Assembly (NCBI GenBank): GCA_003235715.1
Contig: QJVM01000137.1
Location: 1 to 37,399, forward strand
Reading direction: 5' to 3'
Length of the DNA: 37,399 nt
DNA from: Nitrospirota bacterium
GTDB lineage: Bacteria; Nitrospirota; Thermodesulfovibrionia; SZUA-242
A program made the position numbers and the translations under genes. The notes under the pieces were generated by a model. It was given only the letters and a program-made list of their open reading frames with translations, was not told where the DNA came from and made no database searches. Shown one piece after another: positions 1-37,399 of this stretch. Within the stretch, counting starts at the first letter, position 1, and the number at the start of each line of letters is the position of its first letter.

Positions 1-305
1 GCGATCCGGGCGTTGGGTTCATCGCCAAAGGGATGGGTTGTGTGCTGGGAGATCGGCTTGATTCCCATGCCGCCGTTTTCCGGCTCGGCATGACAGCCCA
101 GGCACAAAGCCGTGACTCCTGTGAAAGGTTTCCGGTTCTTGCCAAGGGCAGCCTTGTTTGCCTCCACGGCAAAGATGATGGAGTCCTTGGCCGCGTGGAT
201 GTCATGACATCCGGTGCAGGTCAGTCCCTCGTGGCCTCCGGCTGCGAAGGAAAGGGAGTAAAGCATGGTGACGGCAACGACGGTGAGAAGCGCTTTCCTG
301 ATCAA
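1..305 (-). CDS. Multiheme c-type cytochrome, partial (C-terminus beyond window)
   Basis: The first 101 residues of a secreted c-type cytochrome are visible. A signal peptide (IRKALLTVVAVTMLYSLSFA) is followed at once by a CTGCH heme site and, about 40 residues later, a CLGCH site; further His residues (HTTHPFG) may be axial ligands. Heme attachment means it works in the periplasm or at the cell surface as an electron carrier or as part of a redox complex. I place the start at TTG (305-303), because an AAAGGAGGG ribosome site sits just upstream and no ATG or GTG fits this frame. The spacing resembles doubled-CxxCH cytochromes, but the reading frame runs off the left edge, so the total heme number and the subfamily cannot be decided. 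Confidence 0.85.
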   Translation of the reverse strand, partial: MIRKALLTVVAVTMLYSLSFAAGGHEGLTCTGCHDIHAAKDSIIFAVEANKAALGKNRKPFTGVTALCLGCHAEPENGGMGIKPISQHTTHPFGDEPNARI

Positions 306-557
306 TGTTCAACCCTCCTTTTGGATAAAGTTCCGGCCTGGATAACGCCGCCTGCACCCCCCAAACTGCTGTTCAGACGACAAACGCCTCCGCCTGGGAC
401 CCTGCGACCGTTTCCGTGAGACTCCCGTCTGTACTTGTGAACAGCAGGATGGAGGGAACGATCGATTCGCGAAGGCGTAACAATATATCAGCCCCTACCG
501 GACGAGTCAAGAAAAACTCAGGGTCTTGGTCCGGGGGGTATTGGACCGCCTCCGGGT

Positions 558-587
558 TTGACCTCTGGGCGGTAAATTGTTTTTAAT
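558..587 (+). promoter_or_regulatory. Predicted sigma-70 promoter for the IMP cyclohydrolase gene
   Basis: TTGACC (558-563) and TTTAAT (582-587) are separated by 18 bases and lie about 80 bases before the GTG start at 667. They are the best promoter-like elements in the 361-base gap between the cytochrome and purH genes (306-666). The rest of that gap holds only short inverted repeats, for example ACCGCC/GGCGGT overlapping the promoter, and no gene that I can support. Prediction from sequence only. Confidence 0.45.
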
Positions 588-666
588 CAAGCCCTTGGGT
601 TCCCCGAGATCGGCCGAAGGGACGAATAGCCCCAAGGGCCGGATCCCCCGCGCTGGAGGTGCGATC

Positions 667-1371
667 GTGTCCATTCGTGAGAACAAATTCAGGGTCCTTG
701 ACGGAATTCCGCCCAGGCATATCCTGGTCAGCGTGTTTGACAAGACGGGCCTGGAGGACCTGGTCTCGGGCTTCCTTCGAATCAACCCCGAGGCAAAGTT
801 CTACTCCACCGGGGGAACCGGGAAGAAGATCACGGAAATCCTCGGCGACCGCTCCGGAGCCAATTACGTGCCAGTGGAGGAATATACGGCAGCCCCGGAG
901 ATGGAAGGGGGACTCGTGAAGACCCTGCATCCCAAGATTCATGCGGGCCTACTCGGTGAGCGGGGCAATCCGGCGCACGAAGACTATCTCCATAACGTTT
1001 TGCGAAACCTTGGAGGCAGTGCGGGCATCTATTTCGACGTTCTGGTGGGAAACCTCTACCCCTTTTCAGAGACGGTGGCTCGCCCCGGGGCCACGGCAGA
1101 AACGGCTCGCATCAATATTGATATCGGGGGCCCCACCATGACCATGGCGGGGGCCAAGAACTGGCACAGTGTGGCCGTCCTCAGCTCTCCTGAGCAGTAC
1201 GTATCGTTCATCGCGGAAGTCGAAGCGTCCGGCGGGATGATCACCGCCCGGCAACGATTTGCGCTGGCGCAGGCGGCCTTCCGGGCCATCGGGAGTTACC
1301 GGACGTCCATTGCCGATTATTTCGAAAAACTCGACTTCGATCAGGATGTGCTGCCGGGCCTGAGCCTTTAG
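667..1371 (+). CDS. purH: IMP cyclohydrolase (N-terminal MGS-like half of PurH)
   Basis: Predicted to close the ring of FAICAR to give IMP, the last step of purine synthesis, in the cytoplasm. The 234-residue protein matches only the first domain of bifunctional PurH. It has the MGS-like opening ILVSVFDKTGLEDL, then FYSTGGTGKKI, the TLHPKIHAGLL segment, and the NLYPF and INIDIGGPTM blocks. The usual C-terminal AICAR formyltransferase domain is missing and is encoded separately at 5793-7085. The GTG start at 667 is chosen for its GGAGGT site six bases upstream; an in-frame ATG at 577 would add 30 residues unlike the family. The 3' end is seven bases from the end of the convergent dCMP deaminase gene. 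Confidence 0.9.
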   Translation: MSIRENKFRVLDGIPPRHILVSVFDKTGLEDLVSGFLRINPEAKFYSTGGTGKKITEILGDRSGANYVPVEEYTAAPEMEGGLVKTLHPKIHAGLLGERGNPAHEDYLHNVLRNLGGSAGIYFDVLVGNLYPFSETVARPGATAETARINIDIGGPTMTMAGAKNWHSVAVLSSPEQYVSFIAEVEASGGMITARQRFALAQAAFRAIGSYRTSIADYFEKLDFDQDVLPGLSL

Positions 1372-1378
1372 GCGTGCC

Positions 1379-1882
1379 TCAGGGTTCGTCCGGCTCCTCC
1401 GGGACGGGTTCCAGTTTTACCAGTCGGACCCCCGCTTCACTCAACAGGCGGAGCGACAATTCGTCCGGATAGTCCTTCTCATAGACGATTCTGCGGATGC
1501 CTGCATTGATGATGCTCTTGGCGCAGTGAACGCAGGGCCTGACGTTGACGTAGATGGATCCGCCGTTGATGCTGACGCCGCTTCGGGCGGCCGAATTGAT
1601 GCAGTTCTGTTCCGAGTGAGAGGCCAGACATTGATCGTGTCCTGTTCCCGAGGGAAGGCCTTGCCGGTCCTTGTTGCAGTAGCCGAGTTCGTCACAACTC
1701 CTTACGCCGCTTGGAGCCCCGTTGTAACCGGTGGCTACGATTCGGTTGTCCACGGTCACAATTGCTCCCACCTGTCTGCGGAGGCAGGTGGAACGGGTCG
1801 CCACCTGGGGGAGGATCCTGAAAAGGAAATATTCATCCCAGGAAGGACGTCTTCGACGAACAGGGCGCTCTGGATCCGACAT
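1379..1882 (-). CDS. dCMP deaminase family protein (ComEB-like)
   Basis: Zinc-dependent deaminase of 167 residues, expected to convert dCMP to dUMP for dTMP synthesis in the cytoplasm. The N-terminal WDEYFLFRILPQVATRSTC is typical of the family. The zinc site is visible as HSEQNCI (His plus the catalytic Glu of HxE) and, further on, RPCVHCAKSIINAGI (PCxxC). The family usually has HAEQNA, so the Ser and Cys here are small deviations. The ATG has no Shine-Dalgarno sequence, but a TATAGT box lies only about six bases before it, so the message could be nearly leaderless. No -35 element at standard spacing was found. Confidence 0.88.
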   Translation of the reverse strand: MSDPERPVRRRRPSWDEYFLFRILPQVATRSTCLRRQVGAIVTVDNRIVATGYNGAPSGVRSCDELGYCNKDRQGLPSGTGHDQCLASHSEQNCINSAARSGVSINGGSIYVNVRPCVHCAKSIINAGIRRIVYEKDYPDELSLRLLSEAGVRLVKLEPVPEEPDEP

Positions 1883-2087
1883 GGGGGTACTATACCATGC
1901 GCCGAACGGCTTTCCCGGGCGGGTCTTTTGGCAAGGGGCCCGTTGAGATCCTCGCAGAGAGGTTCACATTGTTTTCACAACTGGCCCCTATATTGGATTA
2001 GAATCGTTCCGGTAACAGCTCCGGAGATCCGGCGTCTGCATTCGGGAATCAGAACTGGTCCATTAGACCCAAGGAGGCTGTATTCAT

Positions 2088-3578
2088 ATGGAGTCACAGA
2101 GACATACCTCGCGACTGTCTTTCCGGTGGATGGTCATCGTTGCCCTTATTGCCGTGTCGGCGGCCGGAGGATTTTTCGTTCACGACGAGTTGCAGGCCGC
2201 CCACCGGAAGGAGATTTCGCGCGACTCGCAGAAATTCCTTATCGAGACCAGCAATGCCTTTGCCGAGGTGGCTGAGATGGTTCAGCCCTCGGTGGTAAGC
2301 ATCATCACGTCCAAGACGATTCATGGGGGAGTCCAGGGGATGAACCCTCTCTTCAGCGACCCGTTTTTCCGAAGATTCTTCGGAGACCGTTTCGGAGAGG
2401 AGCATGGACGCGGAATGCCGGAGCAGAGGGAACAGGGTCTCGGGTCGGGCGTCATCGTGGACGAGGCTGGCTACATTCTCACGAACAATCACGTGGTCGA
2501 CAAGGCAGACGATATCAAGGTGGTACTATCGGACAAGCGTGAGTTTGACGCCAAGCTGATCGGGACAGATCCCAAGACCGACCTGGCCGTGGTCAAGATC
2601 GACGGGAAGAATCTGAACAGTCTCGAGTTGGGCGATTCCGACAGCCTCAAGGTGGGCGAGCTGGTGTTTGCCATCGGCAGTCCATTCCGTCTCAACCTGA
2701 CGGTGACCATGGGTATCGTCAGTGCCAAGGGACGGGCCAATGTGGGCATCGCGGATTACGAGGATTTCATCCAGACGGACGCGGCCATAAACCCCGGTAA
2801 TTCCGGGGGTGCTATGGTCAATTCCCGTGGCCAGTTGGTAGGGATCAACACGGCCATATTCAGCACAACGGGCGGCTACCAGGGTATTGGGTTTGCCATC
2901 CCGAGCAACATGGCCAGGCAGGTGATGGAACAGCTTCTCTCCTCCGGCAAGGTGGTCCGGGGCTGGCTCGGTGTTTCCATTCAGCAACTGACTCCCGAAC
3001 TCGCCAGGCAATTCGGGCTCAAGGATGACCGCGGGGCCCTGGTCTCGGGCGTGATTGAAGGCAGTGCCGCGGAAAAGGCCGGGCTGGGTCGGGGTGACGT
3101 TATCGTGGAATTCAACGGCCATGAGGTGGATGACCCCACGAGTCTCCGAAACATGGTGGCCGGAACGGCGCCCGGGACGGAGGTGGAGATGCGGGTCATT
3201 CGGGAGGGTCGGGACAAGACGGTCCGGGCGAAACTGGACGAACTGGAGGGAGAGCGCCTGACAGGAGGCCCCTCTTCAACGGCGGAACAGGACAACGCCT
3301 TTCGAGGGGTCCACGTGGAGGCGGTCACGGATGCGCTGCGGGCCCGGATGCGGTTACCCGATTCCGTCTCAGGAGTGATCGTATCGGATATCGATGACGA
3401 CAGCCCGTCCCGGTCGATGTTGCAGCAGGGAGACATCATTCTGGAGATCAATCGGCAGGCGGTGCCTGGAATACGGGAGTACGAGGAGATCATCTCCGGT
3501 ATCGCGAAAGATGATTCGGTCCTGATCCTCGTGTACCGAAACGGCGGAACGTTCTATCTGTCCATTACCCATCGCTAG
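2088..3578 (+). CDS. DegQ/HtrA-type periplasmic serine protease
   Basis: Envelope quality-control protease/chaperone of the Do/DegQ family, 496 residues. A single hydrophobic stretch at about 13-31 serves as a signal peptide or anchor. The trypsin-like domain shows the whole catalytic triad: His135 in LTNNHVV, Asp165 in DPKTDLAVVKI and Ser239 in NPGNSGGAMVN. Two PDZ domains follow, the first near residues 290-380 (beginning GWLGVSIQQL) and the second near 405-490. An AAGGAGG site ten bases upstream supports the ATG. The gene stands alone on the plus strand and ends in a strong hairpin terminator at 3609. No convincing sigma-E-like promoter was seen; a weak TTCACA/TAGAAT pair with a long spacer lies near 1974-2004. 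Confidence 0.95.
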   Translation: MESQRHTSRLSFRWMVIVALIAVSAAGGFFVHDELQAAHRKEISRDSQKFLIETSNAFAEVAEMVQPSVVSIITSKTIHGGVQGMNPLFSDPFFRRFFGDRFGEEHGRGMPEQREQGLGSGVIVDEAGYILTNNHVVDKADDIKVVLSDKREFDAKLIGTDPKTDLAVVKIDGKNLNSLELGDSDSLKVGELVFAIGSPFRLNLTVTMGIVSAKGRANVGIADYEDFIQTDAAINPGNSGGAMVNSRGQLVGINTAIFSTTGGYQGIGFAIPSNMARQVMEQLLSSGKVVRGWLGVSIQQLTPELARQFGLKDDRGALVSGVIEGSAAEKAGLGRGDVIVEFNGHEVDDPTSLRNMVAGTAPGTEVEMRVIREGRDKTVRAKLDELEGERLTGGPSSTAEQDNAFRGVHVEAVTDALRARMRLPDSVSGVIVSDIDDDSPSRSMLQQGDIILEINRQAVPGIREYEEIISGIAKDDSVLILVYRNGGTFYLSITHR

Positions 3579-3608
3579 AAGAACCGCGGTCTCTATCGCG
3601 AAACGAGA

Positions 3609-3638
3609 GGCGGAGAGTTTCTCTCCGCCTTTTGTTTT
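3609..3638 (+). terminator. Rho-independent terminator of the degQ-like gene
   Basis: A perfect 9-bp stem, GGCGGAGAG / CTCTCCGCC, has a TTT loop and is followed directly by TTTTGTTTT. It lies 30 bases after the protease stop codon. The T-tract is on the plus-strand side only, so it should not stop the convergent spermidine synthase transcript. Confidence 0.93.
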
Positions 3639-3646
3639 ATGCGAGA

Positions 3647-4516
3647 TCAGGCTTCGGTGATGGAGCGCGCAAAACGGGGGACGACGAAGGAAGCCGAATG
3701 AATCTCCTGGGTGTAGTAACGGAGTTCATCGAAAGAATCCCCGGCCATGGGACGCGCTGGTTTGGAGCAGTCACCGCGTTTAGAGGACAACATGAACCCG
3801 ATCTGTCCCGACGGGTAGGTGGGAATCGTGGTGAAAGCATACTGGACTGAAGGAAATATCCGTCGGCTCATGGTCATGATTCGTTTGATGAGATCCCCGT
3901 GGAGCCAGAGGGATTCGCACTGGGAGCAGGCGATGCCGTCCGGTGTCAGAGCCTGGAACAGGTCCCGGTAGAAAGGCTCATCAAAAAGCACATGGGCCGG
4001 TCCTTCCGGGTCCGAGGAATCAATGATGACCACGTCATAAAGGTTTTCCTTGTCCTTCACAAAGGCCGCGCCATCTTCCACGTGGACCTTTACGCGCGGG
4101 TCCTTGAAGCCCACGGCCGCGTAAGGCAGCCACTGTTGTGACATCTCTATGACACCTCCGTCGATTTCGCAGATATCGATCTGTTCCACGGTCTGATGAC
4201 GGGCCACTTCCCGGAGGACCCCGCCGTCGCCACCGCCAATCACCAGCACACGTCGCGGATGAGGGTGGCCAAAGAGGGGGATATGGGAGATCATCTCCTG
4301 GTAGGCAAACTCATCCCGTTCCGTGATCTGTATCGCATCGTCCAAGATCATCATTCGACCAAAGGTTTCGGTTTCCACGATCTCCAGCTTCTGGTATTTT
4401 GTCCGTCCCTCGTGCAGGACTTTCCTGACCTTGAGGGACAGGGCGATGCCGGGCCACTGTTCATTGATCTCCGTGAACCAGCCGTCGACGAGTCTCCATT
4501 GAATCCCCTTTTGCAT
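3647..4516 (-). CDS. speE: Spermidine synthase (polyamine aminopropyltransferase)
   Basis: Predicted to transfer an aminopropyl group from decarboxylated S-adenosylmethionine to putrescine in the cytoplasm. The 289-residue length fits the family. The N-terminal beta domain contains GRMMILDDAIQITERDEFAY, followed by the nucleotide-binding VLVIGGGDGGVLREV (about 90-104) and the DVVIIDSSDPEGPA segment carrying the catalytic Asp. The ATG at 4516 is preferred over an ATG 51 codons upstream because AAAGGAGACTT directly precedes it and SpeE proteins begin near this point. No S-adenosylmethionine decarboxylase gene is in the window, so the aminopropyl donor must be made elsewhere. Confidence 0.93.
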   Translation of the reverse strand: MQKGIQWRLVDGWFTEINEQWPGIALSLKVRKVLHEGRTKYQKLEIVETETFGRMMILDDAIQITERDEFAYQEMISHIPLFGHPHPRRVLVIGGGDGGVLREVARHQTVEQIDICEIDGGVIEMSQQWLPYAAVGFKDPRVKVHVEDGAAFVKDKENLYDVVIIDSSDPEGPAHVLFDEPFYRDLFQALTPDGIACSQCESLWLHGDLIKRIMTMSRRIFPSVQYAFTTIPTYPSGQIGFMLSSKRGDCSKPARPMAGDSFDELRYYTQEIHSASFVVPRFARSITEA

Positions 4517-4743
4517 AAGTCTCCTTTCCGGTGCAAAGAGAGGGGGCCTCCTTTGCTCGAAGTCCCGGGAGTGTAACAAACCCGCGCTCTCAAGTTCACG
4601 CGTCAAAAGGGATTTCCGTGGCGCCATCGGGCGGTTTCGATTCCAATCATCGTTGTGACCGTGTATCATAAATCCGCGATTATTCCGGCGGGGGACCGCC
4701 TGTCCCGTGACCCGGTCCCGGGGAAAGGAAAGCGGATGCCTGG

Positions 4744-5688
4744 ATGTCGCGCACGGGGAGGGCTACATTGAAGACGCTCGGACTTCAGTTCCCGGTCCAG
4801 ACCCTTGACGGACAGATTCTACTGCCGTCCGGGACGCTGCTCGATGCCGATGCAATCGGAGGGCTCATGGAACAGAGCCGCAGCGAAAACTGGCCCCGCT
4901 TGCCCGTTCTTGAGTACTCGACCATCCGCAAGGATATTCTCTACTTCTTCACCCATCCGCCCTATGAGATCATCTTTTCAGGGGAGAAACGCGTGAACGA
5001 TGTTCTCGGGCTCATGCAGGAAGTGTCCCTTCCCCTGCCTCTGCTGGAAATCCTGGAACGGTTCCGGGAGGCGGATTTCTACACGTACCGGCACATGCTC
5101 CTCGTATTTGCACTCTCGGCCCTGCTGGCCCGGGAAATGGTGGAGGACCCGGAGGAGAGACGGCACTCGCTCAGGGCCAGCCCGACACACGACGTGGGCA
5201 AAATCGGAGTCCCTCTCGAGGTTCTCAGAAAACCAACGACGTTGACCCCCTCCGACCGGCAGATCCTCAGGCACCACGTGATCTCGGGATTTGTGCTTGC
5301 AGGGTATTACCTTCAGGATTTTACGCTTCTCCCGGTCTGCGTGGCCCGTGACCATCATGAACGACGGGACGGTTCCGGGTACCCCCTCGGTGAGGCCATT
5401 GACGATTTGTTTCTGGAGATGGTCATCGTGGCGGATATATACGATGCGCTGCTTTCCCCCCGACCATACCGGCCGAATGCCTACGAGAAAAGGTCCGCGC
5501 TTGAGGTTCTGACGACCATGGCGGAAAAGGGAAAGGTCCGTTGGGATGTCGTGGAAACCCTCATCATCCTCAATCGTCGGCGTAAACACCCGCCCGATGG
5601 CGAACGACGGGTTTCCCGCGAGCGGCGCGGCGCCGAGCCGGCTGGAAATTCCTACAGTCTTCCCTCCCGCGACGAAGAGCGTCACTGA
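4744..5688 (+). CDS. HD-GYP domain protein, predicted cyclic-di-GMP phosphodiesterase
   Basis: Soluble HD-GYP protein of 314 residues, expected to hydrolyse the second messenger c-di-GMP. The catalytic signature is almost complete: HDVGKIGVP (His149-Asp150), HH at 177-178, HHERRDGSGYP (204-214) and DIYDALLSPRPYR (231-243). An upstream His in TYRHMLLVFALSA is the usual first metal ligand. The first 100 residues lack a recognised sensor or receiver domain. They resemble the short lead segment (LLPSGTLLD) common in stand-alone HD-GYP proteins. The last 40 residues are polar and Arg/Glu-rich. A TTG at 4768 with GGGGAGGG seven bases upstream is a serious alternative start, eight codons shorter. 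Confidence 0.88.
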   Translation: MSRTGRATLKTLGLQFPVQTLDGQILLPSGTLLDADAIGGLMEQSRSENWPRLPVLEYSTIRKDILYFFTHPPYEIIFSGEKRVNDVLGLMQEVSLPLPLLEILERFREADFYTYRHMLLVFALSALLAREMVEDPEERRHSLRASPTHDVGKIGVPLEVLRKPTTLTPSDRQILRHHVISGFVLAGYYLQDFTLLPVCVARDHHERRDGSGYPLGEAIDDLFLEMVIVADIYDALLSPRPYRPNAYEKRSALEVLTTMAEKGKVRWDVVETLIILNRRRKHPPDGERRVSRERRGAEPAGNSYSLPSRDEERH

Positions 5689-5792
5689 TAGCCCGCAATC
5701 CCCCGGCCACAGCCCCGACGGTTTAACTGGCCGCTGCCATCCTGTTAGAATTCCCTCGCCATTCCTTACAATTTTCAATGGGGGTTACCCGA

Positions 5793-7085
5793 ATGTCCGA
5801 GCTCAAGAAGATGTACAAGACCGTCATGGACGACCATTTCCCGGACGAAATGACCATCACCTTTGGCGAGCAGAAGCTCACGTATCGCAAACGGGCCTGG
5901 ACGATTCCGGATGCCAAGACCGGCGAATTGATCCGGAAAGGCCTGCGATATGGTGAGAACCCGGGCCAGGAAGCCGCGCTCTATGAGTTGACGGGTGGTA
6001 ACCTGGCGCTTGGCGGATGCGAGTTCATCCAGCCCGGTAACGGCCTGACGAGTGCCATCACAGAGGAGGACATGATCCAGGAAGGGAAGCATCCGGGCAA
6101 GACGAATCTTACCGACCTGGATAACGGGCTGAACATTCTGAAGTATCTGACGGAAAAACCTACCGCGGTCATCCTCAAACACAACAACCCCTGTGGGGCC
6201 GCCCAGGCCGGGAACCTGTCCGATGCGTATGATCGGGCGAACACGGCCGACCGGATTGCCGCCTTCGGGGGCGCGCTCGTGGTGAACCGGGCCATGGACC
6301 AGGCTACGGCTGAACTCGTGAGCCAGAATTATCTTGAAGTCGTTGCGGCCCCGGAGTTCGAGGAGGGAAGCGTCGAGATTCTTGCCCGTAGAAAGAATCT
6401 GCGGATTATCCGGGTTCCCGGCATCCATCGCCTCAAGAACTTTGCAACCCTCCGGTTCGCGGATTTCAAGTGCCTCATCGACGGCGGTATCATTGTTCAG
6501 CAGTCCCCGCTGAACCGGGTCCTCCGGCGGGAGGATTTTCTCCCGGCCGAGACGGTATACCAGGGCAGGACGTACCGCCCTGAACGTGAGCCCACCGAGC
6601 GGGAATACGATGACCTGCTGTTTGGCTGGTCCGTGGAACAGGGGATCACGTCGAATTCGGTGATTTATGTGAAGGACGGCGTGACCGTGGGTATCGGCAC
6701 CGGCGAACAGGACCGCGTCGGTGTGGCCGAGATTGCCGTCTTCAAGGCCTATACCAAGTACGCGGATGCCCTCTGCTACAGGCGTTTTGGCGTGCCGTAC
6801 AAGACGTACGAACTTGAGGCCAGCCAGGGCAAACGGGATATGGCCGGGCTGAAGGAGGTCGACGAGGAGACCCGTAAGAACAAAGGGGGGCTCATTGGAT
6901 CGGTCATGATCTCAGACGCCTTCTTCCCCTTCCGGGACGGTGTGGATGTGGGTATCAAGGAGGGCGTCTCGGCCATTGCCCATGCCGGCGGATCCGAGCG
7001 GGATTTTGAATCGATTCAGGCCTGTAACGAAGCTGATCCAAAGGTGGCCATGGTGTTTACGGGGCAGCGCGCCTTCAAGCATTGA
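5793..7085 (+). CDS. purH: AICAR formyltransferase (C-terminal half of PurH as a separate gene)
   Basis: Predicted to transfer a formyl group from 10-formyl-tetrahydrofolate to AICAR, giving FAICAR, the substrate of the cyclohydrolase at 667-1371. The 430-residue protein carries the AICARFT core: AVILKHNNPCGAA (the KH and NPCG catalytic segment), DRIAAFGGALVVNRAMD, and a C-terminal SVMISDAFFPFRDGVD. It lacks an MGS-like cyclohydrolase domain and has its own N-terminal extension (MYKTVMDDHFPDEMTITFG). The ATG at 5793 has only a weak GGGGG upstream; an in-frame ATG at 5778 would add five residues. The two PurH halves lie 4.4 kb apart, in the same orientation, with unrelated genes between. Confidence 0.9.
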   Translation: MSELKKMYKTVMDDHFPDEMTITFGEQKLTYRKRAWTIPDAKTGELIRKGLRYGENPGQEAALYELTGGNLALGGCEFIQPGNGLTSAITEEDMIQEGKHPGKTNLTDLDNGLNILKYLTEKPTAVILKHNNPCGAAQAGNLSDAYDRANTADRIAAFGGALVVNRAMDQATAELVSQNYLEVVAAPEFEEGSVEILARRKNLRIIRVPGIHRLKNFATLRFADFKCLIDGGIIVQQSPLNRVLRREDFLPAETVYQGRTYRPEREPTEREYDDLLFGWSVEQGITSNSVIYVKDGVTVGIGTGEQDRVGVAEIAVFKAYTKYADALCYRRFGVPYKTYELEASQGKRDMAGLKEVDEETRKNKGGLIGSVMISDAFFPFRDGVDVGIKEGVSAIAHAGGSERDFESIQACNEADPKVAMVFTGQRAFKH

Positions 7086-7149
7086 TGCCGGTTTGAGAAG
7101 GAACAAGAGCACAGGCGGTACCGGAAAACGGCGATAGGTGAAAATGAGA

Positions 7150-7208
7150 CCAGGCCGTCGGCTCGATCCTGCAAGACACCTTCTCCGGGATCGAAACGAA
7201 CGGCCTGG
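7150..7208 (-). terminator. Long hairpin, possible terminator of the zinc-ribbon unit
   Basis: A 9-bp perfect outer stem (CCAGGCCGT 7150-7158 / ACGGCCTGG 7200-7208) encloses a second 6-bp stem (CGATCC 7163-7168 / GGATCG 7188-7193). On the minus strand it lies 15 bases after the stop of the 66-aa zinc-ribbon gene and is followed by TCTCATTTTC, a weak T-tract. It could equally act on the plus strand at the 3' end of the AICARFT message, where no T-tract follows. Confidence 0.45.
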
Positions 7209-7222
7209 CGGTTTCTCGGGAC

Positions 7223-7423
7223 TTAGGCGAAGTGCTGCTGAGGCGGTGAGGCGGCTCTCGGATCCATGGGCCTTACGGGTGTGGAATGACAGACCGCTCG
7301 GGCCGATTCAATACACCGGTGGCAGGTCAGTTGTATCCCTTCCATGGGGGGGAAACTCCGCCGTGTGTAAAACGGACTGTACTCCAAATCCGAACCGCAG
7401 CTGCTGCACCGCACTTTTTCCAT
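7223..7423 (-). CDS. Small zinc-ribbon protein, function unknown
   Basis: I do not recognise this 66-residue protein. It opens MEKVRCSSCGSDLEYSPFY and has a second pair in LTCHRCIESARAVCH, giving CxxC-x(24)-CxxC, a spacing that can bind one zinc ion. The rest is polar with no membrane segment. The ATG is supported by a strong GGAGGT site six bases upstream, the main reason I accept it as a gene. Just upstream on the same strand are a hairpin terminator with a U-tract (7474-7509) and a longer structured stretch, so transcription may be attenuated before this gene. It is divergent from argS and convergent with the AICARFT gene. The C-terminal end (PRAASPPQQHFA) looks disordered. Confidence 0.6.
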   Translation of the reverse strand: MEKVRCSSCGSDLEYSPFYTRRSFPPMEGIQLTCHRCIESARAVCHSTPVRPMDPRAASPPQQHFA

Positions 7424-7473
7424 TCGCTACCTCCACGAGTGATTTGGGGTTCCGGCTCTGGACGAGCAACGGC

Positions 7474-7509
7474 AATAAAAAAGGCATCAACGCCTGCGCG
7501 CCGATGCCT
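7474..7509 (-). terminator. Rho-independent terminator/attenuator before the zinc-ribbon gene
   Basis: On the minus strand a 7-bp stem AGGCATC / GATGCCT (7509-7503 and 7488-7482) with a GC-rich loop is followed by a run of Ts and then ATT. It lies 50 bases before the zinc-ribbon ATG, at the 3' end of a structured stretch. It could end a small RNA or act as an attenuator. Confidence 0.72.
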
Positions 7510-7690
7510 CATATCTCCATCGGGAAAACACCGAATCTTGTGTTTTCCCGCCACTGGTCCCCGTGTGTTAGCCTGTGTCGTACGAACAACGCGCCCCCTT
7601 TTTTGACCATCTGGGATTTTGAGCGCCTGACACCCTTGTGGGCAACGGAGGTATTTTCCTCCCTTCGGCAAGGGATTTCAAGAGGGGAGG
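7474..7690 (-). ncRNA. Candidate structured RNA or riboswitch-like leader
   Basis: About 215 bases between argS and the zinc-ribbon gene can fold into successive stems on the minus strand. CCCTTG (7674-7669) can pair with CAAGGG (7638-7633), enclosing a GGAGG/CCTCC hairpin (7662-7647). GTGTC (7633-7629) can pair with GACAC (7579-7575). A perfect 11-bp hairpin, CGGGAAAACAC / GTGTTTTCCCG, lies at 7550-7521. The hairpin terminator follows at once. I cannot match it to a known riboswitch, 6S, tmRNA or RNase P consensus. A 64-codon frame (7703-7509) also crosses it but resembles no protein I know and has no ribosome site. No good promoter was found on this strand. This element and its terminator occupy most of the 368-base gap 7424-7791. 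Confidence 0.4.
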
Positions 7691-7753
7691 GAGGCGCGGC
7701 CATAACTCATTGAATTATTATTTTTTTTGAGGCTTGCCGCCCAGCGGTTTCCG

Positions 7754-7783
7754 TTGACAACCCGGGCCGGTGGTCCGTATCCT
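7754..7783 (+). promoter_or_regulatory. Sigma-70 promoter of argS, very close to the start codon
   Basis: A perfect TTGACA (7754-7759), an 18-base spacer and TATCCT (7778-7783). Only eight bases separate the -10 box from the argS ATG, so transcription should begin at or within a base or two of the start codon. Confidence 0.7.
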
Positions 7784-7791
7784 ATGCAGCC

Positions 7792-9462
7792 ATGCGTGAA
7801 ACCGTGCGAAAGAGTGTTCTGGCCGCTCTGGAAGACCTGGGGGATGAATGGGCCCTTGGGGAGGTCCCCGCATTTGAGGTTGAAGTGCCCCGTTCGGATG
7901 CTCATGGCGACATGGCCTGTAACGTGGCCATGCAACTGGCCAGACCCCTTCGCCAATCCCCGAGGAAGATCGCAGAACGGATCACCGGCCTTCTCGGACA
8001 GTCTTCCGACCTTTATGCCGCCGTCGAGATTGCGGGACCCGGTTTTATCAATTTCCGTTTCTCGTCGGCCTTCTGGTACCACTCCCTGGGCCGGATTCTG
8101 GGGGAAGACCCCACGTTCCTCAGGCCGCAGACGGGCGGAGGCAAACGTGTGCAGGTGGAATTCGTCTCAGCCAATCCCACCGGCCCGCTCCATATCGGAC
8201 ACGGCCGCGGGGCGGCCCTCGGACTGGCTCTTTCGAATCTCCTGGAAGCTGCGGGATATCAGGTCGAACGAGAATTCTATGTTAACGACGCAGGACGCCA
8301 GGTCCGCCTGCTCGGACTTTCCGTATTTGCCCGTTACCAGGAATTGTTGGGAGAGCGTGTATCCATGCCGGAGGACGGCTATCACGGGGAGTATGTACGG
8401 GATATTGCCCAACGTCTGCTCGATGAAAAGGGCGAGCGGTATCGGGGGCTTGAATCCGAGGAATGTGGCCAGGAGGTTGCGGATTGGGCCTGCGGTGTGA
8501 TGCTGGATGAAATTCGCATGGACCTGGAGGCGTTCGGGGTCCGTTTCGATACCTGGAAGAGCGAGAAGGAACTCTACACGAACAACGCCGTCCAGGAGGC
8601 GCTCTCGAACCTGAGGAAATCCGACCGGGTGTACACCCACGAGGCTGCGTCCTGGTTCCGTTCGAGCCTGTTCGGCGACGAGAAGGATCGCGTTGTGGTC
8701 AAGGCCAATGGCGAATTCACTTATTTCGCTTCGGATATTGCCTATCACAAGGACAAACTGGACCGGGGGTATGACGCGATTATCGACATCTGGGGGGCGG
8801 ACCATCACGGGTATGTTCCCCGCGTCTCGGCCGTCCTTCAGGCCTTCGGGTACGACAAGTCCAAATTCCAGGTCCTGCTGGTGCAGATCGTCAACCTGCT
8901 TCGGGGGGGCGAACCGGTAAAGATGTCCAAGCGGGCCGGGGACTTTATCACCCTGAAAGAGGTGGTGGATGAGGTGGGTGCGGACACGACGAAGTTCATT
9001 TTCCTCACCCGCCGGTCGGACAGCCACCTGGACTTTGATATTGAAGTGGCCCGCGAACAGTCACCGGAGAACCCGGTGTATTACGTCCAGTATGCCCACG
9101 CGCGAATCAACAGCATCTTTCGCCAGGCCCCGGCCAAGGGCTTTGGAAAGATTGAAAAGGCGTCACTCCGGGAGAGCAACCTGACCCGACTGAACGAGGC
9201 GGAGGATATCGGGATGATTCGGATGCTTTGCCGTTATCCGCTTGTCTTTGAAGATGCGGCCCGGACCCATGAACCCCATCGCATTACTTTTTACCTTCAG
9301 GAACTGGCCTCCCTCTTTCATACCTACTACACCAAGCACCGCGTTCTTGTGGAAGAGGACCATGAACTGGCCCGCGCTCGTATGGCCCTGGCCTGGGCTG
9401 TGGAAGTGGTTCTGAAGGATGGTCTTTCCATTCTCGGGGTTCATGCCCCGGAACAGATGTAG
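7792..9462 (+). CDS. argS: Arginyl-tRNA synthetase
   Basis: Class I aminoacyl-tRNA synthetase that charges tRNA-Arg in the cytoplasm; 556 residues is the normal length. The Arg-S N-terminal domain (about 1-110) is followed by VEFVSANPTGPLHIGHGRG, carrying the HIGH motif (134-137), and by the KMSKRAGDF loop near residue 377. The DALR anticodon-binding domain ends the protein (ELASLFHTYYTKHRV). There is no Shine-Dalgarno site. A good promoter ends eight bases before the ATG, so the mRNA may be leaderless. The gene is divergent from the structured leader and zinc-ribbon unit, and convergent with the O-methyltransferase. Confidence 0.97.
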   Translation: MRETVRKSVLAALEDLGDEWALGEVPAFEVEVPRSDAHGDMACNVAMQLARPLRQSPRKIAERITGLLGQSSDLYAAVEIAGPGFINFRFSSAFWYHSLGRILGEDPTFLRPQTGGGKRVQVEFVSANPTGPLHIGHGRGAALGLALSNLLEAAGYQVEREFYVNDAGRQVRLLGLSVFARYQELLGERVSMPEDGYHGEYVRDIAQRLLDEKGERYRGLESEECGQEVADWACGVMLDEIRMDLEAFGVRFDTWKSEKELYTNNAVQEALSNLRKSDRVYTHEAASWFRSSLFGDEKDRVVVKANGEFTYFASDIAYHKDKLDRGYDAIIDIWGADHHGYVPRVSAVLQAFGYDKSKFQVLLVQIVNLLRGGEPVKMSKRAGDFITLKEVVDEVGADTTKFIFLTRRSDSHLDFDIEVAREQSPENPVYYVQYAHARINSIFRQAPAKGFGKIEKASLRESNLTRLNEAEDIGMIRMLCRYPLVFEDAARTHEPHRITFYLQELASLFHTYYTKHRVLVEEDHELARARMALAWAVEVVLKDGLSILGVHAPEQM

Positions 9463-9499
9463 TCCCCAAGTCACGAGCCGATTTCCCCGGCCGACGTAG

Positions 9500-10138
9500 T
9501 TACCTCTTCTGGATAAGGTAGATTCCGTCGCGGACGGAAAGCATGACCTTGCAAACGCGGTCGTCGTCCCTGACCCGATCATTGAATACGGCGATGCCCC
9601 GACTGTCCTCATCCTCAGGGTCCAGTACCTTGCCGCTCCAGAAAACGTTGTCCGCGCAGATGATCCCGCCGGCCCTGAGGAGGCGGAGCGATTCCTCGTA
9701 GTAAAGGGGATACCGGGGTTTGTCCGCGTCGATGAAGACGAAATCACAGCTTTCCGAGCCCAGCGAATTGAGGCTTTCGAGGGCGGGTCCGACGATAAGC
9801 CCTATTTTTCGGCCATGGGGGCTGTCATGGAAATATCCCTGGGCGATCTGAGCATGTTGCTTGGAGACCTCACAGGTTACCAGCGTTCCGTCCTCGGGCA
9901 GGGCCTCGGCGATCATCAGAGCCGAATAACCCGTGTACGTGCCTATTTCAAGGGCATCTCTCGCCCCCGATATCCGGACGAGCATCTGAAGGAATGTGCC
10001 CTCGACGCGACCGGTCAGCATCTGGGCATCCGGCATGTTATTCATTGTTTCCCGCTCGATCCGGTCAAGAAGGGGAGACGGCGCACTGCTATGCTGGTGC
10101 GCATACCGTTCCAGGTTCTCTGGGAAGAACAGCTTCAT
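9500..10138 (-). CDS. Class I SAM-dependent O-methyltransferase (caffeoyl-CoA OMT-like)
   Basis: A 212-residue methyltransferase of the O-methyltransferase family 3 type. The SAM-binding motif ALEIGTYTGYSALMIAEALP lies near residues 62-81, followed by VTCEVSKQHAQIAQ, the metal and substrate segment DFVFIDADKPRYPLYYEE, and GGIICADNVFWSGKV. Bacterial members methylate catechol-type or unknown small molecules in a metal-dependent way, so the true substrate cannot be read from sequence. The ATG has a GAGGAG site 12 bases upstream. It is the last gene of the block that begins with the DUF1460 gene and lies about 150 bases after the rseC remnant, so it may be co-transcribed with it. Confidence 0.88.
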   Translation of the reverse strand: MKLFFPENLERYAHQHSSAPSPLLDRIERETMNNMPDAQMLTGRVEGTFLQMLVRISGARDALEIGTYTGYSALMIAEALPEDGTLVTCEVSKQHAQIAQGYFHDSPHGRKIGLIVGPALESLNSLGSESCDFVFIDADKPRYPLYYEESLRLLRAGGIICADNVFWSGKVLDPEDEDSRGIAVFNDRVRDDDRVCKVMLSVRDGIYLIQKR

Positions 10139-10286
10139 ACCATCATGGTACTCCTCTACAGGCCATACGGGTAAGACCGGCCAGGCCCTGCGATGACCCG
10201 CAATTCAAGGGTCTGCCCGGACAAGACATTCGCGATCCAGGGCGTACCCGGGAAGTCATCTAGGGAGGATCCTTTTTCTGAAGAAG

Positions 10287-10403
10287 TCAGGGCTTCCATT
10301 TGACCGAGTGGAACGGGTCCAGTTCCCTGATCGTCGGCATGAAATGGCCACGCTTCTCCTTCCGGCGGCCCCAGAACCAGACGGGAATCAGGGAAAAACT
10401 CAT
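10287..10403 (-). pseudogene. Detached C-terminal part of the RseC-like protein
   Basis: A 38-codon frame beginning MSFSLIPVWFWGRRKEKRG and ending in a conserved-looking tail (MPTIRELDP). It looks like the second half of the second membrane helix plus the cytoplasmic C-terminus expected of RseC/MucC proteins. It lies in the -1 frame relative to the main rseC frame, whose TGA stop overlaps this ATG as TGATG. It could be the out-of-frame end of a broken gene, a product of re-initiation after the stop, or a product of -1 frameshifting. An assembly or sequencing error is also possible. Confidence 0.6.
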
Positions 10404-10795
10404 CAGGCCGAGCCGAAGAGTACGGCACCCGTGTCCGGAGACATCCGAAGATAGGGTCCAACGGCATTCCCGACCAAAGCCCCGGCGAGGAGGCAGGTGG
10501 CTGGCAAACCATAACCCATGAAACCGCCGTCGGCGTACCCGGAACCGCCTCTCACGACCTTGACCTTTTGCCCCATCCGCACGGGTATCGTGCACGTGGC
10601 TTCGAGTTCGTAACCGGCGCCTCCAGACTTGCACAGCCCAAGCGCCGCCAAACCACATTTCCGGCAGGAGGCTTCCGCCGTGAGGCGGACCACGGCCGTT
10701 CCCTCGCCAATGGATTTTACAATACCGGTCTCGCAGACGGATTTCACGATTTCATGATAGATGTCCGAGCCGATCCGGGGTATGAGCCCCGTCAT
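10403..10795 (-). CDS. rseC: RseC/MucC-family redox-associated membrane protein, C-terminally broken
   Basis: The 130-residue product resembles RseC, a small inner-membrane protein linked to sigma-E regulation and to the reducing system for SoxR. ETGIVKSIGEGTAVVRL leads into a Cys cluster (SCRKCG with Cys44 and Cys47, then Cys55), a short beta-rich part, and one membrane helix (MGYGLPATCLLAGALVG). The family has two helices. Here the second starts (TGAVLFGSA) and is cut by TGA, while its continuation is readable in the -1 frame at 10287-10403. The start is uncertain: the ATG lacks a ribosome site and lies ten bases after the ampG stop, and a GTG 16 codons in is possible. It follows ampG in a likely operon. 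Confidence 0.75.
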   Translation of the reverse strand: MTGLIPRIGSDIYHEIVKSVCETGIVKSIGEGTAVVRLTAEASCRKCGLAALGLCKSGGAGYELEATCTIPVRMGQKVKVVRGGSGYADGGFMGYGLPATCLLAGALVGNAVGPYLRMSPDTGAVLFGSA

Positions 10796-10805
10796 AGGTT
10801 TGGGG

Positions 10806-12032
10806 TCAGGGATTCCGGAAGCGCGTAGGAGAGATCTTTAGGAGAAGGAGCAGTCCGGGTATGGCGACCAAAGCGCAGGAGAGGAAGAAGAGGGGCCAAC
10901 CCATCCATGTGGCAAGGTAACCGGTGGGTGCGGAGGCGATCACGCGGGGAACGCCCATCAGGCTGCTGAGCAGCGCATACTGGGTGGCGGTGAAGCGCTT
11001 GTCGGTGATGCTGGCCATGTAAGCGGCGTAGGCCGAGGTTCCCATCCCTCCGGTGATGTTCTCGAAGGCAATGACCGCAGCCAGTACCGGCACGACGGCA
11101 CCGGTCCACGTCAGAACGGCGAATCCGGCGGTCGACACTCCTTGGAGAATGCCGAAGATCCAGAGGGCCCGACGGATGCCCAGTTTCAGCATAAGAACGC
11201 CCCCTCCAAGCCCTCCCAGAAGCGTGGCCCAGAACCCGAAGAGCTTGACCACGGTTCCGATCTCGGTCTTTGAGAAACCGATATCGAGATAGAAAGGCGT
11301 GGTCATGGCACTGGCCATGGAATCCCCCACTTTATAGAGAAGGATGAAAGCGAGGACCCAGAGGGCCCCCTGCCGGGAAAAATACTCGGCCAAAGGCTGG
11401 AATACCGCTTCCCGGAGCGTTCGGGGTACCCCCTCGGGCTTTGGAGGTTCCGGAGTGAGAAGCGTGGTCAGGATTCCGGGCACCAGGCAGGCGGCCATAA
11501 TGAGATACACCATCCGGAAGGACATAAAGTCGGCCATGATAAGGCCTCCACCGGAGGCCAGCAGCATGCCCACCCGATAGCCGTTTACATAGAGAGAGGA
11601 ACCCAGGCCGAGTTCCTCGTCTGCAAGATCTTCCCGGCGGTAGGCATCGACCACGATATCCTGGGAAGCACTGAAGAAGGTCACGAGCAGCGCCGCTGCG
11701 GCCACCATGCCCGGATGGGTCCCCGGTCGGGTCATGCCCAACGCCCCGACAGAAACCATGAGTGCAATCTGAAAGAGAAGGAGCCAGCCGCGCCGCCGCC
11801 CGAGGAAGGGGAGGGTGATGCGGTCCACCAGCGGGGCCCACAGGAACTTGACGGTGTAGGGAAGACCCACCAGGGCAAAGAGCCCGATGACGCTCAGGTC
11901 CACGCCCTCCTCCTTCATCCACGCCTGGAGCACGCTCATCGTCAGAAGGAGGGGGAGTCCGCAGGCAAAGCCCATGACCAAGGCAACGAGCATGCGCCTG
12001 CTGAACAGGGTCCGGAGGATGTCGCTTCTCAT
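10806..12032 (-). CDS. ampG: AmpG-type muropeptide permease (MFS)
   Basis: Inner-membrane transporter of 408 residues, expected to import anhydro-muropeptides from the periplasm for cell-wall recycling. It has twelve apparent membrane helices. The AmpG-type signatures include GFACGLPLLLTMSVLQAWM near the N-terminus, GLPYTVKFLWAPLVDR, FFSASQDIVVDAYRRE and TATQYALLSSLMGVPR. The protein is shorter than E. coli AmpG, like many non-enteric homologues. The ATG has no obvious ribosome site. It lies 43 bases after a DUF1460 amidase-like gene on the same strand, which fits a shared role in turnover of cell-wall fragments. The rseC-like gene starts ten bases downstream. Confidence 0.9.
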   Translation of the reverse strand: MRSDILRTLFSRRMLVALVMGFACGLPLLLTMSVLQAWMKEEGVDLSVIGLFALVGLPYTVKFLWAPLVDRITLPFLGRRRGWLLLFQIALMVSVGALGMTRPGTHPGMVAAAALLVTFFSASQDIVVDAYRREDLADEELGLGSSLYVNGYRVGMLLASGGGLIMADFMSFRMVYLIMAACLVPGILTTLLTPEPPKPEGVPRTLREAVFQPLAEYFSRQGALWVLAFILLYKVGDSMASAMTTPFYLDIGFSKTEIGTVVKLFGFWATLLGGLGGGVLMLKLGIRRALWIFGILQGVSTAGFAVLTWTGAVVPVLAAVIAFENITGGMGTSAYAAYMASITDKRFTATQYALLSSLMGVPRVIASAPTGYLATWMGWPLFFLSCALVAIPGLLLLLKISPTRFRNP

Positions 12033-12075
12033 AAACAGGGAATCGAAGGGGCTTAGGTATTCCAGGACGATCGCT

Positions 12076-12795
12076 TCAATTCTGCTCCAGCGGCCGAAGA
12101 ACGATCACTCCGGGTTTCCTTTCGACATAATCCCGGAAAGGTTCATCGAGAACCTTTCCGTGCCGGCTTGACGCGTGTCGGAGGTACTCGCTTCCGTTCC
12201 TGCGGACGAAGATCCCGACGTGCGTCACGTCCAGTCCTTCAGCCTCTGCATAAAAGCCGAGGTAATCGCCGGTTCGCATCTCCTGAATCATACCTGGTGT
12301 CAGGATGGACGATGGAATCCAGGAGACCTCCGCATCGTGGCCACGGAGTCCCTCCACCCAGGGAGCCCCTCCCGAACGGAGATTCAGGTGTTTCAGCGTA
12401 TGCCGAGATACCGGGCCCGCAAGGGCCTCTGTGAGGTCCTGGATGCGCCCTGCATTATGAGTTTTCCAGTCCGAAAGGAAGTGGTTGCGGGTTCCGCGAT
12501 CCACGACACCCTCCTGGTAGCGCACCTTCCGGAGAGTCCGACAGAATTCGTCGAATGAACGGGAGGTCCTCATGGCCTCCACGTAGTCCAGCAGGGTGAA
12601 GCAGTCCACGGCCTCCAGTCTCAGGACCAGACGTTCGGGTTCGCCGGCCTTGGCTTCGAGCGTATGGGGAACATACGGAGTGCCGAGAAACTCCGAGGAT
12701 ATCGCTTCTATCCGCTCGGGAGACGCGGGGAGTCTCGAAGTCTTTTCGAGCAGGTCCTCAATCCGCGCCTTGGACCAGGGGCGGACCGGTGTCAC
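12076..12795 (-). CDS. DUF1460 family protein, predicted muropeptide amidase (NlpC/P60-like)
   Basis: DUF1460 proteins have an NlpC/P60-like papain fold; characterised relatives cut the amide bond between N-acetylmuramic acid and the peptide. In this 239-residue protein I see FLGTPYVPHTLEA, the probable nucleophile Cys in EAVDCFTLLDYVEAM, the RNHFLSDWKTHNAG block, and the probable catalytic His in DVTHVGIFV followed by YLRHASS. The GTG start at 12795 has GAGG six bases upstream, and an in-frame TGA lies 20 codons above it, so the protein cannot begin much earlier. It has no signal peptide and should be cytoplasmic, the compartment that AmpG, encoded just downstream, supplies with muropeptides. 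Confidence 0.85.
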   Translation of the reverse strand: MTPVRPWSKARIEDLLEKTSRLPASPERIEAISSEFLGTPYVPHTLEAKAGEPERLVLRLEAVDCFTLLDYVEAMRTSRSFDEFCRTLRKVRYQEGVVDRGTRNHFLSDWKTHNAGRIQDLTEALAGPVSRHTLKHLNLRSGGAPWVEGLRGHDAEVSWIPSSILTPGMIQEMRTGDYLGFYAEAEGLDVTHVGIFVRRNGSEYLRHASSRHGKVLDEPFRDYVERKPGVIVLRPLEQN

Positions 12796-12831
12796 GCGAG
12801 CCTCGAAAGAACACGGCTGGACATGCCCGAT

Positions 12832-12861
12832 AGTATACGGCTTGAGGATTCATCATGACAG
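12832..12861 (-). promoter_or_regulatory. Predicted promoter of the DUF1460-ampG-rseC block
   Basis: On the minus strand CTGTCA (12861-12856), an 18-base spacer and TATACT (12837-12832). The expected start of transcription is about 30 bases before the GTG of the DUF1460 gene. The rest of the 12796-13049 gap shows nothing else I can name. Confidence 0.5.
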
Positions 12862-13049
12862 ACCAGAGTGGCGGCTGTGGAACGGGTAGGTATTCGCTTG
12901 AAACCGCCGACCGTGAACAGGAACACAGGACCCGCTGCGCAACAGTCACCCCCGTCCCTTATTGAGGACATGGAGAGACAAGGCCTTGACACCCGTTTCC
13001 CTATGCCCTGTTCGGCCGGTCTTCGTTGGCGACGGCTGGCCGACTTTGT

Positions 13050-14309
13050 CTATTGGGCCGCAAGCACGGAGCCGGTGAGGGTCCTCAGAAACATTTCGAG
13101 GTATTGGACCTCCTCATCCGTGATCTGTCCGTGTGCGATGTCCGGCCGTCCGAGACCTCCATGTCCACGCCCCTGGGCCACCTTCTGGTAATGCTTCAAA
13201 ACGTCCCGCAGCGTGCTGAACTGGCCGGCATGCATGTAAGGGGGGCGTTCGGCCACGTTCCGCAGGGATGGGGTCTTGAAGGCCCCTTCGTAAGGGGCTT
13301 CATCCGTATCCATGAAGCGGAGTTCCGCACACTCTTCAGGCCGGGCATCGCTGTATTTCCCGAGACAGTTAAACTCGTTTTCCTGCACTTTTCGTATGGC
13401 TTCCGCGCGCCCCCGATCCGGGGCGAATCCCGAGGGCTGGGGGACCCCTACGCTATGAAATTCATTGTTCGTAAGGAGCGGTCCGTTGTGGCAGTTGATG
13501 CACTGGCCTTTCCCGATAAACACCTTCAGTCCCATGGCCTCCTCGGGGGTGAAGGTTCCCTCCATTCCTGCCTGGTCCCCGTCGAGAGCAGCCTTTACAT
13601 ACCGATCAAAACGGGAGGGCCCCGGCATGATGGTCCTCACGTAGGCGGCAATGGATTTGCCGAGATTGGCATAGAGCGAAGAGACGGCGTTCCGCTGTTC
13701 CTCGGTCATGCCGTCCCACAGGGCCTGGGCTTCGGCATTATCCGGAGCCGGACGTGCCGCGGCAGGAAACTCCTTGTCGGAAAACTCGGGCATGGGACCG
13801 AACAGGTCCTCGTACTCGTTCCGGTAATGCGTGTAAACGATCAGGGCGCAACGGGTGCGGCTGATGCCATGCTCCACAGAACTTTCGATCGGCCCGAGGG
13901 CCTGTGCCCAAAGACTGTCCGCACGACCGTCCCAGAAGAGCCAGGGACTGTAAGCCACGCCAGCCAGGGGCATGGAACGCCGCGTCGTAAAGTCCATCCC
14001 GTGGGCTACCGGAAGGTTGTCCGTAAAGTTTCGGTCCGGCATATGACAGGTTGAACACGCCACCTGTCCGTTGGCGCTCAGCCGTTTATCGAAGAAAAGT
14101 TTCCTGCCGAGCGAGACGGCCCGGTAGTCGTTCGAATACTTGTTGGAGGGATTCTCGGGTGCGGGAGGCAGCGACCCAAGCCAGAGCGATTTCAGGGTCT
14201 GAACTTCATCGGTGGTCCATACATGAGCGTCCGGATGGACCGCCTGCGCCCCCGCGGCAAGAGCCAGGCAAAGGATGAAGAGGCCGGCCTGCAGAATGCC
14301 CCTGATCAT
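13050..14309 (-). CDS. Diheme cytochrome c peroxidase / MauG-family protein
   Basis: Secreted diheme protein of 419 residues with a signal peptide (about 1-23). Two heme sites are present: CSTCH (85-89) and CINCH (270-274). The family blocks ALGRKLFFDKRLS-like (here VSLGRKLFFDKRLS), FWDGRADSLWAQALGPI, FKTPSLRNVAERPPYMHAG and TLRDVLKHY are all clear. The family includes hydrogen peroxide-reducing CcpA and MauG-like enzymes that oxidise residues of a partner protein; sequence alone does not decide between them. The ATG at 14309 has GAGGTG upstream. The stop codon of the preceding YtkA-like gene lies between this site and the ATG, so the two are translationally coupled. A GTG at 14315 is an alternative start. 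Confidence 0.93.
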   Translation of the reverse strand: MIRGILQAGLFILCLALAAGAQAVHPDAHVWTTDEVQTLKSLWLGSLPPAPENPSNKYSNDYRAVSLGRKLFFDKRLSANGQVACSTCHMPDRNFTDNLPVAHGMDFTTRRSMPLAGVAYSPWLFWDGRADSLWAQALGPIESSVEHGISRTRCALIVYTHYRNEYEDLFGPMPEFSDKEFPAAARPAPDNAEAQALWDGMTEEQRNAVSSLYANLGKSIAAYVRTIMPGPSRFDRYVKAALDGDQAGMEGTFTPEEAMGLKVFIGKGQCINCHNGPLLTNNEFHSVGVPQPSGFAPDRGRAEAIRKVQENEFNCLGKYSDARPEECAELRFMDTDEAPYEGAFKTPSLRNVAERPPYMHAGQFSTLRDVLKHYQKVAQGRGHGGLGRPDIAHGQITDEEVQYLEMFLRTLTGSVLAAQ

Positions 14310-14311
14310 GG

Positions 14312-15166
14312 TCACCTCACGTCCACGTTGAAGGTCGCCTGGTCGTGTATCTCTCCGGCCTCGATATCAAAGGTCAGGATCCACCACCCCGGCATGCTGA
14401 ATTTCATCCCTTCCACGAGATATACGCCGTCGGTGAGCTCACGGGTAATCGCCGGCTTGGTCGGCAGCCCGTGTCCGTGCTCCGGCATGTTTCCGGCCAC
14501 GGTCACGTTGGCGCCCTTAACGGGATTTCCCTGGAGGTTGGTGAGCGTCAGATGCCAGCTGTGAATCCGGTTCATGGTGACCTTTCCGTCCACCGGTTCA
14601 TAAGCGGCCATGAAATGTCCTGCGGCCGTCTTTCGCGACGTGGAGAGGTCTGTTCCCTCGGGGGGGCGGCTGATGCCCATGGGTTGCATCATCATGTGAC
14701 CCTCTTCCCCATGCATGCCGGTTTCGGGCATGCGGACATCCGGGAACTCGAAGGTTACGGTGTCCCGGCCCACTTCGCCCTGGATGTCGATCTTGAGTTC
14801 CCAGGGGCCTTCCATGTTAGCCACGACATTTTCCGCGCTGTAAAGGCCTGCGCCCCGTTCTGTGATAACCGGCTCCTCATTGACTCCATGACCCATCATG
14901 GGCATCCACGGGACCACCTTGATGATGGCGTTCTCGACGTCCCGGTTCCCCTCCACATCCTTGTGAACGATGAGGTCCAGGGTGTTGCTGCCCACACTAT
15001 AGTGACCGTCCTTTACCAGGAGTTCCACGCTGTAGTATCCCTTGTCCGTGATCTTGAACAGGCTCCCCTCGTAGTGGGGATGAAGATGAGTCGGTTTCTC
15101 CTGGGAGACGGCTCCGGCACAGGCACTTACTATGAGACACAACACCAAAGTGATGGGCTTTCTCAT
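14312..15166 (-). CDS. YtkA/FixH-like lipoprotein with two Met/His-rich domains
   Basis: A 284-residue lipoprotein: the signal sequence ends in the lipobox VSAC (Cys16). Two similar beta-sandwich domains follow. Each is of the YtkA-like type and each carries a Met/His cluster in the same place, MPMMGHG near residues 88-94 and MPEHGHG near 236. A third Met/His-rich stretch (MHGEEGHMMMQPMG) links them. Such clusters suggest copper binding, though none has been shown here. The ATG at 15166 has a strong AGGAGG site; a longer frame from 15274 lacks one and would hide the signal peptide. It is the first gene of a two-gene unit with the diheme peroxidase, so it may be the partner of that enzyme. Confidence 0.78.
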   Translation of the reverse strand: MRKPITLVLCLIVSACAGAVSQEKPTHLHPHYEGSLFKITDKGYYSVELLVKDGHYSVGSNTLDLIVHKDVEGNRDVENAIIKVVPWMPMMGHGVNEEPVITERGAGLYSAENVVANMEGPWELKIDIQGEVGRDTVTFEFPDVRMPETGMHGEEGHMMMQPMGISRPPEGTDLSTSRKTAAGHFMAAYEPVDGKVTMNRIHSWHLTLTNLQGNPVKGANVTVAGNMPEHGHGLPTKPAITRELTDGVYLVEGMKFSMPGWWILTFDIEAGEIHDQATFNVDVR

Positions 15167-15356
15167 TAAATTCCTCCTAATCGATCTCTTAGACACTTCT
15201 ATGAATACGGATGACCTCCAAAAAAACGATGAAGTGAGTGGAGTCCTGTTCTTACGGTATCTCAAGAAAATCACGTCCAGTTCACGGGGAAGTCACCTAT
15301 TCCTATCACTTCGGTTCTTAATCTTCGTCGAGTGACGGACGCGAGGACACACAACC

Positions 15357-15386
15357 TTTACACATTCACTATAGGTTCATTATAGG
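15357..15386 (+). promoter_or_regulatory. Possible promoter of the SPFH gene
   Basis: TTTACA (15357-15362), an 18-base spacer and TATAGG (15381-15386), 120 bases before the SPFH start. A second CTATAGG overlaps the spacer (15369-15375). The divergent gap 15167-15505 (339 bases) holds no gene that I can support; the promoter of the YtkA-like gene must also lie there, but I found no clear boxes for it. Confidence 0.35.
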
Positions 15387-15505
15387 GGATATCTTGGAAC
15401 CCGGCATCCCGAAGCCCCACCCTTTGAAAAAACAGGGCATTCTTGCCGATAGGGAAAAATCCGTCGCGCCACGGGGCGGAGCATCGCACACAGGGAGGAC
15501 GCATT

Positions 15506-16639
15506 ATGGGCACCAACAACGTTATCTTTCTCGAAGTCCTTGAATGGTTTGACGATACCGGAAGGGCAATTGTCCACCGTATTCCCGAAACCGGCTCGGG
15601 CGAGATCAAGCTCGGAGCCCAGCTTACAGTACGGGAAAGCCAGGCGGCGGTCTTCTACTATCAGGGCAAGGCCTATGATGCCTTTGCGGCCGGCCGGCAT
15701 ACGCTGACCACGGCCAACATCCCCATCCTGAACAAGATCCTGAGCATCCCATGGGCCATGACCAGCCCTTTGAGGGCCGAGGTCTATTTCGTCAACATGA
15801 AATCCTTCCCCAATCTCAAGTGGGGAACCAAGGACCCCGTGGCCTTCAAGGATGCCGAGCTGGGTCTCATAAGGCTTCGGGCCTTCGGCATGTTCAATCT
15901 GCGGGTGGTTCAGCCGGTCCTCTTCATCAACAACCTTGTGGGGACACAGGGGGTTTATACGACCCAGGATATCGATGAGTATCTGAGTCGGGTGATCGTG
16001 TCCCGCTTCAACGACCACCTCGGGGAGAACCTGGATACGATCTTCAATCTTCCCGGCCGCTACGACGACCTTTCGGAAGGCCTGAAGAAAAGGCTTGCCG
16101 AGGATTTCAGCCATTACGGCCTCGCGCTTACGCATCTCTACATCAGTTCCATCACCCCGCCGCCCGAGGTCCAGCAGGCCATCGACGACAAGAGCCGCCT
16201 TGCGGTCTTCGATGATCTGAACAAGCTTCTCAAGATGAAGGCGGCCATGGCCGTGGAAAAGATATCGGAACAGCAGGGTGAGGCGGGGGCCGGTGTAGGG
16301 ATGGGTCTCGGCGTCATGATGCCGGCCATGTTCTCGAATCTCTTCGGCGGGGGTCCGCCCCCGGGGAACGGAGGGGCCCCTTCCGGACCGGTGACGACCT
16401 GTCCCGACTGCAAGGGCCCGGTTCCCGCAGAGGCCCGTTTCTGCAACCACTGCGGCCACCAGATTGTGGTTCTCCAGCAGTGCCGGCAGTGCGGGAAGAA
16501 TCTTCCGTCCTCGGCCCGGTTCTGCTCCCGGTGCGGAACAAAGGTGGAGGAGAAGCCGGCATCGAAGATATGCCCCCACTGCAGGACCGAGAACCTCCAG
16601 GAATCGGTCTTCTGCAACCAGTGCGGAGAGAAACTGTGA
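15506..16639 (+). CDS. SPFH domain protein with three C-terminal zinc ribbons (YdjI-like)
   Basis: A 377-residue cytoplasmic-looking protein. Residues about 30-220 form an SPFH (band 7) domain of the YdjI, or virion-core-protein-like, type (FYYQGKAYDAFAAGRHTLTTANIP, interrupted here by no gap, then FNLRVVQPVLFINNLVG). A Gly/Met-rich low-complexity linker (about 262-296) follows, then three CxxC...CxxC zinc ribbons starting near residues 299, 326 and 356. There is no N-terminal membrane helix. SPFH proteins form large ring assemblies on membranes; the YdjI type in Bacillus acts with membrane-stress proteins. The role here is unknown. The ATG has GGGAGG upstream. The next gene, also a zinc-ribbon protein, probably works with it. 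Confidence 0.82.
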   Translation: MGTNNVIFLEVLEWFDDTGRAIVHRIPETGSGEIKLGAQLTVRESQAAVFYYQGKAYDAFAAGRHTLTTANIPILNKILSIPWAMTSPLRAEVYFVNMKSFPNLKWGTKDPVAFKDAELGLIRLRAFGMFNLRVVQPVLFINNLVGTQGVYTTQDIDEYLSRVIVSRFNDHLGENLDTIFNLPGRYDDLSEGLKKRLAEDFSHYGLALTHLYISSITPPPEVQQAIDDKSRLAVFDDLNKLLKMKAAMAVEKISEQQGEAGAGVGMGLGVMMPAMFSNLFGGGPPPGNGGAPSGPVTTCPDCKGPVPAEARFCNHCGHQIVVLQQCRQCGKNLPSSARFCSRCGTKVEEKPASKICPHCRTENLQESVFCNQCGEKL

Positions 16640-16682
16640 CGGCGGTTTGATTGGTCCAATTGGTGATTTGCTGACGGGTTAA

Positions 16683-16806
16683 TTGGTTGGGCCGGGTTCA
16701 TTCCCGGTAGAAAACGGTCCGGCTCCATGTCGGGACTGTCTTCATCTCTCCGAACAGAGGGTGATATGGTCAACCAACCAACGAACCAACGGACGAACGA
16801 ACCCAC
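16683..16806. repeat. Degenerate TTGGTT / CCAACC repeats
   Basis: The gap between the SPFH and zinc-ribbon genes has a TTGGTTGG copy (16683-16690) and a row of CCAACCAACGAACCAAC-type units (about 16771-16805). The two blocks are complementary and could form a stem over about 80 bases of spacer. It may be simple-sequence drift with no function. Confidence 0.35.
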
Positions 16807-16821
16807 CCAGAAACGTTCTTC

Positions 16822-18078
16822 ATGGAAAATTCCCTTCGTATCGATTATCAGTGCCCGCAGTGCGGTGCCCCCGTGGTTATCGAGGAGACGGACCGGCTTT
16901 TTACCTGTGGGTTCTGCCGCGTCCGCATCGTCTTCAACCCCGGGGAGCAGTTCCGCTACTGCCTCCCGGTAACCGGGGATACACTGGCGGATGACGTAGT
17001 CTATATTCCCTTCTGGCGGTTTAAGGGCATGTACTTCAACTGCGTGCCCTTCGAGGTCAAGGGCAAGATCATGGATGCGACCTTCCCGTCTCTGGACCTT
17101 GATTTTATGCCCCCGAACCTGGGCTATCGGACGCAGACCCATGCTCTCCGGATGGCTTCGTCCAGCCTGGGGCGGGCTTTCCTGGCCCCTCATACCCGGC
17201 ACGAGGACGTTCTCGCCATGGTGGAAAGCCGGACTCATTACGTGGACGTGATGAACAAGGAGTCGGGCTCTCTCTTCAAGGCCTACGTGGGGGAGGTCAC
17301 GAGCCTCATCTACACGCCCGTCTATATCCGGAACCGGGCCATTTATGACGGCATCATCAACCGGCCCCTTGGCCGCTACTCGGTGGAACGCCAGCCCGTT
17401 TTCGAGAACGCGCCCGGGGAACCGGGGTGGACGTTTCAGTTCGTGCCGGCGCTTTGTCCCGGTTGCGGGTGGGACCTGGAAGGCGAAAGAGACAGCGTGG
17501 TCCTCACCTGCCGAAATTGTGAAACCGCGTGGCGGATGGCGGATGGCGCCTTCAGTCGTGTCGAGTACGGAGTGGTCGAGGCCAGGACTCCCGGGGCCTA
17601 TCTTCTCCCGTTCTGGGTCATGCGCTTCAGCTTCGAGGGGGTCACGCTCGATACCTATGCAGACCTGGTTCGGCTGGCCAACCTGCCGCGCGCGGTCCAG
17701 AAGGCCTGGGAGGTACAGGCCCTTCAATTCTGGACGCCTGCATTCCGCGTGGCCCCGTCGCCCTATAGCCGTATTTCCAGGCAGTTCACCATGTTGCAGC
17801 CGGATGTGGTCACCAGTCCGTCCCTGCCTCGCGGTGGCGTTCACCCGGTGACCCTCGGGGCTTCGGATGCGGCCCGGGGCGTGCTGGTCATTCTTGGAAC
17901 TATGGCTGTGGCCAAACAACGGCTTCTTCCCCGCTTGGCAGACATTCGGCCAAAGCTCGAGGAAGCCCGTCTGACATACCTCCCCTTTGAGGTTCACGGG
18001 CAGGAACTGCAGCATCCGGGGACGGATTTCACGATTCCGCTCAATGCTTTCCGGGGGCACCCCCCGGCCTTACGATAA
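16822..18078 (+). CDS. Zinc-ribbon protein of unknown function, SPFH partner
   Basis: I do not recognise a named family in this 418-residue protein. It begins with a zinc ribbon (YQCPQCGAP, Cys11/14, then FTCGFC, Cys29/32) and has a second one in the middle (LCPGCGW, Cys212/215, then TCRNC, Cys230/233). Between and after them are beta-rich stretches with many aromatic residues (VYIPFWRFKGMYFNCVPFEV and AYLLPFWVMRFSFEGV), suggesting two repeats of one unit: a ribbon followed by a PFW-containing domain. No signal peptide or clear membrane helix is seen. The ATG lacks a ribosome site. It follows the SPFH/zinc-ribbon gene by 182 bases on the same strand, and the shared ribbons suggest a common complex. 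Confidence 0.72.
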   Translation: MENSLRIDYQCPQCGAPVVIEETDRLFTCGFCRVRIVFNPGEQFRYCLPVTGDTLADDVVYIPFWRFKGMYFNCVPFEVKGKIMDATFPSLDLDFMPPNLGYRTQTHALRMASSSLGRAFLAPHTRHEDVLAMVESRTHYVDVMNKESGSLFKAYVGEVTSLIYTPVYIRNRAIYDGIINRPLGRYSVERQPVFENAPGEPGWTFQFVPALCPGCGWDLEGERDSVVLTCRNCETAWRMADGAFSRVEYGVVEARTPGAYLLPFWVMRFSFEGVTLDTYADLVRLANLPRAVQKAWEVQALQFWTPAFRVAPSPYSRISRQFTMLQPDVVTSPSLPRGGVHPVTLGASDAARGVLVILGTMAVAKQRLLPRLADIRPKLEEARLTYLPFEVHGQELQHPGTDFTIPLNAFRGHPPALR

Positions 18079-18111
18079 TGTTCTGCTGCCGCCAGGGATA
18101 ATACGCCCCCT

Positions 18112-18128
18112 CTGCGGATTTTCCGCAG
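18112..18128 (+). terminator. Short perfect hairpin after the zinc-ribbon gene
   Basis: CTGCGGA (18112-18118) and TCCGCAG (18122-18128) form a 7-bp stem with a TTT loop, 34 bases after the stop codon. No T-tract follows, so it is at best a weak or Rho-assisted end of transcription. A GGGAC/GTCCC hairpin also lies at 18214-18227. Confidence 0.3.
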
Positions 18129-18291
18129 GTCCGCGCTGTCTCTTCCTCCAGCCCGGAGACGGGACTTGCCGTGTCTTGAATCGGCCCAAGAGCAGGGTGT
18201 AAACTCCAAATTCGGGACAGGGGTCCCCTCCGGTGTTGTTGAGATGGGGCCTCCAATAAATGAAGACGTTCCGACGAGTGGAGGTGACCCT

Positions 18292-18870
18292 ATGACTTCC
18301 CCGCTTCGTCAAGGCAGAAAGATGAAACTGAATTTCCTTGATACGGGAGTGCTCGCGGTCCTCCTTTTCACCCTTGGGATGCCCGTGGCCCCGTTAGAGG
18401 CTTCGTCTGCGGAGGCCGCCAGGACCCCGGTAGATTTCAAACTCCCCCACCTCGAGGACCCGGCAAAAACAACATCCCTGTCCGATTTCCGGGGCCAGGT
18501 GGTTCTCCTGAATCTCTGGGCGAGCTGGTGCACGGGGTGCCGGAAGGAAATGACCGAGTTCATCACGCTGCAGAAGGAGTTCCGCCAGAAGAAATTTGCA
18601 GTCGTCGCCGTAAACCTCGACGACCAGAAGGGGAGGGCTCTTTCCTTTCTGAAGAAGTATGCCCAAGCGGAGGGTCAGAAGATTGGGTTTCTTACCCTCT
18701 ACGACAAGGACAAATCCCTTGCCGACCGCCTGAATCCCACGGCGTTCCCTGCTTCCTACCTGATCGATGTTTCCGGGAATCTGGTCAAGTCCTATGTGGG
18801 TTCCATCTCGGACAAGGATCTTCCTTTGCTCAGGCGGGAGATCGATGCGCTTCTCAAGGAGAATCGGTGA
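18292..18870 (+). CDS. TlpA-like thioredoxin-fold protein, exported
   Basis: A 192-residue periplasmic thiol-disulfide protein. The hydrophobic stretch (about 15-35) is an uncleaved anchor or a signal peptide. It is followed by a TlpA/ResA-type domain with SLSDFRGQVVLLNLWASWC and the redox pair Cys80-Thr-Gly-Cys83, and later the cis-Pro region FPASYLIDVSGNLVKSYVG. The ATG at 18292 is chosen for its excellent GGAGGTGA site; an ATG ten codons later is less well served. Its stop codon overlaps the start of the DUF4266 gene (GTGA). This tight order, thioredoxin, DUF4266, DUF3570, suggests it keeps Cys residues of its partners reduced or helps mature the envelope complex. Confidence 0.88.
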   Translation: MTSPLRQGRKMKLNFLDTGVLAVLLFTLGMPVAPLEASSAEAARTPVDFKLPHLEDPAKTTSLSDFRGQVVLLNLWASWCTGCRKEMTEFITLQKEFRQKKFAVVAVNLDDQKGRALSFLKKYAQAEGQKIGFLTLYDKDKSLADRLNPTAFPASYLIDVSGNLVKSYVGSISDKDLPLLRREIDALLKENR

Positions 18871-19094
18871 GGACGCTTCTCCTGTATCTCCTTTTAGTTT
18901 CTGTTTTGCTGGTCACGGCGTGTTCGGATGCGCTGGTCAGGGTGAAACCCTATGAGCGGGGGTACTTCGCCCAGGAGAAGATGCTGTTTTCACCCCTGCC
19001 GGCCAGTGCCGAGTTTGAGGAGCACATCTTCGCGGTCCGTGAGAGCTCCCAGGGAGGGTCTGTCTCCTTCCAGGGCGGATGCGGATGCCGATGA
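18867..19094 (+). CDS. DUF4266 lipoprotein
   Basis: A 75-residue lipoprotein. A hydrophobic signal (LLLYLLLVSVLL) ends in the lipobox VTAC, and the mature part contains VRVKPYERGYFAQEKMLF, the conserved core of DUF4266. The C-terminus is Gly/Cys-rich (FQGGCGCR), giving two Cys residues that the upstream thioredoxin could act on. The GTG start has AAGGAG five bases upstream and overlaps the stop codon of the thioredoxin gene by three bases; its own TGA overlaps the ATG of the DUF3570 gene. All three genes must be co-translated. The family's biochemical role is unknown; its steady association with DUF3570 is the best clue. Confidence 0.87.
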   Translation: MRTLLLYLLLVSVLLVTACSDALVRVKPYERGYFAQEKMLFSPLPASAEFEEHIFAVRESSQGGSVSFQGGCGCR

Positions 19095-20263
19095 AAAGGG
19101 TCTTCATCGCGGCCGGACTCTTCCTGGCGGTCCTTTTTGTTTCGGCCTGGGCTGAAACGCTGGAAAACAAAATTTCGGTCTCCGTGCACGGCTACGGCGA
19201 CGATGCGGACGAGGAGATCTTTTCCGGAAAGATCGATGTCTTTCGGATTTTCCGGGAGCGGCTCGGTTTTGGGGTGAGCCTCGGGATCGACGCCATCTCC
19301 GGCGCCACAAAGACGGCTTCCGCCGATGCGGTTTCGGGTGCCACCGTCGTGGCCGCGCCGGGAGACGATGATGATGAAGGTGGAGACGGAGACGATGATG
19401 GGAGCGATTACAATGCCCGTGTCTACCCGTCCTTCCGGCTGGTGTACGACGACGGAGACAACAACGTAATGGGCGGGGCCTATTTCTCCTTCGAGGACGA
19501 TTACACCGGGCGGGCAGTCTTTCTCAACTATACGAGGCAGCTGAACCTCCAGAACACCAGCTTGAGCGCCGGAATCACCCAGTCCTTTGACAAGTGGGAC
19601 GTCGGTGGCCTCGACGATGACGATCGGAAAGAGCGGCAGGTCTCCCTTTCCGTGACCCAGTTGCTGGGCCGCCGGACCCAGATCCAGGCGGGGTACGATC
19701 TCCTGCATTCGGAAGGACATCTCGGGAACCCCAACCGGTATATCGACTTTGCCGTGGGGGGACGTGTTCTTGAACGCCTCCCCTCGGACCGGGATGGCTA
19801 TGCCCTGTCGGCGAGGCTGGTTCAGCTGCTGGCGGAGCCCACCACTGTCCACCTCTCCTACCGTTATTACGACGATGACTGGGGAATTAACTCACATACG
19901 ACGAACGTGGCGTTATTTCAGGACCTGAGCGAAACCTTCACCCTCGGCGGGCGGTACCGGTACTACACCCAGGGGGCCGCGGATTTTATCAAGCCCGTTG
20001 GGCAATACGCGGCTACGGACCCGCTGATTGGGATCGATTACAAGTACACGGATTTTGACGCACATACGGTCGGCCTCATGGCCATCTACAAACCAGGCTC
20101 GGGGCTGGAAAGTCCGGGGGGCGGGTCGGGGTGGGGCAACACCACCATCACCTTCAGTGTCGATGCTTACCAGACCTCGTCGAACGACTATATTCGGGCC
20201 TGGTACGGCCAAAGCCGTCTCACGGCCTACTTCGCCTCGCTGGGCCTTGAGTACAAGTATTGA
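19091..20263 (+). CDS. DUF3570 predicted outer-membrane beta-barrel with two flavinylation motifs
   Basis: A 390-residue exported protein: the signal peptide (about 1-21, ending SAWA) is followed by a long series of amphipathic beta strands ending in YFASLGLEYKY, as expected for an outer-membrane barrel of the DUF3570 family. Residues 67-73 (DAISGAT) and 79-85 (DAVSGAT) both match the D-x-x-[ST]-G-A-[ST] motif at which ApbE enzymes attach FMN in RnfG and NqrC, so Thr73 and Thr85 are predicted flavin sites. An Asp-rich segment (about 92-104) comes next and may bind calcium or act as a linker. The ATG at 19091 shares ATGA with the DUF4266 stop; an ATG at 19079 is possible. No apbE lies in the window. 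Confidence 0.88.
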   Translation: MKRVFIAAGLFLAVLFVSAWAETLENKISVSVHGYGDDADEEIFSGKIDVFRIFRERLGFGVSLGIDAISGATKTASADAVSGATVVAAPGDDDDEGGDGDDDGSDYNARVYPSFRLVYDDGDNNVMGGAYFSFEDDYTGRAVFLNYTRQLNLQNTSLSAGITQSFDKWDVGGLDDDDRKERQVSLSVTQLLGRRTQIQAGYDLLHSEGHLGNPNRYIDFAVGGRVLERLPSDRDGYALSARLVQLLAEPTTVHLSYRYYDDDWGINSHTTNVALFQDLSETFTLGGRYRYYTQGAADFIKPVGQYAATDPLIGIDYKYTDFDAHTVGLMAIYKPGSGLESPGGGSGWGNTTITFSVDAYQTSSNDYIRAWYGQSRLTAYFASLGLEYKY

Positions 20264-20327
20264 CCTGTTTGAGGCGATCGGTCCTGTTCGGGCGTAACGT
20301 ATCGAAGAGGGACAGAAAAGCGTCTTG

Positions 20328-20777
20328 TCATTTCTTCTTGCCCTGTTTTGCCTTGCCGGCTTCCTCCTGCGCCTTCATGGCCTTCCCCTGGGCCTTTAGG
20401 ACCTCTGCCTGAACCGCTGGCATCGCATCCGCCATGTAGGCCCCGAACTTCTTCATGGCCGACTGGCCCACCGGGGAACCATAGAAATCAGCCAAAGCCT
20501 TCAGTTCGTCAGCGGTGAAGTGCTTGACCATGGCCTCCGTCAGCGTTTTGGTGATAACGGCCATATCGAGGTGTTTGGCCATCGATTTCTTGAATTCCTG
20601 ACGGTTCTCGGGAGGAACGCTCATCGCCATCTTTTCGGTCATGTCCTTCATAGTCGTTTCTGGCGGGACCGCCTTCAGGTAGCGCTCCGCCTGCTTGGTC
20701 CGGTTCGCCGGCGTGTCCTCCAGGGCGAATACCGTGGTTGCGACGCACAACATGGCAACAACCAGCACGAATCTCAT
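20328..20777 (-). CDS. DUF2059 domain protein, secreted
   Basis: A 149-residue protein with a signal peptide (about 1-18, ending FALE). The DUF2059 core is clear: VITKTLTEAMVKHFTADEL, then KALADFYGSPVGQSAMKKF near residues 93-111. The C-terminus is a Lys/Ala/Gln-rich helix (KAQGKAMKAQEEAGKAKQG), probably extended or coiled. The function of the family is unknown; it is common in periplasms of Proteobacteria. The ATG has AAAGGAGT upstream. It is convergent with the DUF3570 gene and divergent from the tetR gene. I see no sign that it belongs to either unit. Confidence 0.85.
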   Translation of the reverse strand: MRFVLVVAMLCVATTVFALEDTPANRTKQAERYLKAVPPETTMKDMTEKMAMSVPPENRQEFKKSMAKHLDMAVITKTLTEAMVKHFTADELKALADFYGSPVGQSAMKKFGAYMADAMPAVQAEVLKAQGKAMKAQEEAGKAKQGKKK

Positions 20778-20904
20778 TCTCCGACTCCTTTCTCCAAAGG
20801 CAATGACGGCAAACTATCACTCCTGGATTTGGTTGTCAACAACCTCCCGGTCCCGGATGAGGCCCCTTCCTCTCCGAAGGTAGCCGGTGCGGCAATACCC
20901 ACGT

Positions 20905-20934
20905 TTGACTTCCGATGACGCCGCACGGCATAGT
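20905..20934 (+). promoter_or_regulatory. Predicted promoter of the tetR-RND operon
   Basis: TTGACT (20905-20910), an 18-base spacer and CATAGT (20929-20934). The -10 box touches the palindromic operator, so a bound regulator would block transcription starting near 20941. Confidence 0.6.
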
Positions 20935-20951
20935 GAGTGAACATTCATTCA
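20934..20951. promoter_or_regulatory. Palindromic operator, FadR(Bacillus)-type
   Basis: TGAGTGAA-CA-TTCATTCA, with 7 of 8 symmetric positions paired. From memory, the Bacillus subtilis FadR operator consensus is TGAATGANTANTCATTCA; 14 of its 16 defined positions agree. It covers the predicted start of transcription of the TetR-family gene 20 bases downstream, which fits autorepression. Confidence 0.7.
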
Positions 20952-20970
20952 TAAGACTCGAAGACCTCTC

Positions 20971-21567
20971 TTGAAACGAACTGACAAAAGGGAAGCACTC
21001 ATTCAGGCCGCCCTCGAACTCGTGGGCGAGCGGGGATTTCATGGTGCGCCCGTGGCCCTGATCGCCGACCGGGCCGGGGTGGCCGCGGGAACCATCTACC
21101 GCTATTTTGATAACAAGGACAGCCTGATCAAGGGCATTCACGCGGCCCTGGAGCAACAGATTCTCGACGCGGTTACGGTGGACTATCCCGAGAATCAACC
21201 GGTCCGAGACCGCTTCCTCCACGTCGGCCGAAAGCTGGTCGGGTACTTCATATCATCACCCCTGCAGTTTCGCTTCCTGGAGCAGTATTACAATTCTCCC
21301 TACGGGGTGGCTTCACGTAGGGCCAAATTGTTCGGTAAGAAGAAAAAGAACCTCATTGTCAGGCTCTTCGAGGAGGCCCTGGACCGGAAGCTGATCAAAC
21401 CCCTCCCGCTGCCGATCCTCTTTGCCTTGACGTTCGGGCCCCTCATCGATATCAGCCGGGATCACATTCTCGAGTTTGTCACGCTCAACGAACGTCTTAT
21501 CGAGGAAACCGTAGAGGCTTGCTGGGGGGCTATCCAGAGGCCTCGAGCCGTGGACGCACAGAGATAA
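20971..21567 (+). CDS. TetR/AcrR-family transcriptional regulator of the efflux operon
   Basis: A 198-residue repressor. The N-terminal helix-turn-helix is typical: REALIQAALELVGERGFHGA, then IADRAGVAAGTIYRYFDNKD, with the recognition helix near residues 39-48. The C-terminal ligand domain (about 60-190) is of the short helical type, and its ligand cannot be read from sequence. I use the TTG at 20971, as no ATG or GTG precedes the conserved KREALIQAAL in this frame; the ribosome site is weak. It lies 55 bases before the RND adaptor gene on the same strand and probably represses the whole operon as well as itself through the palindrome at 20934-20951. Confidence 0.9.
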   Translation: MKRTDKREALIQAALELVGERGFHGAPVALIADRAGVAAGTIYRYFDNKDSLIKGIHAALEQQILDAVTVDYPENQPVRDRFLHVGRKLVGYFISSPLQFRFLEQYYNSPYGVASRRAKLFGKKKKNLIVRLFEEALDRKLIKPLPLPILFALTFGPLIDISRDHILEFVTLNERLIEETVEACWGAIQRPRAVDAQR

Positions 21568-21586
21568 AGAGTCACTAAAGCAAGCT

Positions 21587-21604
21587 TTAACCAATATTCA
21601 TTCG
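21587..21604. promoter_or_regulatory. Possible second operator half-site before the RND adaptor gene
   Basis: TTAACCAATATTCATTCG keeps one arm of the operator (ATTCATTC) but not the other. It lies between the tetR stop and the adaptor gene's ribosome site. Weak on its own; listed because the same arm occurs in the main operator. Confidence 0.3.
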
Positions 21605-21622
21605 GCGCCCGGAGGTCGCACC

Positions 21623-22825
21623 ATGCAACTAAAGTCAAAAAAAATCCTTGTCATCCTTGCCGGCTTGCTCGTGACCGGTCTGTTGTCTCCAGGCTGCAAC
21701 CGATCCAAGCCCGCCACTCCACCTCCACAGGCGGGTCCGCCCGAAGTCTCTGTGCTCACCATTCAGCCGGAGCGCGTCACCGTTACCACCGAGCTCAGCG
21801 GTCGGACATCGGCCTATCTCGTGGCCGAGGTGCGGCCCCAGGTGAGCGGCATCATCCAGGAACGCCGGTTTACGGAAGGCAGCAATGTTCGGGCTGGAGA
21901 CGTCCTTTACCAGATTGATTCGGCCACCTATCAGGCCGCCTACGACAGTGCCAGGGCGGCCCTCAGCCGCGCCGAGGCAAACCTGATCCCGATACGCCTT
22001 AAGGAAGAGCGTTACCGAGAGTTGATTTCCATTAACGCCGTGAGCCAACAGGATTACGACGAAACGGCCGGAGACCTACGGCAGGCCGAGGCCGACATCG
22101 AGGTGGCCCGGGCGGCCCTGGAGACGGCCCGGATCAACCTGGCCTACTGCCAGGTCAAGGCGCCCATTTCGGGGCGGATTGGCAAGTCTTCTGTCACCAC
22201 CGGGGCTCTGGTGACCGCCAACCAGACGTCAGCTCTGGCCACCATCCAGCAGCTGGATTCCATGTACGTGGACGTGACCCAGTCCAGTGCCGAACTCCTT
22301 CGTCTGCAGCAGACCCTCAGCAGCGGTCAACTGAAGCGGGGTGGGGCCGCCCAGGCCAAGGTCAGGCTCCTGCTCGAAGACGGAACTCCGTATCCGCGGG
22401 AGGGCACCCTCAAATTCTCCGACGTGACCGTGGACCCCGGCACCGGTTCGGTAACGCTGCGAAGTGTATTCCCCAACCCGGAACACCTGCTGTTGCCCGG
22501 GATGTTTGTCCGGGCCATCGTCCAGGAGGGGGTGAACGATCAGGCGATCCTGGTGCCCCAGCGGGGAGTAACCCGCAACCCGGCGGGACAGGCCATGGTC
22601 ATGCTCGTAAATGACGAGGAAAAAGTCGAAGTCCGGGTCATCAAAACCGACCGGGCGATTGGAGATAAGTGGCTGGTCAGTGACGGCCTGAGTGCCGGGG
22701 ACCGCGTCATCCTCGAAGGAACCCAGAGGGCGCGGCCGGGCACGCCGGTCAAGGCTGTCCCTTTTGGTCCGGCGCCTGAGGGTTCCGCCGAAGCCGTTCC
22801 CCAGTCTGCCGGAGCCAAAGGGTAA
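21623..22825 (+). CDS. RND efflux periplasmic adaptor (AcrA/MexA family lipoprotein)
   Basis: Membrane-fusion protein of 400 residues that joins the inner-membrane pump to the outer-membrane channel. The signal ends at a lipobox-like LLSPGC. The barrel-sandwich half motifs are present: [20 protein letters not shown] and later [20 protein letters not shown]. Between them lies the alpha-helical hairpin (about 105-165), with AISQQDYDE-like [20 protein letters not shown]. The C-terminal part has [12 protein letters not shown]. The start has a CGGAGG site. It is followed by the pump gene after 11 bases, in the usual adaptor-pump-channel order. Confidence 0.95.
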
Positions 22826-22836
22826 AGGAGGCTCCC

Positions 22837-25800
22837 ATGCCGCGTTTCTTCATCAACCGCCCTATCTTTGCCTGGGTGATCGCCATCCTGGTCATGCTGG
22901 CAGGACTCCTGGCTATCAACACCCTGCCGGTCTCCCAGTACCCGCCCATTGCCCCACCACAGGTCAGCATCCGGGCCGTATATCCCGGCGCTTCGGCCCA
23001 GACCGTGCAGGACACGGTTACCCAGGTGATCGAGCAGAAGCTGAACGGTATCGACAACCTGATCTACATGTCGTCCTCCAGCGATTCAGCCGGAGCCGTG
23101 GCTATCAACCTCACCTTCAAGGCGGGCACCGATCCCAATATCGCCCAGGTTCAGGTTCAGAACAAGCTGCAGTTGGCCATCCCGCTTCTCCCCCAGGTGG
23201 TCCAGCGGCAGGGGATCCAGGTCGTCAAATCCACCCGGAACTTCCTTCTCATCGTCGGCCTGGTTTCGGAGGATGGCTCCATGGACCGGAACGCCCTGAC
23301 CGATTATATGGTCTCCAACGTCCAGGACATTATCAGCCGGGTTCAGGGCGTGGGAGAATTGCAGCTCTTCGGTACCCAGAACGCCATGCGCATCTGGCTG
23401 GACCCCACCAAGCTCAGCAACTATCGCCTGACCTCCACCGATGTGATAGCCGCCATCCAGGCTCAGAATGCCCAGGTCTCTGCGGGCCAGTTCGGGGGCA
23501 CGCCGGCGATCCAGGGGCAACAGCTGAACGCCACGATTACAGCCCGCACCCTGCTCCAGACCCCGGAGGAATTCGACAACATCATCCTTCGCACGAACAA
23601 CGACGGTTCCACCGTCCGATTGAAGGATGTCGCCGAAAGCAGAATTGGCACCGAGAATTACGATATCCAGTCCTTCTACAAGGGGAAACCGGTCGGCGGT
23701 ATGGCCATCCGCCTGGCCGCCGGGGCCAATGCCCTGGAAACGGGTGACCGTATCAAGGCCAAGATGGAAGAACTCTCCCGGTACTTCCCGCCCGGCATGA
23801 AGGTGGTCTACCCCTACGACACGACTCCCTTCGTGAGGATCTCCATCCACGAGGTCGTCCAGACCCTCATCGAGGCGGTGTGCCTGGTCTTTCTCATCAT
23901 GTTTCTCTTCCTCCAGAACTTCAGGGCTACCCTGATCCCGACCATTGCCGTGCCGGTGGTGCTCCTGGGAACCATGGGTGTGCTCGCGGCCGGGGGCTTT
24001 TCCATCAACACGCTAACTATGTTTGCCCTCGTGATTGTCATCGGCCTCCTGGTGGACGATGCCATTGTGGTCGTGGAAAACGTGGAACGGATCATGTCCG
24101 AGGAAGGACTGTCTCCTCATGATGCGACCTTGAAGTCCATGGGACAGATCACCAGCGCCCTCTGGGGCATTGCGACCGTACTGACGGCCGTTTTCCTGCC
24201 CATGGCCTTTTTTGGAGGCTCCACCGGCGTGATCTACCGGCAGTTCTCGGTCACCATCATCTCGGCCATGATTCTTTCGGTTCTGGTGGCCATGATCCTG
24301 ACGCCGGCTCTCTGCGCCACGATTCTGAAGCCTGTGGAAAAGGGACACGTATCCGGAGAAATCGGCGGGTGTGCCTGGTTCTTCCGTCCTTTCAACCGAT
24401 GTTTCAACTGGGCCCGGGAGAAGTACGAGGCGATCGTCGGCCGTTCCTTCGGCCGGCCGGTACGGTACCTGGCGGTTTACTCTGCCCTGGTGGCGGCCAT
24501 GGTCTTTTTCTTCCTCCGCCTGCCAACGGCCTTTCTGCCGGATGAGGACCAGGGCTTCATTGTCTGCCAGATCCAGCTGCCGGCCGGCGCAACCGTGGAA
24601 CGGACCATCAAGGTCATCCGGCAACTGGAAAAACACTTCCTTGAAGATGAGAAGGATACCGTCGACGGGGTGATTGCCGTGTCCGGTTTCAGCTTTGCCG
24701 GCAGAGGCCAGAACATGGGAATTGCATTCGTGAAACTTAAAGACTGGCACGAGCGCGAGAAACCGGACCTGAAAGCCCCGGCCATTGCGGCACGGGCCAT
24801 GAGGGCTTTCTCGGGGTTCCGCGACGGGCTGGCCTTTGCCTTTGTTCCGCCGGCCGTCGTGGAACTGGGTTTGGCGAACGGCTTCGACCTCCAGCTCCAG
24901 GATCGTTCAGGCCTCGGCCACGAGAAGCTGATGGAAGCACGCAACCAGCTGCTTGGCATGGCTATGAACAATCCCAAACTGGTTGCGGTACGTCCCAACG
25001 GGCAGAACGATACGCCGGAGTTCAAGCTTGATATCGATGATGTTCGGGCCGGAGCCCTCGGGGTATCGCTCGGAGATGTGAACAGTGTCCTGGCCGCGGC
25101 CTGGGGGGGCTCGTACGTCAACGACTTTATCCAGGATGGCCGGGTGAAGAAGGTTTATCTCCAGGCCGATGCCCGGTACCGGATGCTCCCGGAGGATATC
25201 AACCGCTGGTACGTCCGGAACAGAAACGGCGAGATGGTGCCCTTCTCGGCCTTTTCCAATGCACGCTGGCAGTATTCCTCTCCGAGACTGGAACGGTATA
25301 ACGGTATCCCCTCTGTCGAGATCATGGGCCAGGCCGCGCCGGGGATCAGCACCGGCGAAGCCATGGACGCGATGGAAAAGATGGTAGCCGAGTTGCCGAC
25401 CGGGATTGGCTTCGAATGGACCGGGCTTTCCTACGAGGAAAAGTCCGCCGGCGCCCAGGCCCCGGCCCTGTATGCCATTTCGTTGCTCGTGGTCTTTCTC
25501 GCGGTGGCCGCCCTGTATGAAAGTGTGACCATCCCCTTTGTCAATATGCTGATGCTTCCGCTCGGGCTCGTGGGTGCGGTGACCGCCGTGACTCTGAGGG
25601 GGTTGCCGAACGACATTTACCTTCAGATCGGTCTGCTGACCACCGTCGGACTTTCAACCAAGAACGCGATTCTGATCATCCAGTTCATCAAGGCCCTGAT
25701 GCAGCAAGGACATGAACTGGTCGATGCCACGCGGACCGCGGTCCGGATCCGGTTGCGGCCCGTCATCATGACCTCACTGGCCTTTTTCTTCGGGACGCTG

Positions 25801-26007
25801 CCGCTGGCGCTGACCAAGGGGGCGGGGGCGGGGGCCCAGAACGCCATCGGGACTGCGGTGACCGGCGGGCTTCTTTCGGCAACGTTCATAGACCTGTTCT
25901 TTATTCCGTTCTTCTTTGTCCTGATATCACGTCTTTTCGGGAGGAACAAGGCCCGACTCCCGGCCATGACCCCAGACGCGCTGGCTAATCCCTCGGAGAC
26001 GAACTGA
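22837..26007 (+). CDS. RND multidrug efflux pump, HAE1 family (AcrB/MexB-like)
   Basis: Proton-driven inner-membrane transporter of 1056 residues, the full length for the hydrophobe/amphiphile efflux family. The start [20 protein letters not shown] is classic. The proton-relay residues are Asp407-Asp408 in [15 protein letters not shown] and Lys942 in [11 protein letters not shown], matching the AcrB Asp pair and helix-10 Lys. [14 protein letters not shown]-like (here [15 protein letters not shown]), [16 protein letters not shown] and AGFSF-type ([14 protein letters not shown]) porter motifs are in place. AAAGGAGG precedes the ATG. It exports amphiphilic compounds; the substrate is unknown, but the operator type hints at fatty-acyl compounds. 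Confidence 0.97.
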
Positions 26008-26008
26008 G

Positions 26009-27436
26009 ATGAAAAAGATGCATTCGATTGCGAAAGTCCTCCTCCCCGTGGGGGTGCTTCTCTTAGGGGCAGCCTGTTCGACCATGGCCCCGCAGTATTC
26101 CCGTCCGCCGGCTCCTGTCGCGTCCGATTGGCCCAGCGGTGACGCCTATGAGAAGACAAAGGTTGAGAATGGAATGCGGGCGGTCAGCGATCTCCCCTGG
26201 GAGGATTTCTTTGCCCACGAACCGCTACGGCGGGTGATCACCCAGGCCCTGGCGAACAATCGTGATCTACGTGTGGCCCTCCTGAACATTGAACGCTCGA
26301 GGGCCCTCTTCCAGATCCGGCGCGCCGAACTGTTTCCGGAAGTCGACGCCTCGGCCGCCGCTCTGTACCAGCAGGTTCCCGCAGACCTCTCGACATCGAG
26401 GCGGGCCACGAAGGTGGAGCAGTACAACGTGGGGCTCGGAGTGAGCGCGTACGAACTGGACCTGTTCGGCCGGGTGAGGAGCCTCAAGGCGCAGGCTCTG
26501 GAGCAGTACCTCGCCACAGAGGAGGCCGGCCGCAGCGTGCAGATGAACCTCATCTCACAGGTGGCCAATGCATGGCTGGCGCTGGCCGCCGACCGGGAGC
26601 GGCTGCAACTGGCCGAGGAAACCCTGGCCAATCAGCGGGAAGCCTTCAAATTGACCGAAGGCCGTTACAAGGCCGGGGTATCTTCCGCCCTGGACCTGAA
26701 CCGTGCCCGGAGCAGTGTTGATACGGCGCGGGTGGACATTGCCCGCTACACGGCCCTCGTGGCCCAGGACGCAAACGCGCTGAATCTGCTGGTGGGGGCG
26801 ACCGTCCCGATTGAACAATTACCAGAGGCTCTTTCGGATGCTCCCTTTTCTCTTGAGAGTATTGCCCCCGGGTTGCCCTCGGAAGTTTTGCTCAGCCGTC
26901 CGGATATTCTGCAGGCCGAGAGGGAACTCATGGCAGCCAACGCCAGCATCGGTGCGGCCCGGGCGGCGTTCTTTCCGCGGATCACCTTGGTCTCAAGTGC
27001 GGGTTACGCAAGCGACGCCCTGTCCGGGCTCTTTACCGGTGATTCCTTTGCGTGGAGTTTTGCCCCGCGGATCTCCCTGCCCATCTTTGACGCCGGGAGT
27101 AATCGGGCCAATTTGAAGGTGTCGGAGGCGGACCGGAACATCGCGGTGGCCCGCTACGAGAAGGCGATTCAGACGGCCTTCCGCGAAGTGGCGGATGCGC
27201 TGGCCCAGCAGGGGACTCTCGATGAACAACTGGCCGCCCAGCAGTCGCTCACTGACGCCAACGGAGAGACTTTCCGCCTCTCCGAGGCTCGCTATGAAAA
27301 AGGCGTGGACAGCTACCTGAGCGTCCTCGACGCGCAGCGTTCCCTTTATGGCTCCCAGCAGAGTCTTATTTCCACGCGCCTTGCGCGTCTGGCCAACCGC
27401 GTGACCCTTTACAAGGTTCTGGGCGGTGGAAGCTGA
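26009..27436 (+). CDS. Outer-membrane efflux channel lipoprotein (OprM/NodT family)
   Basis: TolC-like channel of 475 residues, the third part of the RND pump. The signal ends in the lipobox GAAC followed by the typical MAPQYSRPPAPVASDW. Two copies of the outer-membrane efflux repeat are seen: the first contains NNRDLRVALLNIERSRALFQI, spanning about 80-280, and the second ends with LDAQRSLYGSQQSLISTRLA near the C-terminus. RPDILQAERELMAANASIG lies in between. The ATG begins one base after the pump's TGA, so translation is coupled; a GGAG site lies inside the end of the pump gene. No terminator is evident downstream. Confidence 0.95.
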   Translation: MKKMHSIAKVLLPVGVLLLGAACSTMAPQYSRPPAPVASDWPSGDAYEKTKVENGMRAVSDLPWEDFFAHEPLRRVITQALANNRDLRVALLNIERSRALFQIRRAELFPEVDASAAALYQQVPADLSTSRRATKVEQYNVGLGVSAYELDLFGRVRSLKAQALEQYLATEEAGRSVQMNLISQVANAWLALAADRERLQLAEETLANQREAFKLTEGRYKAGVSSALDLNRARSSVDTARVDIARYTALVAQDANALNLLVGATVPIEQLPEALSDAPFSLESIAPGLPSEVLLSRPDILQAERELMAANASIGAARAAFFPRITLVSSAGYASDALSGLFTGDSFAWSFAPRISLPIFDAGSNRANLKVSEADRNIAVARYEKAIQTAFREVADALAQQGTLDEQLAAQQSLTDANGETFRLSEARYEKGVDSYLSVLDAQRSLYGSQQSLISTRLARLANRVTLYKVLGGGS

Positions 27437-27539
27437 GGGCCTAGGGGATTCTGTATCGAATATGCCTTTCCGGACTTGAGGAGATTCACAAAGACTTGAG
27501 ACGGATGTCTGAAAGAACAGAAGCGAAGAGGCCGGGGAC

Positions 27540-28199
27540 CTATTCCTTTTCCGCGAGCTCCGGGTAAAGCTTGTGCATGCACTCCGGGCAGATGCCGTGG
27601 CTGAATTCCACCTCGGAATGGCTCCGGATGTAGGCTTCAACCTGGGTCCAGTACCCCTTGTCGTCCCGGATCTTTTTGCAGGAGGCGCAGATCGGCAGGT
27701 AACCGCTCAGCAGCTTCACCTTCTCCATCGATTTGCGCAGTTCTTCGATGAGGTGTTCCCTTTCTCTTTCGACCCGCTTGCGATCCGTAATATCCTGGAA
27801 ACTCTCGATGACTCCTGCCGGCTTGCCCTCTGCGTCAAGCAGGGGTTTTGCAATGACAATGAAACTCCGGTCTTCTTCTCCCGGGTTGCCCACCTTCAGG
27901 CTTTCACAGGCGTATTCACCGGTACCCCGCAGAACCCGTGCAAGGGGGCAATTCTCGGTATGGCACGCAGATCCCTTCCGGGACTCAAAACATTTCATCC
28001 CTTCCTTCGGTTTCCCGAATATGGAATCGTACGAGTTGTTCGTGAACAGGATTTCATAATTCCGTCCCGTCACGCAGACCGGCAGAATATTCTCGAGTAT
28101 TTTCTCCTGCATGATGCAGGCCTGACGATGGGCCTCGCTTTCCCGCTTCAGGTCCTCAATGCGATCCTGCAGTTCCTGGTAGGTTGGTGCCTTGTCCAT
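27540..28199 (-). CDS. PAS domain protein with a C-terminal Cys/His module
   Basis: A 219-residue signalling protein without kinase, cyclase or DNA-binding domain. A short N-terminal coiled coil (QELQDRIEDLKRESEAHRQ) precedes a PAS domain (about 32-140), with a Cys/His cluster (Cys70, Cys79, His80, Cys84 in ACHTENCPLARVLRG) common in PAS proteins of this lineage, and the closing IESFQDITDRKR. After a second coiled coil comes a compact module with Cys171, Cys174, His201, Cys204 and Cys207, likely to bind metal. The same ending occurs in many Desulfobacterota PAS proteins, with unknown role. A TATACT box at 28261-28256 may be its promoter; the -35 is poor. Confidence 0.83.
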   Translation of the reverse strand: MDKAPTYQELQDRIEDLKRESEAHRQACIMQEKILENILPVCVTGRNYEILFTNNSYDSIFGKPKEGMKCFESRKGSACHTENCPLARVLRGTGEYACESLKVGNPGEEDRSFIVIAKPLLDAEGKPAGVIESFQDITDRKRVEREREHLIEELRKSMEKVKLLSGYLPICASCKKIRDDKGYWTQVEAYIRSHSEVEFSHGICPECMHKLYPELAEKE

Positions 28200-28400
28200 G
28201 ATTACTTTTCCGTGTCTTCGTTAAAGCCAGCAGTTACGCTCCAGCTATATTTCTCAGTATAGACGCATCCGGTTTTCTCTTCATCCCCGCGGGCTATCTT
28301 CAGGGACTTTATATGGCCGCGAGGCCGCTGGTCCCAAAGCCTGGGGCCTGGCCCCGGCGCCTGCATTCAGGGTATGACCTTCCCAAGGATCGCGGATCGA

Positions 28401-28841
28401 CTACTTGGAATCGCGTGAACCTTCCCCATGGGAGTCCTGGTCAACATCGAGCATCAGTTCTTTTGGCAAACCGAGCCAGGCCAGGGCATCGTCGACGGAA
28501 CGGACTATTTCGAATTGCCAAGGCACGGTCGGACTCATGGCCTCATACATGCGGGCCAGGCCGAAAGAGATGTCCCGTGGAGCCACCACGGCGACTTTCG
28601 GTCCCGCCGGGGTTTCCGCATACTGCTTCACCATGAAGTCGGCTAATTTGCGTAAGGCTTCTGACGTCCTTACGGTGCTTTCCGCACGCTGCAGGTCCAC
28701 CAGCAGGTTGAATGACTTATCGAATCGCGGGTCTCGATATAGCGCCTCATAGAAAGATAAGAACTCGCCGTCAGTAACAGTCTCGCTGTGAACGACAATC
28801 GCCAGTTTCTCTTCAGCCCTCAATTGATAGGTGATCGGCAT
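28401..28841 (-). CDS. Small alpha/beta protein (STAS-like), paralogue of 30527-30952
   Basis: I cannot name this 146-residue protein with certainty. The pattern of strands and helices, with FNLLVDLQRAESTVRTSEAL in the middle and KVAVVAPRDISFGLARMYEA near the C-terminal third, looks like an STAS/SpoIIAA-like fold. The FGLARMYEAMS block reappears as FGLARMWEALS in the protein at 30527-30952, and the parts before and after align as well, so the two are paralogues. The ATG at 28841 has AAGGG five bases upstream; an ATG six codons earlier is possible. A good promoter lies at 28933-28962. The C-terminal tail (DVDQDSHGEGSRDSK) is polar. Confidence 0.72.
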   Translation of the reverse strand: MPITYQLRAEEKLAIVVHSETVTDGEFLSFYEALYRDPRFDKSFNLLVDLQRAESTVRTSEALRKLADFMVKQYAETPAGPKVAVVAPRDISFGLARMYEAMSPTVPWQFEIVRSVDDALAWLGLPKELMLDVDQDSHGEGSRDSK

Positions 28842-28932
28842 TGAACCCTTCGCAATCACAGCCTTCGCTTCTTACTCCATCATGACCACGACAAATATCC
28901 TCCGAACCTCGGGATCAAGAGAATAATGGTCT

Positions 28933-28962
28933 TTTATATGCCACAGTGAGAGGCATTGTCAA
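28933..28962 (-). promoter_or_regulatory. Sigma-70 promoter of the STAS-like gene
   Basis: On the minus strand a perfect TTGACA (28962-28957), an 18-base spacer and TATAAA (28938-28933). It lies about 90 bases before the ATG at 28841, leaving an untranslated leader of about 85 bases. The rest of the gap up to 29097 is AT-richer than its surroundings and shows nothing else. Confidence 0.7.
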
Positions 28963-29097
28963 TAGAAAAGTCTTTAAAAACAATGGGCTACTCAGGTATC
29001 GGTCCATATCGCGCGGACTTCACTCTGGTTTGCAAAATTGGTTTGGAGAAAAGGGCGGGCTGTCAGGATTTAGACTCTCGCAATCATCCCCCTAATG

Positions 29098-30324
29098 TCA
29101 CCGACCATTCTTCAGTATGCGGTTCAGAGTCGCATGGAATGCTTCGTCGGCGAGCGTGGCGGTATGCTCCTGATTGAATATGTATATCCGGGTGGCCTCT
29201 GATTGCAGTTTGGGCGGGGCCTGGCTCTGCAAGGGGACAACCCCGTCATCGCTCTCACCATCCAGGTATGCGATGACGAGGTGCCATGGTATTTCTTCGG
29301 GCCATGTCCAGCTCTGGAGACCCTGCAGGAATTCACTGCCCGGTTCCACATCACGCCACGATGGCACAACGATCGGTGAATGCTTGACGCCGGCGGATGC
29401 CGCGGAAATACCTCCCATCGGGCTATTGACGGTAATGACCAAACTCAGTATTTGTGAATTGTGTGGATCTCGTTCCAGGTATTTCTTCACAAAGGAGCGT
29501 GCGACCAGCCCTCCCATGCTGTGGGCCACCACATAGAGTTCTTTGAACTGGTATTCATCCTGGAGCCGGGAGACGGCTTCGGTAAGATAATCACTGATCA
29601 TATCCAGTCGTAAACCGGAGGGATAATAAAGGAACCAGGGCTGGAAATGTTCTTGATCGAGTGATTTAACAAACTCTGTCCAGAGGGTTGGCCCGCCTGA
29701 GACTCCATGGACAAACAGGACCGGCACCTTGTTCTTCTGGTACGCGTGCAGGAAAAACAGCCCCCCTTCAGCCTCTTCCAGAAAATCAAAAGGTTTCCAG
29801 AGGCCCAGGGTGTAATTCTTCAGAGTGAACCGGGGATCATCAAGGGTCACTACAGTGCCGATGTTCTTCCAGGCCGCCACCGTCCTGTCTACGGGTTTGA
29901 TCTCTGTCGACGGGGTTGGAAACGGTCCGCTGATCGTTATCGTATCAACTGTTACGACCTGCCCGTCCCCAACCTCAATGGTTGAAGGGGCGCCGTAGTA
30001 GTTGCCGTGTTCTTCGGGTTGATGCTGGCCGTCTTTGTTCACGTCTATGTAGGCTGCGATATAGTGCTTGCCTGGAATTGCGGAAAACTCATAGGCCCCA
30101 TTTTCAGAAGCCGTGATGCTTCTGTGAAGAACCGGAACGCCATTCTCGTCCCAGAACCGAAGGACGATAACAGGTCCTTTTTGGTTGCTGGTGACGTTTA
30201 TCTTCCCTTTCAGCGTTCCGAAATTGTCCGCAAGGGTCGCCTGTTTGCTGATCTCCGGGAGTGAGCACCCCATAGCACTGAACAGCAGGAACAGCAAGGA
30301 AGCCTTCAAGAATCGACTTCGCAT
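29098..30324 (-). CDS. Alpha/beta-hydrolase lipoprotein, lipase-like
   Basis: A 408-residue lipoprotein (signal ending SAMGC, Cys20). Residues about 30-140 form a carboxypeptidase-regulatory or Ig-like beta domain (YIAAYIDVNKDGQHQPEEHG). The hydrolase domain follows, with the oxyanion-hole region PVLFVHGVSGGPTLWTEF and the nucleophile Ser in VVAHSMGGLVARSFV. An Asp in YLDGESDDGVVPL and a His in NQEHTATLADEAF could complete the triad. It probably acts on esters at the outer membrane or periplasm; the substrate is unknown. The ATG at 30324 has GGGGAGGGG upstream, better than an ATG 11 codons earlier. It lies between two paralogous STAS-like genes, all on the same strand. Confidence 0.85.
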   Translation of the reverse strand: MRSRFLKASLLFLLFSAMGCSLPEISKQATLADNFGTLKGKINVTSNQKGPVIVLRFWDENGVPVLHRSITASENGAYEFSAIPGKHYIAAYIDVNKDGQHQPEEHGNYYGAPSTIEVGDGQVVTVDTITISGPFPTPSTEIKPVDRTVAAWKNIGTVVTLDDPRFTLKNYTLGLWKPFDFLEEAEGGLFFLHAYQKNKVPVLFVHGVSGGPTLWTEFVKSLDQEHFQPWFLYYPSGLRLDMISDYLTEAVSRLQDEYQFKELYVVAHSMGGLVARSFVKKYLERDPHNSQILSLVITVNSPMGGISAASAGVKHSPIVVPSWRDVEPGSEFLQGLQSWTWPEEIPWHLVIAYLDGESDDGVVPLQSQAPPKLQSEATRIYIFNQEHTATLADEAFHATLNRILKNGR

Positions 30325-30462
30325 GGTTTGGCCCCTCCCCGGACATTTCATGGACACCCCTCCTGGAACCCCATCGGCGCAGGCTTTTCCGAAGGTTCTT
30401 ACAACGGTGAGGCCTGCCTCATTTTGCAGAGAAATATCAGTTCCAAATTATAAAATCAATTG

Positions 30463-30476
30463 TTTCCGGTCGGAAA
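30463..30476. promoter_or_regulatory. Perfect short palindrome upstream of the lipase gene
   Basis: TTTCCG-GT-CGGAAA, next to a TATAAT-like box on the minus strand (about 30455-30450) with a poor -35. It could be an operator for the lipase-like gene or chance. Confidence 0.25.
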
Positions 30477-30526
30477 GCGTCGCTGCATCTCGACTGTACG
30501 AAAAGAACTTTGCGATATCCTGCGTT

Positions 30527-30952
30527 CTAACGCATGGCCAAGTCCTTAAGGCCGAATTTCTGGCCGACCATTTCTCGGATCCACGCCTCCGCGCTGCTGA
30601 ACGTCCTGAATACCCTGATGTCCCAACCGGTTTCATTAGAAAGGGCTTCCCACATGCGAGCCAGGCCGAACAGGAGGTCCCTGTCCGCGGCCACCGCTAT
30701 AACAGCATCAGGGTTGATTCGGGCCGCTTGCTTGCAGAGATTTGCCACCGACTGAACCACATCGGTGCGTACATCCTCGATCTCGGTTACCCCGGTGTAA
30801 TCCGATACACTGTAGCGGTATTTCCTGAACTTTCCCGTGTCCTGCGAAACGTGCTCTTCCAGCGCACGGAGGTATTCCTCGGCTTTTAGAACGCCATGAA
30901 CCCTAATGATGACCCCGATTCCCTTATCCAGGTCCGTGACTTCAACAGGCAT
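30527..30952 (-). CDS. Small alpha/beta protein (STAS-like), paralogue of 28401-28841
   Basis: A 141-residue protein of unknown function. The N-terminal half (GVIIRVHGVLKAEEYLRALE, then YRYSVSDYTGVTEIEDVRTD) and the C-terminal half (VIAVAADRDLLFGLARMWEA, then IRVFRTFSSAEAWIREM) line up with the protein at 28401-28841, especially around FGLARM[WY]EA and the following VFR/IVR segment. The overall pattern suggests an STAS-like fold, often used for protein-protein signalling. The ATG has GAGGAA upstream. It is the first of three minus-strand genes, followed by the lipase and the second paralogue, but the 200-base gaps and separate promoter signals mean they need not be one operon. Confidence 0.72.
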   Translation of the reverse strand: MPVEVTDLDKGIGVIIRVHGVLKAEEYLRALEEHVSQDTGKFRKYRYSVSDYTGVTEIEDVRTDVVQSVANLCKQAARINPDAVIAVAADRDLLFGLARMWEALSNETGWDIRVFRTFSSAEAWIREMVGQKFGLKDLAMR

Positions 30953-31192
30953 GGATATTCCTCATTGTATTAATGGTGCTCCATCTCGGATTGGTGAAGT
31001 CGGCCTTCAAAATGGACGATTCCCGTTGCGCTACCCTAATCTCTTGCATCTGTTCTTGTATTGTCCTATCGGTTTCTAGGAAGCTTGAATTCGATCATCT
31101 GTGCCGGGAAGGGTCTTATCCTCCCCTCCATCGCGATTCGTCAATCCGGGTCTTCCAACGTTCTTGGCGGAGGTGTATCATCGCTCCCAAAT

Positions 31193-32179
31193 TCAATTCG
31201 CGCCTTCACCGACCGGGATGAGCAGGATCGTCGGTCCGTCGCCGAGGTAAGCGTCGTCGGTCGGTGGGAGCATGTTCACCTTCATCAAGGAGTGGAGAGA
31301 GTCGACATACTCCTGACCCCGCTCGGAGTAGCTGGTCAACGTGTTGGCGAGTTCCCACCCGGTCACCTTGGCCCCGGACTTGCGGAGTTCGGCCCGCCGT
31401 GCCCGGAGGTCCTCATAGGCCCGGTGTGTGTTCAGGTTGTGCATGTAGGCGATGACCGACTGCAGCGGCGTCTCGTAGGAGGCAATCTTGTAGTTTCCCA
31501 AGCCGGAGCGCTGCTGGAGGGGCTTGATACCCTTGTCGTCCCAGGTCCACATGCCAAACATCGCATTGCCTTCGACGGCGAAGCGCGAGGTTCCCCACCC
31601 GCTCTCCTCAGCGGTCTGGGCCAGCACCAGCGAGGGTGGCAGCGTGTCGATGCGACGGAGCAGTTCGTCCTGCAGCGCGCTATTGGCAAGGTCCGCCTCG
31701 CCCCCGGCCAGCTTGTATGCCGCCGCGGTCTCTTGCAGAAAGGTCCTATCTTCCGGGCCGAGTGCCGCGCCTGCGCGCAGCGCCCCGACGAGCGATTCCG
31801 TCCGCTCCCGGTCGGCCTGAATGAGTTCATTGGCGTACAGGACAAGGGGTCCGAGCAGCCGGAAGAAGATCCGCTTCTTGGTCACCACGTCGATCTCTCT
31901 AGAAGTCTTGTCCCGCCAGCGGGCCGGGATGTTGGTGATATACAGCCTGGGGACCTCGCGGATTCCTGCCTGCCATGCCTCAGGGGTGTAGTTGAGGTCA
32001 TTAATGAGTTGCTCGAGTTGTGATCCCGATTCAAATTCGAAGCGCTTGGTCGGGCGCTCCCCGTCTAGCCCGGAAGTGGATCCCGTTGTCCTTTCAGTGA
32101 CATCGCAGGCGGCTTGGGACAAGAGGAGGCCGACCATTGTGATTATTGCCACGATAGTACGCACTGCTATCCCCTTCAT
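31193..32179 (-). CDS. Bax-like glucosaminidase lipoprotein (GH73-type)
   Basis: A 328-residue lipoprotein (signal ending SQAAC, Cys25), predicted to cleave N-acetylglucosaminyl bonds of peptidoglycan in the periplasm. The Bax-type lead is present: VPRLYITNIPARWRD, then KKRIFFRLLGPLVLYANELI. The glucosaminidase core has SLVLAQTAEESGWGTSRFA, carrying the catalytic Glu (191 or 192), then GNAMFGMWTWDDKG and SVIAYMHNLNTHRAYEDLR. The ATG at 32179 is supported by GGGAGG; an ATG 26 codons upstream would disrupt the signal sequence. It is about 270 bases downstream of the AsmA-like gene, without clear operon linkage. Confidence 0.88.
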   Translation of the reverse strand: MKGIAVRTIVAIITMVGLLLSQAACDVTERTTGSTSGLDGERPTKRFEFESGSQLEQLINDLNYTPEAWQAGIREVPRLYITNIPARWRDKTSREIDVVTKKRIFFRLLGPLVLYANELIQADRERTESLVGALRAGAALGPEDRTFLQETAAAYKLAGGEADLANSALQDELLRRIDTLPPSLVLAQTAEESGWGTSRFAVEGNAMFGMWTWDDKGIKPLQQRSGLGNYKIASYETPLQSVIAYMHNLNTHRAYEDLRARRAELRKSGAKVTGWELANTLTSYSERGQEYVDSLHSLMKVNMLPPTDDAYLGDGPTILLIPVGEGAN

Positions 32180-32448
32180 GGACGGTTCCTCCCTGCATGG
32201 AGCTCGCTGTCCTTCTGCACACGGAAAGCGGTGTCTCCTGAAAAGTGCGCATGTCATTCCGCTTCGTTCTTTCCTTTATCAACCTTCAATTTGCCGAGTG
32301 GCGTGTGGCACTGCGGCCCCTTCGGCCCGACCTTATACTTTAGGCGCAGTCACATTTTCTTTCACTGGCAAAACAGGACGATGCCCCCTATATATCTCTG
32401 CGAAGCGGCGTCGATCGACGTCCAGTAACCTGAAAGCATTCCATCCGA

Positions 32449-33231
32449 TTACTTGCCGAACAGTCCCTTAAGGGCGTCCGTCGCGCCCTTTTGCCCTTCC
32501 TGGAGGACCTTGTCGGCTCCCTCCTGGAGACCTTGCTGAAGTCCCTCTGACGACAGGTCAAGTCCGGTCAACTCCTTCTGAATCACCGGCACCAGGGCCT
32601 TGTTGACCGCCACCAACACCACTTTCAGCACACCGGCAAAATCGGTCGCCTTGTCCTTCCCGATATCGTTCAGGGTAATGGTGGGCAACTTCACGCTCAC
32701 CTTCTTTTCCTCCAGCAACGTCATGCTGAGGTGGGCCTCGCCGCCACTGATCACGAGACGGTCGATCACCACCTTCTTGCCCGGTTTCTCGCCTGCGGAT
32801 TCTCCTGCTTTTTTCTCGCCGCCCTGACCGCCACCGGCAAAGGCCGCCGCGTTGGCCTGCAGCTGGTTGAGGTTGCTCTTGCCCAGGGCGCCCTCATAGA
32901 TGATCTTCGGCCCGTCAATGGTGATTTCCCGGATATGGACGGTGTCGGAGGTCACCGACTGCGGGTCCAGGCTGACCTTGATGCGGTCCATATCAAAGGC
33001 ATAATCCGTGGTAAAGCCCTTGGGGTTTCCGATGGTAAATCCACTCAACTCCCCGCTCCCTGAGGAAAGTTCAATCTTCACCTTGGCGAGCTTGACGTCC
33101 GCGAGGAGGATCTTCGGTCCGGCCGTCTCAACACCCTTCTTAACGATGCTGTCCAGATTGCTGACCAGCAGACTGACCGCGACAATAATGATAACGACAA
33201 GTACTACGAGTGCAATCAATGCTTTCTTCAT
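32449..33231 (-). CDS. AsmA-like anchored periplasmic protein
   Basis: A 260-residue protein with one N-terminal membrane anchor (KKALIALVVLVVIIIVAVSL). The following beta-rich region (VKIELSSGSGELSGFTIGNP, then VSLDPQSVTSDTVHIREITI) resembles the start of AsmA/DUF748-type proteins, which are related to lipid-transfer proteins at the envelope. It is much shorter than full AsmA. A Gly/Lys/Glu-rich linker (about 140-155) divides it, and the C-terminus is a repetitive amphipathic helix (GLQQGLQEGADKVLQEGQKG). The ATG at 33231 has TTGGAGGT upstream; an ATG 16 codons earlier has none. It stands alone, with gaps over 250 bases on both sides. Confidence 0.7.
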   Translation of the reverse strand: MKKALIALVVLVVIIIVAVSLLVSNLDSIVKKGVETAGPKILLADVKLAKVKIELSSGSGELSGFTIGNPKGFTTDYAFDMDRIKVSLDPQSVTSDTVHIREITIDGPKIIYEGALGKSNLNQLQANAAAFAGGGQGGEKKAGESAGEKPGKKVVIDRLVISGGEAHLSMTLLEEKKVSVKLPTITLNDIGKDKATDFAGVLKVVLVAVNKALVPVIQKELTGLDLSSEGLQQGLQEGADKVLQEGQKGATDALKGLFGK

Positions 33232-33438
33232 AACCCGACCTCCAACCCGTTCAAATGTTGACTTTCTGCTCTTCGGCAAATCTCGATGCTTTCATAACAG
33301 GCACTCTAAACCCGGACGATCAAGGTGTCAAATGGACCGATCTTGTGGGGGAAGACCCGGTCGCGCTAGACACAGGGACGGGCAACAGCATATTTTACGA
33401 AGGCCCCGCATCGGCGGTTCCAGTGCCCGGAGCCTGCC

Positions 33439-33460
33439 GACACGCCAGCAAGGGCGTGTC
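33439..33460 (-). terminator. Hairpin after the tctC-like gene
   Basis: GACACGCC (33439-33446) and GGCGTGTC (33453-33460) form a perfect 8-bp stem with a 6-base loop, 26 bases after the TctC stop codon on the minus strand. No T-tract follows, so a Rho-independent terminator is unlikely, but it may mark the 3' end. Confidence 0.35.
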
Positions 33461-33485
33461 AGCTCAGACCATCCCGGCTCTATAA

Positions 33486-34451
33486 TTATTCGGGCTGTAT
33501 CCCCGCTTCCTTTACAAGGCTTGCCACATCGGCCATCTCTTTGTCGACGAAGTCCGAGAACTCTCCCTGGGACAGTTCCATAGGCTCAAATGCCCGCTTA
33601 TTGAATTTATCAAGCACGTCGGGCGAGGCAAGTGCTAGGCTGATATCTTTCTCGAGCTTATCCGCGACGTTCTGGGGAAGCCCGGCCGGAGCCCATATGC
33701 CCCACCATATGGAACTTTCAAAGCCCGGGAGGCCCGCCTCCGCGATGGTTGGCACATCCGGCATTGCAGACGTGCGTTCACTGCTGGTCACGCCCAAGGC
33801 GCGTAACTTGCCGCTATTGACCCCTTTCAATGCCAGCGAAACCGGCAAGAACGAGAAAAGAACGTCGCCATTGCTCGTCGAGGCAACCGTCTCAGGGCCA
33901 CCTTTGAAAGGGACATGAACCATTTTGGTTCCTGTCTCACTCACAAATTTTTCCGCCACGAGGTGCGCGGCACTCCCTGTGCCGGGTGATCCAAATTTGA
34001 TCTCACCCGGCTTGTTCCTTGCGGCTGCAATGATATCCGACGTAGTCTCCGCTTCAGCCGATGAACCCACAACGAGAGCCAGGGGCTGTCTGGCAAGAAG
34101 TGCAATAGCCTTGAAATCCTTGGAAGGCTGATAGGGCAAACTGGTATAGAGGGATGGGTTTACCGCAAAACCACTGGAGTGTACGAGCAGGGTGTAACCG
34201 TCCGGCGCAGCCTTTGCGACTACGTTGGCCCCAATCGTGCCACCGGCCCCGGCCTGATTCTCAACCGTGACCGGTTGTCCCCATATTTCCGAGAGTTTTT
34301 CGCTAATGGTGCGACCGACGAAATCAGTGGCGCTGCCCTCCGTGAACGTAATGATCACCTTAACCGGTTTCGTGGGATATTCCTGGGCCTTAACGCAAGC
34401 GGTAAGGCATACAATAATGAAACAGCCGAGTAAGATTCTTATGATTCTCAT
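33486..34451 (-). CDS. Tripartite tricarboxylate transporter binding protein (TctC/Bug family)
   Basis: A 321-residue extracytoplasmic solute-binding protein. The signal ends LTAC, so it may be a lipoprotein. The family pattern is clear: YPTKPVKVIITFTEGSATDF, then NQAGAGGTIGANVVAKAAPDG, FGSPGTGSAAHLVAEKF, VHVPFKGGPETVA and GLPGFESSIWWGIWAPAGLP. Such proteins capture carboxylates or similar small acids. No TctA or TctB membrane genes are adjacent in this window, so this is an orphan, as is common for Bug proteins. AAAGGAGGGG precedes the ATG. A GTTACAGTAAC palindrome lies 43 bases upstream of it. Confidence 0.93.
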   Translation of the reverse strand: MRIIRILLGCFIIVCLTACVKAQEYPTKPVKVIITFTEGSATDFVGRTISEKLSEIWGQPVTVENQAGAGGTIGANVVAKAAPDGYTLLVHSSGFAVNPSLYTSLPYQPSKDFKAIALLARQPLALVVGSSAEAETTSDIIAAARNKPGEIKFGSPGTGSAAHLVAEKFVSETGTKMVHVPFKGGPETVASTSNGDVLFSFLPVSLALKGVNSGKLRALGVTSSERTSAMPDVPTIAEAGLPGFESSIWWGIWAPAGLPQNVADKLEKDISLALASPDVLDKFNKRAFEPMELSQGEFSDFVDKEMADVASLVKEAGIQPE

Positions 34452-34493
34452 TTGCCCCCTCCTTTGGTTCTGTTACGTTCCAGTCGCTGATTC

Positions 34494-34504
34494 GTTACAG
34501 TAAC
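34494..34504. promoter_or_regulatory. Short palindrome before the TctC-like gene
   Basis: GTTAC-A-GTAAC, a perfect 5-1-5 palindrome, with another TGTTACG 20 bases closer to the gene. A possible operator; no matched regulator gene is nearby. Confidence 0.25.
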
Positions 34505-34743
34505 CTTGTTTGAACCCCTTTCCCTGAAATTTGTATGGTTGACTGTTTTTCGCAACGTATCACGTGAGTTCTGCTCTGTCAAATGGGCGTTTAGAATTGC
34601 GATAATCCCGGAGCAGAAGCGTCTTGAATAGTTTTACCGCGTATCGGAGGAGGTCCAGGCTAAGGTGTCGAACGCCTCTGTCACCTGCCGCCGATTCCTC
34701 TATTCTGGAGACCGGAGTGTTATCGCTTCTGCCAAAGATAGTT

Positions 34744-35286
34744 CTAGACGCCGGGAGGAAGCTTGGAAGCCATCATCTTCCGTCGGTCCATCCTCCGCCC
34801 ATCGACGATGAAGGTCCCGTCCCCCACGGCGTGAACCGTGCGCTTCTCCTTGCGGGCGGTATTGATGTATGCGGCTACCGCCTCCAGCACGACAATATTG
34901 TGCTTCTTAATGATATCGATGACCTTGCACTCTATGTTGGCCAGACATTCCTTGATGAGGGGCGGCTGGACGACCTTGCCCTGAACAGGGGTGAGCTTGA
35001 ACCGGGCAAACTTGTCCGTGTCGGCCCCGGAGCACGTTCCTATACCCACGACCGTATCCAGCAGGTTGACCGTCGGAATGGCAATGACGCACTCCCTGCT
35101 CGCTCGTAACGCCTTGAAGGAGTAGTTCCATTCTCCTGTGGTTATAGCAAACGTGGGGGTGAAGTCCACCACCATGGTCCAAGAGATGGTCATGATGTTG
35201 TCCTCCTTCCCATCATGGGTGGTCACAAGCACCACCGGCCCGGATTCCATCAGAGTAAAGGCCTTGCTCAGTTTCAACGGACGCAT
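34744..35286 (-). CDS. Flavin reductase family protein (FMN-binding split barrel)
   Basis: A 180-residue flavoprotein of the DIM6/NTAB group. It has VVLVTTHDGKEDNIMTISWT, then FAITTGEWNYSFKALRASRE and FARFKLTPVQGKVVQPPLIK, as in family members that reduce FMN with NAD(P)H or supply reduced flavin to a partner. The ATG is preceded by a very strong GGAGGTGATC site. It lies 40 bases after the EamA gene on the same strand and is probably the last gene of a small operon with the flavodoxin-like gene two positions upstream; both bind flavin. The 34452-34743 gap downstream shows no clear terminator. Confidence 0.9.
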   Translation of the reverse strand: MRPLKLSKAFTLMESGPVVLVTTHDGKEDNIMTISWTMVVDFTPTFAITTGEWNYSFKALRASRECVIAIPTVNLLDTVVGIGTCSGADTDKFARFKLTPVQGKVVQPPLIKECLANIECKVIDIIKKHNIVVLEAVAAYINTARKEKRTVHAVGDGTFIVDGRRMDRRKMMASKLPPGV

Positions 35287-35326
35287 GAGATCACCTCCGA
35301 CATCCCACTCATCTTTGACATATGTG

Positions 35327-36232
35327 CTAGGGCCGCGGGCCGCCCCGCAGGTCTGCCTCCGCCGCCGGCCGAACCGATGTCTGGCCTTGCTTGCCCCTCA
35401 ACACAACCAGCGAAATACCGCCAAGGATGGCTCCCCCCGCAACCACCAGCCTTAACGTTAAAGGCTCTCCTAAAAGGAAGACTCCGCCAAACGCCGCGAT
35501 CACAGGCACGCTGAGCTGAACCGTTGCGGCTGTGGTGGCTTTCAGGAAGGGCAACGCCGAATACCAGATGACATACCCGGCCCCCGAGGCCAGTACGCCT
35601 GAGATGAGTGCATACACAATGCCCCCCGGATCGAACGACACCCGACCTGACATCAGGACGTTTAAGAACACTGTCATTACTGAAGCCCGCATGAAATTGC
35701 CTGCCGTGACGTTCAGAGGATTACCCGCCACCTTCCCACGCACGGAATAAATTCCCCAGGCAATACCGGCACCCAGCATCAGCAATGCGCCCGTCAACGG
35801 CGGTGCGGACAGACCGGGAAACAAGAGCCCGGTCAGACCGCCCAAAGCCAGCACGAGACCGGCGACCTGCGGAGCCCGCATGCGCTCACCCTTCCAGAGC
35901 CCGTAACCGATCATGGTGGTCTGCACGGCCCCGAAGAGAAGGAGAGCCCCGGCCGCCGCGGTCAATTGCACATAGGAGAGCGAGAATGCGGCTGCGTATG
36001 CGAAGAGCGCCATTCCCGAAAGCCAGTTCCCCCCGCCTGCCGTTGCACCACGGCGAAGACCCGAAAGAATCCAGAGGAAAAGCGCGCCGGATAATAACCG
36101 GATGCTTGTGAAACTCACCGGATCCAGTCGGGTATATACAAGAGCGCTTCTGCAAAGCAGGGAGTTCCCCGCAAAGGCGATCAGCGCCAACAGTGTCAGG
36201 AGAAAAGTGCGAGGATATGGCACCGGAGACAT
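35327..36232 (-). CDS. EamA/DMT-family transporter
   Basis: Inner-membrane permease of 301 residues with about ten membrane helices arranged as two EamA repeats (about 8-140 and 150-280). The first repeat has LLALIAFAGNSLLCRSALVY and SFTSIRLLSGALFLWILSGL; the second has YVIWYSALPFLKATTAATVQ and PVIAAFGGVFLLGEPLTLRL. Members export metabolites or amino acids; the substrate is unknown. An AGAAGGG sequence touches the ATG, so a GTG three codons in (36223) is a possible start. The C-terminal tail is short and basic. Part of a probable operon with its flavin-binding neighbours. Confidence 0.9.
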   Translation of the reverse strand: MSPVPYPRTFLLTLLALIAFAGNSLLCRSALVYTRLDPVSFTSIRLLSGALFLWILSGLRRGATAGGGNWLSGMALFAYAAAFSLSYVQLTAAAGALLLFGAVQTTMIGYGLWKGERMRAPQVAGLVLALGGLTGLLFPGLSAPPLTGALLMLGAGIAWGIYSVRGKVAGNPLNVTAGNFMRASVMTVFLNVLMSGRVSFDPGGIVYALISGVLASGAGYVIWYSALPFLKATTAATVQLSVPVIAAFGGVFLLGEPLTLRLVVAGGAILGGISLVVLRGKQGQTSVRPAAEADLRGGPRP

Positions 36233-36325
36233 CCCTTCTAATCCCGGATGGGCCGGTTCTGCGTTGTCCTGTGCGGACTCGGCGAGCCCCTCCGCGCGTG
36301 CCGGACAGGAGAATTCGTGCTCATT

Positions 36326-36910
36326 CTACCAGGACCCAATTCCCCTTCCGAGTTTTCTGGCTTTCGCCAGCCAGCGTTCCCCGATGTGTGCGGGGTCCGG
36401 GGTCATGGGGACGTTGATCTGCGCTCTGATGTCGAAGCCGGCCGCCTTCAGCACGATCCGGACGGCACGGAGTGTTCCGCGGCCTTGCGAGGGTAGTTCG
36501 TTGAAGGGAAAGGGTGACAGGGAGGCAGTGACAATGGCCGCCTTCTTGCCCTTATGCTTTGGTTTTGGAAAGCGCCAGGTATAGAGCTCATAATGTTCAA
36601 GGGTAGGCACATTGCGATCAAAGAGAAGCTTCAATGGCCCGGGCATGTTGCCCCAATAGGTGGGGGCGCCCACCACGAGACCCGAACAGCCGGCTAACAA
36701 CTCTCCTATCCGATGGGCGTCGTCCCTTGGAAGAATGCACACCTTGTCGGGCCTGCATTTCAGACACCCAATGCATGGCCTTATGGAAAGGCTGTTGACA
36801 TCGACCCACTCCACTTCGGCGCCGGCGGATCGTGCTTCATCCGCAATGATCCTGAGAAGCGTCGAGGTCACGCCTTTTTTCCTGGGGCTGCTGTTCAATA
36901 TGAGGATCAT
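36326..36910 (-). CDS. Flavodoxin-like NAD(P)H-dependent reductase with iron-sulfur-flavoprotein Cys motif
   Basis: A 194-residue protein of the FMN-reductase/multimeric flavodoxin group. MILILNSSPRKKGVTSTLL is the phosphate-binding loop for FMN, and VVGAPTYWGNMPGPLKLLFD is the second FMN site. Between them IRPCIGCLKCRPDKVC gives Cys-x2-Cys-x2-Cys-x5-Cys, the compact spacing seen in archaeal iron-sulfur flavoproteins, where it holds a 4Fe-4S cluster. It may thus pass electrons between a ferredoxin-like partner and a flavin substrate. The ATG at 36910 with GAAGG eight bases upstream is preferred over a GTG at 36919. It begins 21 bases after the ATP-grasp-like gene. Confidence 0.85.
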   Translation of the reverse strand: MILILNSSPRKKGVTSTLLRIIADEARSAGAEVEWVDVNSLSIRPCIGCLKCRPDKVCILPRDDAHRIGELLAGCSGLVVGAPTYWGNMPGPLKLLFDRNVPTLEHYELYTWRFPKPKHKGKKAAIVTASLSPFPFNELPSQGRGTLRAVRIVLKAAGFDIRAQINVPMTPDPAHIGERWLAKARKLGRGIGSW

Positions 36911-36931
36911 CCTCTTCACCTTCTTTGTCCG

Positions 36932-37399
36932 TCACCCTACCTGTGATCGTCCGACGCGCTGTGTACGATCGCGCCTTGCCGCGTCTAACCGGGCCGCGAC
37001 TGCCTCAAGAATATACGGCACCGCAGATTCGGGATACGGTGCAACACTGCTGACATTTATCTCGCCCAATACGTAGGTATCCTGATTGTGAATATCCCTG
37101 GGGCCCAGCAGGAAATCGCAGTCCCACAGGATTGGAAGTGATGCCCTCTCAATATCCAGCAGTTCCTGCACGGCGGGCACCCACTCTTTCTCCAACTTGT
37201 CTTTCACAGCCTGAAACTCCGGTATGGATGGCGGATGATAGTACCGCGGTCCCGGTTGCGGTGCCTCCGCCCGAGGCATACCCGGGGCGGCAGGGTACAA
37301 CGCGTTCACCGGCTGGTGGCCGAATCCGGCCACCCGATCATGCACCAGATAGCAGCGGATCATCCCTTCGGGAAGCCGCTCCTGATATTCCTGATCGAT
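36932..37399 (-). CDS. ATP-grasp-like protein (Cj0069-family-like), C-terminal part
   Basis: The window edge cuts the N-terminus; 155 residues remain. The frame is open from base 37399. The visible part has EGMIRCYLVHDRVAGFGHQ, then ILWDCDFLLGPRD and TYVLGEINVSSVAPYPESAV. The last two resemble the metal-binding Asp and the Glu-x-Asn of ATP-grasp ligases, and the whole pattern agrees with the Cj0069 family as I recall it. The reaction is unknown. The C-terminus is Arg-rich (LDAARRDRTQRVGRSQ). It is the first visible gene of the probable operon with the flavodoxin-like gene. Confidence 0.7.
   Translation of the reverse strand: MDQEYQERLPEGMIRCYLVHDRVAGFGHQPVNALYPAAPGMPRAEAPQPGPRYYHPPSIPEFQAVKDKLEKEWVPAVQELLDIERASLPILWDCDFLLGPRDIHNQDTYVLGEINVSSVAPYPESAVPYILEAVAARLDAARRDRTQRVGRSQVG

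Follow-up and report, generated by a model that had tools for sequence, protein, structure and literature searches.

The argS gene is separated from an AICARFT/IMPCHase-like gene by a 706-bp gap, which contains a perfect 11-bp hairpin followed by a strong intrinsic terminator, both assigned to the minus strand. In our judgment, chances are about evenly balanced that these two elements close a short minus-strand unit divergent from argS, with an orphan transcript particular to its lineage as the product, most probably a small RNA. In such a unit, transcription would begin either in the A+T-rich stretch at about 7704 to 7735 or from a weak internal site, and would stop at the terminator, yielding a transcript of ~170 to 230 nt with the 11-bp hairpin beside its 3' end; where in this range the length falls depends on the start point. 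Speaking for an orphan transcript are the strongest terminator of the window, a rare hairpin, a T-run on one strand, a gap that looks noncoding, and an argS promoter that faces away; speaking against it are the lack of a recognisable upstream promoter, the lack of relatives, and a 5' part that folds like shuffled DNA. The window, meaning the whole 37,399-nt stretch that we analysed, belongs, as contig C29, to a draft genome of 3.24 Mb, and the closest named relatives of its argS are Nitrospirota metagenome assemblies, among them L032 at 66% identity. The features of the locus are collected in Table 1.

Table 1. Features in and around the intergenic gap upstream of argS (coordinates are positions in the window)
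Feature	Coordinates	Strand	Basis or remark
AICARFT/IMPCHase-like gene (PF01808)	5778-7085	+	Pfam
Long imperfect hairpin, past the 66-codon frame and the AICARFT/IMPCHase-like gene	7150-7208	unspecified	Hairpin listing (pairs I3 and I5)
66-codon frame (unproven as a gene) encoding two C-x2-C pairs; good ribosome-binding site	7223-7423	-	ORF list, sequence, Pfam
Intrinsic terminator: 13-pair stem (7510-7481), GCAG loop, U-rich tail to 7475	7475-7510	-	Terminator scans
64-codon frame across the putative RNA, whose stop codon overlaps the terminator at its first base	7509-7703	-	ORF list
Perfect 11-bp hairpin, CGGGAAAACAC/GTGTTTTCCCG, 8-nt loop	7521-7550	-	Hairpin search
5' part of the putative transcript	7551-7703	-	Predicted fold no better than chance
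argS promoter, TTGACA-18-TATCCT	7754-7783	+	Promoter scan; divergent from the putative RNA
argS, arginyl-tRNA synthetase	7792-9462	+	Pfam

A sequence-only reading of this DNA had described a U-tailed terminator and a perfect 11-bp hairpin, and both are indeed present. The terminator stem has a calculated energy of -22.3 kcal/mol, and its T-run, read directly from the sequence, occurs on the minus strand only. Its 13 stem pairs are the most among the 29 terminator-like sites that two scans returned across the whole window, where the runner-up has 9. Since terminator-like sites overall are no commoner in the window than in its shuffles, what stands out is the strength of this one. The 11-bp hairpin (-16.5 kcal/mol) lies 10 nt ahead of the terminator stem. 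Shuffling the 706-bp intergenic sequence 200 times never produced its equal, the best result being 9 bp; at the scale of the whole window it is less rare, as 1 of 20 shuffles contained a perfect 11-bp hairpin. The window itself holds a second perfect 11-bp hairpin at 12134 to 12160 (loop of 5) and a perfect 10-bp hairpin at 3608 to 3630 (loop of 3), the latter situated between a trypsin/PDZ-type protease gene and a spermidine-synthase-like gene that converge on it.

With both elements of the gap real, it is credible that a minus-strand transcript ends near 7475. Such a transcript would resemble the general kind of bacterial small RNA that carries an intrinsic terminator and diverges from its neighbour, in its intergenic place, its strong 3' hairpin, and its terminator, which lies on the RNA strand and has a T-run on that strand alone; it differs from such RNAs in having no relative and no known family, and in being known from sequence alone.

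Predicted folding places the structural signal at the 3' end. On the minus strand, the segment from 7475 to 7703 folds with a z score of -2.89 (1 of 200 shuffles equally good), compared with -2.37 for the plus strand of the same segment. Sliding 120-nt windows at 7440 to 7559 and 7480 to 7599 gave z scores of -5.4 and -5.1, while the 5' part alone (153 nt) gave -0.15, with 84 of 200 shuffles folding equally well or better. The fold signal therefore comes from the two 3' hairpins and not from nested stems spanning some 215 bases, as had been proposed, and this origin in two simple hairpins, as opposed to a complex 5' domain, is what the analysis chiefly shows.

The setting is consistent with transcription away from argS. 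Because the argS promoter is divergent, the putative RNA would start back to back with argS and read away from it. In nine of the 10 relatives compared, a similar promoter-like site stands directly before argS, judged by eye and unscored (L032, L033, L034, L035, L037, L039, L040, L042, and L043, with L041 the exception). By eye, the form in these relatives is TTGACt/a...TATCCT-like or TTAAACT-like, which makes it a useful guide to promoters in the phylum; the 200 bases before argS in L042 also include a C/G-rich inverted-repeat-like sequence (CTCCCC...GGGGAG type) that resembles a dispersed intergenic repeat. For the putative RNA itself, a promoter scan of the minus strand upstream found no promoter-like site, and a weak 9/12 site lies inside the RNA at 7681 to 7653 on the same strand.

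The gap gives little sign of coding. Its six-frame translations have no match in Pfam, and a six-frame codon scan found no frame at gene level, borderline values near 7116 to 7235 excepted. Only in that segment, on both strands, do codon scores in the gap approach gene values; the segment overlaps the long imperfect hairpin at 7150 to 7208. This hairpin is possibly a shared terminator for convergent units; neither of its strands has a clean T-run, and the segment from 7120 to 7239 folds with sliding-window z scores of -3.0 (plus) and -2.3 (minus).

The earlier reading could place the feature in no known RNA class, and Rfam agrees: its covariance models gave 0 matches in the window at gathering score, and relaxing the search of 7200 to 7850 to E values up to 10 added four matches, all far below threshold and on the opposite strand, to families from animals or viruses. 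Conserved homologues, to which that reading had looked for covariation, were found in none of the 229 other genomes of the class and nowhere in the phage and plasmid sets searched. Searched as DNA, the feature matched only itself among 61 genomes (its own included) at an E value of 0.001, and among 230 class genomes (again including its own) at E values up to 1 it returned, besides itself, short chance-type matches only; sensitive blastn against phage and plasmid collections gave no match, nor did the hairpin pattern against viral contigs. A covariance model built from the single sequence of 7703 to 7567, a kind of model that is weak against diverged relatives, recovered only itself in the 230 class genomes at an E value of 0.01, and itself plus one weak match (19.5 bits, E value of 0.3) in the 61 genomes at an E value of 1. 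As no searched genome contains a relative, nothing indicates that the RNA is under selection.

Several candidate identities were considered and rejected. The feature is not a multicopy repeat, its own genome holding one copy only. A likeness to tRNA-Ser had been suspected from TTGAAATCC and from many 19/20 matches to query bases 40 to 59; ARAGORN reported no tRNA in the window and, at 19 matching loci, two tRNAs only; these lie in L161, outside the match there. The recurrent 20-base match in L169, L171, and L174 falls within what we take to be cold-shock protein gene-like sequence (GFKSLAEGD), and we regard it as a chance match seen often because cold-shock genes are conserved. A paralogue of 6S RNA (RF00013) was considered because of a likeness by eye. 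The two are alike in size (near 180 to 230 nt), but 6S RNA was not among the matches to 7200 to 7850 even at E values up to 10, and the genome's own 6S matches lie elsewhere (G000:C242:3714-3896 and G000:C64:8724-8807). Matches to 6S RNA exceed the Rfam cutoff in 61 of 61 genomes; 29 of these have at least two matches at E values of ≤1, and 9 have two over the cutoff, so a divergent second 6S RNA may be common in the class.

Besides an orphan transcript, the gap could hold a remnant: a minus-strand gene that decayed within the 706-bp stretch and left its terminator behind, with the 64- and 66-codon frames being chance or fragments. The family comparison, which covers two other genomes, both of other genera, bears on this account. 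In one of them (G002, L149), the AICARFT/IMPCHase-like gene and argS lie 6 nt apart, compared with 706 bp here, so that the whole stretch was gained or lost within the family. In the other (G001), the divergent gene next to argS is a different one, a thioredoxin-reductase-like frame read from the DNA by eye; L032 is identical to this genome across 1,488 aligned bases upstream of argS. Decay would fit both the gain or loss of the stretch and the finding that none of its frames has conserved content. However, the stretch offers no recognisable protein-family fragment by which a decayed gene could be named, and gain is indistinguishable from loss because the adjacency is seen in two genomes only. 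We consider a remnant rather unlikely.

The sequence-only reading had offered two products, an attenuating riboswitch and a stand-alone small RNA. The second is credible, as set out above; the first has nothing positive in its favour beyond its layout. If the RNA were a riboswitch or another transcription-attenuating leader, its 5' part would sense something and determine whether the terminator at 7510 forms, thereby controlling a 66-aa zinc-ribbon protein. In the general kind of such leaders, the same order is found of leader, terminator, ribosome site, and short frame, and the spacing described earlier is accurate: the terminator's U-tail ends 51 nt ahead of the ATG of the 66-codon frame, at 7423. 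The ribosome site that had been called strong is well placed, with GGAGG at 7434 to 7430, 6 nt before that ATG. A promoter scan found no promoter-like site in the 51 nt separating terminator and frame, and in a 205-nt prefix representing a truncated transcript, the 5' end is predicted to pair with the first arm of the terminator.

Such pairing is nevertheless matched by chance. Forbidding the terminator stem, computed with an energy penalty on that stem, costs 10.2 kcal/mol, compared with a mean of 9.3 (standard deviation of 3.1) for shuffled leaders, 116 of 200 of which had a cost as low or lower. The upstream pairing gain of the first terminator arm is -7.5 kcal/mol. Of 300 shuffled leaders, 76 did as well, and with the 11-bp hairpin retained the count was 53 of 300. 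In these folding models a competing structure exists on paper, as it does in many shuffled leaders of like composition, and nothing marks it as selected. Unlike attenuating riboswitches, the feature has no known aptamer in Rfam, no antiterminator beyond chance in folding models that leave any ligand aside, and no conserved target gene; the missing Rfam match, the missing relatives, and a 5' domain that folds no better than chance all count against a switch.

The proposed target also weakens the case, as the 66-codon frame has neither relatives nor a coding signature. Its codon score, measured against the codon usage of six window genes, is -0.17, compared with 0.27 to 0.47 for those six. The best Pfam match, Zn_ribbon_4 at 13.8 bits, falls below the zinc-ribbon threshold of 30.3, and NCBIfam and viral contigs gave no match. 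Weak matches are to PHROG 27542 (the best among PHROGs, E value of 0.0033) and to a plasmid position at no annotated gene (one tblastn match, E value of 0.03). Candidate relatives were rejected both in the class (230 genomes), where five weak matches besides its own had E values of 0.005 to 0.01 and four of the five contained stops, and in the phylum (395 genomes), where three besides its own had E values of 5e-4 to 9e-4 with the cysteine pairs unaligned by eye; one of the phylum matches is antisense to a frame that reads, by eye, like an ABC-transporter permease. Single-sequence AlphaFold2 models of the 66- and 64-codon frames were of low confidence (mean pLDDT of 59.6 and 57.6) and uninformative either way. 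The zinc-ribbon gene that the earlier reading had assumed is thus unproven, with no Pfam match over the cutoff, no true relative, and a codon score outside the range of window genes. From its ribosome site and two C-x2-C pairs, the frame may possibly be a recent or fast-evolving gene; if the orphan transcript is the right account, it would be read by read-through only or would be no gene at all. We regard an attenuating leader as improbable, and a lineage-private version of an undescribed kind, in which the 5' end pairs with itself or with the first terminator arm to control the C-x2-C protein, as more doubtful still.

It is very unlikely that the 64-codon frame is a small protein gene and the terminator its own: the frame reaches its end where the terminator stem begins and its codon score stands 2.1 standard deviations over its own shuffles, but no ribosome-binding site precedes its ATG, the score itself is -0.12 compared with 0.27 to 0.47 for window genes and is similar to those of four other, unrelated frames from this stretch (-0.15 to -0.56), its best PHROG match has an E value of 0.058, and its structure model is of low confidence. 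The frame, whose conservation as a protein would have told against an RNA, has no family match and is probably noncoding, given its lack of a ribosome site and coding signature.

On present evidence, the feature is ordinary and is of small consequence unless it can be shown to be a switch. The orphan unit, if transcribed, would add a further lineage-specific small transcript in a phylum that has received little study and that we judge to be Nitrospirota from the named relatives. A lineage-private attenuator, if true, would couple a small C-x2-C protein to whatever signal its leader senses.

Follow-up and report, generated by a model that had tools for sequence, protein, structure and literature searches.

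The window analysed here is a stretch of 37,399 nucleotides from a Nitrospirota bacterium (contig QJVM01000137.1, forward strand). Its positions 18292-20263 (+) hold three overlapping genes, which encode a TlpA-like thioredoxin, a DUF4266 lipoprotein and a DUF3570 protein. The thioredoxin gene, preceded by the Shine-Dalgarno sequence GGAGGT (18280-18285, +), runs from ATG 18292 to TGA 18870 (+). Its TlpA/ResA-like product has a signal peptide, a CxxC motif (WCTGC, 18529-18540, +) and a match to Pfam AhpC-TSA (8e-21); the NCBIfam TlpA and ResA models match it below their curated cut-offs. A GTGA overlap joins its stop codon to the start of the DUF4266 gene (GTG 18867 to TGA 19094, +; Pfam PF14086, 3e-15), and an ATGA overlap joins the DUF4266 stop to the start of the DUF3570 gene (ATG 19091 to 20263, +; Pfam PF12094, 5.3e-39, above cut-off), for which in-frame ATGs at 19079 and 19085 are alternatives. 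The two overlapping start/stop sites are as described in an earlier note on this DNA, which had proposed that the trio is co-translated through them. NCBIfam contains no model matching the DUF4266 or DUF3570 protein of the window.

Neither apbE, dsbD nor a cytochrome gene is present in the trio operon, and apbE is absent from the whole window. The trio contains no CxxCH protein, and the nearest one found in the window is a di-heme peroxidase (13050-14315) encoded some 4 kb off on the opposite strand. This MauG-type cytochrome c peroxidase is encoded with a YtkA-like protein (13050-15274, -), apart from the trio. Directly upstream of the trio (15443-18078, +) are genes for a zinc-ribbon SPFH/Band 7 protein and for a companion carrying CxxC pairs.

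The DUF4266 protein is a small lipoprotein with a lipobox Cys (18921-18923, +) and a C-terminal Cys-Gly-Cys (19080-19088, +). It had been described as ending in Cys, but its C-terminus reads GGCGCR, that is, Cys-x-Cys-Arg. All 29 DUF4266 sequences compared share, without exception, the lipobox Cys, one Met, one His and the C-terminal Cys-Gly-Cys. Judging from these residues, the protein could have one end anchored in a membrane and a thiol pair or a metal site at its opposite end, with which it might reach into or through the DUF3570 barrel described below.

The DUF3570 protein contains two perfect copies of the ApbE flavin-attachment motif twelve residues apart, as first noticed in the earlier note: DAISGAT (19289-19309, +), at the end of predicted strand 3, and DAVSGAT (19325-19345, +), in the loop leading on to strand 4. 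The proposed target residues, Thr73 and Thr85, are correct when the protein is numbered from the start at 19091. In shuffles of the mature DUF3570 sequence, at least one motif occurred in 1,681 of 200,000 and at least two in 2 of 200,000. The motifs had been placed immediately behind the signal peptide, but a stretch of about 50 residues, predicted to form three beta-strands, separates them from it. Membership in the FMN_bind family (PF04205) of RnfG and NqrC was considered and rejected: DUF3570 is the sole Pfam match in the window protein, and the genome encodes its FMN_bind proteins elsewhere. DUF3570 shares with RnfG and NqrC the ApbE recognition motif and presumably a phosphoester-linked FMN; however, it lacks the FMN_bind domain, has an unrelated beta-barrel fold and carries two sites in a loop. 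The window DUF3570 is probably flavinylated in its host.

The association of ApbE with DUF3570, which the note had suspected not to be new, was published by Meheust et al. 2021 (PMC8238504), who described two conserved [ST]GA[ST] motifs in ApbE-associated DUF3570 proteins. The DUF3570 of Chlorobium luteolum is flavinylated by its own ApbE, and the modification is abolished only when both serines are replaced (PMC8238504); two flavin sites per protein, as proposed for the window, are thus both used in a homologue. DUF3570 genes cluster with those for thioredoxin-like proteins and DUF4266, either with DsbD or without it (316 clusters); among 285 DsbD clusters in all, 227 contain DUF3570, and electron flow from DsbD was proposed (PMC8238504). 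The window trio resembles these clusters in its two [ST]GA[ST] sites, its thioredoxin-like protein and its DUF4266 with a C-terminal CxC, and differs in that apbE, typically part of the published clusters, is not in the window cluster; dsbD, present in the DsbD subset, is likewise absent. The trio is therefore a member of the known ApbE-flavinylated DUF3570 system, with a corrected topology. In a literature search of incomplete coverage, Meheust et al. 2021 was the sole paper found to name DUF3570 or DUF4266. Its text (PMC8238504) contains neither 'barrel' nor 'porin', makes no assignment of DUF3570 to the outer membrane and does not describe the membrane side; in the text of a 2024 flavinylation follow-up that includes AlphaFold models, neither DUF3570 nor a barrel is mentioned. 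What the present models add to the known flavinylation of DUF3570 is a predicted outward-facing placement of the flavins and the corrected topology.

The genome contains one DUF3570 and one DUF4266. Following the note's suggestion to search the genome for apbE, a single copy was found, encoding a likely lipoprotein. It lies at a distance from the trio, on another contig (C140), next to a uvrA-like gene. Proteins with a DsbD_TM domain are encoded on contigs C259 and C212, with a weak match on C178. By motif, this genome has other likely ApbE targets: two RnfG and two RnfD proteins, belonging to two RNF complexes, and one NosR-like protein. On contig C155, a NosR/PceC-like membrane protein (L078, 9054-10334, -) has the glycine-less FMN_bind motif DGISRAT. 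The presence of ApbE is weak evidence because the enzyme is common in the phylum and serves other targets by motif here; co-occurrence of ApbE and DUF3570 at the genome level was set aside as evidence, since 324 of the phylum's 396 genomes contain ApbE.

DUF3570 scores above cut-off in 31 of the 396 genomes, and a profile search of genome contigs with a narrower alignment returned five Nitrospirae relatives. DUF4266 and thioredoxin genes adjoin DUF3570 at most of 30 loci in the phylum; apbE lies directly downstream at many loci, some loci include a CcdA/DsbD-type gene, and apbE is missing from the cluster in same-class relatives too. Conservation of D-x-x-S-G-A-T among relatives, which the note had proposed as a check, proved partial: the Asp and the A-[ST] end are mostly kept, whereas the Gly is often Ser, Ala, Thr or Gln, including in nine operons with an adjacent apbE. 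SGAT or TGAT occurs in the window DUF3570 and several families, and same-class relatives have TSAT, TAAT and TSAS. Families f33, f35 and f37 have SSAS and TQAS motifs with apbE directly downstream; at their loci L060-L065 and L069 the full motifs read D-x-[VI]-S-S-A-S and D-V-V-T-Q-A-S. There is no clear correlation between the motif glycine and an adjacent apbE among the DUF3570 loci of the phylum. ApbE may thus accept Ser or Gln in place of the Gly, to judge from these operons. The motif glycine is probably not essential for flavinylation, because the motif is SQAT and SRAT in this genome's RnfD proteins and because a Gly-to-Ala change keeps about half of flavinylation (PMC12052999). Its frequent loss suggests that searches based on [ST]GA[ST] miss ApbE substrates.

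The note's claim that DUF3570 is a barrel was upheld by two AlphaFold2 models. The first, of the window protein with 22 homologues (pLDDT 82.6, pTM 0.80), has 16 strands followed by a C-terminal aromatic residue; the second, led by an archetypal DUF3570 with about 25% identity (pLDDT 80.4, pTM 0.77), likewise has 16. Foldseek matched the barrel to OprD/Occ, AlgE and FadL-type proteins with probability 1.00 and TM-scores of at most 0.53. Against a viral fold library the DUF3570 model gave at most weak or generic barrel matches, and no solved structure matches the DUF3570 family in sequence. The last residue is Phe or Tyr in 24 of 25 DUF3570 sequences, as in the BAM signal. The protein thus combines the features expected of an outer-membrane beta-barrel: an even strand number in a closed barrel, a C-terminal aromatic residue and a signal peptide.

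On the side that holds the termini, the turns are short, with 3, 3, 4, 4, 2, 4 and 17 residues in the window protein and 3-5 in the archetypal one. The far side has longer loops that vary more (4, 37, 2, 7, 23, 4, 27 and 15 residues in the window protein; 5, 38, 2, 26, 29, 4, 28 and 21 in the archetypal one). In both models the S3-S4 loop that bears the motifs is on the face opposite both termini; the archetypal protein has its second motif, D-x-x-T-G-A-T, in the S9-S10 loop, likewise on the far side. An outer-membrane barrel with an even strand count has both its termini in the periplasm, and the long-loop side is accordingly taken to be extracellular. Two models and this general rule therefore lead us to predict that the flavin motif loop (19301-19411, +; predicted extracellular loop 2) is exposed at the outer face. 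The flavins had earlier been assigned to the N-terminal, periplasm-facing end of the barrel, a placement rejected here on topology because both models put the loop opposite the termini. Thr73 would be near the barrel rim because motif 1 starts within strand 3. The loop contains the acidic run DDDDEGGDGDDD (19364-19399, +) and is modelled at low confidence (pLDDT <50), so that it is probably flexible and the position of the flavins, outside the barrel or folded into its lumen, is finer than the model resolves.

Conservation is concentrated on the same side of the barrel. Among columns conserved at 85% or more, 24 of 29 fall in the far half or its loops, compared with 181 of 324 overall (hypergeometric p = 0.0015); a second alignment of mostly the same sequences gave 20 of 25 (p = 0.012). 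Both p-values assume independent columns, and the strand heights derive from the same model. Most conserved strand residues of the far half face the lumen, as judged from how hydrophobic and polar residues alternate: Asp71, Arg114, Ser137, Glu139, Asp171, Arg238, Arg262, Tyr264, Asp266, Thr274, Arg294, Tyr296 and Gln298 (numbered from 19079). In the model this looks like a conserved polar vestibule beneath the flavin loop.

The reading that we prefer, and to which we give about an even chance, is that DUF3570 is a flavin-carrying outer-membrane barrel fed by thiols, with its flavins at the outward mouth. In the periplasm, ApbE, encoded elsewhere in the genome, would attach FMN to Thr73 and Thr85 before or during insertion of the barrel; for flavins at the outer face, this periplasmic step would have to precede insertion. 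The flavinylated loop would then sit at the mouth of the 16-stranded barrel, over the polar, lumen-facing vestibule. A DsbD/CcdA-type membrane protein would reduce the thioredoxin, which would in turn reduce the Cys-Gly-Cys tip of DUF4266; DUF4266 would hand electrons to the flavins, possibly through the barrel lumen, and the flavins would reduce a target outside the cell or entering the barrel, for example Fe(III) or a cytochrome. The path from thiols to flavins, the threading of the lumen, the direction of flow and the final acceptor are parts of this scheme that we infer. Its most specific form, a heme-free route across the outer membrane in which the thioredoxin passes electrons to a DUF4266 Cys-Gly-Cys threaded in the barrel and from there to two covalent flavins on the outer face, attached before insertion, is tentative and somewhat unlikely. 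Outer-face flavins would, if real, be a means of carrying electrons to the surface of the cell with a trio that itself contains no hemes. MtrCAB conduits and Cyc2-type fusions are similar in joining an outer-membrane barrel to a redox chain, with possible electron transfer across the outer membrane, and one operon related to the window trio contains a cytochrome c-barrel fusion; the trio differs in having no CxxCH, and flavins and thiols would replace the hemes.

Alternatively, the barrel would be an uptake channel for iron or another metal with a built-in reductase, in which Fe(III) is reduced by the flavins at the outer mouth and passes inward as Fe(II), rather than a device for respiratory electron export. 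Such a role would suit a 16-stranded barrel with a polar, conserved mouth and the acidic DDDDEGGDGDDD beside the flavin sites, and the ferrous iron transporter VIT1 occurs in 25 published DUF3570 clusters (PMC8238504). However, no iron transporter lies beside the operon in the window, and the cytochromes in or near the operon of several relatives are closer to a redox chain, which leaves uptake unlikely. The flexibility of the motif loop, which might fold through the lumen, and the periplasmic location of ApbE and thioredoxin, which would make their reach simple, speak for flavins that face the periplasm and are fed directly by thioredoxin or DUF4266, with the barrel as a mere outer-membrane anchor; given the opposite placement of loop and termini in two models, and the approximately 50 residues and three strands between signal peptide and loop, we regard this arrangement as quite unlikely. 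Finally, the trio may handle thiols and disulfides or a metal such as copper at the outer membrane through the Met, His and Cys-x-Cys of DUF4266, flavinylation being minor or absent. The invariance of these DUF4266 residues is consistent with such a function, as are relatives that retain the trio but have another residue for the motif glycine and no apbE in the operon; two perfect motifs, at the frequency seen in the shuffles, and the apbE that stays adjacent in many relatives make it distinctly improbable.

The note had also proposed looking for c-type cytochromes near other DUF3570 copies, and these were found near some. Heme c lipoproteins are encoded in four of five same-class operons, as pairs of two-CxxCH lipoproteins in three and as a four-CxxCH protein in a fourth; in L047, L048, L049 and L050, lipoproteins with two to four CxxCH lie between the CcdA-type gene and the thioredoxin gene of the DUF3570 operon. 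Seven genomes encode a protein with two or three CxxCH upstream, and both examples examined contain an HZS_alpha domain. These two proteins (L062, 1742-4183, +; L069, 8274-10721, -), of about 815 residues, have three CxxCH, the HZS_alpha (hydrazine synthase alpha middle) domain and PD40 repeats; CxxCH proteins of similar size occupy the same position upstream of the DUF3570 operon in five more genomes. At L066, a DsbD/Trx/DUF4266/DUF3570/ApbE cluster, the gene directly downstream of apbE (4816-5934, -) encodes a cytochrome c (CVICH) fused to a predicted MetA-pathway-type beta-barrel, an architecture that resembles Cyc2.
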